A stretch of DNA of 64,000 nt, taken from positions 1 through 64,000 of the forward strand of contig JANQNX010000016.1 in the NCBI GenBank assembly GCA_028279365.1. The letters run 5' to 3'. A model generated the notes under the pieces. The model saw only the letters and a program-made list of their open reading frames with translations. It was not told the DNA's origin and ran no database searches. The stretch is from Gammaproteobacteria bacterium. Lineage in GTDB: Bacteria > Pseudomonadota > Gammaproteobacteria > Eutrophobiales > Eutrophobiaceae. Position numbers and translations under genes: made by a program. The stretch's first letter is position 1. Each line of letters starts with the position of its first letter. Positions 1 to 64,000 of this stretch are shown here, in pieces.

Positions 1-642
1 ACAACCCGTCATGACTTTATCTTTAATCGGATGTGCCGCATTGGTGTTGGTCATACCAGAAGCAGGGCCTACGCCACGACCTTCCATGACATTAGGGCCT
101 TCAGTAATCTCGCCACCATTTTTTGTGCTCCAATTGACTTTACCGGTCTTGGCATCAAGCGCAATCAAAGTGCTGTCGTTCTGTTGCAGGTAGATCTGAC
201 CCATTGAATAACCTAAACCACGGTTAACGATGTCACAACACATCACTGGAACGGTTTCAGCTTCGTCTTGTTGTGGCTCGTGAAACCAGACAATCGTCAG
301 CGTATCCAGGTTGATTGCGAATACGTCGTTAGGGAATGAAGAATGGATATATAAAGTATCATGTGGCAAGCCAGTTGCGCTTGTTGGTAATACCAAAGGA
401 CCACCTTCATGGCCTTGTAAACGACCAGTTGAAAAAGTCCAGGCAGTCACGATTTTGCTGACATTCCCTCTGTTAATTTGATCTAACTCGGTATAACGCC
501 AGTTGTTGTAGTCACCACCAGGATAAGCCCAATAATTAGGATCTGCGATCAGCTTACGCACTTCATCGTTCGCTACCACTGATGCAGAAAGACCTAATGC
601 CAATACGGCAACGAGCCATTTCTTGATTAATAATTTACTCAT
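1..642 (-). CDS. PQQ-dependent methanol dehydrogenase, XoxF/MxaF type (5' part, cut by window edge)
   Basis: An open reading frame runs from ATG at 642 to the window edge, 214 codons with no stop. The product starts with a signal peptide (residues 1-25, ending in SVVA) and matches the N-terminal half of large quinoprotein methanol dehydrogenases. Visible marks are the early DYNNWRYTELDQIN block, WTFSTGRLQGHEGGPLV, FPNDVFAINLD, and the vicinal disulfide motif PVMCCDIVNRG that contacts PQQ in this family. These enzymes act in the periplasm and pass electrons to a cytochrome c. The start is well supported by a GAGGAGGAGG ribosome site directly upstream. The lanthanide/calcium-discriminating Asp region lies beyond the edge, so XoxF versus MxaF cannot be settled; the N-terminal blocks look XoxF-like. 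It is divergent from the gene at 1161. Confidence 0.88.
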   Translation of the reverse strand, partial: MSKLLIKKWLVAVLALGLSASVVANDEVRKLIADPNYWAYPGGDYNNWRYTELDQINRGNVSKIVTAWTFSTGRLQGHEGGPLVLPTSATGLPHDTLYIHSSFPNDVFAINLDTLTIVWFHEPQQDEAETVPVMCCDIVNRGLGYSMGQIYLQQNDSTLIALDAKTGKVNWSTKNGGEITEGPNVMEGRGVGPASGMTNTNAAHPIKDKVMTGC

Positions 643-812
643 AACCTCCTCCTCATAAGTAGGTTGATTGATATTTGATCTCTTTTTTTATTAAACACTT
701 CGGCTTTTGAGATCAGAAAAGCCAAATCTAATTCTGATTGAACACTTTGTTAAATATATTTTTATTTTATAAGGCGCTGACTTATTGCGCTTAACTCATC
801 TCCTCAAATTAA

Positions 813-838
813 TTCGGACATGGATACCCATGTCCGAA
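813..838. other. Perfect inverted repeat, 11-bp arms, 4-nt loop
   Basis: TTCGGACATGG and CCATGTCCGAA are exact reverse complements separated by ATAC. There is no T-run on either side, so it is not a typical intrinsic terminator. It sits about 170 bases upstream of the methanol dehydrogenase start and 30 bases upstream of a strong AGAGGAG site. It could be an operator for a dimeric regulator or a leader hairpin. Confidence 0.6.
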
Positions 839-867
839 CCTTAACCAACAAACTTAGAAGAGGAGTC

Positions 868-972
868 ATGAGATTTAAATTGTCACAGACTTTGTTGGCA
901 TATTTACTCCGACAAGCAGGCATTGAAATATCTATGAAGAACGGTCGAATTACTACGGGAAAAATTCCTTAA
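868..972 (+). CDS. Possible small ORF (34 aa), doubtful
   Basis: ATG at 868 follows AGAAGAGGAG closely (only about two bases from the end of AGGAG to the ATG, shorter than usual). It opens a 34-codon frame starting MRFKLSQTLLAYLLRQAG and ending at TAA 970-972. The peptide would be short, basic and amphipathic, with no recognised domain. Its 3' end overlaps the first GGGAAAAATTCCT motif, which argues that part of the sequence is constrained as a protein-binding site rather than as code. It may be a leader peptide or a chance ORF behind a purine-rich stretch. Confidence 0.25.
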   Translation: MRFKLSQTLLAYLLRQAGIEISMKNGRITTGKIP

Positions 973-1114
973 AATCTGACCTAGGCAAATTAAGGGAAAA
1001 ATTCCTAAACTATTTACCCCTTTTTTCCTGTAAAAGTCAGGAACACCGATATATTCAATAACATGCATCAATATAACTTGACGAATTACTATTAAGAACT
1101 CGGGAAAAACTCCG
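957..1114. promoter_or_regulatory. Cluster of GGGAAAAATTCCT-like motifs
   Basis: Copies are at 957-969 (GGGAAAAATTCCT), 994-1006 (identical) and 1102-1114 (GGGAAAAACTCCG). The GGAA-N3-TTCC core is an inverted repeat, as expected for a dimeric DNA-binding protein. Further copies occur at 8258-8270 (AGGAAAAATTCCT) and, degenerate, at 1920-1932 upstream of the ExaA-type gene. Placement at promoters of quinoprotein-associated genes suggests one regulon; the cognate factor is unknown. Confidence 0.5.
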
Positions 1115-1160
1115 TATGAATTTTATTCATTTTCACAAGATTATATTTCGCTGAGTGCCT

Positions 1161-1565
1161 ATGATAAGTGTCATGACGTATATGCATAAACTACGAATCA
1201 AGAATGCTGTAATTCCATTTATTTTTATCGGTTCACTGTCAATTAGCTCCCATGCAGAAGATAAAACTGAGATCGACATTGCTGACATACCTAGCAGTGT
1301 GACCGAGGCAGCGAAATTCATCGTCAATGGAATTAAGTTTGAAAAAGCCGAACTGAAAAGAATCGGTAAAAATTATGAATATGCATTAGACGGCATTGCC
1401 AACGAAGAACAATATGAAGTTGAAATCACGACGGATAAAGATAAAAACATTATCAACATTAAAATTGAGAGTGTATTAGAGCTCGAAGACGACAATGACA
1501 AACCGATTAATGCTTCCAAAGAATTGAAAAAATCACAAGAATTCGCCCAGCAAGAGAACAGTTAA
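1161..1565 (+). CDS. Small periplasmic PepSY-like protein
   Basis: A protein of about 134 residues with an N-terminal signal peptide (hydrophobic stretch ending SSHAED). The mature part is small and acidic, with alternating beta-type segments (EYALDG, QYEVEITTDKDKNII) resembling PepSY-like or beta-lactamase-inhibitor-like periplasmic domains. The tail is charged and Gln/Glu rich. No catalytic residues are evident. Possible starts are GTG 1155 and ATGs at 1161, 1173 and 1182; none has a strong ribosome site, and all give an export signal. A GGGAAAAACTCCG motif lies about 50 bases upstream and a strong terminator just downstream, so it is probably a single-gene unit. The function is not known. 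Confidence 0.7.
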   Translation: MISVMTYMHKLRIKNAVIPFIFIGSLSISSHAEDKTEIDIADIPSSVTEAAKFIVNGIKFEKAELKRIGKNYEYALDGIANEEQYEVEITTDKDKNIINIKIESVLELEDDNDKPINASKELKKSQEFAQQENS

Positions 1566-1590
1566 TCGTTCCCCTCCCTATATAGTTTCA

Positions 1591-1615
1591 CGGCGCAGCT
1601 TGCGTCGTTTTTTTT
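1591..1615 (+). terminator. Intrinsic terminator
   Basis: The stem CGGCGCA/TGCGTCG (one G-T pair, loop GCT) is followed by eight T residues. It lies 26 bases after the stop codon of the small periplasmic protein. Confidence 0.85.
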
Positions 1616-2026
1616 ATGCCTGATTCTGATTCAATAACTATTGAATTCTTTAGATTGGTAACGAACATAGACAGAAAGTGATATATAAAAAAATATAAGC
1701 TCATCAATAATAGAATTCAGTTAACAGAAAATAATCATAAAAAAATTTAAAAAATATTTTCAAGACCACTTCTAATATATTTAACGTAGCCATTTATTGA
1801 CGTAATTAACTTATGTGTAAGTAAGCTTCGATGATGCATATCATGTAGCAAATTGCAACATTCCCAAAAAAACACAGGATATTTTCCACCAAATAATATT
1901 TACAGTTCCTTACTTTGCTGGGAGAACTTCTTGTTCGAATAAACAGCATAGATTTAAAAAAAATAAAAACGTATAAATTTAGCGGCAAAAAAAAGTAACT
2001 ATATTAACAAGAACGGAGGAATAACA
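1616..2026. other. AT-rich intergenic region upstream of the ExaA-type gene
   Basis: About 410 very AT-rich bases with no credible gene. A degenerate copy of the GGGAAAAATTCCT motif (GGGAGAACTTCTT, 1920-1932) lies about 95 bases upstream of the dehydrogenase start. A good ribosome site (CGGAGGA, about 2014-2020) precedes ATG 2027. The promoter for the dehydrogenase is presumably here, but no confident -35/-10 or sigma-54 element was identified. Confidence 0.5.
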
Positions 2027-3961
2027 ATGACTATGACAAAGTCAAAACATAAGTCATTGCCATTTGCATATGCCGTGTTCACGGCATGCCTTACTGCAAG
2101 TGCAATGCTATCCGCTCCCGCGCATGCTGTAACGAAAGTGACGTGGGAAAAAATCATGATGGACGAACACACACCCAATGACGTCCTGACTTATGGCTTG
2201 GGCCTAAAGGCGCAACGCCATAGCAGTCTTAATAAAATTAATGCTAACAACGTTGGTACGTTGAAACCAAAATGGTCTTTCTCTTTTGGCGATGAAAAAC
2301 AACGAGGCCAGGAGAGTCAGGCTCTGATTCATGATGGTATTATCTATATAACCGGTTCTTATTCACGCATGTTTGCATTGGATGCACGCACCGGTAAAAG
2401 ACTTTGGCAATACACTGCCAGATTACCTGAAGACATTCGCCCTTGTTGCGACGTTGTTAACCGTGGTGCTGCAATCTATGACGATAAGGTGTTCATGGGT
2501 TTACTGGATGCTTCGGTTGTCGCGCTGAATAAAGACACGGGAGAAGTTGTCTGGAAAGAAAAGTTTGGTGACCACACGGCTGGTTACACCATGACAGGTG
2601 CACCTTTTATCGTAAAGGATCAAAAAACAGGTAAAGTTCTTTTAATACACGGTTCATCAGGTGACGAGTTTGGTGTAGTCGGTAAACTGTTTGCTCGTGA
2701 TCCACAAACCGGAAAAGAAATCTGGATGCGTCCTTTTGTTGAAGGCCATATGGGCAGATTGAATGGTAAGGACTCAACCCATACCGGTAATGCAAAAGCG
2801 CCATCCTGGCCTGATGGTGATTATAATGACACAGGCAAAGTGGAAGCATGGAGTCATGGCGGCGGTGCACCTTGGCAAACCGCTACATTTGACGTTGAAA
2901 CAAACACTATCGTTGTTGGTACAGGTAACCCGGCTCCCTGGAATACCTGGAAACGAACTGGGCCCGACAAAGATCCTGGTAACTGGGATAGCCTTTATAC
3001 CTCAGGTCAGGCATACCTTGATCCGACAACTGGTGAAATGGTCGGCTTCTTTCAGCATACTCCAAACGACGCATGGGATTATTCTGGTAATAACGAAATT
3101 ATCCTGTTTGATTACAAAGATCCAAAGACCGGTAAGACAATCAAAGCCGGGGCTCATGCTGATCGAAACGGTTTCTTATTTATCACCGACCGTGAAAAAC
3201 TCACCAAGCGCGGTGCTAAAAAACCCAATAAGCCTACTTCATTAATTGCTGCTCACCCATTTGTTCCAGGTATTACCTGGGCTAAGGGCTTTGATCTGAA
3301 AACAGGCCGACCAATTGTTAATTACGATCAATACCCACCAGAACCAGCGAAAGGTGAAAAACAAGGTAAAAAGATTCAAGTGACGCCTAACTTCCTGGGT
3401 GGAAAAAACTGGAATCCGATGTCTTATCATCCTGATACAGGTTTATTTTATATCCCCTCTAACCATTGGTCTGAAGATTACTGGACAGAAAATGTGACCT
3501 ATAAAAAAGGGGCAGCTTACCTGGGCCAGGGCTTTCGTATTCATCGTCAGTTCGATGACCATATCGGTTCTTTAAAAGCGATGGATCCATTAACTGGCGA
3601 AACCGTTTGGGAACACAGAGAGAAACTTCCTCTTTGGTCAGGCACACTAACCACTAAAGGTAACCTTATCTTTACTGGTACCAGTGATGGTTTTGTCAAA
3701 GCATTCGATGCGACTAATGGTGAAGAACTATGGGCCTTCCAAACTGGCTCAGGTGTTGTTTCTATACCCATTACCTGGGAAATGGCCGGTAAACAATATA
3801 TCGGTATCGCTTCTGGTTATGGTGGTGCGGTTCCACTCTGGGGTGGTGATGTTGCTGACCTAACTAAGAAAGTGACACAGGGTGGTTCCTTTTGGGTGTT
3901 TGAATTACCAGAAAATATAGCCACAACAGTAACACCTTCAGAAGATGTTGCTGCAAATTAA
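2027..3961 (+). CDS. exaA: PQQ-dependent alcohol dehydrogenase, ExaA/PedE type (calcium class)
   Basis: A periplasmic quinoprotein of 644 residues that oxidises primary alcohols (ethanol class) and donates electrons to a c-type cytochrome. The signal peptide covers about residues 1-34 (ending PAHA). The eight-bladed propeller has tryptophan-docking repeats such as ALDARTGKRLW, and the vicinal disulfide RPCCDVVNRG occurs near residue 140. The active-site block NDAWDYSGNNE (about 350) has catalytic Asp in WDY. The residue two positions later is Ser, not the Asp of lanthanide enzymes (XoxF, PedH), so this enzyme is expected to use calcium, as ExaA/PedE do. Length is normal. It forms its own unit, closed by a strong terminator. 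The cytochrome and accessory genes downstream are its likely partners. Confidence 0.92.
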   Translation: MTMTKSKHKSLPFAYAVFTACLTASAMLSAPAHAVTKVTWEKIMMDEHTPNDVLTYGLGLKAQRHSSLNKINANNVGTLKPKWSFSFGDEKQRGQESQALIHDGIIYITGSYSRMFALDARTGKRLWQYTARLPEDIRPCCDVVNRGAAIYDDKVFMGLLDASVVALNKDTGEVVWKEKFGDHTAGYTMTGAPFIVKDQKTGKVLLIHGSSGDEFGVVGKLFARDPQTGKEIWMRPFVEGHMGRLNGKDSTHTGNAKAPSWPDGDYNDTGKVEAWSHGGGAPWQTATFDVETNTIVVGTGNPAPWNTWKRTGPDKDPGNWDSLYTSGQAYLDPTTGEMVGFFQHTPNDAWDYSGNNEIILFDYKDPKTGKTIKAGAHADRNGFLFITDREKLTKRGAKKPNKPTSLIAAHPFVPGITWAKGFDLKTGRPIVNYDQYPPEPAKGEKQGKKIQVTPNFLGGKNWNPMSYHPDTGLFYIPSNHWSEDYWTENVTYKKGAAYLGQGFRIHRQFDDHIGSLKAMDPLTGETVWEHREKLPLWSGTLTTKGNLIFTGTSDGFVKAFDATNGEELWAFQTGSGVVSIPITWEMAGKQYIGIASGYGGAVPLWGGDVADLTKKVTQGGSFWVFELPENIATTVTPSEDVAAN

Positions 3962-4017
3962 GCACTAAGGACTCAAAACTTAGGACACCTCCTCAAAGTT
4001 ATCTTAAGTGCAACATT

Positions 4018-4055
4018 ATTAGCAGGGCTATAACTATAGCCCTGCTAATTTTTTT
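4018..4055 (+). terminator. Strong intrinsic terminator after the alcohol dehydrogenase
   Basis: A perfect 15-bp stem (ATTAGCAGGGCTATA and its complement) with a 2-base loop (AC) is followed by a T-run. It separates the dehydrogenase from the downstream accessory operon. Confidence 0.95.
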
Positions 4056-4106
4056 AACTTTGCTTTGAAACCTTAGTCATAAATTAAACCCCCAGGTTAA
4101 GCCGTC

Positions 4107-4715
4107 ATGCTCAATAAACATAAAATAATTGCATTCATTTCGGGAGTTTTTTTCTCACTACTATCATTTCATGGAATTGCTTATGAAATCATAAAAAATG
4201 AGCAATCAAGACCCGACCCATGGATAGTCAATGGCTGCGAAATCAAGCCAGGCACAGTTTGCCAAAACGTTGATTTTCGCTTTGCGGATTTAAAAAATGC
4301 CGATTTATCAAATTCAGATTTAAGAGGTGTGAATCTGACTCGCGCTGATTTACGCGGAGCTAAATTTATCGGCGCTGACTTATCAGGCGCCACGCTTGAG
4401 TCAGCCGATTTACGTTTCTCAAATTTAAAAAACGCCAAGTTTATTAAATCAAGTCTTCGCGGCGCCAATCTAGAATTTGCCCGAGCGATCAAGGCAAACA
4501 TGGAACAGGCAGATCTTACCGCCGCAAACCTTGAGATGGTTCGCGCTAACCGAATCCAATTAGTTGGTGCAAAAATAATCAATACTAACTTACAAGAAAC
4601 AAAACTGTATGAGGCCAATCTGTCGAATGCAGTCATGGAAGGCGCAAAAATCACCTATACCATTTTTCAGGGCGCTTTTATGGAGGGGTGTGAAGGCTGC
4701 CCACATGATTGGTAA
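4107..4715 (+). CDS. Exported pentapeptide-repeat protein
   Basis: A 202-residue protein with a signal peptide (about 1-25, ending GIAYE) followed by about 20 pentapeptide repeats of the A(D/N)LxX type, for example FADLKNADLSNSDLRGVNL. These predict a right-handed quadrilateral beta-helix. The C-terminus carries CEGCPHDW and the N-terminal mature part two more Cys (NGCEIKPGTVCQ), suggesting disulfide capping in the periplasm. It is the first gene of a packed run ending with the metallohydrolase at 7659, with which it is presumably co-expressed. Its role in quinoprotein metabolism is not known; a scaffold role is a guess. Confidence 0.85.
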   Translation: MLNKHKIIAFISGVFFSLLSFHGIAYEIIKNEQSRPDPWIVNGCEIKPGTVCQNVDFRFADLKNADLSNSDLRGVNLTRADLRGAKFIGADLSGATLESADLRFSNLKNAKFIKSSLRGANLEFARAIKANMEQADLTAANLEMVRANRIQLVGAKIINTNLQETKLYEANLSNAVMEGAKITYTIFQGAFMEGCEGCPHDW

Positions 4716-5175
4716 CGGCAATAAAAAACATGCTTTTTTCACATTATTACTGCTGATTAAACTCATGATGTTGTCCGTTAACAATGTGAATGCAAATAGC
4801 TCTGATACAGCATTGAAAACGATTGATGCTGCTACCGCTTTTCAACAATGCCGCTCCATAAACAACGACAAGGAAAGGCTCAACTGTTATGACCTGAAAG
4901 CCAAACGATTCGCTCCTCCCACCTATCAGGGGAAACTGAGCATGGAGACAGATATATTCAGCCTGACAAAACCGCATACATTGAGATATCAAAGTAATGG
5001 CGTGATCTTCGTGCTGTATTTACGTGATGGAGATGGCAACGTCTTACAAAATCTTCATATAGGTGGTCGAGGTGAAGATGAATTCGTCATTAATCAACCG
5101 GGAAACTACTCGCTAAAAATAGATGGCAGTGCCGGTTGGTCAATTTGGTTGGAACCTATCACAAAAAAACAATAA
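4705..5175 (+). CDS. Secreted protein of unknown function in the quinoprotein operon
   Basis: The chosen start is ATG 4705, which overlaps the end of the pentapeptide gene by 11 bases and gives a 156-residue protein with a clean signal peptide (ending NVNAN). The frame is open further upstream, but that part lies inside the preceding gene. The mature part begins with a QQCRSINNDKERLNCYD segment, a two-Cys motif seen in many exported proteobacterial proteins. A beta-rich domain follows (residues about 65-150) that resembles a pre-peptidase or C2-like sandwich (NYSLKIDGSAGWSIWLEPI). No enzyme motif was recognised. Confidence 0.7.
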   Translation: MIGNGNKKHAFFTLLLLIKLMMLSVNNVNANSSDTALKTIDAATAFQQCRSINNDKERLNCYDLKAKRFAPPTYQGKLSMETDIFSLTKPHTLRYQSNGVIFVLYLRDGDGNVLQNLHIGGRGEDEFVINQPGNYSLKIDGSAGWSIWLEPITKKQ

Positions 5176-5193
5176 TTGATCTGGAGTATAAAC

Positions 5194-5619
5194 ATGAAAC
5201 TAACATCAACACTTTCCTTAAGTTTTTTATTAATTGGCATCGCGGTCAGTTCAACCAGTTATGCACATGGTGATGGTGCACCACAGCCGGTTGACACAGC
5301 CGGACTGGAGCCACTAGGAGAAGAATGGTTAACAAAAAATCCATACAGAGATAATGAAGTCGCGATAGAAATTGGCGCATCCGGCTATAACTCAAACTGT
5401 GCCCGCTGCCATGGACTTGATGCAAAATCAGGCGGTATTGCACCAGACCTGCGCTATCTTGAGGTGAATGCTGAAGGCGATGAATGGTTTATTTATCGTA
5501 TACGTAATGGCGCGGTTCGCAATGGCGTCACCTATATGCCGAAATTTGAAGGCTTGATTAGTCAGGAAGCAATGTGGGCAATTCGTACTTATATAGATTC
5601 ATTAGATGAAGATTCATGA
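5194..5619 (+). CDS. pedF: Cytochrome c-550, PedF/ExaB-like electron acceptor
   Basis: A 141-residue periplasmic monohaem cytochrome. A signal peptide (1-24, ending SYAHG) precedes the class I haem site CARCHG (about residue 70). GGIAPDLR follows, and the distal Met ligand lies in GVTYMPKFEG. The spacing and the RNGAVRNGVTYMP block match the cytochrome c-550 family that accepts electrons from PQQ ethanol dehydrogenases in Pseudomonas. ATG 5194 has CTGGAG eight bases upstream; an in-frame TTG at 5176 is less likely. It is probably the direct partner of the dehydrogenase at 2027-3961. Confidence 0.9.
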   Translation: MKLTSTLSLSFLLIGIAVSSTSYAHGDGAPQPVDTAGLEPLGEEWLTKNPYRDNEVAIEIGASGYNSNCARCHGLDAKSGGIAPDLRYLEVNAEGDEWFIYRIRNGAVRNGVTYMPKFEGLISQEAMWAIRTYIDSLDEDS

Positions 5620-5938
5620 TTACAGAAGACTAAGTCTTAAGGTTCTCATTTTTATCATGCTAATGCCTATGATGAATTCTGCACTGGCCGAGATCAACGA
5701 CTATTATATTCGACGTCTGATTGTTTATCAGTCCGATTGCAAACTGGACGAGTTAATCCGGGTTGAACTGAAAAGCTCGAGTGAATTTCATGCGACATGT
5801 CTAAACGTGTCTTTCTACCCGGATGGTCTGGAAATCTTGTGCAGCGACAACACGGATAATTCAAGCTGCAAAGTCAAAACCGAGAGTAAGGCGTTTAATA
5901 GTCTCGAGCTCCTGCGTCAGGACAATGAGCGCAACTAG
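5606..5938 (+). CDS. Small exported protein, unknown
   Basis: A 110-residue protein overlapping the cytochrome gene by 14 bases and ending exactly where the next ORF starts. Residues 1-29 form a signal peptide (MLMPMMNSALAE). The mature part contains four or five Cys (SDCKLDELIRVEL, HATCLNVSFYPDG, ILCSDNTDNSSCK), consistent with disulfides in the periplasm. No domain was recognised. Translational coupling with the cytochrome and the SoxYZ-like carrier ties it to quinoprotein function. Confidence 0.65.
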   Translation: MKIHDYRRLSLKVLIFIMLMPMMNSALAEINDYYIRRLIVYQSDCKLDELIRVELKSSSEFHATCLNVSFYPDGLEILCSDNTDNSSCKVKTESKAFNSLELLRQDNERN

Positions 5939-6742
5939 ATGAGAGGCTTGCCTACATATATTTATGGTGAATGGCCAAAGATACGACACTGCTTAATTGC
6001 TATAGTAATAACTTTGTTGCCAACGGTCTTGCACGCAACGTCATCGACAGTTGATCCACTGGACTCACCTGGATGGGCATTCATGCATGAGCAGATATTG
6101 AACAAGGAACCTGTTGTATTCGACGATCGAATTAATATACAGGTTCCGGATTTTGCTGAAGACCCAATGAATGTGCCGGTATCCGTTGAAATAAATGGAA
6201 TCAATGATATCGCTGAAATAAGAGTGTTTGCTGATCTAAACCCGATACAAAAAATTCTGGTATTCAAACCATTACATATCAAACCCTATATTGCCTTTCG
6301 TTTTAAAGTCGAACAGGCAACACCAGTCAGGGCAGCAGTTAAAACGAATGATGGAAGCTGGTATGTGGGTGGGCGCTGGCTGGAAGCCGCCGGTGGTGGC
6401 TGCACCGCACCAGGTACCGGCACGCTGATACCTGACTGGCAAGACAAGTTATTAAACGTGACATCTCGTGTCAAAATGAATGATGCCTATATCGGGCGAC
6501 TACGATTCAAGATAAAACACCCGATGGACACGGGTCTTGCTGATGGCATCCCTGAATTTTATATTAAAAAATATGCCTTGCTCGATGAATCAAAGCGGGA
6601 AATAGCCATCGTCGAGACCTTCCAGCCTGTTAGTGAAGATCCGGTATTCAGTTTTGATATCTATGATGCCAAAACGTCATCCATTGAACTCATCGGCATG
6701 GATAACAATGGAAACAAGTTAGAGGCGTTGATAAGGCAGTGA
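5939..6742 (+). CDS. Quinoprotein dehydrogenase-associated SoxYZ-like carrier
   Basis: A 267-residue exported protein. After a hydrophobic signal (about 15-35), the first half resembles SoxY (DPMNVPVSVEINGINDIAEIRVFADLNP) and the second half SoxZ (RLRFKIKHPMDTGL). The swinging-arm region reads AAGGGCTAPG, so the carrier Cys near residue 155 is kept, although it is internal because the two halves are fused. This matches the SoxYZ-like carrier described beside PQQ dehydrogenases and the metallohydrolase of the quinoprotein relay family. It lies in the periplasm; the cargo is unknown. It abuts the upstream ORF and overlaps the downstream one (GTGA). Confidence 0.85.
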   Translation: MRGLPTYIYGEWPKIRHCLIAIVITLLPTVLHATSSTVDPLDSPGWAFMHEQILNKEPVVFDDRINIQVPDFAEDPMNVPVSVEINGINDIAEIRVFADLNPIQKILVFKPLHIKPYIAFRFKVEQATPVRAAVKTNDGSWYVGGRWLEAAGGGCTAPGTGTLIPDWQDKLLNVTSRVKMNDAYIGRLRFKIKHPMDTGLADGIPEFYIKKYALLDESKREIAIVETFQPVSEDPVFSFDIYDAKTSSIELIGMDNNGNKLEALIRQ

Positions 6743-7659
6743 GGATACGACGGGTTCTACTGCTTTTGTTGTTTTACAACACGACATTCGCTGGCGCGCT
6801 TGATTACCAACTAACACCGATCAAGGTAAGCGATGATATTTATATGTTCAAAGGTTTAAAGCAGGATTTTACGCCATCTAATGGTGGCAATATTGTTAAC
6901 ACCGGTTTTATTGTTACTTCTCAAGGTGTCGTCGTTATCGATACGGGGCCGTCTTATTTATATGGAAAACAAATGCGTGCTGCCATTGGTAAAGTGACAG
7001 ATAAACCCATTATAAAAGTCCTGATTACGCATCATCATCCCGATCACTTCCTTGGTTCACAAGCGTTTAGTGATGTCCCTATTTACGCATTAAGTTCGAC
7101 CATAAAAGCGATTGAAATGGAAATCGCTTCTCTACTCACTAATATGTATCGACTGGCAGGAGAATGGATGCGCGGTACTGAGGAAACTCCCGAACTTTTT
7201 CAAGCATTGAACCTATCCGAGGAAAAGCTTGGCAATCACCAACTGCAGTATTTATCAGTCAGCGGCCACACCAATTCGGATTTGATGGTGTATGTTAAAG
7301 AACAAAAAGTATTATTCAGTGGCGATGTCGTTTTTTACAACCGGGCATTGACAACGCCGCATGCCCTGCCAACCGAATGGTTGGCGACCTTGGATATGAT
7401 TCAGGCGATGGATGTCGATTTTATCGTACCCGGACATGGAGATATTTCCAAGCGTGAGGTAGCTGTCATACAAACTGCGGATTATCTTAATTGGTTGGAA
7501 CATATTATTTCGAATGCAGTACGTGACGGGCTGGATATGAACGAAGCATTAAACATACAAATACCTGAGCGTTTTCACGGACTCGCTGTGTTAAACGCTG
7601 AGTTCTCACGTTCTGTCTCGCATCTCTACCCGGCTTACGAAGAGATATTCTTTAAATGA
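6739..7659 (+). CDS. Quinoprotein relay system zinc metallohydrolase (SoxH-like, metallo-beta-lactamase fold)
   Basis: A 306-residue exported metallo-beta-lactamase-fold protein. The signal peptide is near residues 1-20. The metal motif THHHPDHFLGS (about 95-105) has the H-x-H-x-D-H pattern. Further ligands are in VSGHTNSD, LFSGDVVF and VPGHGD. It starts at GTG 6739, overlapping the stop of the SoxYZ-like gene (GTGA), so translation is coupled. Relatives are found specifically with PQQ dehydrogenases, cytochrome c-550 and the SoxYZ-like carrier; the substrate is not established. It is the last gene of the operon. Confidence 0.85.
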   Translation: MRIRRVLLLLLFYNTTFAGALDYQLTPIKVSDDIYMFKGLKQDFTPSNGGNIVNTGFIVTSQGVVVIDTGPSYLYGKQMRAAIGKVTDKPIIKVLITHHHPDHFLGSQAFSDVPIYALSSTIKAIEMEIASLLTNMYRLAGEWMRGTEETPELFQALNLSEEKLGNHQLQYLSVSGHTNSDLMVYVKEQKVLFSGDVVFYNRALTTPHALPTEWLATLDMIQAMDVDFIVPGHGDISKREVAVIQTADYLNWLEHIISNAVRDGLDMNEALNIQIPERFHGLAVLNAEFSRSVSHLYPAYEEIFFK

Positions 7660-7688
7660 TGCAAGACTATCTTTGTGGCGTTATAGAA

Positions 7689-8222
7689 TTATTGATTCGC
7701 TTCAGAAAAAGCTAATAGATCGGCAACGCGTTCTCTTGCATCCATGGCTTCCATAGCAAACATCTGTCCTTCCAGGTTTTTAATATATGGCAATGATTTC
7801 TCATAACCATTATCCCATGATGCGCAGTACCAACCATAGGCATCGGCCAAACTGGACTCAGATGACCTGCCACTCTCAATCAGCCTGCCCAGATTAAATT
7901 GTGCGACAGGCAAACCGGACAATGCGGCTTTTTTAAATAAACTTAACGCTTTCTGGTAATCATGCATTGTGCCAAGACCCAGCTCATAATGAATTGCCAG
8001 CAAGTTTTGCGCAACCGGGTCGTTATTTTTGGAGAGTTTGATTTTTAGTAATTCGAACGATGACTCAAAATCCGCATTTTCATAAGCGGTGAAATAATCC
8101 GTGTGTTTTGCACAGCCAGACACCAAAAACAGGAAGGATAAAACAAAAGCGTGATATGGGAACGATAATGAACGCCTGCCGAAAACATCAATGCAAACGT
8201 GTTTTACATACTGATAGCGCAT
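7689..8222 (-). CDS. SEL1-repeat lipoprotein
   Basis: A 177-residue protein with a basic N-terminus, a hydrophobic stretch and a lipobox (LVSGC, Cys about 37), so probably an anchored lipoprotein. It contains two or three SEL1/TPR-like helical repeats (AQNLLAIHYELGLGTMHDYQKALSLFKKAA, written here as one run of helices, and AQFNLGRLIESG). It is convergent with the metallohydrolase. Its promoter faces the esterase gene across a 100-bp region that contains a GGAAAAATTCC motif. Such repeats mediate protein-protein contacts; partners are unknown. Confidence 0.75.
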   Translation of the reverse strand: MRYQYVKHVCIDVFGRRSLSFPYHAFVLSFLFLVSGCAKHTDYFTAYENADFESSFELLKIKLSKNNDPVAQNLLAIHYELGLGTMHDYQKALSLFKKAALSGLPVAQFNLGRLIESGRSSESSLADAYGWYCASWDNGYEKSLPYIKNLEGQMFAMEAMDARERVADLLAFSEANQ

Positions 8223-8242
8223 GCTTATCAGTATAGGAAAAT

Positions 8243-8274
8243 AAGTAGGTAATTAACAGGAAAAATTCCTACTT
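8243..8274. promoter_or_regulatory. GGAAAAATTCC motif inside a larger inverted repeat
   Basis: AAGTAGG (8243-8249) and CCTACTT (8268-8274) are complementary and flank AGGAAAAATTCCT (8258-8270). The motif matches those at 957-969 and 994-1006. It lies in the divergent promoter region between the SEL1 lipoprotein and the esterase. Confidence 0.5.
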
Positions 8275-8322
8275 ACTTTTTTATCACATCAAATAAAATG
8301 AATAAAAAAAGGATTTAGAGTC

Positions 8323-9093
8323 GTGCCCCGTACCAACCTGATTTTCAGCTTAGTGCTTATTTTCTCGTTAGTTTATTCCCAACTATCTGTTGCTTTTGAG
8401 TATGAGTTAGACCTCAATTTAAGGAACAAATACCTTTCCGAATACTCGTATCGCGAGAAAGGCTACCCTTCCTTAAAATCATCCATCAATGTTAGCGGTA
8501 AAGAAAGAACCTATTACTCTTATTTCCCTAGTACATTAACTAAAAACAGTCCTGTCTTAATTGCTCTGCACGGCGCAGGGAGAACCGGTGCGTCGATGAT
8601 AGAAGCCTGGCAAAGACTGGCCGAGAGACATTCGTTAATTATTATTGCTCCCAATAGTATTAAAAAGAAATGGAATTTAAGACAAAGCCAGCATCGTTTT
8701 ATTCAAGCCATTATAAAAACAGAAGTAAAAGACCAAGGCTTAAATAGCAAGCGAACTTACCTGTTTGGCCACTCTAATGGTGCAAAACTGGCAATCTTAT
8801 TAAAAGTAAAAAACCCTGATTCGTATCATGCTGTAGTAGCGCATGCCGGAACACTTCCAGTAAAGGCCAGACAATCGTTAAGCAAAAATGAAGTCGAAAA
8901 GGCGGAAATCGCTTTATTTCTTGGCGACAGCGACCATATTTTTTCAATCGATTCAGCACATAAAACCATCAACTGGCTGGCTTCCGAAGGCATCAATTCT
9001 ATTTTGTATATTCTCAAAGATCATACGCATTGGTATTACTACGATGCAGAGATTATTAATGAGACCGCATGGAAATACTTGCAGCAGATCTAA
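8323..9093 (+). CDS. Exported alpha/beta-hydrolase, PHB-depolymerase/LpqC-like esterase
   Basis: A 256-residue protein starting at GTG 8323 with AAGGA about ten bases upstream. The signal peptide is residues 1-25. The hydrolase fold shows an oxyanion-loop motif ALHGAGRTG (about 90), the nucleophile elbow FGHSNGAK (Ser about 150), a likely acid in LGDSDHIF and a His in KDHTHWYY near the C-terminus. It matches the poly(3-hydroxybutyrate) depolymerase-like esterase family (feruloyl/acetyl-xylan esterase clan). The natural ester is unknown. The next gene starts four bases after its stop, so the two are co-transcribed. Confidence 0.8.
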   Translation: MPRTNLIFSLVLIFSLVYSQLSVAFEYELDLNLRNKYLSEYSYREKGYPSLKSSINVSGKERTYYSYFPSTLTKNSPVLIALHGAGRTGASMIEAWQRLAERHSLIIIAPNSIKKKWNLRQSQHRFIQAIIKTEVKDQGLNSKRTYLFGHSNGAKLAILLKVKNPDSYHAVVAHAGTLPVKARQSLSKNEVEKAEIALFLGDSDHIFSIDSAHKTINWLASEGINSILYILKDHTHWYYYDAEIINETAWKYLQQI

Positions 9094-9096
9094 AGT

Positions 9097-10290
9097 ATGT
9101 TCAAAAAAAGATTCACCAAACTATTCAATCTTGTTTCGATCATACTGATTCTACAATTTAACAACAGTTGCTCATCAATAGATAAAAATGATGCTGTTGT
9201 TGAACAACGGATCGAACAACGCATAGTACGTTTGAATGAATATATTACATCGATCGATTTTAGTCTGGAATTAATTGAAACTTCCCTTAAAGAGGGAGAG
9301 ATAAAAAATAAAGTTAAAGACTTAAAAAAAATAGAAGCTTATGGCCATATCACGGCGATGATGGCGTATGAGAAATATAATGAAGCAGTGCAGATACCAA
9401 AACAAGAACTCGAAGCCATGCTTACTGGAGGGGATGTATCCAAACTTTCCTCTGTCGTTAAAACAAAAGAAGAAAATCAAACTATCCTCACGACCAGATT
9501 GCAAGAAAGAAAAGAATTGATGCAATCAGAAATAGAAACCTTGCAAGAGATTCGTCAGATTGGTTTGGCTGAATATGTTGCCAGAGACATGGTATCTATT
9601 CCTGCTGGAAGTTTTACCATGGGTTCTGAATTTCATGAGACAGGAATGCCTGTTCACAAGGTAACGATTAAACAGTTTTATCTTTCCAAATACGAAATAA
9701 CTGAGATGCTTTGGTATTTAGTGATGGGAAATCCACGTAGTGTTGTACATGAAGACTATCATGATTTTGCCCTTTACTATTGCAGCGACTGTCCAATCGA
9801 CGTCATCAGTTGGCAACATGCCAAGTTATTTATTGAAGCTATTAATCAAATGACTAACTCTGATTATCGATTACCAACAGAAGCAGAATGGGAATATGCC
9901 TGTCGAAGTGGAGGGAAAGAACAGGAGTACTGTGGCGGTGATGATCTGGAAACATTAGGCTGGTTTAGCAAAAACTATGGTAACAAAGATAAAACAGATC
10001 CTATGTTAGAAAGATTCCATGCTTTCCCGGTTGGCTTAAAACAGCCTAACTCACTAGGTTTATATGACATGAGTGGAAATGTAGCCGAGTGGGTTGAGGA
10101 TTGCTGGCACGCAAATTATCAAGATGCTCCAACAGACGGAAATGCGTGGGCAAAGGAAAATTGTCAGGAAAGAGTTTTTCGCGGTGGAGCTTATATATTT
10201 CCTGACTCTTACAATAGTTCTTCTTATAGAGAATATGGAGCGAAGCCGAATTCAACAATATTCGGATTTCGCTTGGCAAAACATAAGTAA
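9097..10290 (+). CDS. FGE/SUMF1-fold lipoprotein with coiled-coil stalk, catalytic Cys missing
   Basis: A 397-residue protein. The N-terminus has a hydrophobic segment followed by NSCSS, probably a lipobox. Residues about 35-160 are highly charged and predicted helical (coiled-coil stalk). Residues 165-395 form a formylglycine-generating-enzyme-sulfatase domain: MVSIPAGSFTMGS, YRLPTEAEWEYACR, GLYDMSGNVAEWVED, VFRGGAYI and GFRLAKHK. True FGEs carry a redox Cys pair after the RGG motif. Here that stretch is FPDSYNSSSYREYG with no Cys, so the protein is more likely a binding or scaffold member of the family. It is co-transcribed with its neighbours. Confidence 0.8.
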   Translation: MFKKRFTKLFNLVSIILILQFNNSCSSIDKNDAVVEQRIEQRIVRLNEYITSIDFSLELIETSLKEGEIKNKVKDLKKIEAYGHITAMMAYEKYNEAVQIPKQELEAMLTGGDVSKLSSVVKTKEENQTILTTRLQERKELMQSEIETLQEIRQIGLAEYVARDMVSIPAGSFTMGSEFHETGMPVHKVTIKQFYLSKYEITEMLWYLVMGNPRSVVHEDYHDFALYYCSDCPIDVISWQHAKLFIEAINQMTNSDYRLPTEAEWEYACRSGGKEQEYCGGDDLETLGWFSKNYGNKDKTDPMLERFHAFPVGLKQPNSLGLYDMSGNVAEWVEDCWHANYQDAPTDGNAWAKENCQERVFRGGAYIFPDSYNSSSYREYGAKPNSTIFGFRLAKHK

Positions 10291-10294
10291 AGTC

Positions 10295-11014
10295 ATGCCC
10301 AACTTATTTAAGACATTACTTATATTATCAATACCACTAACACCATTAATTTCGACTGCCGGAGACATTGATATATATGGTGTGAGTATTCATTATGGCT
10401 ATGAAGGTGTTAGAACATTTGATTGGCCTCCAGAAGATTCTGATGCGATTTTTACAAATAAATATTTCCTTAAAGACAATGAATTGGCTCTCGATGCCGA
10501 AGTCGATATTTCTCAATACCTGAACAACCAGGTTATCAGCACCTATAACAATAAAAAAAACAAATTTTTTCTCTTATTCTTTAACATGATTGATAGTGAA
10601 GGTTGTGACAAGGACTATTTAATACAACGAGTTAGAATAAAAAAAGTGTCTTACGATTTTTATGGAAAACAGTCATCTACATCATGGCAACACCTTGTAG
10701 AAGTATTTAAAATTCAAAACGGTAATATAAAAAAAGCCGATCGACATATAAAAAAATATAGTTTGAATAAAGAATATATAAGGGAGGTATTTACCGACGT
10801 TGAAGTGGGTTGCGGGAAAATTCCGGGCATTGTAGAAGGTAAACATTGGCTATATGGAAGGAATAGTCTCTACAAATTGATACAAGATTATTCAGCCGAG
10901 CCAGGACTATATGATGATGTTTATTTTGATTTTTCTTCGGGTTATACATTTGATTTTAGCTTTGCAGCTGACGGTAGTAGTTCAATAGAACTACCTTATT
11001 TTATTCAAGAATAA
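10295..11014 (+). CDS. Exported protein of unknown function
   Basis: The chosen start is ATG 10295, five bases after the upstream stop; the frame extends further 5' only inside the FGE-like gene. The product is 239 residues with a signal peptide (1-22, ending STAGD). The mature protein is rich in aromatic and charged residues, with two Cys (EGCDKDYL, VGCGKIPG) that could form a disulfide, and a C-terminal acidic beta-rich stretch. No known domain was recognised. Local composition is more AT-rich than in the quinoprotein block. It is the last gene of the esterase/FGE-fold unit. Confidence 0.65.
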   Translation: MPNLFKTLLILSIPLTPLISTAGDIDIYGVSIHYGYEGVRTFDWPPEDSDAIFTNKYFLKDNELALDAEVDISQYLNNQVISTYNNKKNKFFLLFFNMIDSEGCDKDYLIQRVRIKKVSYDFYGKQSSTSWQHLVEVFKIQNGNIKKADRHIKKYSLNKEYIREVFTDVEVGCGKIPGIVEGKHWLYGRNSLYKLIQDYSAEPGLYDDVYFDFSSGYTFDFSFAADGSSSIELPYFIQE

Positions 11015-11340
11015 TAAGCTGGAATGGTCAAATCAACAAAGGCAGAAAAATGCCAAAGAACGATTCAATTTCCACTACGAGGCTAACCAAGCTTAAAGAC
11101 GTAGGCTGAAAACTCATCATTCATAGCAAGTTAGTAAAAACCTCAGCCTGAGCTTATGTATTGGTTAACCCTGAGCTTATTACAACGGCTCGATCATCAT
11201 TACTTACCCTGATTAATCCTCTGTCTTTGATAGCACGTCTTTTTACCTGAAAACCGGTACAAATCTGCCTGAAAGAGTGATTCAATTTCTCCGGATATAA
11301 TGTTATGTTATAACATTACGTCAATTTCGGTGTATTCAAC
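11015..11340. promoter_or_regulatory. Intergenic region containing the promoter of the zinc-limitation operon
   Basis: About 325 bases with no gene. The only recognised element is the Zur-type box at 11299-11317 immediately before the CobW-family start. The first 250 bases hold scattered short repeats but no clear terminator or RNA gene. Confidence 0.5.
11299..11317. promoter_or_regulatory. Zur box
   Basis: AATGTTAT-GTT-ATAACATT has perfect 8-bp inverted arms and closely matches the gammaproteobacterial Zur operator (core GTTATANTATAAC). It sits 24 bases upstream of the COG0523 GTPase start, so zinc-bound Zur would block transcription. The neighbouring genes are of types known to be zinc-regulated. 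Confidence 0.85.
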
Positions 11341-12537
11341 ATGATTCAGGAAAAACTACCCGTCACCGTTCTGTCCGGATTCCTCGGCGCAGGCAAAACA
11401 ACAGTGCTAAATCATATACTTAATAACAGGGAAGGAAGAAAAGTCGCTGTTATTGTGAATGATATGAGCGAAATTAATATTGATGCATCTATGGTTGAAA
11501 ACGAGGTGGCATTAAACCGCGCTGAAGAAAAGCTGGTCGAAATGAGCAATGGCTGTATCTGCTGCACACTGCGCGAGGACTTATTGATAGAAATCCGAAA
11601 TCTGGCAGAAGAAAATCGGTTTGATTACCTCGTGATTGAAAGTACCGGTATCTCAGAACCTTTGCCCGTCGCCGAAACGTTTACCTTTGCCGATGAAAAC
11701 GAAAGCAGCCTGGCTGACGTGGCAAAACTCGACACGATGGTGACAGTCGTTGATGCGGTTAATTTTCACAAAGACTTCAATGAAGCCATGGATTTAATGG
11801 AAAAAGGCCAGGTACTTGACGAAGAAGACACCCGAAATGTTGCAGACTTATTGACCGATCAGGTTGAATTTTGCGACGTAATTTTAATCAGTAAAACGGA
11901 TTTGATTAATAAAGAGCAACTGATTGAATTAAAAAATTTATTACATAGCCTCAATCCGGATGCCAATATCATTCCTATTGAAAATGGCAATGTGGCTTTA
12001 GATAAAGTCATCAATACTAACAGTTTTGATTTTATGAAAGCGCAACAGGCACCGGGATGGTTGAAAGAGATGCGAGGCGAACATGTTCCTGAAACTGAGG
12101 AATACGGCATACAGAGTTTTGTCTATACCGCACGCAAACCCTTCTACCCTAAAAAGTTCTATGACTTTCTACATCAGGAACGTAAACAAGGAAAACTGAT
12201 TCGCTCGAAAGGCTACTTTTGGTTAGCGACACGACCTGAGTTTGCAGGCCAGTGGAACCAGGCTGGCGGGATAGCGCGTTACAGCCCGGCAGGTTATTTC
12301 TGGAAAGCTGTACCGGAAGATAACTGGCCTGAAGATGAAGAATATTTGTCCTTCATTAAAGAAAAATGGATAGAACCCTTTGGCGATATGCGACAAGAGT
12401 TGGTCTTCATTGGCCAGGCATTGAATAAAGAACTGATTTGCCAACAACTGGATGATTGCCTGCTTACTGACGATGACTTATTAAAAGGTAAGGCATTCTG
12501 GAAAACATTGGAGGATCCATTCGAACCATGGGAGTAG
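11341..12537 (+). CDS. CobW/COG0523-family GTPase, zinc-limitation metallochaperone
   Basis: A 398-residue cytoplasmic G3E GTPase. Walker A is GFLGAGKTT (about 14-22), the metal-binding CxCC motif is NGCICCTL (about 70), a switch region with [13 protein letters not shown] follows, and the base-recognition motif is SKTD. The C-terminal CobW_C domain starts after residue 250. Together with the Zur box 24 bases upstream this points to the ZigA/ZagA class, proposed to deliver zinc to client proteins under starvation rather than to act in cobalamin synthesis. It overlaps the DUF1826 gene by ten bases, so the two are co-translated. Confidence 0.88.
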
Positions 12538-13193
12538 TCAGTCTAAGCATTCACGCATCAGTTAATACCGACCATTATATGTTTGACACAGATATCGATG
12601 TGTTAACTCGGATTTATGATAAGCAAGTGAATCTTGCCGTATATGAACGAGACATTTCGCACGAAATCAACCAGTTCGTCAGGTATATGCTTGAATATGA
12701 AACTGACTTCGCGTTCGTAAAAATCATTCAACCAGACCAGGTAAAACAGGAATTATCCAAAACCTTACCCAAACACTTCTGCCGGGAATCGTTTCTCGAG
12801 GATTTGGCGACTATTTGTGACATGTATGCCGTTTTATTTGACCTGGAAAAAATCGGGTTCAGACTGTCTGTGCTAACTAGTGCGATGTGCCCGCGGTTTC
12901 ACGTGGATCAAATCCCTTGTCGTTTATTAAGCACCTATGGTGATACGGGCACAGAATGGTTAACTGAACAAAATATTGACCGAAACAAATTGGGCAGAGG
13001 CAATAATGGTTTGCCGGATAATGAATCTGGTATTTATTTTGATGAAGAACAGATATGCAGCCTGAATCCGTATGACGTGGCATTATTTAAAGGTGAATCA
13101 TGGCCGGGTAATACCGACAAAGGTATTGTGCATCGTTCCCCAGCCATTACTGAAAGCAATCCCAGACTCTTGTTATCATTGGACTTTGTATAA
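12528..13193 (+). CDS. DUF1826 protein, zinc-regulon associated
   Basis: A 221-residue cytoplasmic protein matching the DUF1826 family by overall pattern: an N-terminal [17 protein letters not shown] segment, a central [19 protein letters not shown] block and [12 protein letters not shown] near the end. The HVD and VHRSP histidines resemble the facial-triad spacing of cupin-type or 2-oxoglutarate-type folds, but no function has been shown. It is sandwiched between the CobW-family GTPase and a ZrgA-like protein. Start ATG 12528 lies inside the preceding ORF, which implies coupling. Confidence 0.75.
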
Positions 13194-13214
13194 ACCCTGC
13201 ACCGGGAGAGAACC

Positions 13215-13790
13215 TTGAAACATTTAAAAAAAAGCATCATTACAAGCGCGTTGCTGTTTTCGATCACTGCATTTGCCGATGATCATGCACATGAACATAG
13301 GGAACATTCTGCGCATGTTCACGGTAAAGCGAAGCTGAATATTCTTATCGATAGCTCAACCGTGGCCGTCGAACTCGAGTCCCCCGCATTAAACCTGCTG
13401 GGTTTTGAACATAAACCGAAGACGGATGAAGAAAAAGCCAGGATTACAGAGGTTAACAACATGTTGGCGTCTTACACGAGTATTTTTTCTATACCTAGTG
13501 CAACATGCCAACAAACAGAAGCGAGTATTGAAGCACCCTATGGGCACGACGACTCGCATGACGAACATCATGAACATGGACATGAAGACGATCACCATCA
13601 TGATGATGACGATCATGCAGAATACCATCTTACCTATACATTAAACTGTAAAGGCAATGTCGGAAAGATTGAAATGAAGGTGTTTGATAATTTTAGCGGT
13701 TTTGAGAATATCGACGCGCAGTGGCTTGGTAGTGACGGAGCGGGTGCTGATACACTTACTCAGTCAAATAAGCTGATTAAACTCAACTAG
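13215..13790 (+). CDS. ZrgA-like periplasmic His-rich zinc-uptake protein (DUF2796)
   Basis: A 191-residue exported protein starting at TTG 13215 with GGGAGAG eight bases upstream. The signal peptide ends near residue 20 (ITAFADD). A His pair block follows (HAHEHREHSAHVHG) with the DUF2796 signature AKLNILIDSSTVAVELESPA. A His/Asp-rich loop at about 110-135 (HDEHHEHGHEDDHHH) would bind zinc. It matches the ZrgA family of Vibrio, a periplasmic component of a zinc-uptake system that works with an ABC pair. The matching ATPase and permease lie across the divergent promoter at 14437-16389. Confidence 0.85.
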   Translation: MKHLKKSIITSALLFSITAFADDHAHEHREHSAHVHGKAKLNILIDSSTVAVELESPALNLLGFEHKPKTDEEKARITEVNNMLASYTSIFSIPSATCQQTEASIEAPYGHDDSHDEHHEHGHEDDHHHDDDDHAEYHLTYTLNCKGNVGKIEMKVFDNFSGFENIDAQWLGSDGAGADTLTQSNKLIKLN

Positions 13791-13802
13791 AACGCCACCA
13801 TT

Positions 13803-14357
13803 TTACTCTTCTTTGTACTCATATACTTCATCAGCAGTGAATGTGTAGGCTGACACGGCAGTATCGTTTTCGATCAGTTCGGTAAATATCGTGCCCTTTA
13901 CTTCAAACGGCATCCAGATTTCTTTAACATCCAATCCCTTTTTATATCGGACTAAAATAATCTGATTCGGCGGCGGCGGCGGCACATGAATACAGGCACC
14001 AAAATAGGGAACCAGAAAGAATTCTGTAATCGCATTATCCTCATTGACTTCCAATGGCACGACAAAGCCGGGAATACTAACCGTCTGGTTGTTTAATTCG
14101 GGACGAACATTGATTGAAGTCATGACACCTTGCACATCCGGATCGATGACCTGTTGCATCGCATTATTAATGTCATCACTGATATCGGCAGTCGGGTCAA
14201 GCGGCTGATGCGGGTTGGTTAATAATGACGATAGCTGCTTCATTATTTCCAGCTCGGCTTCCGGCATCAGTTGATCCCAATCCAGCGGCTTGTATTCTGC
14301 AGCCAGGAGATGAACATTAGCAACGATGATACAGACCAGGAAAGTAACTATTCGCAT
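13803..14357 (-). CDS. DUF3299 exported protein, zinc-uptake associated
   Basis: A 184-residue exported protein; the signal peptide is residues 1-20 (NVHLLAAEY). It shows the DUF3299 pattern: LDWDQLMPEAEL near the N-terminus, VSIPGFVVPLE, FFLVPYFGACIHVPPPPPNQ and a C-terminal YTFTADEVYEYKEE. The Cys-His in GACIHVPPPPPN may bind a ligand. Family members are often encoded with ZrgA-like proteins and LolD/FtsX-type ABC genes, as here. It is convergent with the ZrgA-like gene and divergent from the ABC ATPase, sharing a Zur-like box. Confidence 0.8.
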   Translation of the reverse strand: MRIVTFLVCIIVANVHLLAAEYKPLDWDQLMPEAELEIMKQLSSLLTNPHQPLDPTADISDDINNAMQQVIDPDVQGVMTSINVRPELNNQTVSIPGFVVPLEVNEDNAITEFFLVPYFGACIHVPPPPPNQIILVRYKKGLDVKEIWMPFEVKGTIFTELIENDTAVSAYTFTADEVYEYKEE

Positions 14358-14379
14358 AGGTAAAATTTAATACTTAATG

Positions 14380-14400
14380 ATGTATTATATTATAACGATT
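14380..14400. promoter_or_regulatory. Zur-like box in the divergent promoter
   Basis: The core ATTATATTATAAC (14384-14396) matches the Zur core GTTATANTATAAC at 12 of 13 positions. The flanks GATGT and GATT are degenerate. It lies about 25 bases from the DUF3299 start and 40 bases from the ABC ATPase start, so one site could repress both directions. Confidence 0.65.
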
Positions 14401-14436
14401 ATTGAAAGGATCGATAATAAAAATAAATGAAAAACT

Positions 14437-15117
14437 ATGACAACAGCGGTAGAAATTAATTCATTATCGTTTCAATGGAAGCATACCGATAATTGGTCCT
14501 TGTCAGTCAACGAGCTAAACATTGAAGTCGGAAATAAAGTCTTTCTCTATGGTCCATCAGGTTCCGGCAAGACTACCTTACTTGATCTGTTAACCGGCAT
14601 ACATACCCATAATAAAGGCTCAATCCAGATTCTGGGTAAAGAATTAAACACACTATCCGCAACACAACGCGATCAGTTTCGTGCCGATCATATCGGCTTT
14701 ATCTTTCAACAATTTAATCTATTACCCTATTTAAATGTGATCGACAATGTCCTGTTACCCTGTCACTTTTCAAAAATAAGATATCAAAATGCAAAACAAG
14801 ATAGCCCCTTACTGGAAACCGCAAGAGAACTATTATCTTCGTTAGGCATTGATACCGAGCTACATAATAAAACTGCGACACAAATTAGCGTTGGCCAACA
14901 ACAACGTGTCGCTATCGCTCGCTCCCTAATGGGCAACCCTGAAATCATCATCGCAGATGAACCGACATCGTCGCTGGATATGGATGCACGTAATGCGTTT
15001 ATCAAACTCTTACTGGATGAGGTTGAGAAGACGAATAGCACGATTATCTTTGTCAGTCATGACACCAGCTTGGCCAGCTTTTTTGACCGAAGCCTCTCTA
15101 TCAACGAGTTAGCCTGA
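14437..15117 (+). CDS. ABC transporter ATPase, LolD/MacB type (zinc-regulated)
   Basis: A 226-residue ATPase. Walker A is GPSGSGKTT (about 42-50), the Q-loop is IFQQFNLLPYLNV, the signature is the variant ISVGQQQRVAIARSL, Walker B is EIIIADEPTSSLD, and the switch His is in VSHDTS. It belongs to the MacB/LolD subgroup that pairs with FtsX-like permeases. The permease gene begins nine bases after its stop. With the Zur-like box and the ZrgA/DUF3299 neighbours it probably powers zinc acquisition or an envelope process needed under zinc limitation. Confidence 0.85.
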   Translation: MTTAVEINSLSFQWKHTDNWSLSVNELNIEVGNKVFLYGPSGSGKTTLLDLLTGIHTHNKGSIQILGKELNTLSATQRDQFRADHIGFIFQQFNLLPYLNVIDNVLLPCHFSKIRYQNAKQDSPLLETARELLSSLGIDTELHNKTATQISVGQQQRVAIARSLMGNPEIIIADEPTSSLDMDARNAFIKLLLDEVEKTNSTIIFVSHDTSLASFFDRSLSINELA

Positions 15118-15126
15118 CCGCCAAGC

Positions 15127-16389
15127 ATGAATATGTTTTATAAATTAATTTCAAAAAGCTTATGGAACCGGCGCACCAGTGTCATTCTGACACTGCTCTC
15201 GATTGCATTAAGTATCAGCCTGCTGGCTGGCGTTGAACACTTAAGACGTGAAGCCAAAGACAGCTTTACCAAAACCATATCCGGCACAGATTTGATCATC
15301 GGCGCGCGCTCAGGCCAGGTTAACTTATTGCTTTATTCCGTGTTTCGCATAGGCAATGCAACTAACAACATATCCTGGGAAAGTTATAAGGACATCGCGT
15401 CTGGCAAAAACATTAAGTGGACCATACCGATATCACTCGGCGACTCGCATAAAGGGTTCCGCGTTATGGGTACGACACAGGACTATTTTGAGCATTATCG
15501 ATACGGCAATAAAATGGCGCTATCGTTTAAACAAGGTAAACAATTTCAACATGTTTACGATGCGGTACTGGGGCATCAGGTCGCGAAAGAATTAGGTTAT
15601 GAAATCGGCCAAAAAATTGTGTTGTCGCATGGCCTGGGCAAGGTCAGTTTTAGCAAGCATGACGATAAACCGTTTGAAATCGTCGGCATACTTGAACCAA
15701 CAGGTACGCCCATCGACCGTACTATACATATCAGCCTCGCCGGTATTGAGGCCATTCATATTGATTGGCAACATGGCGCCAAAATTCCGGGGCTAAGCAT
15801 TTCTGCCGAAGATGCGTTGAAACAGGACTTAACGCCCAAAGCGATTACCGCCGTTTTTGTCGGATTGAAATCCAAGGTAGCGACCTTTAGCTTACAACGA
15901 AAAATCAATAACTACCGGCAAGAACCGCTTATCGCCATCATCCCCGGCATTGCATTGGTGCAGTTGTGGCAAATCCTGTCTGTCATCGAGAATTTATTAC
16001 TGGTGATCTCAGCGTTTGTCGTATTAACTGGGTTAACCGGCATGATCACGACCTTACTGGCAGGCCTGAATGAACGCCGCAGAGAGATGGCAATACTGCG
16101 CTCTGTCGGTGCAAAACCGTTCTACATCTTTTTATTATTAATGACAGAGTCGGTGTTATTAACCGTAATAGGTTGCTTACTCGGAATAGCGATTATGTTT
16201 TTCATATTAACCATATTAAAGCCGATATTGATCACTCAGTACGGTTTGTTTATCGGCATCAATCCGATCAATAGCTATATATTAATCATTATTGCCCTAG
16301 TGATTGCTCTATCAGCCATCCTGGGTCTCATTCCTTCCCTGATTGCATTCAGGCGCAGTTTGAAAGATGGGTTGAGTATTAGGAATTAG
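15127..16389 (+). CDS. FtsX-like ABC permease (zinc-regulated)
   Basis: A 420-residue membrane protein with the MacB/LolC/FtsX topology. One TM is near residues 18-38, followed by a large periplasmic domain (about 45-270, beginning AKDSFTKTISGTDLIIGARSG in two segments). Three further TMs form the C-terminal FtsX domain (about 285-415), with the conserved ERRREMAILRSVGA loop that contacts the ATPase. It completes the ABC pair with the upstream gene. Confidence 0.85.
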   Translation: MNMFYKLISKSLWNRRTSVILTLLSIALSISLLAGVEHLRREAKDSFTKTISGTDLIIGARSGQVNLLLYSVFRIGNATNNISWESYKDIASGKNIKWTIPISLGDSHKGFRVMGTTQDYFEHYRYGNKMALSFKQGKQFQHVYDAVLGHQVAKELGYEIGQKIVLSHGLGKVSFSKHDDKPFEIVGILEPTGTPIDRTIHISLAGIEAIHIDWQHGAKIPGLSISAEDALKQDLTPKAITAVFVGLKSKVATFSLQRKINNYRQEPLIAIIPGIALVQLWQILSVIENLLLVISAFVVLTGLTGMITTLLAGLNERRREMAILRSVGAKPFYIFLLLMTESVLLTVIGCLLGIAIMFFILTILKPILITQYGLFIGINPINSYILIIIALVIALSAILGLIPSLIAFRRSLKDGLSIRN

Positions 16390-16739
16390 TCGAAAAAAAA
16401 AACAAGATTCATCTACCTCACATATAAATTTATTCTTAGTAAAAGATTGCAATAACAATAAAAAAATTACATGGCTTTCCTTAATTAGACCAGAAAAAAA
16501 TTTCATATTCTTCTAAAGATCATCAAATTAGAGTACAAATTAACACACGAAATCTCCTCAAATATGATTACTGAAATAGCTTTTCATCGCTATTTGTTAT
16601 CTTTTACTATTTTTTGTGTTATTTACTATTAAGCTGAACTAAAAATAATGGTCAGCAAATAAATTTTAAATATAGAGTTGGGAATAGTTAATTTTTTTAA
16701 TCTAAACAAGAAATCGACTGGCAAATAAGGAGATAGGCT
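16390..16739. other. AT-rich intergenic region
   Basis: 350 bases with no gene. A weak hairpin with a short T-rich tail (AAATAGC, 8-base loop, GCTATTT, 16574-16595) could terminate the ABC operon. AAGGAGA ahead of TTG 16740 is a good ribosome site for the next gene. No promoter motif is clear. Confidence 0.4.
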
Positions 16740-18482
16740 TTGAAACTTAATTTAGTTTTCTCATTGATTACTTTTTTTTCTCTTTTAACTGGCTGTCCCA
16801 GTCAAACAACTCCTACCAAACCAGACCAACAAGAGAAACATACAAACCTAATAATCTCAGATGTTCGTCATGAAAATTTATTAAAACCTTTCAGCTCTAA
16901 ACCTGTTGATATAGTAAGTAATTGGCAACCAAACTCATATTATGCGCGATTATATGTAGAACCATTTGGTATGGTTTCAGGAATTTCAAAGTGTCAAAAT
17001 GCATCTTCATTTATTAAAGGGCTAAAAGAATATTTTGGTATTCAAAATGCTGTAGGATTTTATTTTACAGTAGACATAAGTAGTCAGGATAAAGTTATTG
17101 CCGACAACATCGTGATATTGAGCTATTTAGTTGAAGACACTAATAATAAATGTGAAACTGAATCCTTAAAGGGTTATTTAACGCCTTATTTTAAGGTTAA
17201 TCCATCATTAGATATAAAAGTATCTTATAAAATTCATTATTCAGAAAAAAACAATATAGAAGTTGTTAAAAAATTAACAGAAAGGACCAATTCTATAATT
17301 AATTACTTTGCACCTAAGAGTGTTGGGGTTTTAATAAATGAAGTTTTTTCACCTGTGATTGCTCCTATAGACAATGCTATTCAAAACTCACTTAATGTAA
17401 TTGCTACAGATACTCTTTCAACTCAATTTTCACTGAATACTCCAGTTGGTCAGAAAAGAATTGATGGTTCAACATTAGACTTTAGTCCGATTTTTCCAGA
17501 GGGTGAAAATTTATCGAAAGGCATAGGAGCTAAATTGAATTTAGTATATTACAAGTCTGTAATTGGGCTAGGCGAAGACAAAGTAATTTACGAAGATGAT
17601 CCTAGTCAAATGCTCAGCTCAATACTTGATAGTAAAAGAGATAATTTGGATGTTTATTCAATTCTACAACAAGACAAAGTAAGTGGAATTGTTGCTAACA
17701 CACTAAAAGCTTTTAATAAAAAAGAGCATAAAAATTATCTAGCTGATGCATGCAGAAGTATAAAAAATTATTCATCGACAGAATTAGGACTTACTAAAGA
17801 TGATTCATTAGCATTAAGGTGGGCAATATTAACTGAATTCACTAACTATAATGATAGTTTAGACATAAGATCTGACGCATGTTTTAGACAAAAGGAACTA
17901 CAAAACTTAATTGATCTAAATAGAGACTACATATTCAAGGAAGAGAGAGAACTAATCCCCGAACAAAGAGCAACTTATACGCGTGACTTGATGTATAAAT
18001 TTGCAGGCTCTGCTGTATCTGACCATTTGAAAGATAGAAAAATATTCGACATGGACAATTTGTCGCTTTACATATCTCTATCTGATCCGCTTCCAAATGA
18101 TATTCAGGAACATTTAAGTGATCAATATACTATCAGCAACAAAAATAATCTGATTTACTATGGTGAAAAAGCAATATCAAAGCTTCAAAAGATATTAAGT
18201 AGAGCAAGGTGCGCAAGAATATCCAGTGTAAGTCCAAATAACGATTTAGCTTTCGTTGGTAAACTAGATACTATTCAATCTAAACCAAAATATGTATTAG
18301 GTGGCCTTAGAGTAGATAGATATGGAAATAAAAATAAAATCAAGACTATCTATTTGGTTGATAAAGATCTTATTGATCAATTTATCAGGCCTTATGAAAA
18401 ATGGCCCATAGGTCAATCTGAAGGTCTATGCCCAAAGGAAAAAGACATACAATTTATAATGGGTATAAAGGAGAGTGTATAA
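16740..18482 (+). CDS. Large lipoprotein of unknown function
   Basis: A 580-residue protein starting at TTG 16740, supported by AGGAGA six bases upstream. The N-terminus is a lipoprotein signal with lipobox LLTGC (Cys about 19), followed by a Pro/Thr/Gln linker. The mature part shows no recognised domain. It has about seven Cys and is rich in Asn, Lys and Ile, which reflects a more AT-rich coding composition than the flanking genes and suggests later acquisition. Its stop overlaps the start of a tiny Cys-rich ORF. Confidence 0.65.
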   Translation: MKLNLVFSLITFFSLLTGCPSQTTPTKPDQQEKHTNLIISDVRHENLLKPFSSKPVDIVSNWQPNSYYARLYVEPFGMVSGISKCQNASSFIKGLKEYFGIQNAVGFYFTVDISSQDKVIADNIVILSYLVEDTNNKCETESLKGYLTPYFKVNPSLDIKVSYKIHYSEKNNIEVVKKLTERTNSIINYFAPKSVGVLINEVFSPVIAPIDNAIQNSLNVIATDTLSTQFSLNTPVGQKRIDGSTLDFSPIFPEGENLSKGIGAKLNLVYYKSVIGLGEDKVIYEDDPSQMLSSILDSKRDNLDVYSILQQDKVSGIVANTLKAFNKKEHKNYLADACRSIKNYSSTELGLTKDDSLALRWAILTEFTNYNDSLDIRSDACFRQKELQNLIDLNRDYIFKEERELIPEQRATYTRDLMYKFAGSAVSDHLKDRKIFDMDNLSLYISLSDPLPNDIQEHLSDQYTISNKNNLIYYGEKAISKLQKILSRARCARISSVSPNNDLAFVGKLDTIQSKPKYVLGGLRVDRYGNKNKIKTIYLVDKDLIDQFIRPYEKWPIGQSEGLCPKEKDIQFIMGIKESV

Positions 18483-18616
18483 TGCTAAAGTTTATTAGTA
18501 ATTTTATTATATTTTTTTTATTAGTTTTTTCTTCTAGCACTAATGCTTGTGGGCAAGGATGTATTATTCAAGCAGATGGTTCATGTGTTTGCCCTAATCC
18601 CAAGCCTCAACCATAA
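18482..18616 (+). CDS. Cys-rich exported mini-protein
   Basis: A 44-residue ORF starting at ATG 18482, which shares a base with the upstream stop (TAATG) and follows GGAGAG. A signal peptide (1-22, ending SSTNA) leads to a mature peptide of about 22 residues, CGQGCIIQADGSCVCPNPKP, with four Cys and a Pro-rich tail. Four closely spaced Cys suggest disulfides or a metal site. No family was recognised. Translational coupling with the large lipoprotein suggests joint action. Confidence 0.6.
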   Translation: MLKFISNFIIFFLLVFSSSTNACGQGCIIQADGSCVCPNPKPQP

Positions 18617-18739
18617 AAATAAGCTTATCTACTTATTCTAATATGAAGAGCGTAGACTAAATGCTTACTCAACAACTAAATCGATCTATTTATATCTGAT
18701 ATATCGAAAACATTTCAGTTAATAATTTTTTTTTCAGGG

Positions 18740-21406
18740 TTATGAATGCTGTCGGTTTTCAATTAATGATTTAATTTCAGGTCGGCAACTACCACAGTTG
18801 GTACCGGCATTGAGCGCCTTACCTATCTGGTTGACATCTGCTTTTGCATTTTCACAGATATAATCTTTGATCGTATTTTCACCAACACCAAAACAGGAAC
18901 AGACCACTGAGCCAGTATCAACACCTCCTGACGAAGATAAGCCCGCCAGTATTTGCCATTTATTATCCTGTAACGTGGTCGTTGAAAATTGTTCGCTTAA
19001 CCATTCTCTGGCGGGAAGTGATGCATAATCAGTTGCTGTAAAAATACAGCCTTGTATTTCATTTTCATACTGCCAAAGGTATCGGGCGGTTTGATTATAC
19101 TCATCAACATATTCTATCCAGTCATAGTCATGACCATTCTGAATCCGCTTTTTAAACCAGTTGATGTCTTTTATCTCCTTATCGGAAAACTCAATACGCC
19201 AGTTGTCTTTCTCTATCAGTTTTGTCCAATATGCTAACTCATCAAATTGATACTCATGTCGGCTTAATATAAACCCGAACCACTCATGTTTGACGGGTTC
19301 TACCTTAACCGGTGTATGTTTGTATTCAGGTTGTCCCGAAATGGGATCAACGAATGGGTTAACCACCGCATCTACTCTGGCGTTAGCGGAAAATTGATCA
19401 TTCCAGTGTAAGGGAATAAAAATTTCATCTTGACGTTGCCTGTCTGTGAGTTCTGCCCTGACAACGACCGAGCCATATTCACTATTTATCCTGATTAATT
19501 GTTTGTCTTTAATAGCAAATTGTTTTGCCGTCGCAGGATGGCATTGTGCAAACGGTTCCAGACTGTGTCGCGACAATCGCTGTGATTCACCGGTTCGGGT
19601 CATCGTATGCCAATGATCTCTGACCCTTCCGGTATTCAGAACTAATGGAAACGTGTCTGAGGTATTTGCACCGGGCGTCCTTGGCTCAATCGGAATAAAC
19701 CGCGCCTTGTTGTCTTTTGTATAAAAATGCCCGTTGGTCAGTATACGCCTTGTACCTTCCGGGTTTTCCTGGTTAACCGGCCATTGGATTGGCTTGAGTG
19801 CATCATAATCTTCGTTATCAAGCTCTTGTAAAAGACTGATATCAAAATCACGATTGCCTGCATTTTCAAAACCGGATAAGGCAGCATGTTCCCTGAACAC
19901 ATCGGCGACATGTTGATATTGAAATTCATCACCAAAACCCATGCGCTTTGCGACCTCACTGATAATCCACCAATCTGGCCTGGCTTCACCCGCCGTGCTA
20001 AGGAATGAACGCTGACGGGAAATGCGTCTTTCCGAATTGGTCACAGTGCCAGACTTTTCTCCCCAGGCTGCGGCCGGTAACAAAACATCAGCATAACGCG
20101 TGGTATCGGTTTTCCTGATGCAGTCTGACACGACAACAAAGTCGCATTGCTTTAATGCCTCATTCACACTGTTTGAATCAGGAATACTGACAGCCGGATT
20201 GGTTGCCATCACCCATACGGCCTTCACCTTGCCTGACTTGATATCATTAAACAGATCAACCGCCTTTAATCCGGGTTTGATCGCAATCTTGTCCGAATTC
20301 CAGAACCTGGCAACGCATTCAGACTGTTCAAAGTCCATATGCGCGGCAAGTGTACTGGCTAATCCACCGACTTCGCGCCCACCCATCGCATTCGGTTGGC
20401 CAGTAATGGAAAACGGTCCGGTACCAGGCTTGCCAATTTTTCCCGCAGCAAGATGTGCATTGATAATCGCATTAACCTTATCCACACCGCTACTGGACTG
20501 ATTAATACCCATAGAAAAAAGCGTGACCACTTTTTCCGTATTAGAAAAAAGTTGATAAAACTGTTCTACTTTTTCTACGCTGACGTCACAAGCTTTGGCC
20601 ACGAATTCAATAGAGGGCGCTGTCTGTTTTGCAAGCGTCAGCGCAGCATCAAAACCCTGAGTATGTGCATTGATGTACTCGTGATCGATGCAAGCATGTT
20701 GCTCCAGATAACAAAGCAGACCGTTGAACAATACCGCATCAGTACCCGGCCTGATCGGTAAATGTACATCCGCCGTATCACAGCTATGCGTTTGTCTGGG
20801 ATCGATGATATATAACTGGCAGTCATTATTTTCCCGGGCGGCCTCTATGCGTTGATAAAGTACCGGATGACACCAGGCGATGTTGGAACCGGTAACGATA
20901 ATCGCTTCGGCACTCTCCAGATCTTCATAACAAGGCCCAACCGCATCGCTACCAAAGGCACGCTTATGACCCGCTACGGCTGAGGACATACAAAGACGCG
21001 AATTGGTATCGATATTGGCGCTACCAATAAACCCTTTCATAAGTTTATTAGCAACATAGTAATCTTCAGTCAACAACTGGCCCGACACATAAAAGGCAAC
21101 CGAGTCAGCACCATAATTATTTATCGTCTCAACAAAGCAATTGGCAACTTCAGCCAGCGCTTCATCCCAGCTAGCCTTCTTGTTGTTTACCATTGGCGAT
21201 AACAATCGATGTGACAGGTTCACCGTTTCACCGAGTGCGGAACCTTTAGAACAGAGTCGCCCTGAATTAGCAGGATGTGAAGTGTCACCTTCAATAGTGA
21301 CTTGCCCTTGTTTATTAGCCTGTGCAATCACACCACAACCGACACCACAATAAGGACAGGTGGTTTTGATTTTTTCTTCGGTTAGCGCTGTTGGATAATT
21401 AGACAT
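18740..21406 (-). CDS. nasA: Assimilatory nitrate reductase catalytic subunit
   Basis: An 888-residue cytoplasmic Mo-bis-MGD enzyme reducing nitrate to nitrite. The N-terminal [4Fe-4S] motif is CPYCGVGCGV with the fourth Cys in GRLCSKGSAL. The DMSO-reductase-family body follows (SRLCMSSAVAGHKRAFG, NPAVSIPDSN, ATNP) with a molydopterin-binding C-terminal domain (LNTGRVRDHWHTMTRTG). The last 70 residues add a BFD-like [2Fe-2S] site (CSCFGVGEN and GTNCGSC). ATG 21406 gives the usual N-terminus (MSNYPTAL); the frame extends 19 codons further into the upstream gene, which is unlikely. It ends an operon nirB-nirD-FAD subunit-nasA. Confidence 0.93.
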   Translation of the reverse strand: MSNYPTALTEEKIKTTCPYCGVGCGVIAQANKQGQVTIEGDTSHPANSGRLCSKGSALGETVNLSHRLLSPMVNNKKASWDEALAEVANCFVETINNYGADSVAFYVSGQLLTEDYYVANKLMKGFIGSANIDTNSRLCMSSAVAGHKRAFGSDAVGPCYEDLESAEAIIVTGSNIAWCHPVLYQRIEAARENNDCQLYIIDPRQTHSCDTADVHLPIRPGTDAVLFNGLLCYLEQHACIDHEYINAHTQGFDAALTLAKQTAPSIEFVAKACDVSVEKVEQFYQLFSNTEKVVTLFSMGINQSSSGVDKVNAIINAHLAAGKIGKPGTGPFSITGQPNAMGGREVGGLASTLAAHMDFEQSECVARFWNSDKIAIKPGLKAVDLFNDIKSGKVKAVWVMATNPAVSIPDSNSVNEALKQCDFVVVSDCIRKTDTTRYADVLLPAAAWGEKSGTVTNSERRISRQRSFLSTAGEARPDWWIISEVAKRMGFGDEFQYQHVADVFREHAALSGFENAGNRDFDISLLQELDNEDYDALKPIQWPVNQENPEGTRRILTNGHFYTKDNKARFIPIEPRTPGANTSDTFPLVLNTGRVRDHWHTMTRTGESQRLSRHSLEPFAQCHPATAKQFAIKDKQLIRINSEYGSVVVRAELTDRQRQDEIFIPLHWNDQFSANARVDAVVNPFVDPISGQPEYKHTPVKVEPVKHEWFGFILSRHEYQFDELAYWTKLIEKDNWRIEFSDKEIKDINWFKKRIQNGHDYDWIEYVDEYNQTARYLWQYENEIQGCIFTATDYASLPAREWLSEQFSTTTLQDNKWQILAGLSSSGGVDTGSVVCSCFGVGENTIKDYICENAKADVNQIGKALNAGTNCGSCRPEIKSLIENRQHS

Positions 21407-21410
21407 CGTA

Positions 21411-22664
21411 CTATGCACACGCAGCAACGGTTTCCTGAACATCGACGCAGTATTGTTTACCAAACTGCAGTGTTTGACTGATCGCCGTTATATCCTGTTT
21501 CGTCTCAAGCAATTCCAGGTACCAGCGCGAATCAGTAATATCACCATATAACAATATACCCACAATACGGTTGTGTTTAATGACTAATTTACGATAAATG
21601 CTGTTGGCAGAATCAACCAGTTTTATAATCTGACAGCTATCATCCTCACAGAACTGACCCGCTGAAAACAGGTTCACTCCAGTGACTTTTAATCCGGTTG
21701 CATTGACTGAACCGGTATAACTGGCAGTCTCGTTGTTCAACACCGTTGCGCAAACCGCCGCTTGTTCATATAAGGGTGCGACCAAACCATAGGTTTTATC
21801 ATTATGCTGACAGCATTCACCTATCGCGAAGATATCCTGACATGAGGTCTGCATCTGGTCGTTAACAATGATCCCTGCCGCGCAATCAATATCAGATTTT
21901 TTGGCAAGTGATATTTCCGGTCGGATACCGACAGCAAACACAACCAATTCTGCCGGGATGCTGCTACCATCTTCAAGCAGTACCGACTCGACCTTCTCAT
22001 CACCCAGTATTTTTTTTATGTTGACATCCGTTTTGATCGACAAACCAGTATTAGCCAGCATAGCAGTCAGATGTTCAGAAGCCGTTTCATCCAGTTGTCT
22101 CTCCATCAGCACAGTATGTCGATGTAATACTGTGACGTTCATACCTTGTTTATGCAGACCATAAGCGACTTCCAGACCTAACAAACCGCCACCTATGACA
22201 ACCGCCTGTTTTGATTGTTGACATGATGACAACATCTGCTCAACATCATTAATGGTTCTGTAGGTGTAAACCCCATTCAAGTCGTTTCCGGGGATAGGCG
22301 GCAAAAATGCTTGGGAACCAGTTGCGATCACCAGTTTATCAAAGTGATAAATATCGCCATCGATATCCCTGACTCTTTTTTCAGAGGCGGAAATATCGGT
22401 AACCGTTTTTGATGTATGAAGTGTAATGCCGTGCTGGTCGTACCAGTCTATTGGGTGTGTAACCACATCATTGAGCGTCTGCTCTCCAGATAATAACGGT
22501 GATAACAAAATACGATTATAACCTGCATGTGGCTCGCTACCAAAAACAGTAATGTCGAACGGGGATTGTTTTTCGATTAATTCTTCCAGTAATCGAATTG
22601 CGGCCATGCCATTGCCGATAATGATAAGTTTTTGTGGAGCCTCCGGCATAACACTGACTATCAA
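21411..22664 (-). CDS. FAD/NAD(P)H-dependent electron-transfer subunit for nitrate reductase
   Basis: A 417-residue flavoprotein of the NirB N-terminal/rubredoxin-reductase family: FAD motif IIGNGMAAIRLLEEL (about 14-28), ATGSQAFLPPIPG, NAD-binding VVIGGGLLGLEVAYGLH, and the second FAD motif DIFAIGECCQ. There is no iron-sulfur or sirohaem domain. It lies between nirD and nasA, overlapping nirD by four bases (TTGA start). It most likely passes NAD(P)H electrons to the BFD-like [2Fe-2S] domain of NasA, as NasB/NasC-type subunits do. ATG 22649 is an alternative start. Confidence 0.82.
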   Translation of the reverse strand: MIVSVMPEAPQKLIIIGNGMAAIRLLEELIEKQSPFDITVFGSEPHAGYNRILLSPLLSGEQTLNDVVTHPIDWYDQHGITLHTSKTVTDISASEKRVRDIDGDIYHFDKLVIATGSQAFLPPIPGNDLNGVYTYRTINDVEQMLSSCQQSKQAVVIGGGLLGLEVAYGLHKQGMNVTVLHRHTVLMERQLDETASEHLTAMLANTGLSIKTDVNIKKILGDEKVESVLLEDGSSIPAELVVFAVGIRPEISLAKKSDIDCAAGIIVNDQMQTSCQDIFAIGECCQHNDKTYGLVAPLYEQAAVCATVLNNETASYTGSVNATGLKVTGVNLFSAGQFCEDDSCQIIKLVDSANSIYRKLVIKHNRIVGILLYGDITDSRWYLELLETKQDITAISQTLQFGKQYCVDVQETVAACA

Positions 22665-23026
22665 ACTGCGACCTGAACCTCTCCATCATCGATCTGAACA
22701 GCATAGATCGGAAGCAAGACGGATTCATCTTCCAGACATTGGCCTGTCTTCAGGTTAAAATGCTGTTTATAAATAGGCGAAGCAACAACCGGCTGCCCTT
22801 TTATGTCGCCAGTAATCCCTCTTGATAATACATTCACTTTACTAAACGGATCGTAATTACTAATGGCATATATCTCACCAGTAATTAATTTGAATATGGC
22901 AATCTGGTTTTTTTCCAGCAAGGCACATACACCTACGTTATCAATCAAGTCAGATTCCTGACAGACGCTATGCCATTTAACATCCCGTTTGGATGCATAA
23001 TCATCAAACTGTTTTAATTCACCCAT
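22661..23026 (-). CDS. nirD: Nitrite reductase small subunit, NirD
   Basis: A 121-residue Rieske-fold protein of the NirD family, lacking the Cys/His ligands of true Rieske clusters, as is usual for NirD: VCQESDLIDNVGVCALLEKNQ in two segments, IFKLITGEIYAISNYDPFSK, DIKGQPVVASPIYKQHFNLKTG. It partners NirB to reduce nitrite to ammonium. It starts three bases after nirB ends and overlaps the next gene. Confidence 0.92.
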   Translation of the reverse strand: MGELKQFDDYASKRDVKWHSVCQESDLIDNVGVCALLEKNQIAIFKLITGEIYAISNYDPFSKVNVLSRGITGDIKGQPVVASPIYKQHFNLKTGQCLEDESVLLPIYAVQIDDGEVQVAV

Positions 23027-23029
23027 TAT

Positions 23030-25555
23030 TTATGCCGTCTCCAATAACTCGAGTTTTTCTTCATTAGTCGCAGGACGAATCTGGTTTCGTTCCTGTACAA
23101 ATACCACCTGGTTATCTTTTTCATCGCTGTTAACAAAATGACGAAAACGTTTCATCTTCTCTGGATTATCCAGTGTGGTTTTCCATTCACATTGATAGGT
23201 ATCAACAATCTTCTCCATCTCGCTTTCCAACTCGGCACAGATGCCCAATTTGTCATCGATAATGACGGATTGTAGATATTCCAGACCGCCTTCCAGGTTA
23301 TCCATCCAGGTTGCCGTACGTTGTAGTTTGTCAGCAGTACGGATATAGAACATAAAGAAACGGTCGATATATTTGATCAAGGTTTCATCGTCAAGATCGG
23401 AAGCAAACAAATCCGCATGTCGGGGTTTCATACCACCATTACCACACACATAAAGGTTCCATCCCTTTTCCGTTGCAATCACACCAACGTCTTTGCCCTG
23501 CGCTTCGGCGCATTCGCGGGTACAACCGGATACTGCCATTTTGGTTTTATGTGGAGAACGCAAGCCCTTGTAACGGTTTTCCAAACGTATCGCCATCGAT
23601 ACGCTGTCTTGCACACCATAACGACACCAGGTACTACCAACACAAGACTTAACCGTTCGTAATGCCTTCGCATAAGCATGACCGGATTCAAAACCGGCAG
23701 CGACCAATTCTTCCCATATATGTGGTAGCTGATCGACACGTGCGCCAAATAAGTCCACACGCTGTGCACCGGTAATCTTGCTGTAGAGATTGTATTTTTT
23801 TGCAACTTGTCCCAATACAATCAGTTTATCCGGTGTAATCTCCCCTCCCGGCACACGCGGAACAATGGAGTACGTCCCATTCTTTTGCATGTTGGCAAGA
23901 AAATGATCGTTAGTATCCTGTAATTGCGTTATCGGTTTCTCTAATACATATTCATTCCAGCATGAGGCGAGTATTGAACCAACAGCGGGTTTACAAATAT
24001 CACAACCATGGCCTGTCCCATGTCTGGCGATTAACTCTTCAAAGGTTTTAATCTTTTCAGAACGAATAATTAAATAGAGATCCTGTCGGGTATAAGGAAA
24101 ATGTTCACATAGATCACGGTTAACTGCGATACCGCGTTTTTCCAATTCACTATTTAATATTTGACCTGCCATCACGGCACAACCACCGCAAGTCGTACCC
24201 GCCTTGGTACATGACTTTAACTCTGCCAATGTGGTCACACCATCATCAACAGCAGCAATCAATTCACCTTTACTGACATTATTACAGGAACAGATCTGTG
24301 CCGTGTCTGGTAATGCATCAACACCCAAGCCGACTGCTGCAGCTCCGTCTCGCTGCGGTAGAATCAAATCATCGGGGTTCTCCGGTAGATCAATTTCATT
24401 CAGGTAATACTGCAACAAAGTATCGTAATCAGCACTATCACCCACCAGTACGGCACCAAGCAATTTGGTTGCGTCTTTATTCACCACCAGGCTTTTGTAA
24501 ACTTCATTACGTGCATCACTAAAGACATAGCGCATTGCACCTTCGCTATGGCCTAATGAATCACCAATGGAGCCGACATCAACACCAAGCAACTTAAGCT
24601 TGGTACTCATATCGGCACCTTTAAATACCGTTGTTTCTTCAGTTAACTGACTGACCGCAACTTCTGCCATGCGATAGCCCGGTGCAACCAGGCCAAGAAT
24701 GCGACCACCCCAAAGGGCACATTCACCAATCGCATAAATATCTCTGTCGCTGGTACGGCAGCGATAATCAATCACAATACCGCCGCGTTCTCCGACATTT
24801 AATCCCGCTGATTTGGCTAATTCGTCATAAGGTTTAATACCTGCAGAAAAGACAATCATATCCGTCTCTAATTCGCCACCATCGGCAAAACTCATCTTTA
24901 ATCGTCTTTCATTACCTTTACTAATTAACTCGGTCGCTTTACTGGTATGCACCTGCACGCCCAGGTTTTCAATCTTACGGCGTAACATACTGCTGCCACC
25001 CTCATCGAGTTGTACATTCATCAAACCCGACGAAAGTTCGACCACATGTGTTTCCAGACCAAGGTTTATTAATGCATTGGCACATTCCAGTCCTAACAAG
25101 CCTCCACCGACAACCACACCGACCTTACTTTCTTTAGCACTGGCATTGATCTCGCCCAGATCGTCAATCGTGCGATAGGCTAAACAGTTAGGTAGATCAT
25201 GGCCAGGTACAGGAGGAATAAAGGCATAGGAACCGGTAGCTAATACCAGCTTATCGTAGTCAAACGTCATGCCGCCTTGAGAAGTCACACATTTTTTTTC
25301 TTTATCAATACTGACAATCGGATCGCCAAAATAGGCATTAACATGATTGTCTTGATAAAACTCGCGCGTTGTTAATGCCAGTTCTTCCGGTTTCTTTCCT
25401 GCAAAATACTCAGACAAATGAACTCGATCATAGGCAGGACGAGGTTCACCCCCTATCACTGTAATCTTGTAATCCAAGTTTGCTTCCAAAACCTTTTCGA
25501 CATAGTAATGTCCGACCATGCCATTCCCGACTACCACCAGATTTTTTTTCATCAT
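23030..25555 (-). CDS. nirB: NADH-dependent nitrite reductase large subunit, NirB
   Basis: An 841-residue sirohaem nitrite reductase. The N-terminal FAD domain has VVVGNGMVGHYYVE, the NAD site VGVVVGGGLLGLECAN and DIYAIGECALW. BFD-type [2Fe-2S] sites follow (CSCNNVSKGE, GTTCGGC; and CDICKPAVGS). The C-terminal sulfite/nitrite reductase ferredoxin-like domain carries the sirohaem-[4Fe-4S] ligands SCVGSTWCRYG and SGCTRECAEAQG. Length is typical. It is the first gene of the nirBD-FAD-nasA operon, behind a sigma-54 promoter and an attenuator-like terminator. Confidence 0.95.
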   Translation of the reverse strand: MMKKNLVVVGNGMVGHYYVEKVLEANLDYKITVIGGEPRPAYDRVHLSEYFAGKKPEELALTTREFYQDNHVNAYFGDPIVSIDKEKKCVTSQGGMTFDYDKLVLATGSYAFIPPVPGHDLPNCLAYRTIDDLGEINASAKESKVGVVVGGGLLGLECANALINLGLETHVVELSSGLMNVQLDEGGSSMLRRKIENLGVQVHTSKATELISKGNERRLKMSFADGGELETDMIVFSAGIKPYDELAKSAGLNVGERGGIVIDYRCRTSDRDIYAIGECALWGGRILGLVAPGYRMAEVAVSQLTEETTVFKGADMSTKLKLLGVDVGSIGDSLGHSEGAMRYVFSDARNEVYKSLVVNKDATKLLGAVLVGDSADYDTLLQYYLNEIDLPENPDDLILPQRDGAAAVGLGVDALPDTAQICSCNNVSKGELIAAVDDGVTTLAELKSCTKAGTTCGGCAVMAGQILNSELEKRGIAVNRDLCEHFPYTRQDLYLIIRSEKIKTFEELIARHGTGHGCDICKPAVGSILASCWNEYVLEKPITQLQDTNDHFLANMQKNGTYSIVPRVPGGEITPDKLIVLGQVAKKYNLYSKITGAQRVDLFGARVDQLPHIWEELVAAGFESGHAYAKALRTVKSCVGSTWCRYGVQDSVSMAIRLENRYKGLRSPHKTKMAVSGCTRECAEAQGKDVGVIATEKGWNLYVCGNGGMKPRHADLFASDLDDETLIKYIDRFFMFYIRTADKLQRTATWMDNLEGGLEYLQSVIIDDKLGICAELESEMEKIVDTYQCEWKTTLDNPEKMKRFRHFVNSDEKDNQVVFVQERNQIRPATNEEKLELLETA

Positions 25556-25589
25556 ATCTACAACCGTTTAATAATGAGTGACTCAGGTA

Positions 25590-25629
25590 AAAAAAAAGGC
25601 GCTTGAAGACCTTACGGTCTCAAGCGCCT
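25590..25629 (-). terminator. Attenuator-like terminator in the nirB leader
   Basis: On the minus strand AGGCGCTTGAGACC pairs with GGTCTTCAAGCGCCT (loop GTAA, one bulge) and is followed by a run of eight or nine U, all between the sigma-54 promoter and nirB. A strong terminator upstream of the first gene of an operon is the expected target of NasT-mediated antitermination. Confidence 0.85.
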
Positions 25630-25659
25630 TTGCTTACGTTTAACTTAATAATCTCTAAA

Positions 25660-25681
25660 GACTCCCACATCATGGAGAATC
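25660..25681 (-). promoter_or_regulatory. Leader hairpin of nirB mRNA, possible ANTAR target
   Basis: GATTCTC and GGGAGTC pair (two G-U) around the loop CATGATGT, starting only a few bases after the start site predicted from the sigma-54 element. The loop does not show the clean A1/G4 hexanucleotide seen in the other three leaders, so NasT recognition here is less certain. Confidence 0.45.
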
Positions 25682-25694
25682 ATAAAACTAGTTT

Positions 25695-25709
25695 GCAGCA
25701 TCCATGCCA
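25695..25709 (-). promoter_or_regulatory. Sigma-54 (-24/-12) promoter of nirB
   Basis: On the minus strand TGGCATGGATGCTGC has GG and GC at the correct spacing (consensus TGGCAC-N5-TTGC). It lies about 140 bases upstream of nirB, leaving room for the leader with hairpin and terminator. Confidence 0.8.
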
Positions 25710-25813
25710 CTCTTTAAAAACGACTTAAGCCTTTGTTATTTATTAACTAATTTAAATCGTTAAATCCTGTTATTGAGTCAGGCTGCTCAATATAAGTGCG
25801 CAGATTGGCCTGC

Positions 25814-25830
25814 TGTACTAATTTAGTGCA
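25814..25830. promoter_or_regulatory. NtrC-like enhancer site between divergent promoters
   Basis: TGTACTAATTTAGTGCA is a near-perfect palindrome matching the NtrC half-sites TGCAC...GTGCA (one C-to-T change). It is about 105 bases from the nirB sigma-54 element and 65 bases from the channel-gene element, typical enhancer distances, so it could serve both. Confidence 0.65.
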
Positions 25831-25893
25831 AGAATTACGTTTTATTACACAGCAGTTAAAACATTAATTATAAAAATCAATAAGTTAACTAGC

Positions 25894-25908
25894 TGGCATG
25901 ATTGCTGC
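25894..25908 (+). promoter_or_regulatory. Sigma-54 promoter of the nitrite/formate channel gene
   Basis: TGGCATGATTGCTGC has GG and GC at the sigma-54 spacing and is nearly identical to the nirB element in the opposite direction. Predicted transcription start is near 25920. Confidence 0.8.
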
Positions 25909-25922
25909 GTTGCATTACTAAA

Positions 25923-25946
25923 TTAGTTATCAATGGTGATAGCTGA
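25923..25946 (+). promoter_or_regulatory. Leader hairpin with A1/G4 hexaloop, likely NasT (ANTAR) target
   Basis: TTAGTTATC and GATAGCTGA pair (two G-U) around the six-base loop AATGGT, which has A at position 1 and G at position 4 as described for ANTAR-recognised hairpins. It starts within a few bases of the predicted +1. A second small hairpin CTTG-TTA-CAAG (25947-25957) follows before the terminator. Confidence 0.7.
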
Positions 25947-25958
25947 CTTGTTACAAGC

Positions 25959-26000
25959 AAAGACGCTTGAGATCTCACAATCTCATTGCGTCTTTTTTTT
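25959..26000 (+). terminator. Attenuator-like terminator upstream of the channel gene
   Basis: AGACGC pairs with GCGTCT and inner GAGAT with ATCTC (loop about six bases), followed by eight U. It lies between the sigma-54 promoter and ATG 26064, so readthrough must be regulated for the gene to be expressed. Confidence 0.88.
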
Positions 26001-26063
26001 GTTTTTTTTTCATTAACAGGCATCAGCAAAATGCCAATCAAGTATTAGAACGGGAGTATAATT

Positions 26064-26903
26064 ATGGCTTATTTAGAACCCTCAGAGTTTGCAAAAAAGA
26101 TGGTCGACGCCGGCGAACAGAAAATATTTATGTCGACCCAGGATACCCTGGTACGCGCCTTTATGGCGGGTGCGATTCTGGCCCTGGCAGCTTTTTTTGC
26201 TATCACTGTTATTACCAAAACCGGTAATCCATTAGTTGGGTCGATATTATTCCCGGTCGGTTTCATTATGCTTTACCTGATGAAATTTGATCTATTAACC
26301 GGTGTATTTACCTTGTGTCCATTGGCCGTTATCGATAAACGTCCCGGTTGTACTATTCAAGGACTATTAAGAAACTGGGGGCTTGTTTTTGTCGGCAATT
26401 TCGCCGGCGCGTTGACAATGGCGTTTTTCGCTTCCTTTATCCTGACTTATGGTTATCAGGTAGATGGTGGTCCGGTAGCAGCCAAAGTGTCCAGCATTGG
26501 TGAAGCAAGAACCCTGGGTTATAAGGCGCATGGTATTCTCGGTTGGTTTACTATTTTTATCCGCGGCATGCTTTGTAACTGGATGGTATCCATGGGTGTG
26601 GTCGGTGCATTAATCTCGACTCATGCCAGCGCCAAGATCATGGCCATGTGGATGCCAATCATGCTGTTCTTCTATATGGTATTCGAACATTCCATCGTGA
26701 ACATGTTCCTATTTCCGTTTTCCATGATCATGGGTGGTGACTTTAACGTCATTGATTACTTCGTATGGAATGAAATTCCTACTGCATTAGGTAATCTCGT
26801 GGGCGGATTTTTATTAGTCGGGCTGCCAATCTATCTAACACATGTTAAAACAGCACCGAATCGTCCTGTTCCTGCGGTAACGACCAAAGAAGCAGTTGCC
26901 TAA
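26064..26903 (+). CDS. nirC: Formate/nitrite transporter family channel (NirC-like)
   Basis: A 279-residue inner-membrane protein of the FNT family with six predicted TMs. The N-terminal helix holds AFMAGAILALAAFFA, the second LTGVFTLCPLAVID, and the later NMFLFPFSMIMGGDFN block has the FNT-type N-x-x-x-x-P motif. FNT pentamers conduct nitrite, formate or related anions. Divergence from nirBD-nasA and a shared enhancer favour nitrite or nitrate-linked transport. A ribosome site (CGGGAG) precedes ATG 26064. The leader contains the attenuator described separately. Confidence 0.88.
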   Translation: MAYLEPSEFAKKMVDAGEQKIFMSTQDTLVRAFMAGAILALAAFFAITVITKTGNPLVGSILFPVGFIMLYLMKFDLLTGVFTLCPLAVIDKRPGCTIQGLLRNWGLVFVGNFAGALTMAFFASFILTYGYQVDGGPVAAKVSSIGEARTLGYKAHGILGWFTIFIRGMLCNWMVSMGVVGALISTHASAKIMAMWMPIMLFFYMVFEHSIVNMFLFPFSMIMGGDFNVIDYFVWNEIPTALGNLVGGFLLVGLPIYLTHVKTAPNRPVPAVTTKEAVA

Positions 26904-26921
26904 GTTCTCGTTTCACTAAAC

Positions 26922-26952
26922 AAAAAGCCTTCATTTTTATGGAGGCTTTTTT
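26922..26952 (+). terminator. Intrinsic terminator between channel gene and cynS
   Basis: AAAGCCT-TCAT pairs with ATGG-AGGCTTT around a TTTT loop and is followed by T residues. cynS begins 36 bases later, so cynS is reached by partial readthrough or has its own promoter. Confidence 0.75.
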
Positions 26953-26987
26953 CCTTAAACTATTTATTTAATTAGAGGCTTTATTTT

Positions 26988-27428
26988 ATGAATAAGCAAA
27001 GCATGACCGACATTATTGTCAGTAAGAAAAAAGAAAAAGGACTCACCTGGGAAACAATGGGTAAAGACCTTGGCATGTCGCCAGTCTGGGTAGCTTCAGC
27101 CTGTCTGGGTATGAATAGCGCACCCAAGGAAAAAGCAGAAGCAATAAGTAACTATCTTGGTCTGGATCAGGAAGTCACAGACGCATTAATAGAATATCCC
27201 TTGAAAGAATGGGCACCAGCAGTCCCCACTGATCCATTAATCTATCGTATTTATGAAGTCGTTGGTGTTTATGGCGAAACCTTAAAAGAAGTCATCCAGG
27301 AAAAGTTCGGTGACGGTATTATGAGTGCGATTGATTTCTCCATGGAAGTGGACAAGATTGAAGATCCGAAAGGTGATCGTGTGTTACTGACATTAAACGG
27401 TAAATTCCTGCCTTATAAAAGTTGGTAA
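26988..27428 (+). CDS. cynS: Cyanate hydratase (cyanase)
   Basis: A 146-residue cyanase. The N-terminal POU-like helical domain (about 1-80: GLTWETMGKDLGMSPVWVASA) leads into the catalytic domain with YRIYEVVGVYGETLKE, carrying the catalytic Arg and Glu, and FGDGIMSAIDFSM with the catalytic Ser. The C-terminus is KFLPYKSW. It converts cyanate and bicarbonate to ammonia and two CO2, providing nitrogen. The length is slightly below the 156 of E. coli. Placement inside a nitrate-assimilation cluster suggests nitrogen control. Confidence 0.95.
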   Translation: MNKQSMTDIIVSKKKEKGLTWETMGKDLGMSPVWVASACLGMNSAPKEKAEAISNYLGLDQEVTDALIEYPLKEWAPAVPTDPLIYRIYEVVGVYGETLKEVIQEKFGDGIMSAIDFSMEVDKIEDPKGDRVLLTLNGKFLPYKSW

Positions 27429-27490
27429 TCAATTAATACAACAGGTTCCTTTGGTTTAGTTTTAGGAAGTGTTACTGTAAATGGCTGACT

Positions 27491-29212
27491 ATGAAGCAAC
27501 AATTGACAGTAACCACAGGACAGTATTCTGATAAAGGTCAAAAAGATATTAATCAGGATTTCCATGGAATATACATTCCAAAGGAACCTCATCTAAGTAC
27601 AAAAGGCATTGCGATTGCCATTGCCGACGGTATCAGCAGTAGCGATACCGGCCATATCGCCAGCGAATCGGCGGTCACGGGTTTCCTGGAAGATTATTAC
27701 TGCACACCTGAAGCCTGGTCAGTAAAAAAGTCTGCACTGCGCGTACTTGAAGCCACTAACTCGTGGTTATATTCACAAACCCAACGCGGTCAGGGCCGAT
27801 ACAATAAAGATAAAGGCTACGTTTGTACTTTTAGCGCTATGGTTATCAAATCGACCACCGCGCATCTCTTCCATATCGGCGACACACGTATTTATCGTAT
27901 CGCTGATAATGCAATAGAACAACTCACCAGTGACCATCGGCTTATAGTCTCATCGGAGGAAAGTTATCTAAGTCGTGCAATGGGTATTAATCCACAACTT
28001 GATGTCGATTATCAAAAATTACCGATTGCTCCGGATGATGCGTTTTTTCTTGCTAGTGATGGTGTATATGAAGCGCTTGATGAAACATTCATTATTGACA
28101 CCATTGAAAATGGTTCAGACGATCTGAATGCCACAGCAAAAACAATCGTTGATGAAGCCTATCAGCAGGGCAGCAAAGATAATCTAACCACACAGATTAT
28201 TCAAATCGAGACCTTACCTGATAAAGACGTCGGAGATATTTATTTAAAGCTGGCAGACCTGCCGCTACCGCCTTTGCTTCAGGCCCGCATGAACTTTGAT
28301 GGTTTTACTATTATTAGGGAAATCCATAGCAGCCATCGCAGCCATGTTTATCTGGCAGAAGACGAAGAAACGCAACAACAAGTGGCGATCAAGATCCCCT
28401 CGATTGATTTACGTGATGACGAAAGTTATCTGGAACGTTTCCTGATGGAAGAATGGATCGCAAGACGGATTAATAGTGCTCATGTATTAAAACCCTGCGG
28501 CTTATCGCGAACGCGAAACTATATCTATACAGTGATGGAATACATAGAAGGACAAACATTGGCACAGTGGATGGTAGACCATCCGAAACCCGATGTTGAG
28601 TCAGTCAGGGAAATCATCGAACAGATTGCAAAAGGGCTTCGCGCCTTTCACCGACTTGAAATGTTGCATCAGGATTTACGGCCGGAGAATATTATTATTG
28701 ATAAGACCGGGACAGTGAAGATTATTGATTTCGGTGCAACCCTGGTCGCAGGCGTTGCTGAAATTGACACGCCATTACAACAGTTCCCGATACAAGGCAC
28801 AATGCAATACACTGCACCGGAGTATTTCCTCGGTGAATTTGGAACCATACTGTCCGATCAGTTTTCTCTAGGTGTCATCACCTATCATATGCTATCTGGC
28901 AAATTGCCCTATGGCGCACAGATAGCTAGAACAAAAACCAAAGCCGCGCAAAAACGGCTCAACTATCAATCGGTATTAGATGAAGAGAGAGAAATACCAG
29001 CATGGATGGATGATGCCATTAGAAAAGCAGTCAATATTGATCCGTATAAACGTTACGAGGAAATCACCGAATTCATTTATGACTTACGACATCCTAACCG
29101 TGAGTTTCTCAACAAGACTCGCCCACCTTTAATGGAACGTAATCCGGTCGCCTTCTGGCAAGGTTTATGTGCTTTTCTAACCGGTGTTATTATTTATTTG
29201 CTGGCAAGATAA
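27491..29212 (+). CDS. Bifunctional PP2C phosphatase / Ser-Thr kinase, membrane-anchored
   Basis: A 573-residue fusion. Residues about 5-240 are a PP2C phosphatase (GQKDINQDFHG, AIADGISSSDTGHIAS, HIGDTRIYRI, FFLASDGVYEAL, GSKDNLT). Residues about 270-540 are a Hanks-type kinase: VAIKIPS Lys, the catalytic loop HQDLRPENII, DFGATLV and TAPEY; the glycine-rich loop is degenerate (IREIHSSHRSHVYLA). A single C-terminal TM (QGLCAFLTGVIIYLLA) anchors it. The combination in nitrate-assimilation clusters suggests post-translational control of transport or reduction, but no substrate is visible here. Confidence 0.88.
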   Translation: MKQQLTVTTGQYSDKGQKDINQDFHGIYIPKEPHLSTKGIAIAIADGISSSDTGHIASESAVTGFLEDYYCTPEAWSVKKSALRVLEATNSWLYSQTQRGQGRYNKDKGYVCTFSAMVIKSTTAHLFHIGDTRIYRIADNAIEQLTSDHRLIVSSEESYLSRAMGINPQLDVDYQKLPIAPDDAFFLASDGVYEALDETFIIDTIENGSDDLNATAKTIVDEAYQQGSKDNLTTQIIQIETLPDKDVGDIYLKLADLPLPPLLQARMNFDGFTIIREIHSSHRSHVYLAEDEETQQQVAIKIPSIDLRDDESYLERFLMEEWIARRINSAHVLKPCGLSRTRNYIYTVMEYIEGQTLAQWMVDHPKPDVESVREIIEQIAKGLRAFHRLEMLHQDLRPENIIIDKTGTVKIIDFGATLVAGVAEIDTPLQQFPIQGTMQYTAPEYFLGEFGTILSDQFSLGVITYHMLSGKLPYGAQIARTKTKAAQKRLNYQSVLDEEREIPAWMDDAIRKAVNIDPYKRYEEITEFIYDLRHPNREFLNKTRPPLMERNPVAFWQGLCAFLTGVIIYLLAR

Positions 29213-29461
29213 TGTTTTTCGTCCTAAAACTGGATAATAAAAACAGCTCTCTGCTCTTTTGCATCCATGCTATCGCGGTATTTGTATATCCTATACTTCT
29301 AGTGGACACTGTGGATAAATCGTAAGTATTATGAAATCATCACTTAAGGTTATTGAAATGCGGAAAGTATTATCGATGTTACCTTTCAGAATATATAATA
29401 CCTTACTGGACAAAGTACTCCCCCTAACACATAGTTAGTCAATGACATCCGCTCGAAAAAA

Positions 29462-30157
29462 ATGATAGAAATACCATCACTTGAAGGAAAAAGTCTAAAC
29501 AATGAAAATGATAGTTTATTTTCAAAAGCTTATTGTGAAACCATAAGAAATATTTTTTTTAAAGATGGTGTTTGTAATGATACTCCTGGTTTCCAGAAAA
29601 GCTTCCCTTTTGGCTTTTTGATTTATTCAAATGCACACCCTGATTTTATAGAGTTCATGAGCAAAGAAGGATCGTGGGAATTTCTTGATACGGTAACTCG
29701 CTCAAAATTCTTCTTGTTTTCAATACATCCAGAAAACGGTCAGAAAGTATTAACCTCAAAAGATAATGAAACAATGATTGGTCTTGCAAAGGCTTTCGGT
29801 TTGGATGAAGTCTGCCTAAACCCACAATTGGTAATATGTGACTTTGATTTTGAACACCGCAAAGGAAAGGCAGATTGGGAACATATTTATAATACCTCAG
29901 TTAAAGATTATTTTGTGTTAGAACTACCTAATTTAAAATCTGATGACTATAGAAAAACACTAAGAAACACCGTAGGTTCTGCGATGTCTGGATTGAAATC
30001 TTCAAATTTAACGGCGAAAGACATTTATAATAAAGTTCGAGATTCACACGCAAAAGAGCTATTGAAATCTGCTGGTAGAGGTTTATTAAAGCAACATCTC
30101 AAAGCCTTTTCAGGAGCTCTTGGTTTATTTGGTTGGCGTCCAGGGAAAATAAGATAA
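29462..30157 (+). CDS. Protein of unknown function, probable integron-type gene cassette
   Basis: A 231-residue cytoplasmic protein with no signal peptide or TM and no recognised domain. The C-terminal 60 residues are basic and helical (KDIYNKVRDSHAKELLKSAG, then a Gly-rich end). Its coding composition is more AT-rich than the adjacent nitrogen genes. Its stop codon lies four bases before an attC-like element, and only about 30 bases upstream there is a CCTAAC...GTTAG pair. A single promoterless ORF bounded this way resembles a mobile gene cassette. It interrupts an otherwise continuous nitrate-assimilation region. Confidence 0.6.
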   Translation: MIEIPSLEGKSLNNENDSLFSKAYCETIRNIFFKDGVCNDTPGFQKSFPFGFLIYSNAHPDFIEFMSKEGSWEFLDTVTRSKFFLFSIHPENGQKVLTSKDNETMIGLAKAFGLDEVCLNPQLVICDFDFEHRKGKADWEHIYNTSVKDYFVLELPNLKSDDYRKTLRNTVGSAMSGLKSSNLTAKDIYNKVRDSHAKELLKSAGRGLLKQHLKAFSGALGLFGWRPGKIR

Positions 30158-30160
30158 AAT

Positions 30161-30225
30161 GCCTAACTATGCGTTCACGCGGCATTAGGAAAAAAGCGCC
30201 GCACCCCTTAAGTTAAACGTTAATA
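30161..30225 (+). repeat. attC-like (59-base-element) site
   Basis: It begins with GCCTAAC, which fits the R'' core RYYYAAC, and contains an internal CGCGGC...GCGCCGC stem. It ends with CTTAAGTTAAACGTTAATA; GTTAAAC fits GTTRRRY and the terminal GTTAATA is a near match. Length (about 65 bases) and layout match class attC sites of integron cassettes, and it follows the ORF stop by four bases. No integrase gene is in the window. Confidence 0.65.
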
Positions 30226-30409
30226 TTTAACGTTGCATATTTTCTATCATATTGACCGAAAGCTGACTGAAACTTTTGCCATTTAAATTAATAAAAATAT
30301 GCTTATTCACCATAGTTCTACTTTGTCATTCTTTGAAAGAATTAAAGTCTATGGAATAAACAACCGTAATATGCACTCGACGACTCTCATCGTGATTTTA
30401 GAAAACTTT

Positions 30410-32092
30410 TTAATGATTATCACATTCAGCCAGGAAGGTAATTAATTCTTCCCGGTACTTATAATAATCGGGATGTGATACCAATGCCTTGCGCGTTCTC
30501 GGTCTGGGCAAATCGACTTCCATCACTTTACCCACTTTGGCATTAGGTCCGTTAGTCATCATCACGACTCTATCAGCCAATAGAATCGCCTCATCCACAT
30601 CATGCGTCACGACTATCGCCGTGACTTGTGTACGTGTCCATACCTCCATTAGTACTTCTTGCAATTCCCAACGTGTGAGTGAATCCAGCATACCGAAAGG
30701 TTCGTCTAGTAATAATAATTTCGGTGATAGCGCAAATGCGCGTGCTATTCCCACACGTTGTTTCATACCATTAGAGAGTTCAGCCGCCTTTTTATTAAGC
30801 GAATCACCTAATCCAACTTTGGTTAAGTAATAGTCGACGATTTCCTTGCGTTCTTTTTCTGTCGCATGTGGGAACACACTCTCCACACCCAGGGCAACAT
30901 TCTCTGACGCCGTCATCCAGGGAAATAAGCTCGGTGCCTGAAATACAACGGCACGATCCGGCCCGGCACCATCGACTTCACGTTTATCCAATACAATACC
31001 GCCATCGCTAATATCATTAAGGCCAGCGGTCATCGATAACACCGTGGACTTACCGCAACCGGAGTGACCGATGACAGAAATAAATTCACCCTTATTCATG
31101 TTCAGATTAAAACCATCAACAACAGTTAACGGACCTTTCGGTGTCGGATACACCTTGGTGACATTAAAAAACTCAAGATACTTACGCTCACCCTGGTTTT
31201 TCATATAGCTTTTAATGGTATTGGGAATATCGTCATCAATTTCCTTACCGCTACTACGATCAACCGGTTTCAAAGGAGGCAGTTGAATCACGTTACCGGT
31301 GTTGCCATTGGATGCTTCGTTGATCCCCACCTGCATCAGGTATTTGGTGATGTCACTTCTTAATTCCTTAAAGCGTTCATTGTGATTCATCGCCGTGCGA
31401 TCGCGCGGGCGCTCAAGATCAACCACAAACTCGGGACCAAAGGTTGCGTCGGGGCCGGGATTTAACGGAATGATCCTGTCGGCCATAATCAGTCCTTCAT
31501 CGACATCATTAGTGATCAATATCACCGTCTTCTTATCCTGTTCCCAAATACGAACAATTTCGTCCTGCAAGTTTGCTCGGGTTAACGCATCCAATGCACT
31601 TAACGGTTCATCCAGCAATAACACATCCGGACTCGCCGCCAATGCACGCGCCACGTTCACACGCTGGCGCATACCACCGGACAATTCTGCAGGTCTTCGA
31701 TTAGTCGCATGCGATAAGCCGACCATTTCAATATACTTTTCTGTATGCGTCCGGCGTTGCTCTTCATTCCAGTCGGTGTAAATCGCATCAACCGATAATG
31801 CCACGTTGCCATAAACGGTTAACCAGGGCATCAATGAGTAGTTTTGAAATACAACACCGCGATCCGGACCCGGCTCAGTGATTAACTTTCCATCCTTTAT
31901 CACTTTGCCACTATCCGTTTGTATCAAACCTGCAATAGCAGAAATCAATGTGGTCTTACCGCTTCCGGAAAAACCAACAATCGCAACAAACTCACCTTCA
32001 TTAATTTCCAGGTTAATGTCTTTCAATACGGAAGTTTTATTACTGCCGCTGCCGTATGACTTACTTACATTTTCTACTGTTAAAAATGACAT
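30410..32092 (-). CDS. nrtC: Nitrate ABC transporter ATPase with two fused ATPase domains (NrtCD type)
   Basis: A 560-residue protein with two complete NrtD/SsuB-like ATPases in tandem. Domain 1 (about 1-255): Walker [10 protein letters not shown], signature LSGGMRQRV, Walker [13 protein letters not shown] linker of about 60 residues follows. Domain 2 (about 300-555): Walker [10 protein letters not shown], signature LSNGMKQRV, Walker [12 protein letters not shown]. In cyanobacteria the two ATPases are separate (NrtC, NrtD). Here one polypeptide supplies both and there is no C-terminal binding-protein domain. It is the last gene of the nrtA-nrtB-ATPase operon. Confidence 0.9.
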
Positions 32093-32106
32093 GTTTAATT
32101 TTCCAA

Positions 32107-33225
32107 TTATCTGGCTTCACCAAAAGAGAAGAACTTCTGTAAGGTCAGCATCAGCCTGTCCAGTAAGAAACCGATAAAACCGATGGTAAACACCGCTACC
32201 ATGATCTTGCCGAGTGATTGTGAACTACCGTTCTGAAATTCATCCCAAACGAACTTACCCAGGCCAGGGTTTTGCGCCAGCATCTCGGCTGCAATCAATA
32301 CCATCCAACCCACGCCTAATGACAAACGCAGACCGGTAAAGATCAACGGCAACGAGCTCGGTAATACAATCTTGGTTACCGTTTTAATCCAGCTAAGTTT
32401 TAGTACCTTGGATACGTTCATCAGATCCTTGTCGATTGATGCCACACCAACGGCGGTATTGATCAAGGTTGGCCATAATGAACACAGCGTTACCGTGATT
32501 GCTGACGTTAAAAATGATTTATCAAACCAGGACTCATCGGTGACCTGATAGGTCGCACTGACCACCAACGTAACAATAGGCAACCAGGCTAAGGGAGAGA
32601 CAGGTTTAAAAATTTGAATGATTGGATTCAACGCCGTGTTAATAATGGTACTTAAACCACAAAAGATGCCTAACGGCACCGCGACTAATGTGGCTAATAC
32701 AAAACCGGTAAATACGGTCCACAAGCTGGTAATAATTTGATCGAGATAGGTCGGTTTACCTGTATACGGACGTATCTTTACTTTTGCGTCAGGGTTCTTT
32801 TCCAGTTTCTTGGCGTTTCTTTCTTCCTGCCGCTGATAAAACGCCTGTTCTTTTTCACGTTCTTTGTAATGATCGTCGACAAGATTACCTGCCTGTTCCC
32901 AGACGGCGGCAGGCCCGGGAATCGCACCCAGGCTGGTTTGAATTTTTGATGCCGACCAGTCCCAAAGTACAAGAAAGATAACAAACGCAGCAATGGGTAC
33001 ACCAATCGCCAACCACATTTCCTTAAATTGCTCTTTTGGATCTTCCCCTGCCAGTAAATTAACAAATGGAATACCCCAGGTAAGCCCGGTCAACTCCAAA
33101 AAGTTATTCACTCGAGTCGACAATGCGACACCCGAGTCCTGAATTTTTGGCGATACGTCTTCAGTAACTTGTGCTTCATCAGTATCTGATAACGCTTCTT
33201 GTTTTAATGCAGTGTTCGTTTCCAT
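32107..33225 (-). CDS. nrtB: Nitrate ABC transporter permease
   Basis: A 372-residue inner-membrane permease. A cytoplasmic N-terminus is followed by a TM ([15 protein letters not shown]), a loop of about 70 residues, and the BPD-transport core with about five TMs and the EAA-type loop [17 protein letters not shown]. The start is placed at ATG 33225; an in-frame GTG at 33258 is buried in a stable intergenic hairpin and is unlikely. It works with the periplasmic NrtA protein and the double ATPase, genes spaced 14 bases apart. Confidence 0.87.
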
Positions 33226-33251
33226 ATTTTTTCTCAACTTGTTTAATAGTT

Positions 33252-33289
33252 GTGGCACCTGTCAGAATCATTCTGCTGACAGGCACCAC
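33252..33289 (-). other. Intercistronic hairpin between nrtA and nrtB
   Basis: GTGGCACCTGTCAG and CTGACAGGCACCAC pair with two mismatches around a loop that is itself partly self-complementary. There is no T-run. Such hairpins often stabilise the upstream binding-protein mRNA so it is made in excess over the permease. Confidence 0.6.
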
Positions 33290-33308
33290 GCCTATCCATC
33301 AGAGGAAA

Positions 33309-34667
33309 TTATTCAACTACGTCAGCCCCTTTCAAACCAATCGGGAATTGACTCAGGTACTCATTTGGCTTCATGCCATCAAATGTAATTTCATCAATGA
33401 ATTCTGTTTGCGGGTCACGATAGCCAGTGGTATCCCAGGGAATCTCTTCTTTGGCGATCTTGCCTTCTTCCAGTAACTCTTTTGCTGCAGCAAGATAAAT
33501 ATCAGGGCGATAGACTTTCTTTGCGACATCGTGATACCAACTATCCGGTTTCTGTTCGGTAATTTGTCCCCAACGACGCATTTGGGTCAGGTACCAGATG
33601 GCATCACTGTAGTAGGGATAAGTCGCAAAGTAACGATAGAACACGTTGAAGTCAGGCAACGCACGTTTGTCACCTTTTTCATATTCAAAGGTACCGGTCA
33701 TGCTGTTGGCAATCACATCATAATCAGCACCGACGTATTCGGATCGGGCCAGAATTTCGACCGCTTCCGGTCGGTTCGCATCGTTATTATCGTCCAGCCA
33801 TTTCGCCGCACGGATTAAGGCTTTAATCACCGCTTTATGGGTATTTGGATTGGCATCGGCCCATTCTTTACTGACTCCAAAGACTTTTTCCGGATTGTCT
33901 TTCCAGATTTCATAGTCAGTAATGACCGGTACGCCAATCCCCTTGAATACCGCTTGTTGGTTCCACGGCTCACCCACGCAATAACCATAGATCGTTCCGG
34001 CTTCCAGCGTAGCCGGCATTTGTGGAGGTGGTGTAACTGACAACAAGGCATCGGCATTAATCTGACCGGTGATATCTTCTTTGGAGTAATAGCCAGGGTG
34101 AATACCGCCAGCCGCTAACCAGTAACGTAATTCATAATTATGCGTGGATACCGGGAATACCATGCCCATGTTAAACGGCTTGCCTTCCGCCTTGTATTTA
34201 TCCACTACCGGTTTTAGATAGTCTGCCTTGATCGGGTGAATCGGTTTACCATCTTCACCCATCGGGACAAATTCTTTCATCTGTTTCCAGATATCATTTG
34301 AAACGGTAATACCATTACCGTTTAAATCCATACTAAAGGCAGTAATGATGTCGGCCTTGGTACCAAAACCAATCGTCGCGCCTAATGGTTGACCGGCGAG
34401 CATATGTGCGCCATCCAACTCACCATCAATCACACGATCCAGTAATACTTTCCAGTTAGCCTGCGGTTCCAATGTGACATAGAGGCCTTCATCTTCGAAG
34501 TAGCCTTTTTCGTAAGCGATAGCTAACGGCGCCATGTCGGTTAATTTAATAAAGCCAAATTTTAAATCTTCTTTTTCAAGTTCATCGACCGCATGCACCG
34601 GGGCAAGGCCAATAACAAACATGAAAAAAGCGAACAGACTTTTACGTAATAGAGATAACTTTTTCAT
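33309..34667 (-). CDS. nrtA: Nitrate-binding periplasmic protein, NrtA family
   Basis: A 452-residue exported solute-binding protein of the NrtA/CmpA family. The signal peptide is residues 1-26 ([10 protein letters not shown]). Family blocks are [52 protein letters not shown] in two segments, [34 protein letters not shown] and [15 protein letters not shown]. It captures nitrate (possibly nitrite) for the NrtB permease. There is no lipobox, so it is free or tethered by its signal. Its leader has a sigma-54 promoter, an A1/G4 hairpin and an attenuator. Confidence 0.92.
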
Positions 34668-34709
34668 TCACTTCAACTCCAAATTAATAACTGCGTCATT
34701 GTTTAAGGC

Positions 34710-34760
34710 AAAAAAAAACGTCCAGAAACGAACCCTCTAGATAGTTCGTTTCGTGGACGT
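34710..34760 (-). terminator. Attenuator-like terminator in the nrtA leader
   Basis: On the minus strand a 16- to 17-base imperfect stem (ACGTCC...GAAACGAAC paired with GTTCGTTTC...GGACGT) with a ten-base loop ends in eight or more U. It lies between the sigma-54 element and nrtA. Confidence 0.88.
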
Positions 34761-34786
34761 CTTTGCCCTCTTACTTAAATTAAGTC

Positions 34787-34810
34787 TAATCCGTCTTCGT
34801 TGACCGATTA
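34787..34810 (-). promoter_or_regulatory. Leader hairpin with A1/G4 hexaloop in nrtA mRNA, likely NasT target
   Basis: TAATCGGTC and GACGGATTA pair (one G-G mismatch) around the loop AACGAA, with A at 1 and G at 4. It begins about eight bases after the predicted start. A second short palindrome ACTTAATTTAAGT (34773-34785) follows, then the terminator. Confidence 0.72.
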
Positions 34811-34829
34811 AAAGCGCTATTCAAATATT

Positions 34830-34844
34830 GCAACTAGCTTGCCA
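34830..34844 (-). promoter_or_regulatory. Sigma-54 promoter of nrtA
   Basis: On the minus strand TGGCAAGCTAGTTGC matches TGGCAC-N5-TTGC with the right GG/GC spacing. Predicted transcription start is near 34818. Confidence 0.8.
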
Positions 34845-34972
34845 ACACTCGATTTATAAATTTATTTAATAAAAACATAAGCTTAGAGATTAATTCTGCA
34901 CGTTTTACTATTTTCACATTGCACCAAAATAAGCACTTATTGTCCGTGAGTGCACAAACAACGCGCATCCAA

Positions 34973-36271
34973 TTAATTCAGTTTTTTTGCCTGATTCAGA
35001 TTGATCGCAAGGCGGGAAATATCGGTCTCTTCGATGTAGCCAATCAGGTTATCCGGGTCGAATATTCGACCATCAAAGTAGGCATCAGCGCCAAGATTAA
35101 ATTGGTTGCCGGCATTTTGCAGTGTCCAATCCGAATTGTTGATGCCTTCCATTTTATAATTAAATGACGGATAGCCTAATCCGAGTAAATCTGCCGCGCG
35201 TCGGTAAATATCCGGGCGATAGACACTTTCTGCCATTTGTTTCATATCAATTTCGGTTTTTAACTGACCCCAGCGGATCATTTGCGTCATGTACCAGCAG
35301 GCATGTGAGCACCACGGAAAGTTAGCAAGATAACGATGATAAACATGAAAATCAGCGAGGCTACTTTTATCTTTACCATTGGCATGATGTATATTTCCTG
35401 CAAATGATGATTTGATGATATCCGCGTCCAGCGAAATATAGTGTTCAGTCGCCAACACATCGGCAAACACCTGACGATTATCATCAATATCGATCCATTG
35501 TGCAGCTTCGAGTAATGCCATGATTAAACAGAGATGTGTATTTGGAAATTTCTCTGCCCACGCGCGAGTCACAGCAAAGACCTTCTCCGGCGAATTGTTC
35601 CAGATTTGATAGCCCGCGATCAATATTTTTCCCATACCCAGTTGAGATGCGCGACTGTTCCAGGGCTCGCCGACGCAGAAACCATCAATCTGCCCCTCTT
35701 TCAGGTTTTCAACCATGTACTGCGGCGGAATAGCGCGTAGGTTGATATCGTTATCCGGATCGATATCGCCTGTTGCCATCCAATAGCGCAGTTCATAGTT
35801 ATGGCTGGAATAGGGATAGACCATGGCAAAACATAACGGTGGTTTGTTTGCCTGCTTATCTTGATCAATCAGTTGTTTTAATACGCTTGGTGTTTTCTCA
35901 GGCTGGGTTTCAATAGACGGGTCCAGCTTGAGTAGGCGTTCGTATAACTTATTAGAAACAGTGATAGCATTACCATTCAGGTTCATACTAAAGGCGGTCA
36001 ACATCGGTTTTTTGGTAAAACCCAGACCCAGTGTCGTAGCAATAGGCATCGCCGCCAGCATATGTGCCCCATCTAACGCACCCACCGACACCTTATCCCT
36101 GATGTTTGCCCATGATGCTTCTTTCTGTAATGTGACATCCAGTCCGTATTTTTCAAAGAAACCTTTCTCTTTTGCGGCAACAAGTACACAACAATCCAGT
36201 AACGGGATAAAACCGAGTGTCAGTTCCTTCTTTTCTGGTTCAGGGTATATCGTCTTTACAACATCAGTCAT
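34973..36271 (-). CDS. nasS: Nitrate sensor NasS (cytoplasmic NrtA-like)
   Basis: A 432-residue protein homologous to NrtA ([81 protein letters not shown]) but without a signal peptide, so it stays in the cytoplasm. This is the defining feature of NasS, which binds nitrate or nitrite and, without ligand, sequesters the antiterminator NasT. It starts 11 bases after nasT ends. A second nrtA copy for transport is separate at 33309-34667. Confidence 0.9.
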   Translation of the reverse strand: MTDVVKTIYPEPEKKELTLGFIPLLDCCVLVAAKEKGFFEKYGLDVTLQKEASWANIRDKVSVGALDGAHMLAAMPIATTLGLGFTKKPMLTAFSMNLNGNAITVSNKLYERLLKLDPSIETQPEKTPSVLKQLIDQDKQANKPPLCFAMVYPYSSHNYELRYWMATGDIDPDNDINLRAIPPQYMVENLKEGQIDGFCVGEPWNSRASQLGMGKILIAGYQIWNNSPEKVFAVTRAWAEKFPNTHLCLIMALLEAAQWIDIDDNRQVFADVLATEHYISLDADIIKSSFAGNIHHANGKDKSSLADFHVYHRYLANFPWCSHACWYMTQMIRWGQLKTEIDMKQMAESVYRPDIYRRAADLLGLGYPSFNYKMEGINNSDWTLQNAGNQFNLGADAYFDGRIFDPDNLIGYIEETDISRLAINLNQAKKLN

Positions 36272-36282
36272 TCATCTGTCCC

Positions 36283-36876
36283 CTATTTCAATAATTCCGC
36301 AGCGGCAATAATACTTTTCGCCAGCTCGACCAATTTCATATTTCGACTCATGGCAATTTTTTGCATCGCTTTATGCGCCGCGTCTTCATCCAGGTTCGAC
36401 TGTTTCATGACAATCCCCTTGGCACGGTCGATTAACTTGCGTTCTTCCAGGGTATTTTTTGTCTTTTCAAGTTCATCGCGTACCGCCTGGAACTCGTTAA
36501 ACCGGGCCATGGCCGTATCGAGAATGGGCATAACCCGATTCGGATGCATACCGTCGACAACATAGGCCGTAACACCGGCCTTAACCGCCTTTTGTATCGT
36601 TTCGCTATCATCATCATTGGTAAACATCACGATCGGTCGCGGACGTTCAGCACTAATACTGTGCATATGTTCAATCGTGTCACGATCAGGTGAATCCATA
36701 TCAATGATAATCACGTCGGGCAGATAACGATTCACCATGGTAGTCAGATCGTCACCAGCAGAGACGGTGGCGACGATACGATGACCAAGGTTCGTTAGCA
36801 GCTTTTCCATCGCCATAGAACGCTCAGGCAACTCATCAATGAGCATGATATTCAGTTGTTGCTTATCTTTGGACAT
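36283..36876 (-). CDS. nasT: ANTAR-domain antiterminator NasT
   Basis: A 197-residue response-regulator-like protein. The receiver-like domain (about 9-125) has DELPERSMAMEKLL and DVIIIDMDSPDRD. The C-terminal ANTAR RNA-binding domain (about 135-195) has ERKLIDRAKGIVMKQSNLDE in part and AHKAMQKIAMSRNMKLVELA. NasT binds leader hairpins with conserved A/G hexaloops to prevent terminator formation when nitrate is present. Four leaders in this window have the matching architecture. It is first in a two-gene unit with nasS. Confidence 0.93.
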   Translation of the reverse strand: MSKDKQQLNIMLIDELPERSMAMEKLLTNLGHRIVATVSAGDDLTTMVNRYLPDVIIIDMDSPDRDTIEHMHSISAERPRPIVMFTNDDDSETIQKAVKAGVTAYVVDGMHPNRVMPILDTAMARFNEFQAVRDELEKTKNTLEERKLIDRAKGIVMKQSNLDEDAAHKAMQKIAMSRNMKLVELAKSIIAAAELLK

Positions 36877-36936
36877 CCGAGTTGATTGATGTAAAAACTA
36901 AAGCCGAAGTGTATTTGATATCGCACAAATAAAATA

Positions 36937-36957
36937 CTCTCCTGTAAAACAGGAGAG
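36937..36957 (-). terminator. Intrinsic terminator after the porin gene
   Basis: CTCTCCTGT and ACAGGAGAG pair perfectly (loop AAA). On the minus strand the T-rich stretch TATTTTATTT follows. It separates the porin from nasT. Confidence 0.8.
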
Positions 36958-36987
36958 CTTAGTTAAATCAAATGGTAAAACTGCGTG

Positions 36988-38262
36988 CTAGAAATCAATA
37001 GTAAAGTATGTCCAGAAACGAGTCAGGTCAGCAGCGAATCTGGCAGCATTACCGGCATTAGTATCGCCATTATAGCCAGCATATTTAATGCCCAGAGTAT
37101 AGTTCTTATTGAATTTCTTAATAAACCAGACACCCAGTTCATCACCATAATCAAAACCGCCGACATCTGCTTCAAGCATGTGATAGGCAATGATTAACTT
37201 GGTCTGGTATTTACCGGTAGCGACCAGGGTCAGGTAAGTATCTTCAATACCACCATTAGGCGTTGCACCGACAAATAAATCTGTCCAACCCTGATAAGCA
37301 TGGTTGGTACCAAGAGGGGTAAAGAAAGCAGCAACGCCGTTATCACTACCCAATACTTCGTAGCTGGCTTTAAACAAAATCGACTTGATGTATTCGTTGC
37401 TTAACGCGAATTTAAACCCACCTTCCAGTAAATAATAATCTGCATCGTAATTGGTAGGATTATTATCACCTTCATTCTGCGTTGCGTATTCACCCGCATA
37501 GACAAGTTTGGTCTTATCATTAAACACCGGAATGGCACCGCTGGCGCGACCACCATAGGTCACTGATGAGATGCCAGGATTATTCGTGAATTCCAAATCA
37601 TAATAATAGCCTTCTAACTTGGCGTATTTAAATCCACCATATTGCACGTTAAATATCGGTGCTTTCATCTCACGTTCAGTACCAAAAATGGTGTTGTTAT
37701 TCCACATATAGCCACCGAGAATTTTAGTATTCGGCAAGGATGTGTTTGTGACTGTCACTGCGTCTTGTGACTGATAATTTTGACGCCAGAGAACCGTACC
37801 TAAAAAACGATGGAAAGGTGCCTTACGTGGCGTGATTTGTTGTCTACCTACCTTAACAATGGTTGAATCTTCGAATAACTTAATACCAAGGAATGCCTGA
37901 TTGATCTCGGTTCCGCTTGGATCGGCAATAACCGGGAGGTTCGTGCGTCCATTATTCGTATCATTATATTGGTCATCTGATGTGATATCAGTGATATTTT
38001 CAAACTGCAAATAGCCAAATACGTTGTGAAAGTCACCGGTTTTGTATCCCAGCGCGGTTCTTGCAGTAAGCGCGTCGGCTTGTTGATTACCCGCTGCTCT
38101 GAGTTCATCATCGACAAATTCGTAACGCGGGTTAAATTGAAAGTCGAACGTCCCTCCCTTTAACGCTTCTATGAATGCATCTTCTGCATAGGTCTGAGTC
38201 ATAATAAAGCTACTCAGCAGTATGCTAGCGATGAGAAACGGTTTTTTAATCATGTATTTCAC
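36988..38262 (-). CDS. Outer-membrane porin, alginate-export-like family
   Basis: A 424-residue beta-barrel protein. GTG 38262 has GGGAGAAG eight bases upstream; ATG 38253 is the alternative. The signal peptide ends near residue 26 (QTYAEDA). The body shows alternating amphipathic strands, the family-type VGRQQITPRKAPFHRFLGTVLW block, and a C-terminal Phe (FWTYFTIDF) typical of Bam substrates. Similar porins belong to the Alginate_exp family, with varied substrates. Its promoter and leader share the sigma-54/attenuator design of the nitrate genes, so it is probably the outer-membrane entry path for nitrate, nitrite or cyanate. Confidence 0.85.
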   Translation of the reverse strand: MKYMIKKPFLIASILLSSFIMTQTYAEDAFIEALKGGTFDFQFNPRYEFVDDELRAAGNQQADALTARTALGYKTGDFHNVFGYLQFENITDITSDDQYNDTNNGRTNLPVIADPSGTEINQAFLGIKLFEDSTIVKVGRQQITPRKAPFHRFLGTVLWRQNYQSQDAVTVTNTSLPNTKILGGYMWNNNTIFGTEREMKAPIFNVQYGGFKYAKLEGYYYDLEFTNNPGISSVTYGGRASGAIPVFNDKTKLVYAGEYATQNEGDNNPTNYDADYYLLEGGFKFALSNEYIKSILFKASYEVLGSDNGVAAFFTPLGTNHAYQGWTDLFVGATPNGGIEDTYLTLVATGKYQTKLIIAYHMLEADVGGFDYGDELGVWFIKKFNKNYTLGIKYAGYNGDTNAGNAARFAADLTRFWTYFTIDF

Positions 38263-38301
38263 TTAAACTTCTCCCGTTAAATAATAGTTATGCGCTTAAA
38301 A

Positions 38302-38338
38302 TAAAAAAGCCACCCCAGAACTAAATCTGAGCGTGGCT
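38302..38338 (-). terminator. Attenuator-like terminator in the porin leader
   Basis: On the minus strand AGCCAC pairs with GTGGCT, with an inner CAGA/TCTG stem, followed by TTTTTATTTT. It lies 45 bases before the porin start and after the promoter. Confidence 0.85.
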
Positions 38339-38362
38339 TCTTTACCAGTAAAATTTTTTAAT

Positions 38363-38380
38363 GATTACGCCGTTGTAATC
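38363..38380 (-). promoter_or_regulatory. Leader hairpin with A1/G4 hexaloop in porin mRNA, likely NasT target
   Basis: GATTAC and GTAATC form a perfect 6-bp stem around the loop AACGGC (A at 1, G at 4). A second hairpin lies just upstream at 38388-38411 (ten base pairs, loop ATGA), starting about six bases after the predicted start. Two hairpins followed by a terminator is the described ANTAR-target layout. Confidence 0.72.
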
Positions 38381-38428
38381 TTATTGAATCAGAAATGTCA
38401 TCACTTCTGATTTGATGCACAGCATTGT

Positions 38429-38443
38429 GCAAATACCAGGCCA
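38429..38443 (-). promoter_or_regulatory. Sigma-54 promoter of the porin gene
   Basis: On the minus strand TGGCCTGGTATTTGC has the GG/GC spacing of sigma-54 promoters (TGGC and TTTGC). Predicted start is near 38417. Confidence 0.75.
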
Positions 38444-38607
38444 AATTTATATCACCATGAATTCATTAGCTTTTTCAAATATACACTGTAAAAAAATATA
38501 GCCCGATGCACAACTATAGTTCGAATAATTATCAGCTTGCTCTTTTCAAGTGCTTAATCGCGACTTAATACTTGTCTTGTACACGTGATTTTATTAACGC
38601 TGACACA

Positions 38608-39456
38608 ATGACTTCTGATAACAACTCAGGTCAATCAATTAATCGTGTCAAATATAAAACTCAAAACATGAAAATATTAGAAAACCAATTTGAAAACAGG
38701 TTGGAGCTGGTTAGCTATGTCTCCAGCCTTGTAAACTGGCTGGATGATGCCAACCCAAGCCCTGTTATTGGAAACAAACAGGCAGCAAAAGATAAGCTTA
38801 ATGCTATCGAGCCGAAACAGTATGTGCGCACACGTAACTTTCTGGATGGCAAGGTCACTTACCTTTCTCCCTATATCAGGCATGGCATGCTAACGCTGAA
38901 CCAGGTGAGAAATCATGCCCTAAACAAGTGCGAGTCACCTGAACAAATTGAAAAATTTATTCAGGAGCTGGCGTGGCGCGATTATTGGCAACGCATCTAT
39001 CAATCACGCCCGGATTATATCTGGCACGATGTTGAGCCTTACAAGACAGGTTATAACGCAACAGATTATGCCGATGACCTGCCTGATGACATTGCCAGGG
39101 GCGAAACCGGTGTTGCCTGTATCGATCAGTTTATCCATACATTATTAGATACCGGCTATATGCATAACCACACGCGTATGTATGTGGCAGCCTATACGGT
39201 GCATTGGCGAAGGATAAAGTGGCAGGCTGGTGCACGTTGGTTTTTACATCATCTGCTTGATGCCGATCCGGCCAGTAATAATCTATCCTGGCAATGGGTC
39301 GCCAGTACCTTTAGTAACAAACCTTATATCTTTAATCTCGAAAACGTACGTAAATATGCCCACGATGAAATAAATACCGGGGCCGCCGACAATCAAGTAC
39401 TGGATGCAAGTTACGAAACCTTAACAGCCCAACTATTTCCAAACAAAACACAATGA
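38608..39456 (+). CDS. Photolyase/cryptochrome FAD-binding domain, stand-alone
   Basis: A protein of about 282 residues that contains only the helical FAD-binding half of the photolyase/cryptochrome family: YLSPYIRHGMLTLNQV, FIQELAWRDYWQRIY, GVACIDQFIHTLLDTGYMHNH, RMYVAAYTVHWRR, DADPASNNLSWQWVASTFSNKPY. The N-terminal alpha/beta antenna-binding half is missing from this ORF and is found as the next gene. TTG 38572, ATG 38608 and ATG 38668 are possible starts; none has a clear ribosome site. It overlaps the next gene by four bases (ATGA). Conserved FAD-pocket blocks suggest it still binds flavin. Confidence 0.85.
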   Translation: MTSDNNSGQSINRVKYKTQNMKILENQFENRLELVSYVSSLVNWLDDANPSPVIGNKQAAKDKLNAIEPKQYVRTRNFLDGKVTYLSPYIRHGMLTLNQVRNHALNKCESPEQIEKFIQELAWRDYWQRIYQSRPDYIWHDVEPYKTGYNATDYADDLPDDIARGETGVACIDQFIHTLLDTGYMHNHTRMYVAAYTVHWRRIKWQAGARWFLHHLLDADPASNNLSWQWVASTFSNKPYIFNLENVRKYAHDEINTGAADNQVLDASYETLTAQLFPNKTQ

Positions 39457-39887
39457 ATTCATTAATCTGGTTACACGAAGATGCACTGCGCTACGACCAC
39501 CCTGTGTTCGATAAGGCCGGTGAAAACAGTCACACCTGTTATATCTGGGATGCCGATTACTTACAGTCGATGGACTATGGGTTCAAACGCCTATGCTTCA
39601 TCTATGAAGCAGTGTGTGACTTACCCGTGACGATATATTCCGGTAACACAGTCGATGTGCTTGGCAAGTTAGTCAGTGTTAAGCAGGCGACGCAATTACT
39701 TGTCCCGACTACACCGAACCCCCGATTAGGTTCAATCATCACAAAACTCTCGGAAAAGATGCAAGTCCACACCGTTGAAGACATTGCCTTCGTTAAAACA
39801 AAATCTAATGCTGATATCCGACGCTTCTTTCGCTATTGGAATAAAACCAAAAAATTAGCAATGCAAATCGATGGCAAGAACGCGTAA
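39453..39887 (+). CDS. Photolyase N-terminal-like alpha/beta domain, stand-alone
   Basis: A 144-residue cytoplasmic protein. SLIWLHEDALRYDHPVF corresponds to the first strand of the photolyase N-terminal domain (usually LVWFRRDLRLxDNPAL). FKRLCFIYEAVCDLPVTIYSG and NTVDVLGKLV correspond to the helix-strand region with the R-x-x-F-x-x-E and G-D/N-x-x-x-VL pattern. It overlaps the FAD-domain gene by four bases. I infer that the two subunits assemble into a split photolyase/cryptochrome-like protein. Similarity is by pattern only, so this is less sure than the FAD half. Confidence 0.6.
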   Translation: MNSLIWLHEDALRYDHPVFDKAGENSHTCYIWDADYLQSMDYGFKRLCFIYEAVCDLPVTIYSGNTVDVLGKLVSVKQATQLLVPTTPNPRLGSIITKLSEKMQVHTVEDIAFVKTKSNADIRRFFRYWNKTKKLAMQIDGKNA

Positions 39888-39917
39888 CATGCAATAATTA
39901 AAAATAGCAAAACATCG

Positions 39918-40901
39918 ATGACTCGAATCGCCATCATTGGAGCCGGCATGGCCGGATTAACCCTCGCTAATCAGCTGCAAGCGTCGGCAGAGGTCATCGT
40001 ATTTGAAAAATCACGCGGCTACGGCGGACGCATGGCAACGCGATTAGCCGATAACTATCAATTTGATCATGGTGCCCAGTTTTTTATTGCTAAAACACCT
40101 GCCTTTCAGGAATTCGTGCAAACACTGATTAAAGATGAAGTTATCGCACTATGGAAAGCGCGTTTTGTTGAACTGCAAAAGAGTGAAATCACGTATCAAT
40201 GGACCTGGACCGATGAAGTCCCGCACTATGTTGCCGTACCGGGTATGAATGCATTGGGGAAATACATGGCACGTGATCTGTCGGTCAAGCTGGATACGCA
40301 TGTCGGTCATATCACACGACAGCAAGATAGTTGGTTATTAGCGGATCAACACAAACAAAAACTCGGTGTGTTTGATTGGGTGATCTCGGCGATTCCGGCA
40401 AAACAAGGGCTTGATCTATTGCCAAACGATTTTGCGTTTATCGACCAACTGACGAAAAAGAAAATGCTGGGCTGCTATTCGTTAATGTTAGGCTATCAAC
40501 AAGCCTTACCGATTGACTGGGATGCAGCGCTGGTCAAACTGACTGACATCAGCTGGATATGTAACAACGGCGACAAACCCGGTAGACCTGATCAATATGC
40601 ACTACTTGCTCATGCAACCAACAACTGGGCTGAAGCAAACATGGAAATGGACGATAGTGAGGTCACCGAACACTTAATCGATCAACTGGAAACCATTACA
40701 CAACTTTCCCTGAGACATGCCGATCATATTTCGCTGCATCGTTGGCGTTATGCCAATGTTAAAAAACAGGATGGCGATTTGTCGTATGTGGATCATGAAA
40801 ACAAACTTGCCGCCATCGGCGACTGGTGTATCAAGGGCCGCATTGAATCCGCGTTTCAAAGTGCTCAGGATGCTGCTAATAAAATACGTATGACATTATG
40901 A
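39918..40901 (+). CDS. FAD-dependent amine oxidase/renalase-like oxidoreductase
   Basis: A 327-residue flavoprotein with the N-terminal dinucleotide fold IIGAGMAGLTLANQL (about 5-19), VFEKSRGYGGRMATRL (the GGR-x-ATR motif), and the C-terminal FAD contact LAAIGDWCIKGRIESAFQSA. It matches the renalase-like NAD(P)/FAD oxidoreductases often encoded beside photolyase genes. The substrate is unknown. Its stop overlaps the next start (ATGA), indicating one operon. Confidence 0.85.
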   Translation: MTRIAIIGAGMAGLTLANQLQASAEVIVFEKSRGYGGRMATRLADNYQFDHGAQFFIAKTPAFQEFVQTLIKDEVIALWKARFVELQKSEITYQWTWTDEVPHYVAVPGMNALGKYMARDLSVKLDTHVGHITRQQDSWLLADQHKQKLGVFDWVISAIPAKQGLDLLPNDFAFIDQLTKKKMLGCYSLMLGYQQALPIDWDAALVKLTDISWICNNGDKPGRPDQYALLAHATNNWAEANMEMDDSEVTEHLIDQLETITQLSLRHADHISLHRWRYANVKKQDGDLSYVDHENKLAAIGDWCIKGRIESAFQSAQDAANKIRMTL

Positions 40902-41470
40902 CCAAAGTTTCTGATTTGTATTTATTAAAAGAATACGGAGCGACAAATATATCAGTACCTGAAAATATGTTGTCATGGATGCGTTCCAACCATGCCGGTG
41001 AGACCGGTGCCGTCTGGATATACATTGGTGCCAGCTGTGTATTATGGAACAAGGCTGTCCGTGATATGGCCAGAGAGCATGCTTATATCGAACGACAACA
41101 CTTAACCGTGATGAAACACCTGGTTAAGTGGCAACATCGAAGCCTGCTATTACCGCTATGGCGCGTCAGTGGCTTCACGCTGGGTTTGTTATCCGCTTTA
41201 TTCGGTTACACGAGTTTTTGCATCACCATCGAAGCGGTGGAGATCTTTGTTGAAAGACACTATCAGGAACAAATTGATTATTTACACCAACATCAACTAT
41301 CACCTCAGCTAACAAGCATTTTACAACGCTGCTGTGATGAAGAGGTTGAACATCAACAAAACGCTGGCACCAGACTAAGCTTAAAGAGCCAATCCTCACT
41401 CGTTAATCTCTGGCGTAATATTGTCGGAGGCGATTCTATCGTTGCGGTTAAATTAGCAAAAGCGGTGTGA
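40898..41470 (+). CDS. COQ7-like di-iron hydroxylase (demethoxyubiquinone hydroxylase family)
   Basis: A 190-residue ferritin-like protein. COQ7-type iron ligands are present: Glu in NHAGETGAVWIY, E-x-x-H in AYIERQH, Glu in CITIEAVEIFVERHY, and E-x-x-H in CDEEVEHQQ. A hydrophobic stretch in the middle (VSGFTLGLLSALFG) fits peripheral membrane attachment. The family hydroxylates demethoxyubiquinone; in this operon, next to a UbiG-type methyltransferase, a quinone-modification role is likely. It overlaps the upstream gene by four bases. Confidence 0.82.
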   Translation: MTKVSDLYLLKEYGATNISVPENMLSWMRSNHAGETGAVWIYIGASCVLWNKAVRDMAREHAYIERQHLTVMKHLVKWQHRSLLLPLWRVSGFTLGLLSALFGYTSFCITIEAVEIFVERHYQEQIDYLHQHQLSPQLTSILQRCCDEEVEHQQNAGTRLSLKSQSSLVNLWRNIVGGDSIVAVKLAKAV

Positions 41471-41494
41471 CATTAACCTGATAATCTATGACTC

Positions 41495-42235
41495 ATGAAT
41501 ACGAATAGCGTTGATCCTGCAGAAGTCACTTACTATGAAAAACTCGGCAATATGTGGTGGGATGAAACAGGTATTCTTTGGCCATTACATAAATTAAATG
41601 CGCTTCGCACAGACTATATCAAGTCGGCAATCTGTGAACACTTCCAGCGCCAGATTGATGATGCACAACCACTCACAGGTCTTTCCGTACTCGATATCGG
41701 TTGCGGCGGTGGTATTTTATCGGAATCCATGGCCAGACTGGGTGCGACTGTGACAGGCATCGATGTCACAGAAAAAAATATTAACGTCGCAAGACAACAC
41801 AGTCAGGAACATCATTTATCAATAAACTATCAAACCATTACTGCTGAGGAATTAGTCGAACAGCAACATCAGTATGATGTGGTATTAAATATGGAAGTGG
41901 TTGAACATGTTGCCGAACTGGATGGTTTCATGCATGCCTGTTGCGAATTGATCGCCGATAACGGCATGCTATTTGTTGCAACGATTAATCGTACGTTCAG
42001 GGCATGGCTATTTGCCATTATAGGTGCAGAGTATATTTTACGCTGGCTACCTAAAGGCACACACCAATGGCGAAAGTTTGTCACGCCAAACGAATTAGAC
42101 CAATGCTTATCAAGCGCGCAATTAATCGTAACGAAACGCACCGGCGTCAAGATCAACCCGTTTAATCGACGCTTTCATTTGTGTAAAAGCTTATTGGTTA
42201 ATTACATGATCGTGGCAACACAAAACAAACATTAA
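41495..42235 (+). CDS. ubiG: UbiG-type O-methyltransferase
   Basis: A 246-residue class I SAM methyltransferase. NMWWDETGILWPLHKLNALRTDYI corresponds to the UbiG N-terminal signature (positions about 13-36). The SAM motif is VLDIGCGGGILSESMARLGA (about 66-85), followed by VLNMEVVEHV, LFVATINRTFRAW and a late membrane-binding insert. UbiG performs both O-methylations in ubiquinone synthesis. Proximity to the COQ7-like gene suggests a quinone pathway pair. Whether this is the only ubiG of the genome cannot be told. Confidence 0.87.
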   Translation: MNTNSVDPAEVTYYEKLGNMWWDETGILWPLHKLNALRTDYIKSAICEHFQRQIDDAQPLTGLSVLDIGCGGGILSESMARLGATVTGIDVTEKNINVARQHSQEHHLSINYQTITAEELVEQQHQYDVVLNMEVVEHVAELDGFMHACCELIADNGMLFVATINRTFRAWLFAIIGAEYILRWLPKGTHQWRKFVTPNELDQCLSSAQLIVTKRTGVKINPFNRRFHLCKSLLVNYMIVATQNKH

Positions 42236-42242
42236 GCTGATA

Positions 42243-42737
42243 ATGACAGGCTCCCAGGATCTACCGCGTTATTCCAGACAAGCCTTCCCCGCCTATACTT
42301 ATGTACCGGGAGAATCGCCACACCCGACGCGTGATCCGGAAGGACATTCTTACGGGCACATACACGAAGAAGCCATCAACTTCGATATCGAACATTGGCA
42401 AGATTGTGATGATTACCTGTATGGAATTGATTGCTTTAACCACGGTTATTTCTGGGAAGCGCATGAGGCATTGGAAGCGGTATGGATAGCTGCCGGCAGA
42501 ACATCGCAGACCGGTTTTTTCATACAAGGATTGATTCAGATTGCCGTTGCCATGTTAAAGCGTAAACAAGACTTCATTGATGTGAGCCAGCGAATGGCGC
42601 ACGATGGCCTGGAAAAAATTCACCCCGGTCTGAAACATCACCTGGGCATTGATGTCTTACTATTACGTCAACAGACCGAGGCGTTCATTCAGGACCCATC
42701 CATTGCAAGGATCACACTTAAACTCGACCTGGAATAA
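42243..42737 (+). CDS. DUF309 protein
   Basis: A 164-residue cytoplasmic protein. Residues about 55-150 fit the DUF309 helical family: FDIEHWQDC, GIDCFNHGYFWEAHEALEAVW (H-x4-EAHE core), FFIQGLIQIAVAMLK, GLEKI. The HEALE-type motif is conserved in the family, whose function is unproven. The N-terminus is Pro-rich. It lies seven bases after ubiG and four bases before the phosphatase gene. Confidence 0.85.
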   Translation: MTGSQDLPRYSRQAFPAYTYVPGESPHPTRDPEGHSYGHIHEEAINFDIEHWQDCDDYLYGIDCFNHGYFWEAHEALEAVWIAAGRTSQTGFFIQGLIQIAVAMLKRKQDFIDVSQRMAHDGLEKIHPGLKHHLGIDVLLLRQQTEAFIQDPSIARITLKLDLE

Positions 42738-42741
42738 ACAA

Positions 42742-43479
42742 ATGGAAAAACTACAGTGCGCACAAATATGGGGCGGTATTGATGAAGCCGACGATACTAT
42801 CGCTAGCCCCGGACTGACCGCATCGCTGTATTCCTCTTCCGGAGACGGGAACAAGGGCGGCGACATTTATTATATTAGTTTATGTAACAGTACCTATATT
42901 ACTCGCGTCGCGATTGCCGATGTTGTCGGACATGGTGAGATGGTTAGTAAGATGAGCCAGTCATTATATGAATCATTGAATAAATACAAAGATGGTTTAA
43001 ATGGCAGCGAATTATTAACCGACTGGAATCGCGATGCATTAGAACGCGGTATCACTGCAATGACAACCGGCATCATTGCTACTTATTATCGGGAAGATAA
43101 ATCGCTTTCATTTGTTTATGCCGGCCATCCTACCATGTTATTAAACTGCAAAGGCACGACAAAGTGGGAAGAGATGAATCACGAATCCGATCACGCCAAC
43201 AATATACCGCTGGCAGTAGATGCTAATGCTAACTATGAGCAGCAATCAATAAAACTGAATAGTGGCGATCGGATCTTGCTTTATACCGATGGTTTAATTG
43301 AAACACCTTCAGAAAATAATGAGGCGTTTGGATTGCAACGTCTGGTGTCTACGTTGGAAGAGAATGCTGAAGCACCGCTAGATGAGTTAAAGCAGCGTAT
43401 CACAACAGCGCTCTGCCAACATGCCAGTGGAAAACTGGATCACGATGATGTCACGCTGTTGCTATTGGAAATCCGCTAG
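42742..43479 (+). CDS. SpoIIE-type PP2C serine phosphatase
   Basis: The chosen start is ATG 42742, four bases after the DUF309 stop (245 residues); the frame extends upstream only inside DUF309. The domain is a stand-alone SpoIIE/RsbU-like PP2C: YSSSGDGNKGGDIYYIS (first metal Asp), VAIADVVGHGEMVSKMSQ, AGHPTMLL, RILLYTDGLIETPSENNEAFG, LDHDDVTLLLLEI. No sensor domain is attached. Such phosphatases act on anti-anti-sigma factors, but no STAS or anti-sigma gene is nearby, so the target is unknown. Confidence 0.85.
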   Translation: MEKLQCAQIWGGIDEADDTIASPGLTASLYSSSGDGNKGGDIYYISLCNSTYITRVAIADVVGHGEMVSKMSQSLYESLNKYKDGLNGSELLTDWNRDALERGITAMTTGIIATYYREDKSLSFVYAGHPTMLLNCKGTTKWEEMNHESDHANNIPLAVDANANYEQQSIKLNSGDRILLYTDGLIETPSENNEAFGLQRLVSTLEENAEAPLDELKQRITTALCQHASGKLDHDDVTLLLLEIR

Positions 43480-43488
43480 TACAAAAAT

Positions 43489-43755
43489 CTAGCGGCGGCG
43501 TCCTCCACGCTTGCTTTTATCAATTTCGAAATTAACTTTAATAAAATTCCCTTCGAATGATTTGCCGTTTAAACCGGCAATCGCGGCACGCGCTTCATGG
43601 CCTTCCATTTCCAGAAAACCGAAGCCCTTACATTCACCAGAGAACAAATCTTTGGCGAGTTTAAACGAGTGAATTTTGCCGAACGGCGTGAATAGCTCAC
43701 GCACGGCATCTTCAGATGCGGTAGGAGGCAGGCTGCCTATAAATAACTTTTTCAA
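43489..43755 (-). CDS. RNA-binding protein, RRM type
   Basis: An 88-residue single-RRM protein: RNP2 KKLFIGSLPP and RNP1 ECKGFGFLEM are clear, with a basic Arg/Gly tail (SKRGGRRR). The start is placed at TTG 43755 because AAGGAG lies seven bases upstream and the RRM begins there; the frame continues 14 codons upstream into the terminator of the cold-shock gene and is unlikely to be translated. Such proteins bind single-stranded RNA and are often cold-induced. Confidence 0.85.
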   Translation of the reverse strand: MKKLFIGSLPPTASEDAVRELFTPFGKIHSFKLAKDLFSGECKGFGFLEMEGHEARAAIAGLNGKSFEGNFIKVNFEIDKSKRGGRRR

Positions 43756-43782
43756 GGAAGACTCCTTAAGCTGAAATTTAAT

Positions 43783-43811
43783 GAAAAAACCCCGCAAATG
43801 TCATGCGGGGT
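43783..43811 (-). terminator. Intrinsic terminator after the cold-shock gene
   Basis: ACCCCGCA and TGCGGGGT pair perfectly. On the minus strand a run of T follows. It lies between the cold-shock gene and the RRM gene. Confidence 0.88.
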
Positions 43812-43845
43812 CTTTATGCGTATTACAAAAAAATGTGCTGTTCAA

Positions 43846-44046
43846 TTAAACAGTCACATTCGAAGCTTGTGGACCTTTCGCACCATTTTCCACATCGAAA
43901 GTCACTTGTTGACCTTCAGCCAAGGTACGAAAACCTTCAGATTGAATTGCAGAATAATGTACGAATACATCGCTGCCATTGTCAGAAGGAGTGATAAAAC
44001 CGAAGCCCTTAGATTCGTTAAACCATTTAACGGTTCCTGTTGCCAT
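43846..44046 (-). CDS. Cold-shock protein, CspA family
   Basis: A 66-residue single cold-shock domain: [15 protein letters not shown] (RNP1) and DVFVHYSAI (RNP2), [22 protein letters not shown] 44046 with GAGGTG upstream gives the standard MATGTVKWF start. A long untranslated leader region (up to about 44290) containing several G/T-rich stretches precedes it, as is common for csp mRNAs. It acts as an RNA chaperone. Confidence 0.93.
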
Positions 44047-44294
44047 GTTACACCTCATAGGTAGTTAATTATTATTGTGTTACAAGTCTTACTAAGGAAA
44101 TTAACAGGTGTAACCAGATAGGAAACGTCTGAAAAAAAAACCAGTGTAGATTGTAGCGAGGCGTAGTGTAGAGCATCTTGTAGCAAATTACACCATTTGC
44201 CCGGTTTTTTGGGTAAAACTGGCCAAAAAGCAGCGACTTATAGCGATTTTAGCCTGATCCTTGGGCTTAAATGCGTGTTATTCTCTGAAAAACG

Positions 44295-44777
44295 ATGAGT
44301 TCCGCTGTGAAATCCATTTCCATTTTCGTCGATGTTCAGAATATCTACTACACCACCCGTGAAACATTCCAGCGACAGTTCAACTATCGCGTACTGTGGG
44401 AAAGAATCAGCGCAGATGGCAATATCGTTTGCGCGAATGCCTATGCGACGCATCGTGGCGACGATAAACAGCTGAAGTTTCAGGATGCGTTAAAACACAT
44501 CGGCTTCACCATCAAACTGAAACCGTATATTCAGCGCAGCGATGGTTCAGCCAAAGGCGATTGGGATGTCGGCATTACCATTGATGTCATGGAAGCAGCT
44601 ACTAGTACGGATACTATCGTATTGCTTTCCGGCGATGGTGACTTTGGACTGCTGCTGGAAAAAGTCAAAACCTACGGCGTTAACACTGAGGTCTATGGGG
44701 TACCGGCATTAACCGCGAATAATCTGATTGCCTCTGCCGATGTGTTCCACGAGATCGATACCTCCTTATTGCTATAA
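44295..44777 (+). CDS. NYN-domain (LabA/DUF88-like) ribonuclease-type protein
   Basis: A 160-residue PIN-like protein of the NYN family. The acidic motifs are FVDVQNIYYT (first Asp), KGDWDVGITIDVMEAA and TIVLLSGDGDFGLLLEK. It matches the LabA-like subgroup with an intact acidic pocket, consistent with metal-dependent RNase activity. It is a single gene, divergent from the cold-shock gene. Confidence 0.87.
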   Translation: MSSAVKSISIFVDVQNIYYTTRETFQRQFNYRVLWERISADGNIVCANAYATHRGDDKQLKFQDALKHIGFTIKLKPYIQRSDGSAKGDWDVGITIDVMEAATSTDTIVLLSGDGDFGLLLEKVKTYGVNTEVYGVPALTANNLIASADVFHEIDTSLLL

Positions 44778-44875
44778 AACCAGGTCGGATTCTTTGACGC
44801 TGGCTAAAAACAGGTCTATAACTCTAGTGTCGGTAGACGAATGTGTAATACGTTCTAATCAAACAGGAGACGATT

Positions 44876-45058
44876 ATGGCTATTTGTCCGATTGCCAACA
44901 AGATTGGCTGTGAAGAATGTACCGTCGTGAAAGTCTGTGTATTACGAAGTGTGTTAGGTAACTACGGCGAGACTGACAATAACATGGAACAGACAGAAGC
45001 GACGACCCTGCAAGGCCAAAGTCCAGACAACACTACGGAAAACAGACCGCTGAACTAG
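44876..45058 (+). CDS. Small protein with N-terminal four-Cys segment
   Basis: A 60-residue ORF with AGGAGA six bases before ATG 44876. The first half has four Cys (ICPIANKIGCEECTVVKVCVL), and the second half is acidic and Gln/Thr rich, probably disordered. The four Cys could bind a metal. No family was recognised. Its stop overlaps the stop of the convergent PhhB-like gene by four bases. Confidence 0.55.
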   Translation: MAICPIANKIGCEECTVVKVCVLRSVLGNYGETDNNMEQTEATTLQGQSPDNTTENRPLN

Positions 45059-45396
45059 CTATTCAATAAACTATCGGTGCGGGCTGCCATAATAAAGTCC
45101 GTCACATGCAGGCCCTGAATCTTCTTGCTAAAGAAGATGACCTGCACCCTGCCCCATTCGGTAATTAAGGTCGGGTGATGACCGACGTCATCGGCCAGTT
45201 CACCAACCTTAATCGTAAACGCCAGCGCCTCAGCAAAATTGGATAAGGTATAGGTGCGGGTTAACTTCTTAATACCGTCATCCTCGATCATTTCCCAATC
45301 CGGGATCTCCGGCATCATTTCGTCAATCTCTTCCTGCGTTGCCAGCGGCGCGCCTTTACAACAGGCCTCACATTCCCGATCTTTTAACTGCGTCAT
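45055..45396 (-). CDS. Pterin-4a-carbinolamine dehydratase-like protein, one catalytic His replaced
   Basis: A 113-residue DCoH/PhhB-fold protein: CEACCKGAPLATQEEI, IPDWEMIEDDGIKKLTRTY, GHHPTLITEWGRVQVIFF, GLHVTDFIMAARTD. The HHP pair is kept, but the third His of the family, usually in W-S/T-H-x-I-x-GL, is Lys here (FFSKKIQGLH, about residue 92). This may lower or change dehydratase activity. Size is typical. It lies five bases after the next minus-strand gene. Confidence 0.85.
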   Translation of the reverse strand: MTQLKDRECEACCKGAPLATQEEIDEMMPEIPDWEMIEDDGIKKLTRTYTLSNFAEALAFTIKVGELADDVGHHPTLITEWGRVQVIFFSKKIQGLHVTDFIMAARTDSLLNS

Positions 45397-45401
45397 CGTG
45401 A

Positions 45402-45806
45402 TTACCCTGGCAGACTATCGGCCAGTTTTATTTCGATATCATCAACCGAGGTAGCTAACAGATCTTCTGCCAATGTACTACTAATAGTTTGTTTAACCTC
45501 ATCATTCAGCTCGCCCTGTAATTCATCAATCGCCATTTGCGGCGCGACTAATATTAGTTTCTGATATTGCTCATCAGCAAGCTGCGACGACAAAAAATCC
45601 GCCAGCAATTGCATATCCGTTTTTTGTTTCGATGCCTTGCCATTGCTAGCACCGACCTTGACCTGCCTGACCACTTCAAAAGAAAGATCCGCCAACGCTT
45701 TTGAATCGTCGGCCTTTAAAGTAAGCAGGGATTTACCCTCGCCTTGATTAAACAGTATGCGAATGTAACGCCCGTCGGTTAATACGACCCAAGTTGTATG
45801 ACTCAT
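45402..45806 (-). CDS. Host attachment-family protein (AtsE-like)
   Basis: A 134-residue cytoplasmic protein of the family annotated as required for attachment to host cells: TTWVVLTDGRYIRILFNQGEG at the N-terminus, a central SNGKASKQKTDMQLLADFLSSQL (split here at positions about 53-75), and KLILVAPQMAIDEL followed by a helical end. The name comes from Agrobacterium genetics; a fold related to eRF1/baeRF-type domains is possible. It is co-directional with the PhhB-like gene, six bases apart. Confidence 0.75.
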   Translation of the reverse strand: MSHTTWVVLTDGRYIRILFNQGEGKSLLTLKADDSKALADLSFEVVRQVKVGASNGKASKQKTDMQLLADFLSSQLADEQYQKLILVAPQMAIDELQGELNDEVKQTISSTLAEDLLATSVDDIEIKLADSLPG

Positions 45807-45829
45807 TATTGATTAAACCCTTCTATTCA

Positions 45830-46549
45830 TTATTCTGTCACTGATACATCGGAGGCTGAATCATCGAACAAGTGATGATTTAATATTGCCTTGCTCTGGC
45901 GCCAATCCGGCAGGAATTGATCCATTAATCGATGAAAACGCCTGGTGTGGTTGCGTTCCAGCAAATGCACCATTTCATGTACTACCACGTATTCCAGGCA
46001 AGCCAACGGCTTTTTCGCCAATTCCAGATTCAACCATATCCGACGCTTGTGAATATTACAGGTACCCCAGCGAGTTTTCATTTTTTTAATACCAAACTCG
46101 GCCACTTCCTTCCCTATGACCGGCTGCCATAGTTTCAATAACTCACCAATACGCTGGCGCAGCTGCTCGCGATACCAGGCATCCAAACATTTGGCGCGAG
46201 CGAACTGCGTCGTTTCGGGCCTGACAAATAATTGTAAACTTCCGGCAGCATCATGCATGACCCGATGTTTACCCGAACGTTCGATCACGGTTAACCGGCA
46301 AGGCTGACCAAACACTAAATGCATCTCACCGGTTTCATAACGATACTCAACCGGTGCCTTGGCACGACAGACACGCTGTTTTTGTTTAATCCAGTCGAAC
46401 TTGGAAATAATCAATGATTGTATGGTTTCGTCCGACACATGTTGCGGCACTGACAAGCGCACGCGCCCATCCGGCGGATATACAGCCAGATTCAGATTTT
46501 TAATCTTTTTGCGTACGACCTGAACGTCGATACCGGCTATCGATAACAT
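45830..46549 (-). CDS. YgjP/DUF45-type zinc metallopeptidase
   Basis: A 239-residue cytoplasmic protein of the M48-like YgjP family. The zinc motif VVHEMVHLLERNHTRRF gives H-E-x-x-H with the third His in NHTRRFH; the preceding KKMKTRWGTCN block is also typical. The start is placed at ATG 46549 (MLSIAGIDV); the frame continues 16 codons to a TTG without support. The biological substrate is unknown. Confidence 0.83.
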   Translation of the reverse strand: MLSIAGIDVQVVRKKIKNLNLAVYPPDGRVRLSVPQHVSDETIQSLIISKFDWIKQKQRVCRAKAPVEYRYETGEMHLVFGQPCRLTVIERSGKHRVMHDAAGSLQLFVRPETTQFARAKCLDAWYREQLRQRIGELLKLWQPVIGKEVAEFGIKKMKTRWGTCNIHKRRIWLNLELAKKPLACLEYVVVHEMVHLLERNHTRRFHRLMDQFLPDWRQSKAILNHHLFDDSASDVSVTE

Positions 46550-46651
46550 GAGTGTATTGATCGCATAGGGTGATACTGTTGTAAAAACGTGAAACAAAAT
46601 AAGGTTGGCTTATCATATCAAGAGTCCAACGTAACCACACCTGCCAAATAG

Positions 46652-46861
46652 ATGAATCGATTCAATCCGAATAAACTGTTATTAAGCAAGTGGACGGCGG
46701 TCTCACCCAAGCATAGGGAAAAACACTTTGTGGTTTCGAAACTGATTCGCGATGAAAACGAAGTCGTCATCGGCTGTGAACTGGAAGCGGTGATTAATAA
46801 GAAAATCTACCGCATCGATTGGCAGGAATTAAAGCACACCGAACAGTGGTTAATGGGTTAG
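46652..46861 (+). CDS. TIGR02450-family Trp-rich protein
   Basis: A 69-residue protein matching the TIGR02450 family throughout: FNPNKLLLSKWTAVSPKHRE, EKHFVVSKL, CELEAVINKKIYRIDWQEL. The family is small, conserved and uncharacterised. The CIA30-type gene begins five bases after its stop. Confidence 0.85.
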   Translation: MNRFNPNKLLLSKWTAVSPKHREKHFVVSKLIRDENEVVIGCELEAVINKKIYRIDWQELKHTEQWLMG

Positions 46862-46866
46862 AAATA

Positions 46867-47445
46867 ATGAGTACACTACGCGTTTTCTTTTTCATCATCG
46901 TATATATTGGCATCATGAATAACGTATCGGCAGGCCCGTTAATTATTGATGACCGCAGCAGCGGCAACAAACTGGCTTCAATCAATAGCGAATGGGAATT
47001 TATCGCAGATACCGTGATGGGTGGTATTTCACAAGGCAGCCTGACGATTAAGCAATATAAAGACAGAGATTGTTTGTGCCTACGCGGCGATGTGTCCACC
47101 GATAATAACGGTGGCTTTGTGCAAATGGCCTTGCCAGTCAGCAGCGTAATTAATGCTGAATCAGACTACGCCGGTATCGAACTGGATATTGCCGGGAATG
47201 ATGAAGCCTATAATGTACACTTCCGCACCAGCAATTTATCCCGACCGTGGCAATCCTATCGCGCGAGTTTTATTGCCACGACAAATTGGCAAACTATCCG
47301 ACTTCCCTTTTCAGAACTGAACGCCTACCAAACCGAACTTCCTTTTCAACTGAATAAACTGGCGCGTATTGGGCTGGTCGCGATTGGCAGAGACTTTGAG
47401 GCAAAACTATGCCTGGCAGGGTTACGTTTTTACCGTGAGGAATAA
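46867..47445 (+). CDS. CIA30-family exported protein
   Basis: The chosen start is ATG 46867 (192 residues). The signal peptide is residues 1-22 (IMNNVSAG). The mature part is a CIA30 beta-sandwich: NSEWEFIADTVMGGISQGSL, CLCLRGDVSTDNNGGFVQM, YNVHFRTSNLSRPWQSYRAS and LARIGLVAIG. In eukaryotes CIA30 assists complex I assembly; bacterial members have a carbohydrate-binding-like fold and unknown roles. It is convergent with selO. Confidence 0.82.
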   Translation: MSTLRVFFFIIVYIGIMNNVSAGPLIIDDRSSGNKLASINSEWEFIADTVMGGISQGSLTIKQYKDRDCLCLRGDVSTDNNGGFVQMALPVSSVINAESDYAGIELDIAGNDEAYNVHFRTSNLSRPWQSYRASFIATTNWQTIRLPFSELNAYQTELPFQLNKLARIGLVAIGRDFEAKLCLAGLRFYREE

Positions 47446-47446
47446 C

Positions 47447-48934
47447 TCAAGTACCACAAAAGGTCTGATGCACTATCTCATTCGGCTCCGGCGGTAGCAT
47501 GTAATTTTCTTTGCCTTGCTGATACTCATACGGCTTTTGTAACACATCATATAGCGCATGAAACGGGCCGAAGTCTTCGTTATCCTCAGCTGCACGAATC
47601 GTCGCTTCGATTTGGTGATTCCGAGGAATATAAACCGGATTAACGGATTGCATACTGGTTTGTCGCTGCTCGTTTGTATTTGATTCTAACGATAAACGTT
47701 CGCGCCATTTCTCTAACCAGACATCTATCGCTTTTGGCCTGCTGAATAATCCACGCAAGGATTGATCGTTGTCATTCGGATCTTTATCAAGCTGCGAAAG
47801 ATAATAGAAAGTTAACGTATAGTCGGCCTGATTCTTAGCCATGGTATCTAATAGTGAATCAATCAAGGCCTTATCGTCTTCATCACTCGCTGAATCAATC
47901 TTTGTTAACCCACACTTAGCACGAAAGCCAGCAAGCCATTCATCAGAATAATGTTTCACATATTTTTGTTCCAACACGTCTTGCGCAATTTCTACTGCTT
48001 TGTCCGTATCCTGTACAAAGAAAGGCAACAAGGTTTCAGCAAAGCGGGATAGATTCCACAAACCAATATTGGGCTGATTGCTGTACGAATAGCGCCCCTG
48101 GTGATCGATAGAACTATACACCTGATTATGATCAAAGAAACCCATAAACGCACAGGGGCCATAATCAATCGTCTCACCGGCAACCGACATATTATCGGTG
48201 TTCATCACGCCATGAATAAACCCAATCTGCATCCATTTGGCAATAAGACTCGCCTGGCGCATGACTGCCGCTTCAAATAATGCGAGATACGGATTCTCCG
48301 CTTCAGCTAATTCAGGATAGTTTCGTTCAATCACATAATCTGCCAACTTGCGAATCGATTCCAAATCTTCATTCATCGCGAAATACTGAAAACTACCGAC
48401 ACGAATAAAACTGGACGCGACACGCGTCATCACCGCGCCGGGCTTTACCTGCTCACGAATTACATGCTCACCGGTTAATACCGCAGCCAATGCCCGCGTG
48501 GTAGGCATTTTGAGTTTATGCATAGCCTCACTGACGAGATATTCCCGCATCACCGGACCTAATGCCGAACGGCCATCACCATTGCGCGAATAACGCGTAC
48601 GTCCCGAACCTTTTAACTGAACATCTCTGGCGCGACCATCTATATGCTCCAGCTCGCCGAGATAAATCGCACGACCATCTCCCAAATGCGGATTGAAATG
48701 CCCAAACTGATGCCCGGCATACGCCATAGCCAAAGGCGACGACGAATTATGAATCGTATTACCGGAAAACAGATCGACAATACTTTGCTCGTCTTGCACT
48801 TCAATACCAAGCTCAGCGGCGAGTTGTTCATTGAATTTGATCAGGGAAGGTTTAGAAACAGGTGCAGGATTAGATTGGTCATAAAATCCTTCACCTAATT
48901 CTTGATATCGATTTTTAAATGCGAGGTTAAGCAA
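47447..48934 (-). CDS. selO: Protein AMPylase SelO (YdiU)
   Basis: A 495-residue pseudokinase-fold enzyme that transfers AMP to Ser/Thr/Tyr of target proteins. Family blocks are LGDGRAIYLGE, QLKGSGRTRYSRNGDGRSA, GPVMREYLVSEAMH, TRVASSFIRVGSFQYF, HGVMNTDNMSV and CAFMGFFD. The C-terminus ends FCGT, so the terminal Cys-Gly resembles the selenocysteine/Cys tail of the family. It begins at TTG 48934, where the conserved N-terminal FKNRY starts; the ribosome site is weak. The length is typical. Confidence 0.9.
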   Translation of the reverse strand: MLNLAFKNRYQELGEGFYDQSNPAPVSKPSLIKFNEQLAAELGIEVQDEQSIVDLFSGNTIHNSSSPLAMAYAGHQFGHFNPHLGDGRAIYLGELEHIDGRARDVQLKGSGRTRYSRNGDGRSALGPVMREYLVSEAMHKLKMPTTRALAAVLTGEHVIREQVKPGAVMTRVASSFIRVGSFQYFAMNEDLESIRKLADYVIERNYPELAEAENPYLALFEAAVMRQASLIAKWMQIGFIHGVMNTDNMSVAGETIDYGPCAFMGFFDHNQVYSSIDHQGRYSYSNQPNIGLWNLSRFAETLLPFFVQDTDKAVEIAQDVLEQKYVKHYSDEWLAGFRAKCGLTKIDSASDEDDKALIDSLLDTMAKNQADYTLTFYYLSQLDKDPNDNDQSLRGLFSRPKAIDVWLEKWRERLSLESNTNEQRQTSMQSVNPVYIPRNHQIEATIRAAEDNEDFGPFHALYDVLQKPYEYQQGKENYMLPPEPNEIVHQTFCGT

Positions 48935-49042
48935 TGGAAAATCTCAAAGATAAAAAATATTGATAGTTTAATGGATTTTATAAATATAACTATGTAAAAA
49001 AACATATAACTTCAATAATTAAATATTATTAATTATTTTCTC

Positions 49043-52000
49043 TCAAATTACTTCTTGAACTATCGCATTTAAATTAACTGTATCGATCAAGTTAACTACC
49101 TTAATTGCCTGAGAATCGTCAAATACACCAAGCAATCCTTGATCATGAATACTAGTAAAAGGTGGCTCAAATAATAGCGCCTTATCAATCACGCCGTTAG
49201 TGGTTAGATAACTGATTATGTTGTTGATAAATGTTATTTGATCAGCACGTAAATTACCGGACTGTATAAATTCAGCAAAATGTTCTTGCGCAGCCTTCGC
49301 ATCAAGACCAACGATGTTACGAATAAATACGCCTAAAGGTTTATTACCATAAGTATCAATATAATCTTCTTTCGTTCCTACAGTTTCACCATCAAATAAA
49401 ATATCTTCTAATAATTGAATCTCTGTTTCAGTGATGGGTTTATTCGTTTTTATTTTTTGAATTACCAAGTGATCGCTGTAGTTTCTAACATATGATTCGA
49501 CACGGTCTTTATAACTTTTCAGGGTTCTATATGTGCCTATTGGTTCTCTTACTTCTATTCCATCTTCATCCAGTTCATCTTCAAAACTGGTGGTTACAAT
49601 AATCTGTTGCTGTTTATCCAGGTATTTCATTAAATCGCGCAACGCCAAGCGTACATCATCTAATCGATTAACATTTATATCTGACCAGAATGGCTCTGTG
49701 AGTAATTCATTTAATAAATCAACTTGTAGAGCGACTGCCGGTATATTCTGTTTTTTCAGCAATGCCTTCGCTGTACCACTAATGCTATTGATATAATGAT
49801 CACGATTTTTACTCATCAACAAGGCAATTTGAAACTTTAATATTAATACATCAAAACGCTTTGCTAGTTCATCATCCTTATCATTTTTTGCTTCTAGGCC
49901 AGATAGTTCATTATTAATATCCAGCACATCACCTTTAGATAAATTCTGCCAACGTTCCGCATGACTATACTCAACAACAAAACGCAACTTGGCTTTTACA
50001 ACAAACCGTTCCCTATCAAGAAAAACAACTGCTTGATGTAAATCAGCAATATAAGATTCAGCCAAAGACTTTTGTTCATCGGTACTTTCTGAATTTTTAC
50101 GAATTAACATCGCTACTTGCAATTTCGCTATAAAAATTTGTTGCGACAGGCTTGTAGCAACACGACCTTGAACACCATCCGGATTTTCATCAAAAAATTC
50201 AAAGTTCTGACAATAATCAAAAATATAAAATTCAGTTTTATCCTGCCCAAGTCCGAACAGATCTGGGCATAAACGCGTGCCGCGACCAATCATTTGCCAA
50301 AACTTGGTCGATGACTTCACGGGCTTGAAGAAAACCAGATTCACAACTCGTGGTGCGTCAACACCTGTATCCATCATATCGACTGAAACAGCGATTTGCG
50401 GATCGTTTTCTTCATATTCATCAACAAAGATTTCCAGTAAGTCTTGCGCCTTAGATTCATAATTATCAATCACTCGCAAAAACTTTCCGACATATTCGGG
50501 ATAGTTCTTATTAAATCGCTCTTCAATAAAAACAGCATGCGTGTGATTTTTGGCAAAGATAATTGTCTTACCAAGCTTCTCACCACCCTGCACTTGGATT
50601 CCCTGAGTCATTAAATGGTTTAAAACCTTATCAACCGTATCAGTATTGAATAACCAATCATTCAAAGCCTTGCTGTCTATCTCATCCGGCGCCTCACCCT
50701 GAGTCGGATCACCAAACTTCTCTTCATACTCTCTCTTTTCTTCATCCGATAAATCAGCATACTTTACGCCATACCACATAAACTGCGTCGGTACAGACAT
50801 CGCCTTGGGTGCAACAAGAAAACCATCTTCAACGGCTTTGTCTAATTCATACGCAAAGGTCGGGTTATTATCTTCAATGCCAAATAAGCCATAAGTATTG
50901 TGATCGACTTCTGCCTTAGGTGTTGCCGTTAAACCTATCAACAAGGCATCAAAGTATTCAAAAATAGCTTTATATTTCTGATATACAGAACGATGCGCTT
51001 CATCCACAATAATTAAATCAAAATGATCCACACCATAAAAACGTTGGTCATCTGTCTTCACTCCATCAATCCGATTCATAATTGTCGGATAAGTCGAAAA
51101 TACTAATCGCGTGCCGTTGTCCTCTCTTTCCCTAGTGAGATCAATTGCGGATAAATCCGGCAAATAACTATTAAAGGCATTCTTCGCTTGCGAGACCAAT
51201 GCATTGCGGTCAGCTAAAAACAAAACACGTTTCACCCAGTTACACTTCGACATCATATCGACAATCGCAGCAGCCGTTCTTGTCTTACCGCTACCCGTCG
51301 CCATGACTAATAAACTTTGTCTTGCTCTGCCATTGAGTTCACCTTCGCTATTTACAGTACAAGTATTTTCTGCCACACGTGCGACAGCTTCTAATTGATA
51401 AGCACGCCCTGCAATATCCTGGTTTACTTTAAACTCACACAAATCTTTGCGTGTCTTACGTCGTTCGATTAATAACGCTAATTCATCTTTGGCATAAAAA
51501 CCCTGTACTTCACGCTCAGGATAAAACTGATCGTCCCATAAATAGGTTTCAAAGCCATTACTATAAAAAATTATCGGACGTTGACCTTTTTCCTTTTCTA
51601 AACAATCTGCATAAAGCTCTGCCTGATGTTTCCCTTTACGTGGATCGGTCATGGTCTTTTTCGCTTCGACGACAGCTAAAGGCAAACCATCATCACCCCA
51701 AAGCACATAATCGACATAACCAATGCCGGAAGGGTTGGTACTCTTCGGCATACCCTTCACTTCATATTCGAGATGATAACCTTCCTGTAAATCTTCCCAA
51801 CCCGCTTCGCGTAATGCTAAATCAATATAACGTGCACGCGTTTCTTTCTCGGAAACTTCAAGCGGTACTTCGGTTCCAATATCAACCGCTTTCTCGCGCT
51901 CTACCTTACGTGCGGCAAACTCTGCGCGTTCTTGTTCCAGTTGTTTTTTTAACTCTGCGTTTTCTTCTACTTGTTTAAAACGATCCGCTTCAGCTTCTCT

Positions 52001-52492
52001 AGCCGCTTGTTCTTTTGCGGCAAGTTGTTCTTTTAAACTTTCTATCTGTGACGTACTTTCAGTTTGAATTTTACCGGAAGGAATTAACGCTTCATCAAAC
52101 ACTTGCGATTTAGGTGTTTTCTTACCGTAATAAATCACAATATGCCGCATAAAACGAAACAGGTATTTAAGCGAAGCTAATGCGTCTTGCTGATTGACCT
52201 TTTTACCATGTGCCGCCAGGTTGCCTGTTTTGCGGATTAAATTCAGTTCCGCAAATAATGTTCGATTGAACATGGACTGAAATGCATGTTCATGAAGTAA
52301 AGTATTTAAATCAGCGCGGAAAGGACGCGTTAAAGTCCGATCATTGTCGTATAACCAATTCACGGCATTTTCTAACGAGGAGCGACAAAAGATAGAAGCG
52401 GCCTTCGGTGAGATAAAGGTGAGTTGCTCTGCCTCTAAGGCATCGACATAGAGCTGAGGAAAGTCAGCTTGTAAAAATAGAAAGTTACTCAT
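49043..52492 (-). CDS. hsdR: Type I restriction endonuclease subunit R
   Basis: A 1149-residue motor/nuclease subunit. The N-terminus (1-120) resembles DUF4145, followed by a coiled-coil (about 150-210). The nuclease domain contains VDYVLWGDDGLPLAVVEAKKT (D and E-x-K). SF2 helicase motifs follow: MATGSGKTRTAAAI, DEAHRSVY, GLTATP, SVDMMDTGVDAP and MIGRGTRL. ATG 52492 has AAGGGA upstream; a TTG six bases earlier is also open. It closes the fic-hsdM-hsdS-rhuM-hsdR operon. Confidence 0.93.
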   Translation of the reverse strand: MSNFLFLQADFPQLYVDALEAEQLTFISPKAASIFCRSSLENAVNWLYDNDRTLTRPFRADLNTLLHEHAFQSMFNRTLFAELNLIRKTGNLAAHGKKVNQQDALASLKYLFRFMRHIVIYYGKKTPKSQVFDEALIPSGKIQTESTSQIESLKEQLAAKEQAAREAEADRFKQVEENAELKKQLEQERAEFAARKVEREKAVDIGTEVPLEVSEKETRARYIDLALREAGWEDLQEGYHLEYEVKGMPKSTNPSGIGYVDYVLWGDDGLPLAVVEAKKTMTDPRKGKHQAELYADCLEKEKGQRPIIFYSNGFETYLWDDQFYPEREVQGFYAKDELALLIERRKTRKDLCEFKVNQDIAGRAYQLEAVARVAENTCTVNSEGELNGRARQSLLVMATGSGKTRTAAAIVDMMSKCNWVKRVLFLADRNALVSQAKNAFNSYLPDLSAIDLTREREDNGTRLVFSTYPTIMNRIDGVKTDDQRFYGVDHFDLIIVDEAHRSVYQKYKAIFEYFDALLIGLTATPKAEVDHNTYGLFGIEDNNPTFAYELDKAVEDGFLVAPKAMSVPTQFMWYGVKYADLSDEEKREYEEKFGDPTQGEAPDEIDSKALNDWLFNTDTVDKVLNHLMTQGIQVQGGEKLGKTIIFAKNHTHAVFIEERFNKNYPEYVGKFLRVIDNYESKAQDLLEIFVDEYEENDPQIAVSVDMMDTGVDAPRVVNLVFFKPVKSSTKFWQMIGRGTRLCPDLFGLGQDKTEFYIFDYCQNFEFFDENPDGVQGRVATSLSQQIFIAKLQVAMLIRKNSESTDEQKSLAESYIADLHQAVVFLDRERFVVKAKLRFVVEYSHAERWQNLSKGDVLDINNELSGLEAKNDKDDELAKRFDVLILKFQIALLMSKNRDHYINSISGTAKALLKKQNIPAVALQVDLLNELLTEPFWSDINVNRLDDVRLALRDLMKYLDKQQQIIVTTSFEDELDEDGIEVREPIGTYRTLKSYKDRVESYVRNYSDHLVIQKIKTNKPITETEIQLLEDILFDGETVGTKEDYIDTYGNKPLGVFIRNIVGLDAKAAQEHFAEFIQSGNLRADQITFINNIISYLTTNGVIDKALLFEPPFTSIHDQGLLGVFDDSQAIKVVNLIDTVNLNAIVQEVI

Positions 52493-52515
52493 GCTCAATC
52501 CCTTAAACTGTAACG

Positions 52516-53526
52516 TTATTCCTCCTCGCGTTTACTTGGTAAAGCCAACATCGCCATAACTAACTTAATAATCACTTCTTTTTGTTTGGGATCGGACTCT
52601 GCAATTAATAAGGTTAATGCTGCTAAACCCGTATCATTTATAATTGGCTCCTGTTGATTATTGAATAAGCGATTATTTCGATTGAGAAAATCGACAAATA
52701 AAAACGCACCACTGCGTTTATTGCCATCACTGAACGGATGATTCTTGATCACAAAATACAGCAAATGTGCAGCCTTGCTTTCAACACTCGGATACGCTGG
52801 CTCACCAAATACAGTTTGCTCCAGATTCCCTAAAATGGACGCCAATCCATCCTCGCGTAAATTTGCAAATAACTCAGTGGCCTCTCCACGTTCAATCAAT
52901 GAATGCTTAAGCATGTTTAAATTTGCCATCGCCTCATCGTTCGATGGCAATACACCACCTGTCTGCCCCTGAGGCTCTTCCAGTAAGCCCTCATCATACT
53001 GCTGCAACCATAGAAACGTTTGTGTATAACGGCTAACAATTTCGACCAAACCAGTGCCTGCTTCTGCGGTAATCTCGGCTGATTGCGCAGTTTTTTCAAT
53101 TAAGGCCAGTGCCTGTTTTAAGGCTTGTGAATTTTGTTCAAAACGATGTTGATTGAGTGTATAACCTTGTACCAATACATCTTTTAGGCGTTGGGTAGCC
53201 CAAATACGAAATTGCGTTCCCTTTTTCGAGTTGACTCGATAACCAACTGAAAGAATAGCGTCAAGGTTATAGTGCTCGACCTCACGATTAACTTGTCTAC
53301 TACCCTCCTTTTGAACTATCCGGAATTTCCGGATAGTTGAATTCTCTATAAGCTCTTGTTCTTTATATATATTTTTAAGATGCTCATTAATAGTACGCAC
53401 ATCTTTGTCAAACAAGATCGACATTTGTCGCTGCGTCAGCCATACAGTCTCCTGATTACCATCCAAATGCACTTCAATATGTTGGTCATCCGTTTGATAT
53501 ATAACGATTTGATTATCCATCATCAA
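52516..53526 (-). CDS. RhuM-like protein fused to a Fic/DOC domain
   Basis: A 336-residue protein. Residues about 1-190 are a RhuM/virulence-family domain (VWLTQRQMSILFDKDVRTINEH in part, HYNLDAILSVGYRVNSKKGTQFR in part). Residues about 195-330 hold a Fic/DOC fold with HPFSDGNKRSGAF, the H-x-F-x-D-G-N-K-R AMPylation motif. It overlaps hsdS by four bases and is translated with it, lying between hsdS and hsdR. Such insertions recur in type I systems; the substrate is unknown. Confidence 0.87.
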   Translation of the reverse strand: MMMDNQIVIYQTDDQHIEVHLDGNQETVWLTQRQMSILFDKDVRTINEHLKNIYKEQELIENSTIRKFRIVQKEGSRQVNREVEHYNLDAILSVGYRVNSKKGTQFRIWATQRLKDVLVQGYTLNQHRFEQNSQALKQALALIEKTAQSAEITAEAGTGLVEIVSRYTQTFLWLQQYDEGLLEEPQGQTGGVLPSNDEAMANLNMLKHSLIERGEATELFANLREDGLASILGNLEQTVFGEPAYPSVESKAAHLLYFVIKNHPFSDGNKRSGAFLFVDFLNRNNRLFNNQQEPIINDTGLAALTLLIAESDPKQKEVIIKLVMAMLALPSKREEE

Positions 53527-55340
53527 CCTTGCTTTTTTGAGACATATTTTCCCCGACCTTCAGGAACAAGTTTTTTTGCTCGAATCCAGTCAATCGCCTT
53601 AAAAAAACGTTCTCGAGGAATGTTTAATTTGCCTTCATGCCAGTTATCTCTGGCTGCTAGCACAATTGCTTCATCAGTTATTTCTAATTTATCAAGCAAT
53701 AAATTATTCCAAGCTGCATAAACAGTCGCAAAGATTTCTGCTTTTTCTGTGTCCATTTTCAACATTAATTTAACAAGATTTTCAAAACCTGTTAGTAGTT
53801 CAGCTTCATTCAATGCATTCCTCGCTTTTTCTGCAATTACACTAAATTGACTACTCTTTTCTAAAACATAGCCTGTAGATTTATTACCTTTAAAAACGAA
53901 AAAACCGGCTTTTTTTGCTCGAGGTTTTACTTTTTTATTAAAATGTTGAAAGTCATTAGGGCCCGCTGCGTCTTGTATTGGTTTGCGATCCAATTCGATA
54001 CCAAGCATTGATTCAGCCATATGCACAATTTTTTCGGCTTTAACATGGCCAAACTGTCTTTCTTTACCAACTTTTTTGTGTGCTTCATAAGCAAGTGCCA
54101 ATATACCAATATGTAAATCAGTCGTACTAATACCAGGAATACGGTTAGGAAAAGGAATAACATTATCAATAATATCTTCACTGATATTAGTTAATTCCCC
54201 TGTAAAGGCTTTTTGAAGTAAGGCATTGAATAATTCGTTAGATTTTTCCAAATTCGCTTGGGCTTGTTGTTTTTGTTCTTCGATTTTTTTAACACGTTCG
54301 GCGAATTGGTTTTGGAATTCGATTGGAGCGTGAAGTATTTTAATATTTTGTAACTCCTGTGCATTAATATTTGCCATACCAACAATGTTCTTACACATGT
54401 TTTCAAGAATTAATTTACCATGCCGAGAGTTAAGATACCCCCAAATATAGTATGGATTTGCTAAATCATTTGCTCTAACACGAATCAAATATCCAGCAAT
54501 TGCCATTTGTTCATCTTCAGAGTATATCCCTGTCTTACCTACCAATTCTTTACTGTTTGTTCTATTAAAAAGAACATCACCTTTTTTAACCAAATATTTT
54601 TCCTTATCTTTTTCCGAGAGGTTTATATATTTCAAATCCTTATAATCCATATAACCTTGATAAGTAATATTATTCATTCTTAAATATGGATACTTTCCAC
54701 CCTCATTAGCTTTAGCACTAGTCCCATACTTAACTTCAGATACTAGATCACGAATAGTTCCCAGTTTAAATTTCTTAGTGTTAGTAAAAGGATCACCAAA
54801 CATTTCAAGGAACAGGGATTGGCTGAGTTGGATGTAGTGTTTGACGAGTTGTTGGTCTTTTTGTCTTAAGGCATCCGCCGCATCTAATATCGCCGCAATC
54901 TGTTTTTGTTCTTCGAGTGGTGGGAGTGGAATTAACTGTCTGGCAATTGTTTTATGCCCTAAATGCTTTTGAATTCCACCTTTCATTTGCTTTTGAAGCA
55001 TCGACTGAAAAATATTAGACGATAAAATAAAAAATAGATAATCTCTACTAACGTAATCAAGATTGAATGAAATTTTGAACAAATTATTACTTAGTATGCC
55101 ATTTTTACCTTTAAACACTCTACCTGGGCTTCCTGTATTTGCCATTACCAAGTCATTAACAGTTACCTTTTTAATATCATAATCATCATCGACAAAACTA
55201 AGACTTTTATCAGTTAGAAAGTCGGCAATATAGAGATATCTATAACCACCATCATATAGAGTGGTTGATGTTTTAGATTTCGGTATTTGTACACCTTGTG
55301 TGGTTTGACAAATAGCGCCGATTTCTACAAATCTACTCAC
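53523..55340 (-). CDS. hsdS: Type I restriction-modification specificity subunit with C-terminal extension
   Basis: A 605-residue protein, about 200 longer than the usual HsdS of 380-450. TRD1 (1-145) ends in the conserved PPLEEQKQIAAILDAADALR helix. TRD2 (about 185-345) ends in FAERVKKIEEQKQQAQANLE and LQKAFTGEL. The remaining residues (about 380-605) form an additional domain (AEKIVHMAESMLGIELDR, DAAGPNDFQHF, ERFFKAIDWIRAKKLVPEG) of helical and winged-helix-like character. It overlaps hsdM and rhuM-fic by four bases each. The DNA target cannot be predicted. Confidence 0.9.
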   Translation of the reverse strand: MSRFVEIGAICQTTQGVQIPKSKTSTTLYDGGYRYLYIADFLTDKSLSFVDDDYDIKKVTVNDLVMANTGSPGRVFKGKNGILSNNLFKISFNLDYVSRDYLFFILSSNIFQSMLQKQMKGGIQKHLGHKTIARQLIPLPPLEEQKQIAAILDAADALRQKDQQLVKHYIQLSQSLFLEMFGDPFTNTKKFKLGTIRDLVSEVKYGTSAKANEGGKYPYLRMNNITYQGYMDYKDLKYINLSEKDKEKYLVKKGDVLFNRTNSKELVGKTGIYSEDEQMAIAGYLIRVRANDLANPYYIWGYLNSRHGKLILENMCKNIVGMANINAQELQNIKILHAPIEFQNQFAERVKKIEEQKQQAQANLEKSNELFNALLQKAFTGELTNISEDIIDNVIPFPNRIPGISTTDLHIGILALAYEAHKKVGKERQFGHVKAEKIVHMAESMLGIELDRKPIQDAAGPNDFQHFNKKVKPRAKKAGFFVFKGNKSTGYVLEKSSQFSVIAEKARNALNEAELLTGFENLVKLMLKMDTEKAEIFATVYAAWNNLLLDKLEITDEAIVLAARDNWHEGKLNIPRERFFKAIDWIRAKKLVPEGRGKYVSKKQG

Positions 55341-56818
55341 CCCAACATCTCCTTCAATGCTGCCAAGGCTTCGCTTCTTTCTTTATCCAATTGTTCTATA
55401 TCGGTAATAATCTTTTCTGGCGGATCGTATTCTACTCCTTCATACACAGCTTCTTTATAGCGGTTAATGCTTAAGTCCCATTCGTTTTCTTTAATTTCTT
55501 GCATTGGCACCGTAAAACTTTGATCGGTACGTTTGCGTTTTGCTTCCGCTTTCGGGTTTTTAAAGCGTTTTAGAATATCGGGAATGTTAGATTCTTTTAC
55601 TTCGCTGCGCTTATCATCAAGACTAAAACCATCGGCCTGCATATCGTAGAACCAGACATTATCCGTGCCGCCGTTACTGGTTTTGGTAAAAATCAATATT
55701 GCCGTACTGACTCCGGCATACGGCTTAAACACACCGCTGGGCATAGATATAACGGCTTCGAGTCGATGCCCTTCTACAATAGTCTGGCGGATTTGTTTAT
55801 GTGCTTTCGATGAACCGAACAACACGCCATCAGGAATAATCACCGCACATCGACCACCAACTTTTAACATGCGTAACATCAAGGCTAAAAACAGTAGTTC
55901 GGTTTTTTTGGTTTTAACAGTTTTTAATAATGAATCATCCACACCATCATAATCCAGCGAACCTTTAAACGGAGGGTTGGCAAGCATTAATGTATATTGT
56001 TCGCGACTGTCTTTATTCGCTTCGCTTAAAGCATCTTTCGCAATAAGGTTTGGTTGTTCTATCGCATGTAGTTGCAGGTTCATTGCCGCAATACGTAGCA
56101 TAGTGGGATCAAACTCAACGCCGGTAAACATGTCGCTATTAAAATGTTTGCGAAAATCTTCATCATGCAACCAATCAGCATGATGCTCATAAATATATTC
56201 ACCTGCGGCGACTAAAAAGCCAGCTGTACCACAAGCCGGATCGCATATCCGATCTTCCTGTTTTGGTTGCATCATCTCAACCATCATTTTAATAATGTGG
56301 CGTGGTGTGCGGAATTGTCCATTAGTACCTGCGGTGGCAATTTTCGACAACAGGTATTCATACAGATCGCCTTTGGTATCGCGATCATCCATTTGAATCT
56401 TATCGATCATCTGCACAACCTGATCCAGTAACTTCGGTGTCGGGATCATAAAGGTCGCACCTTTCATGTATTGCGCAAATACGCCGGCCTCATCACCCAA
56501 TTGTTTCATGTGTTCAAACACGGTGAGGTTGTCCGCATCTTCCTGCGGTTGAGTGAAGAGCTGAAACATTGTTTCCGGATCTTTATCCTTGAAATTCTTC
56601 CAACGAAGTTTGTCGTGCTGTTCTTTATAAAGACTGCGCTTGGCTTCACCACCAATCATACTGGCTTTCTTTTCTTCCAGTTGTTGGCGTTCACACAAAC
56701 GACGCAGAAATAATAGATACGTAAATTGCTCGATGACCGTCAGCGGATTACTGATCCCCCCTGTCCAGAAAGTCTCCCAGATTTTATCGACCTGACTTTT
56801 TAATTCGCCTGTTACCAT
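55337..56818 (-). CDS. hsdM: Type I DNA methyltransferase subunit M
   Basis: A 493-residue N6-adenine methyltransferase. The N-terminal HsdM_N helical domain (1-130) leads to the SAM motif CDPACGTAGFLVAAGEY and catalytic NPPF in LMLANPPFKGSLD. VGGRCAVIIPDGVLFGS and MPSGVFKPYAGVSTAIL complete the family pattern. It is the second gene of the operon, nine bases after fic. Confidence 0.95.
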   Translation of the reverse strand: MVTGELKSQVDKIWETFWTGGISNPLTVIEQFTYLLFLRRLCERQQLEEKKASMIGGEAKRSLYKEQHDKLRWKNFKDKDPETMFQLFTQPQEDADNLTVFEHMKQLGDEAGVFAQYMKGATFMIPTPKLLDQVVQMIDKIQMDDRDTKGDLYEYLLSKIATAGTNGQFRTPRHIIKMMVEMMQPKQEDRICDPACGTAGFLVAAGEYIYEHHADWLHDEDFRKHFNSDMFTGVEFDPTMLRIAAMNLQLHAIEQPNLIAKDALSEANKDSREQYTLMLANPPFKGSLDYDGVDDSLLKTVKTKKTELLFLALMLRMLKVGGRCAVIIPDGVLFGSSKAHKQIRQTIVEGHRLEAVISMPSGVFKPYAGVSTAILIFTKTSNGGTDNVWFYDMQADGFSLDDKRSEVKESNIPDILKRFKNPKAEAKRKRTDQSFTVPMQEIKENEWDLSINRYKEAVYEGVEYDPPEKIITDIEQLDKERSEALAALKEMLG

Positions 56819-56826
56819 GATTTCCT

Positions 56827-57939
56827 TTAATACTTCTTAAATTTATTTGAATCTTTCGTTATCAGTTTCATTAACTTTGGATTAATGAAAATGTTTTCTC
56901 TACCTACTTTCTTGGCTTGTAATACACCAATGTTTTCTAATTTCTTTAAGTACTCTGATGCGGTTTGTCGCTTTGCTATATCTGCTTCGACTAAATTACT
57001 TATGCGGCAATACGGTTGTTCAAAAATTATATCGACTAATTCCCGCGTATAGATTTTCGGTTGTTCTTCTTTTACGTATTCAACTGTGTCTTCTATTAGG
57101 TTTCTTATTGCTGTAATTTTACCCATTGTCCAGCGCGCGGTTTCTTCCACGGCTTTTAGCATATACATGATCCAGGACTCCCAATCTTCTTCCTTCGTTA
57201 CTTGTAGTAATAATTGATAATAATCACTTTTATTCTGGATAATGTATCGACTTAGATACATGATGGGCAGGGTTAATAATCCTTCTTGTACTAAAAACAG
57301 ATTGTTAACAATTCTCCCTATCCGTCCGTTTCCATCTGTAAAAGGATGTATTGCTTCAAACTGATAATGCGCAATAGCCATGCGTATTAATGGATCGACA
57401 TCAGACTCATCATGTAAATAGGTTTCCCAATTCGCGAGAATATCTCTTATCTGTTTTTCGCCTTCTGGTGGTGTGTAAATAACCTCGCCCGTATTATCAT
57501 TTGCCAACGCTGTACCCGGTACTTTGCGCACGGACATGTCGACATCTTTAATCTGGCTACATATCTTTTCTATCGTTGTTGTGTTTAATGGTCTTTTTGC
57601 TATCAATCGATAGCCATCTAACAACGCTGTTCTATAGCGTAGCGCTTCTTTCGTTGCGCTATCCAGATATTTATCTGCACCAGCATTTATCTGAGCATGC
57701 ATGAATAATTTATCTGTGGTCGTGACTATATTCTCTATCTCGGAACTGTCCTTTGCTTCGAGTAATGGCAAGGTATTAATCAACATTGCCTGATTTGGAA
57801 TAAGTTCTGCGGCTTGTTTTAACTCCGCCAAGGCCGAACGCGAGTTAACACATTGTTTTAAAATGGATTTTGTCTCTACTTCCTTTGCAGGAGGTAGGTA
57901 CGGTAAGTCGTTATAGGGTTTGTCTGGATTCCATTTCAT
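56827..57939 (-). CDS. Fic-family adenylyltransferase with N-terminal inhibitory helix and HTH tail
   Basis: A 370-residue protein. The class II inhibitory motif SSEIEN (S-x-x-x-E-N) occurs near residue 65. The Fic core has [20 protein letters not shown] (H-P-F-x-D-G-N-G-R-x-G-R). The last 80 residues form a winged-helix-like segment ([37 protein letters not shown]). Fic enzymes with HTH tails are often autoregulatory. It is the first gene of the restriction operon, directly downstream of the TGTCGA array, which might be its operator. Confidence 0.9.
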
Positions 57940-57969
57940 AATCGCTATACATGATATATCCCGTTTATT

Positions 57970-58135
57970 TCGACGTATTATCCGTTTATGTCGATAGGAT
58001 CGACACGTTTTCTATATATGTCGATATTTTTATATTTTTTCGACATATAATTAGAATATGTCTATAACATCGACATGTCAATATAATATGTCGATATTTT
58101 TATATTTTATCGACATATCTATAATTAGGTCTATA
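57970..58135. repeat. TGTCGA/TCGACA box array upstream of the fic-hsd operon
   Basis: Seven exact boxes: TGTCGA at 57989, 58019 and 58089, and TCGACA at 58000, 58040, 58070 and 58110, with near copies at 57970 (TCGACG), 58059 (TGTCTA) and about 58128. They lie in extremely AT-rich DNA. Two units, 58017-58048 and 58087-58118, are almost identical palindromes 70 bases apart. The array occupies the promoter region between the nuclease-like gene and fic, consistent with a multi-site operator. Confidence 0.8.
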
Positions 58136-58146
58136 TGCAATGTTAT

Positions 58147-59028
58147 CTAATAGGTTTTGATCCCATACCTGAGTAATTCTCTGGGTAAGATATCATCCAG
58201 ATTCTGTACATCCTGCTCGGTAAGTTCGATTAAATTAAATTCATACTTTTTATAAATAGATTGTTTATCTTCTTTACGCTTCAAGTATTTGGAGTTTTCT
58301 TCATAGCCCCAGTATTCGATGTAGACCTTGCCTGTTGGTAAATAGAAGTCGCAGTACACATCTTCTGCAATCGGAAGCTTTCTTTCATATGCATGAATGA
58401 CTTCGGCCATGTAAAGCCAGTTGTCGATTAACATCTCTGATTTGGAACGCACATAGTGGCCATCTGTACAACGATGTTCTGCTTTAAACTTCTGTCTAAA
58501 CTCATCATTGTTGGTATGTTTGGATTCCGTCTCTGATTTCTCTTCAGATTTCGTACCTTGTAAATCGGAGATCGAATTTTGAAGAGAACCGTTACTAAGA
58601 ATCTCTTGCGGCCAAATTACATAAGGAGTTCCAGAACGTTTATTTTCTAACTGTTTACCCCCAAGTTTTTTACCTGGCTCAGTAATTGTCCAACCAACAA
58701 GTCCTCGCTTAATCCAGCCGAGTTCAGAGAATATAGGATTAATTTTATTTCGTGAGATTTTAAAATGTTTACTGATATCGGTTGCAGAGAGTAATTCGCC
58801 CTGCTCTGCATTATTCTTTTCATCATCCAGTATATTTTCAGGCCAAACTAAATAGCTTCCATACTTATCACTTTCTTTTATTTCGCCACCTACTGACTCG
58901 CCTTCTGGACTGATAACCCAGCTGCCCTCATCTTCCTTTATATAGCCTTTTTCTTTTAATATTGTATCGACCTCATACTTCTTAAGTTCATTGGCTTTGG
59001 CAAGTGCAGTTGCTGAAATCTTATTCAT
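58147..59028 (-). CDS. Tandem DNA-binding-like modules fused to a PD-(D/E)XK-like nuclease domain
   Basis: A 293-residue protein. Residues about 1-65 and 78-145 are two similar modules, each a short helical HTH-like part (ISATALAKANELKKYEVDTI; LSATDISKHFKISRNKINPI) followed by G-x-W-x-(I/T)-x-x-(G/P)-E/G-x-x-x-GG and a YLVWPENIL or YVIWPQEIL end. The C-terminal part (about 180-290) has RSKSEMLIDNWLY (Glu), YCDFYLPTGKVYIEYWGY (Asp and Glu) and KYLKRKEDKQSIYKKYEFN, matching PD-(D/E)XK nucleases. It is placed at the head of the restriction island; start ATG 59028. Confidence 0.7.
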   Translation of the reverse strand: MNKISATALAKANELKKYEVDTILKEKGYIKEDEGSWVISPEGESVGGEIKESDKYGSYLVWPENILDDEKNNAEQGELLSATDISKHFKISRNKINPIFSELGWIKRGLVGWTITEPGKKLGGKQLENKRSGTPYVIWPQEILSNGSLQNSISDLQGTKSEEKSETESKHTNNDEFRQKFKAEHRCTDGHYVRSKSEMLIDNWLYMAEVIHAYERKLPIAEDVYCDFYLPTGKVYIEYWGYEENSKYLKRKEDKQSIYKKYEFNLIELTEQDVQNLDDILPRELLRYGIKTY

Positions 59029-59850
59029 CGTCCCTCCTTTTCATTACATTCTCAATATTAACGGTGACAATACCGTTTGTTGCCAAAGATTATCTTTCAG
59101 GTGTGTTGTTATTTCATATTTCTCAATCGATTAGTTAATTATACGTCCTTGTTCATAACTTTGAGATATTCATGTCATGTGGTTTATATGCCCTATTTTT
59201 CTGCCCAGGAATAATGCCAGGCCTTCTAACTTCACCATCGGGTAGATATCCGTGCTCGAATTGAACTTGGCAATACAAAGCTGTCAGTTTTGTTTCTGGA
59301 TAATGGCTTTGGATCTGGCACCGCCAATGCTCGTAAAATGTAGTAGAGGAAGTAATCACTTACTTAACAAGTCTTGCTTAAACCAGAATAAACATTTTGG
59401 GCAAATTGCTAGTAAAACTAACACAAGAATCATCTTGTACAGGTTTAGCTAACTGGCTTCTTATACACGTACTAGACAAATTTCTGCTGCGGTGGCGATG
59501 TCAACATGGTGTCTATTTTTTTGCTTTACATACTGTTTCTAGTGTTTGTGTCAACCCTTTCATACAAATTTTATTCACATCATTTTTTTATATTGCGCTG
59601 CAACATTGCATAAGTGCGTTTTATCGCTCTGTATGTGAAGCGTTCACATGCAAGCTATTGTTTTTAATGAAATATAACAGCACTGGATAGATTTTAATCA
59701 TTTTGTAACAAAGCCGATTTTGACGCTCTTTTGTCGAACTGTGAGTCTCTATTCCACAAACTTATCCACAGAAAATGTGGATAAAGAACAATGCTTATTT
59801 AGAAGCAATAACTTAAGTTTTTTAACTAGAATTTAGTTTAATAATTACTG
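59029..59850. other. Long intergenic region between the restriction island and the sirtuin gene
   Basis: About 820 bases with no convincing intact gene. A minus-strand frame at 59153-59359 (68 codons, with YEHWRCQIQSHYPETKL) reads like a gene fragment but was not identified. The 3' half is AT-rich and contains a perfect inverted pair of DnaA-box sequences at 59762-59784. It may be the degenerate edge of the acquired island. Confidence 0.45.
59762..59784. promoter_or_regulatory. Inverted pair of exact DnaA-box sequences
   Basis: TTATCCACA (59762-59770) and TGTGGATAA (59776-59784) are exact consensus DnaA boxes in opposite orientation five bases apart; they can also form a 9-bp hairpin. No dnaA, gidA or replication gene is nearby, so this need not be an origin. 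Confidence 0.5.
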
Positions 59851-60642
59851 CTAAATTAGTTGTTCCTGAATCCTGCCCAGACCCTCGGTGCAGGTCGCCT
59901 GAATGAACTGTCCGTCGCGACTAGCCCTTGTAATCTCGGTAAAATTCGTCGGCTCAATACCAATTTCGATGATAGTTTTCCCGTTTTGGTAAACCATATT
60001 GGCGATGTGATATGGCAACGTCGTTGAACCGGAAGTACCGAGTATCAGCAATATGTCGGTCTGATTTGCGGCGTTCAATGCGCTTTCAAATCTGAAGTAA
60101 TGCTCGTTGTAAGATTCATCAAACCACAGTACATGCGAGCGAGTCATTGTTGCGCAATCAGGACAAGTAAGTAAACACTTCTCTTCTTCAGTTAGATTTT
60201 TGTGTTTATCTCTTGGCCACAGTTGTTGTGGCAACGGATAGAGTTTTTGCTGGCATTCCTTAGTACAACGCATCTGGAAAATATTGCCGTGGATTTGATA
60301 GGTGCGCTCTGGCGTATTGCCCGCCAGCGGATGCAGGTTATCCACATTCTGCGTAATTAATAAAAACCGATCCTGTAACCGCTGTTCAAGCTCGACCAAT
60401 ATCTCATGTCCGCGATTGGGTTTTGCCTCGCCGCAAATACCAGCCCGGTATAAATACCATTTCCAGACTTCCCACGGGTCTTGCTGAAACATTTGTTGAG
60501 TTGCCATTTCCTGCGGGTGGTATTCCCTGGAGCCAACCGTCCAATAGCCTTCCTGTCCGCGAAATGTGGGAATCCCGCTTTCGGCCGAGATACCGGCGCC
60601 AGTCAGGACGGTTAGGTTTTGATGTTCAGCAAGCAACGACAT
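59851..60642 (-). CDS. Sir2-family NAD-dependent protein deacylase
   Basis: A 263-residue sirtuin: GAGISAESGIPTFRG (NAD loop), LLITQNVDNLH (catalytic region), QIHGNIFQMRC with the catalytic His, and four zinc Cys (MRCTKEC and TCPDC). It ends LLILGTSGSTTLPYHIA and IEIGIEPTNF. The fold is complete. The absence of the Tyr-x-x-Arg pocket of CobB-type desuccinylases was not examined closely. It appears to be a single gene. Confidence 0.9.
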   Translation of the reverse strand: MSLLAEHQNLTVLTGAGISAESGIPTFRGQEGYWTVGSREYHPQEMATQQMFQQDPWEVWKWYLYRAGICGEAKPNRGHEILVELEQRLQDRFLLITQNVDNLHPLAGNTPERTYQIHGNIFQMRCTKECQQKLYPLPQQLWPRDKHKNLTEEEKCLLTCPDCATMTRSHVLWFDESYNEHYFRFESALNAANQTDILLILGTSGSTTLPYHIANMVYQNGKTIIEIGIEPTNFTEITRASRDGQFIQATCTEGLGRIQEQLI

Positions 60643-60857
60643 GCTGAGTAGATTAACAAATTTGAATTGGCTTCAAAGACGACTAAAAACCAGGGTAAGA
60701 AATACCGGGCTATGCAGTAACCTCCTCCTCACCTGCACGGGTGCACTTCACTCAATCACTACATGCCCGGCTGTTACAACAATGAAATAGTAGACCCACT
60801 TTTTACATAAAGCCCGTATTTCGTAGTGTTATCTGTTGGCTGACTAGTACAGTACGA

Positions 60858-61250
60858 TTAATATGGAGAGCTGAACTCACAGTCCAGATCAGGATAAGAG
60901 TTGGCGATCGCATTAAATCCTGAAAACAGTTCGATCACCTCGCGCGCATGACCGAGCTCTTCCTTGGTCGCACCTCGCTGCGCCGCCATGGCTTCATGCG
61001 CAATGCTGCAATACGCACAATTATTTGCCACCGAGACGGCAAAGGCGATGAGTTCGCGTGTTTTATGATCGAGCGGCCCATCTTCTAACATAATACGTTT
61101 TTCCCGTTGCCAGTTTTCGTTCAGCCAATCCGCGTCGACGCCGGCCATCGCCTTAAACAGGTTCGGCACCATACCGAAGTGTTGTTTGATATCGTCATAC
61201 ACGTCTTTAATCAGCCCAGTCGCGTCTTGTTCTTCCACCATAGTTACCAT
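60858..61250 (-). CDS. Carboxymuconolactone decarboxylase/AhpD-like protein
   Basis: A 130-residue helical protein with the AhpD redox motif CAYCSIAHEAMA (C-x-x-C-x-x-x-H), preceded by ELIAFAVSVANN. The N-terminal FGMVPNLFKAMAG is typical of the peroxidase-related AhpD family. Likely a thiol-dependent peroxide-defence enzyme, though the substrate is unknown. It lies 28 bases downstream of the DUF3365 gene, same strand. Confidence 0.88.
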   Translation of the reverse strand: MVTMVEEQDATGLIKDVYDDIKQHFGMVPNLFKAMAGVDADWLNENWQREKRIMLEDGPLDHKTRELIAFAVSVANNCAYCSIAHEAMAAQRGATKEELGHAREVIELFSGFNAIANSYPDLDCEFSSPY

Positions 61251-61278
61251 CGCTGTTCTCCTGTTACCTCAGCATCAC

Positions 61279-61842
61279 TCAGTTTGTCTTTACCAGTGTG
61301 AATGCGCCTCTTATATCGCCCAGCTTAAAACCGGTCGCTTTGTCATCTGGATACAATCGTTTCAGTTCTGCGCTGAGCTCGGGCTGAATCTCACTCCCAT
61401 GACAAGTTAAGCATACGCCTTTAGTCGGTATCGCTTTCATAAAGCGTACACTGCTGTCGGTGGTTTCAATATGTTCCAACGAAGCCACTTCTTCACCTTG
61501 CGCCTTGCGTTGTTCAAATGTTTGCAGGACCTGTGTTTCCCATTCGTCCGGCGCATTATTTGGGTTTCGAACTTTTAACGACGTGCGCCCGACTTTCCAC
61601 CCGTGCTGTTCTGATACCGCTTTGGCAATTGCCGGTGCTTCGATATTACATACCTTGATCGCAGCAGTGGGCCCGCCCTCTGCCATCGCTTGTTTTAATG
61701 CCTTCATTAATTCGCCGCCTAGGGTTTTCATTGCCATTTTCGCTTCCATCACTTCTGTATCCGCTTCTGGCTCCGCATGGCTCATCATTGGAAACAAGAC
61801 CATCAGGTTGAGTAATGATAGGTAAAAGATAGAACGTGTCAT
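61279..61842 (-). CDS. DUF3365 (Tll0287-like) exported haem protein
   Basis: A 187-residue exported protein; the signal peptide ends near residue 23 (MSHAEPEA). A helical region is followed by WKVGRTSLKVRNPNNAPDEWE and the c-type haem motif CLTCHG near residue 145. The C-terminus has DKATGFKLGDIRGAFTLV. DUF3365 domains resemble sensory PAS-like haem folds; a stand-alone version may be a redox or gas-sensing cytochrome. Confidence 0.85.
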   Translation of the reverse strand: MTRSIFYLSLLNLMVLFPMMSHAEPEADTEVMEAKMAMKTLGGELMKALKQAMAEGGPTAAIKVCNIEAPAIAKAVSEQHGWKVGRTSLKVRNPNNAPDEWETQVLQTFEQRKAQGEEVASLEHIETTDSSVRFMKAIPTKGVCLTCHGSEIQPELSAELKRLYPDDKATGFKLGDIRGAFTLVKTN

Positions 61843-61874
61843 GTGTACCTCCTGGCGATAACAAACCGCCTGAC

Positions 61875-63053
61875 TTATTTTGAATTTGCAAATCCGTTGT
61901 TACGCCAAAACTCTTTCTGCGCATCGGTAACCTTAACCAGGTAACGGCGAGATTCCTGAAAAGGATGATTGCGAGTCAGACGTTGAAACACTTCATTCGA
62001 TGATAGCTGGTTAATTTTCACGATGGCGCGATCGCGATTAGAAGAAAACGTCTTAAGCACGTTACCCGCGCCACCGTTGTAGGCAGAGATAACGGAATAG
62101 CGTTTGGCATTTTGATCGCTAATCCTGGCCAGGTATTGCCGTTCTAGTATCGTGATATAGGCCGTACCAATATCGATATTGTAATCCGGGTTATGCAAGT
62201 TTTGCGGGCTCGGTTGGCCGGAACGGTTTTTGATTTTTTGATAAACATCGCGTCCGGCCGTTTCCGGTACCACCTGCATTAAGCCATGCGCATTGGCATG
62301 ACTGACCGCAAACGGATTAAAACTGCTTTCGGTTTTGATGATGGCATAGATCAGGCTCTCGCTGACCTTATATTTCTTACTGTATTTCTGTACCAGGTTG
62401 GCATACTTATACGCGCGTATTTCATTATGCGTGGCAATTAACGGGAAGCTGACGCGCAGACCATCGCGCTTACCAAGTTTGACGCGTTGCAGTTTATTCG
62501 CGATCAAATAATCCGCATAACGGTTGGCGCGCCATTGCCATTGAATCGGTTTGCCTTCGTTATCTAACACCTGTTCAAATAAAAACGGCTTGCCATGGCT
62601 TTCCGGTGTCGCATCAGAATACAAATCCACCTGCCTGGGATCATCCGGTGTTAATAGTGTCGTGACGATCGCCTTTTTTAAGTAGTCTTGTTGTGAATCC
62701 GGCGCCAGTGTTTCCACCGTCACGGTGCCAGCTTCAAAATCAATATGCGCGCGATTGTAATAATTGTCAGTATATTTAACGTAGTCTTTCGGCCCGGCCT
62801 GGGTTGCGTCGTCTTCGCCCCAGATATCGTTAATCAGATTAACAAAGCGTTTTAACCGGGCTTTGTACGCTTTCAGATCGGCAGGCAATTGTGCGGGGTT
62901 TGCTGCGTAGCGTCGTCCTTTGCTTTCGATAATATCAGCGACAGCAGTCGGGGCATCGGCTAATACACTGATAGTACGAATATCACTGCTATTACAACTC
63001 AGCAGTAGAGTACTGGCGAGTAACAAGCTGATGAGTCGTCGTTTTTTTAACAT
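61875..63053 (-). CDS. mltC: Membrane-bound lytic murein transglycosylase C
   Basis: A 392-residue lipoprotein, start ATG 63053 (MLKKRRLISL), 13 bases after the hemerythrin stop; lipobox LLLSC. The N-terminal DUF3393 domain (about 30-180) includes FVNLINDIWGEDD. The lytic transglycosylase SLT domain (about 210-370) has the catalytic Glu in IIKTESSFNPFAVSHANAHG, GLMQVVPETAG and SVISAYNGGAGNVLKTF. It cleaves peptidoglycan glycan strands to 1,6-anhydro products at the outer membrane. Confidence 0.93.
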   Translation of the reverse strand: MLKKRRLISLLLASTLLLSCNSSDIRTISVLADAPTAVADIIESKGRRYAANPAQLPADLKAYKARLKRFVNLINDIWGEDDATQAGPKDYVKYTDNYYNRAHIDFEAGTVTVETLAPDSQQDYLKKAIVTTLLTPDDPRQVDLYSDATPESHGKPFLFEQVLDNEGKPIQWQWRANRYADYLIANKLQRVKLGKRDGLRVSFPLIATHNEIRAYKYANLVQKYSKKYKVSESLIYAIIKTESSFNPFAVSHANAHGLMQVVPETAGRDVYQKIKNRSGQPSPQNLHNPDYNIDIGTAYITILERQYLARISDQNAKRYSVISAYNGGAGNVLKTFSSNRDRAIVKINQLSSNEVFQRLTRNHPFQESRRYLVKVTDAQKEFWRNNGFANSK

Positions 63054-63066
63054 CGCTATCGCCGCT

Positions 63067-63573
63067 TCATATTTGTGCATCTTTGACTGCGCCCATGACC
63101 TCAGCCCAGTCAAATTTAATATCCGTCGTCAATACCTTTAACGCGCGCTCGTCGAGTTGCTGTTCCAGTTCTTTTAACATCGCGTCTTCTTCTCTCTCCT
63201 CGTGATGCTCGTTCAAGCCTTTCAAGGTTTTTTGTTTATCCAACAGTGCAATAATATTTCGACGCAAATCAGAGTCCGCAAGTTCCTGTTCAATTAACCA
63301 TTGCAGGTCCTGCTTGGTGTCCTGCATCAGCTTGTTTATTTTTTTATGTTCTTTTTCATACAAACTCACATCCCATTTTGACTGGTGCTCTAGCTTGGCA
63401 AACATCGGGAACAGATAGTTTTCTTCTATCTGCATGTGCGATCTTTGAGTCGAGATAAAATGATCCAGCCAATAGCTCGCTTCGTCAAAGCCTGCCTGTA
63501 ATAAGGCTTCCTGATGGCGTGCAAACAATTCGCGTAAATCCAGATGTTGTCGATGTATCAGTGAAACCAGCAT
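63067..63573 (-). CDS. Hemerythrin-domain protein
   Basis: A 168-residue four-helix protein with HHE-type ligands: LIHRQHLDLRELFARH, SHMQIEENYLFPMF, YEKEHKKINKLM and LNEHHEEREEDAML. These fit a non-haem di-iron site for oxygen, NO or iron handling. There is no signal peptide. It is probably co-transcribed with mltC. Confidence 0.87.
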   Translation of the reverse strand: MLVSLIHRQHLDLRELFARHQEALLQAGFDEASYWLDHFISTQRSHMQIEENYLFPMFAKLEHQSKWDVSLYEKEHKKINKLMQDTKQDLQWLIEQELADSDLRRNIIALLDKQKTLKGLNEHHEEREEDAMLKELEQQLDERALKVLTTDIKFDWAEVMGAVKDAQI

Positions 63574-63751
63574 GGATGTGTTATGTTCCTGTCATGAATA
63601 GCATGCAGACTAACAGTAGAAAATACAGATTGAAATAGTGATAAATAAACGTGCGTATTAATTAAAGATGTTCATGGCATCGGAACGAAAAGTTTATACA
63701 ATAGTCACTTATTTCAAACACGGTAACAATAAAACAGGAGCGTTCATAAGT

Positions 63752-64000
63752 ATGCGTTTTATCTGCCTCAGCCTTTGCCTGGCTTTTTCCACCTCTACCA
63801 TGGCGGCGAAACTGGATGCCAAACTGAAGGAATTAAATCTCCCCGATGGCTTTGCGATAGCGATCTATGCCGAGGATATTCCCGGTGCGCGTAGCATGGT
63901 ATTAGGCCAATCAACCGGTACCGTGTTTGTCGGAACGCGTGAAGACAAAGTCTACGCCGTCGTCGATAAAGACAAGGATCGAAAAGCGGATGAAGTCGTG
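63752..64000 (+). CDS. PQQ-dependent sugar/sorbosone dehydrogenase-like protein (5' part)
   Basis: 83 codons are visible from ATG 63752 to the window edge, preceded by GGAG. The signal peptide is residues 1-19 (STMAAKL). The mature start LKELNLPDGFAIAIYAEDIP, then ARSMVLG and TVFVGTREDKVYAVVD, matches the N-terminal blade of the soluble-glucose/L-sorbosone dehydrogenase family. Whether PQQ ligands are kept lies beyond the edge. It is divergent from the hemerythrin gene. Confidence 0.8.
   Translation, partial: MRFICLSLCLAFSTSTMAAKLDAKLKELNLPDGFAIAIYAEDIPGARSMVLGQSTGTVFVGTREDKVYAVVDKDKDRKADEVV

What the first reader, a model, noticed from the sequence alone, without database searches (positions are those of the whole stretch)
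57970..58135. Dense TGTCGA/TCGACA operator array at the head of the restriction operon
Seven exact six-base boxes plus variants occur in about 165 very AT-rich bases, including two nearly identical 32-base palindromes 70 bases apart. This is far above chance and looks like a cooperative operator, perhaps for the HTH tail of the Fic protein or the upstream tandem-module protein. It could prevent expression of the nuclease before methylation is established.
Basis: seen in the sequence. Interest (0 to 1): 0.65.

Follow-up and report, generated by a model that had tools for sequence, protein, structure and literature searches.

The report
Self-control switch of SoFic phage-defence toxin
The repeated DNA boxes are a conserved switch in front of the gene for SoFic, a toxin that guards bacteria against phage, and they almost certainly let the SoFic protein bind next to its own promoter and control its own production; here the switch has also been placed in front of a restriction-modification operon.

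Summary
In detail: seven exact TGTCGA/TCGACA boxes lie in 57970-58115 (0.22 expected; most in 5,000 shuffles: 3). They form a regular lattice of 25-bp palindromes TCGACA-N13-TGTCGA, 30 and 40 bp apart.

The array belongs to the gene just downstream, fic (56827-57939), a SoFic anti-phage adenylyltransferase with a C-terminal winged helix, and not to the restriction operon. The same lattice, with the same or a different box, precedes fic in 96 of 146 SoFic loci (other genes: 6 of 265), mostly without restriction genes. Close relatives of this hsdM (81%, 75%) without an adjacent fic have none.

Across loci the box sequence follows the recognition helix of Fic: residues 321-328 rank first of 363 protein windows after correction for overall relatedness. 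Half-sites co-vary inside the N13 palindrome only, so that is the unit of one dimer. A sigma-70 promoter is built in: TGTCGA-N5-TCGACA is exactly its 17-bp spacer (33 of 50 loci).

Best explanation: SoFic represses itself by occluding its own promoter, and in this genome controls the RM operon too. Binding and repression are inferred. Kind known (Fic autorepressor CccR); operator and architecture appear new.

The parts
57970..57994 (.). operator palindrome 1 (proximal to fic): TCGACG-N13-TGTCGA
58000..58024 (.). operator palindrome 2: TCGACA-N13-TGTCGA, exact
58040..58064 (.). operator palindrome 3: TCGACA-N13-TGTCTA; covers the -10
58070..58094 (.). operator palindrome 4: TCGACA-N13-TGTCGA, exact; covers the -35
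58110..58133 (.). operator palindrome 5, degenerate: exact TCGACA at 58110 with GGTCTA at 58128
   Evidence: lattice position
58053..58081 (-). candidate sigma-70 promoter inside the array: -35 TTGACA (58081-58076), 17-bp spacer TGTCGATGTTATAGACA (58075-58059), -10 TATTCT (58058-58053)
   Evidence: 10 of 12, not unusual alone; register conserved in related arrays
56827..57939 (-). fic: SoFic protein adenylyltransferase, 370 aa (Fic_N, Fic with HPFTDGNGR, SoFic-like_C winged helix)
56956..56979 (-). codons 321-328 (IAKRQTAS): turn and first part of the recognition helix; the protein window that tracks the box sequence best
55337..56818 (-). hsdM, type I methyltransferase, 8 bp after fic
53523..55340 (-). 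hsdS, specificity subunit, overlaps hsdM by 4 bp
52516..53526 (-). RhuM-Fic protein (PADLOC candidate PDC-S23), overlaps hsdS by 4 bp
49043..52498 (-). hsdR, type I restriction subunit, last gene of the presumed operon

Best explanation
The array is the promoter-operator of the SoFic gene. SoFic dimers bind 25-bp palindromes (TCGACA-N13-TGTCGA) through the C-terminal winged helix. Four to five dimers sit at 30/40-bp intervals, roughly on one face of the DNA, and cover the -35 and -10 elements of a promoter whose 17-bp spacer is TGTCGA-N5-TCGACA, so SoFic represses its own transcription. Here fic is the first gene of a tight fic-hsdM-hsdS-rhuMFic-hsdR cluster, so the same switch should set expression of the whole type I RM operon. 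Shown here (computation): the array, its link to fic across genera, box and helix co-variation, the dimer unit, the promoter register. Inferred: actual binding, repression rather than activation, cooperativity, release of repression during infection (perhaps through ATP- or AMPylation-driven movement of the C-terminal domain), and the operon-wide effect.
For: Same boxes in the same spacing upstream of fic in many genera of Gammaproteobacteria and a few other phyla. De novo test: significant array in 96 of 146 SoFic loci, against 6 of 265 regions upstream of other ORFs. Where the helix differs the box differs: AKRQTAS with TGTCGA/TGTTTA, SR[IL]TAT with TGTATA, SRPTAT with TGTAAA, SRTTLT with TGTTCA, KEKTAG with ATGCCC, GNRHTAS with TGGTCA. 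Window 321-328 ranks first of 363 after control for full-length distance (partial r 0.296, permutation p 0.0002) and is the turn and start of the recognition helix in the model (helix 324-336, block pLDDT above 90). Half-sites agree inside the N13 palindrome (99 of 120, 65 expected) but not across N5 or N15 (18 of 62, 30 of 84, as expected by chance). Promoter of 8 of 12 or better at N5 junctions in 33 of 50 loci; opposite direction 1 of 71 junctions, N15 control 6 of 79. Clusters of overlapping hits on both strands in 369 genomes lie next to a SoFic gene or its remnant, save the orphan arrays of one genome. Array without RM: L005, 86% Fic identity; RM without adjacent fic: no array. Precedent: the Fic-wHTH protein CccR autorepresses by binding inverted repeats (PMC9755527).
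Against: No binding or expression data. About a third of SoFic loci show no array by this test (many GC-rich or divergent), so self-control may be lost or undetected there. Two genomes carry orphan arrays without a fic beside them. The promoter of this window alone scores no better than chance would allow (9 found, 7.4 expected in the region). CccR uses a different, single, wider-spaced operator. The partial correlation, though top-ranked, is moderate, and windows near residue 98 follow closely.
Confidence: 0.85

Rival explanations
1. The array is the operator of the type I RM operon, bound by an RM-linked controller, and delays the nuclease until methylation is established.
For: It does lie at the head of the operon, with no other gap large enough for a promoter between fic and hsdR.
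Against: Closest hsdM relatives (81%, 75%) without an adjacent fic have no array, and fic without RM genes keeps it. hsdM and hsdR are in the same operon, so their order of appearance cannot be set by this promoter. In three other loci hsdR lies upstream of the array.
Confidence: 0.03
2. The binder is the upstream tandem-module protein (58147-59028, PADLOC candidate PDC-S69) or some host regulator, and Fic is only a passenger.
For: The array is next to that gene as well; the protein has two repeated HTH-like modules (sequence).
Against: No homologue of it at any of the 80 SoFic loci, and a host regulator would not explain why the box tracks the Fic recognition helix.
Confidence: 0.03
3. SoFic binds the array but acts mainly as an activator or as a DNA-stored enzyme (inactive while bound, released by infection), with repression secondary.
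For: DNA binding induces the activity of Coxiella Fic2, whose own specific site is unknown (PMC10628234). Arrays in enterobacteria run beyond 250 bp upstream, more than occlusion needs.
Against: Operators overlap the -35, spacer and -10, a repressor geometry; CccR represses (PMC9755527).
Confidence: 0.09

Closest known systems
CccR of Yersinia pseudotuberculosis (Fic toxin with C-terminal wHTH; PMC9755527)
   Same: Class II Fic enzyme, dimer, C-terminal wHTH; represses its own promoter by binding inverted repeats near -35 and -10
   Different: Paper gives only 29% identity over 45% of SO_4266; one operator AGATAATCAT-N26-ATGATAATCT, not a multi-copy array of 25-bp palindromes; it is a secreted effector
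SoFic / Sofic (S. oneidensis SO_4266, PDB 3EQX, 3ZCN; E. coli H397 Sofic, PMC12249575)
   Same: Window Fic is this family (NCBIfam NF046030 and PADLOC SoFic; 61% identity to 3ZCN, Z 51); E. coli copies carry the same array
   Different: No operator or DNA binding reported in the papers read; PMC10628234 states that SoFic DNA binding had not been shown as of 2023. Newer SoFic entries (9TB0, 9TC4, 9TCH, 9TCL) could not be read, so later work may exist
Coxiella burnetii CbFic2 (PMC10628234, PDB 8CIL)
   Same: Fic enzyme with wHTH, binds DNA
   Different: Only random DNA was tested; no specific site known
Controller (C) proteins of RM systems (own knowledge)
   Same: An autoregulatory operator at the head of an RM operon
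   Different: Here the regulator is a Fic enzyme, not a small HTH C-protein, and the operator follows fic rather than RM genes

Membership tests
SoFic anti-phage protein family (NF046030 / PADLOC PDLC03963) | Full-length match to the family models over cut-off | tested here: met
   NCBIfam 622 bits over cut-off 550; PADLOC SoFic 3.4e-123
SoFic anti-phage protein family (NF046030 / PADLOC PDLC03963) | Intact Fic motif HPFxxGNGR and class II inhibitory motif (S/T)xxxE(G/N) | tested here: met
   HPFTDGNGR at 198-206 and SSEIEN at 65-70 in the translation; invariant residues
SoFic anti-phage protein family (NF046030 / PADLOC PDLC03963) | C-terminal winged helix (PF21248) | tested here: met
   125.5 bits over cut-off 27; helix-helix-wing in the model
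SoFic anti-phage protein family (NF046030 / PADLOC PDLC03963) | Protects against phage | not testable with these tools
   Needs a plaque assay
Fic-wHTH autorepressor (CccR-like mode of action) | Palindromic sites overlapping the gene's own promoter | tested here: met
   the promoter itself is a prediction
Fic-wHTH autorepressor (CccR-like mode of action) | Direct binding by the wHTH | not testable with these tools
   Indirect support only: co-variation of box and recognition helix
Fic-wHTH autorepressor (CccR-like mode of action) | Expression rises when the gene is removed | not testable with these tools
   Needs a reporter assay
CccR operator type (10-bp repeats with N26) | Two 10-bp inverted repeats 26 bp apart | tested here: not met
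   Here 6-bp boxes, N13, repeated every 30/40 bp
RM controller (C-box) system | Operator accompanies the RM genes | tested here: not met
   hsdM relatives without an adjacent fic lack it; fic without RM keeps it

The most novel reading that the evidence does not exclude
The SoFic family carries a lattice-type promoter-operator whose half-sites form the promoter's own 17-bp spacer and whose box alphabet has diversified in step with the recognition helix, so each defence locus has a private self-repression code; infection-triggered ATP binding or AMPylation frees the DNA and bursts both toxin and the linked restriction operon. The last step is speculation.
Probability: 0.35. Interest if true: 0.8.

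Novelty: new variant of a known kind. Interest (0 to 1): 0.66.

Why it matters
SoFic is a widespread anti-phage toxin (278 of 5,426 complete E. coli genomes carry a close relative). How its toxicity is regulated is described as elusive (PMC12249575), and DNA binding by its winged helix was reported as undemonstrated (PMC10628234). The conserved operator gives exact DNA sites, a dimer unit, a promoter register and a specificity table that can be tested at once, and shows one way a defence toxin and a restriction system come under a single switch.

Tried and rejected
Mutual information per column puts Q325 first but is confounded by relatedness, hence the partial-correlation scan. The automatic box caller, which required words starting with TG, missed or mis-oriented a few boxes (L027, L054); these calls were left as they came rather than corrected by hand. 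Phage records hold almost no SoFic-like protein. The stem-loops found by the terminator scan in the array are operator half-sites themselves; transcription termination was considered and rejected because the arrays keep DNA spacing and promoter register and the boxes change with the protein. Upstream regions of other Fic families in viral contigs, meant as a negative control, scored as arrays in 16 of 50, so regions upstream of unrelated ORFs were used as well. Das et al. 2009 on 3EQX is not held. Literature searches found no SoFic operator, but the library is open-access only.

Full report
What is there. Between the start of fic (57939, minus strand) and the upstream gene (58147-59028, minus strand) lies a 207-bp AT-rich gap. 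It holds seven exact TGTCGA/TCGACA boxes and variants; shuffles with the same dinucleotides give 0.22 on average and at most 3. Boxes alternate in orientation with spacings 19, 11, 19, 21, so they form 25-bp palindromes TCGACA-N13-TGTCGA whose starts are 30, 40, 30 and 40 bp apart.

Whose is it. The gene next to it is SoFic: Fic_N, Fic and SoFic-like_C domains, NCBIfam equivalog above cut-off, PADLOC SoFic, model superposed on 3ZCN with Z 51.2, rmsd 1.4 over 365 residues. In 80 relatives from public genomes the same boxes in the same spacing precede fic in most Gammaproteobacteria. Hardly any of these loci have hsd genes beside fic, and none the tandem-module gene. The closest relative, L005 (86%), keeps the array and has none of the window's other operon genes in the 6 kb after fic. 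Conversely, the same hsdM at 81% and 75% identity without an adjacent fic has no array. E. coli Sofic loci carry a longer version of it.

Is it specific. A blind test for periodic inverted repeats, any sequence, found arrays at 96 of 146 SoFic loci but at 6 of 265 regions upstream of other ORFs; with a score of 4 or more, 58 against 0. A pattern search of 369 gammaproteobacterial genomes found arrays next to SoFic genes, beside a decayed fic (G477), and orphan cases in two genomes (G425, G549); single hits elsewhere look like chance.

Who binds. Boxes differ between clades, and they follow the Fic recognition helix: AKRQTAS with TGTCGA or TGTTTA; SR[IL]TAT with TGTATA; SRPTAT with TGTAAA; SRTTLT with TGTTCA; KEKTAG with ATGCCC; GNRHTAS with TGGTCA. 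Among all 363 eight-residue windows of the protein, 321-328 has the highest correlation with box distance after removal of full-length distance (partial r 0.296; permutation p 0.0002; 52 dereplicated loci). In the AlphaFold model (mean pLDDT 90.4) the recognition helix is 324-336. Permutations treat loci as exchangeable, so the p-value is not fully corrected for phylogeny; the rank among windows is the safer statement.

What is one site. In enterobacteria TGTCGA and TGTTTA half-sites alternate along the array. The two halves of an N13 palindrome agree in type (99 of 120, 65.2 expected), whereas halves facing each other across N5 or N15 do not (18 of 62, 20.5 expected; 30 of 84, 29.9 expected). 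One dimer therefore most likely covers one N13 palindrome.

How it works. TGTCGA-N5-TCGACA is 17 bp, the ideal spacer of a sigma-70 promoter. Read towards fic, the six bases on either side match TTGACA and TATAAT at 8 or more of 12 in 33 of 50 loci; read the other way 1 of 71 junctions does, and across N15 junctions 6 of 79. In the window this is TTGACA-17-TATTCT at 58081-58053, kept in L005 and L006. Dimers on palindromes 3 and 4 would cover -10 and -35. With CccR as precedent (PMC9755527), repression is the likely sign. ATP binding moves the C-terminal domain of E. coli Sofic (PMC12249575), a possible link between enzyme state and DNA binding; this is inference.

The RM operon. fic, hsdM, hsdS, the RhuM-Fic gene and hsdR follow one another with gaps of 8, -4, -4 and 17 bp, so the array is the only sizeable upstream region and should control all five. 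That is an acquired coupling in this locus, and it argues against a methylate-first delay: M and R share the promoter, and an autorepressor is absent when the operon enters a new cell.

Novelty. The kind (Fic toxin with wHTH that represses itself) is known from CccR. The SoFic operator, its lattice, the built-in promoter spacer and the box-helix code were not found in the papers that could be searched. SoFic structures newer than the structural library (9TB0, 9TC4, 9TCH, 9TCL) could not be inspected, so parallel work may exist.

Noticed in passing
L394 (G425:C1) 3274-3309 and 14315-14429; L396 (G549:C71) 3600-3656: TGTCGA arrays with no intact SoFic gene beside them; either relics of a lost fic or sites acted on in trans. 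L396 has a RhuM-Fic gene about 2 kb away.
   Followed up: partly
L395 (G477:C1) 3130-3235 and 3266-3508: Intact array in front of a decayed fic gene: only N-terminal and middle pieces remain.
   Followed up: partly
58147-59028: Tandem-module protein upstream matches PADLOC candidate PDC-S69 (2.3e-111) and, over its C-terminal part, a PD-(D/E)XK-type model (HEAT_CxxC_PDDEXK); a candidate defence nuclease with two repeated N-terminal modules.
   Followed up: partly
52516-53526: Second Fic-domain gene in the operon (RhuM N-terminus, Fic C-terminus; PADLOC PDC-S23) between hsdS and hsdR; an E. coli SoFic locus (L400) also has a second Fic gene next to fic.
   Followed up: no
L173, L177, L181, L182, L185, L188, L241 (viral contigs): Upstream regions of other, non-SoFic Fic genes also score as periodic inverted arrays with unrelated boxes (AAGGAT, TTAAAG and others), so self-control by arrays may be wider among Fic-wHTH proteins.
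   Followed up: partly
L398, L399, L400 and other enterobacterial loci: The last half-site (TAAACAT) abuts the fic start codon and leaves no clear Shine-Dalgarno sequence.
   Followed up: no
L043 (labelled Streptomyces cinereus): Fic and AT-rich array look like those of Moraxella or Acinetobacter; probably a contaminating contig.
   Followed up: no
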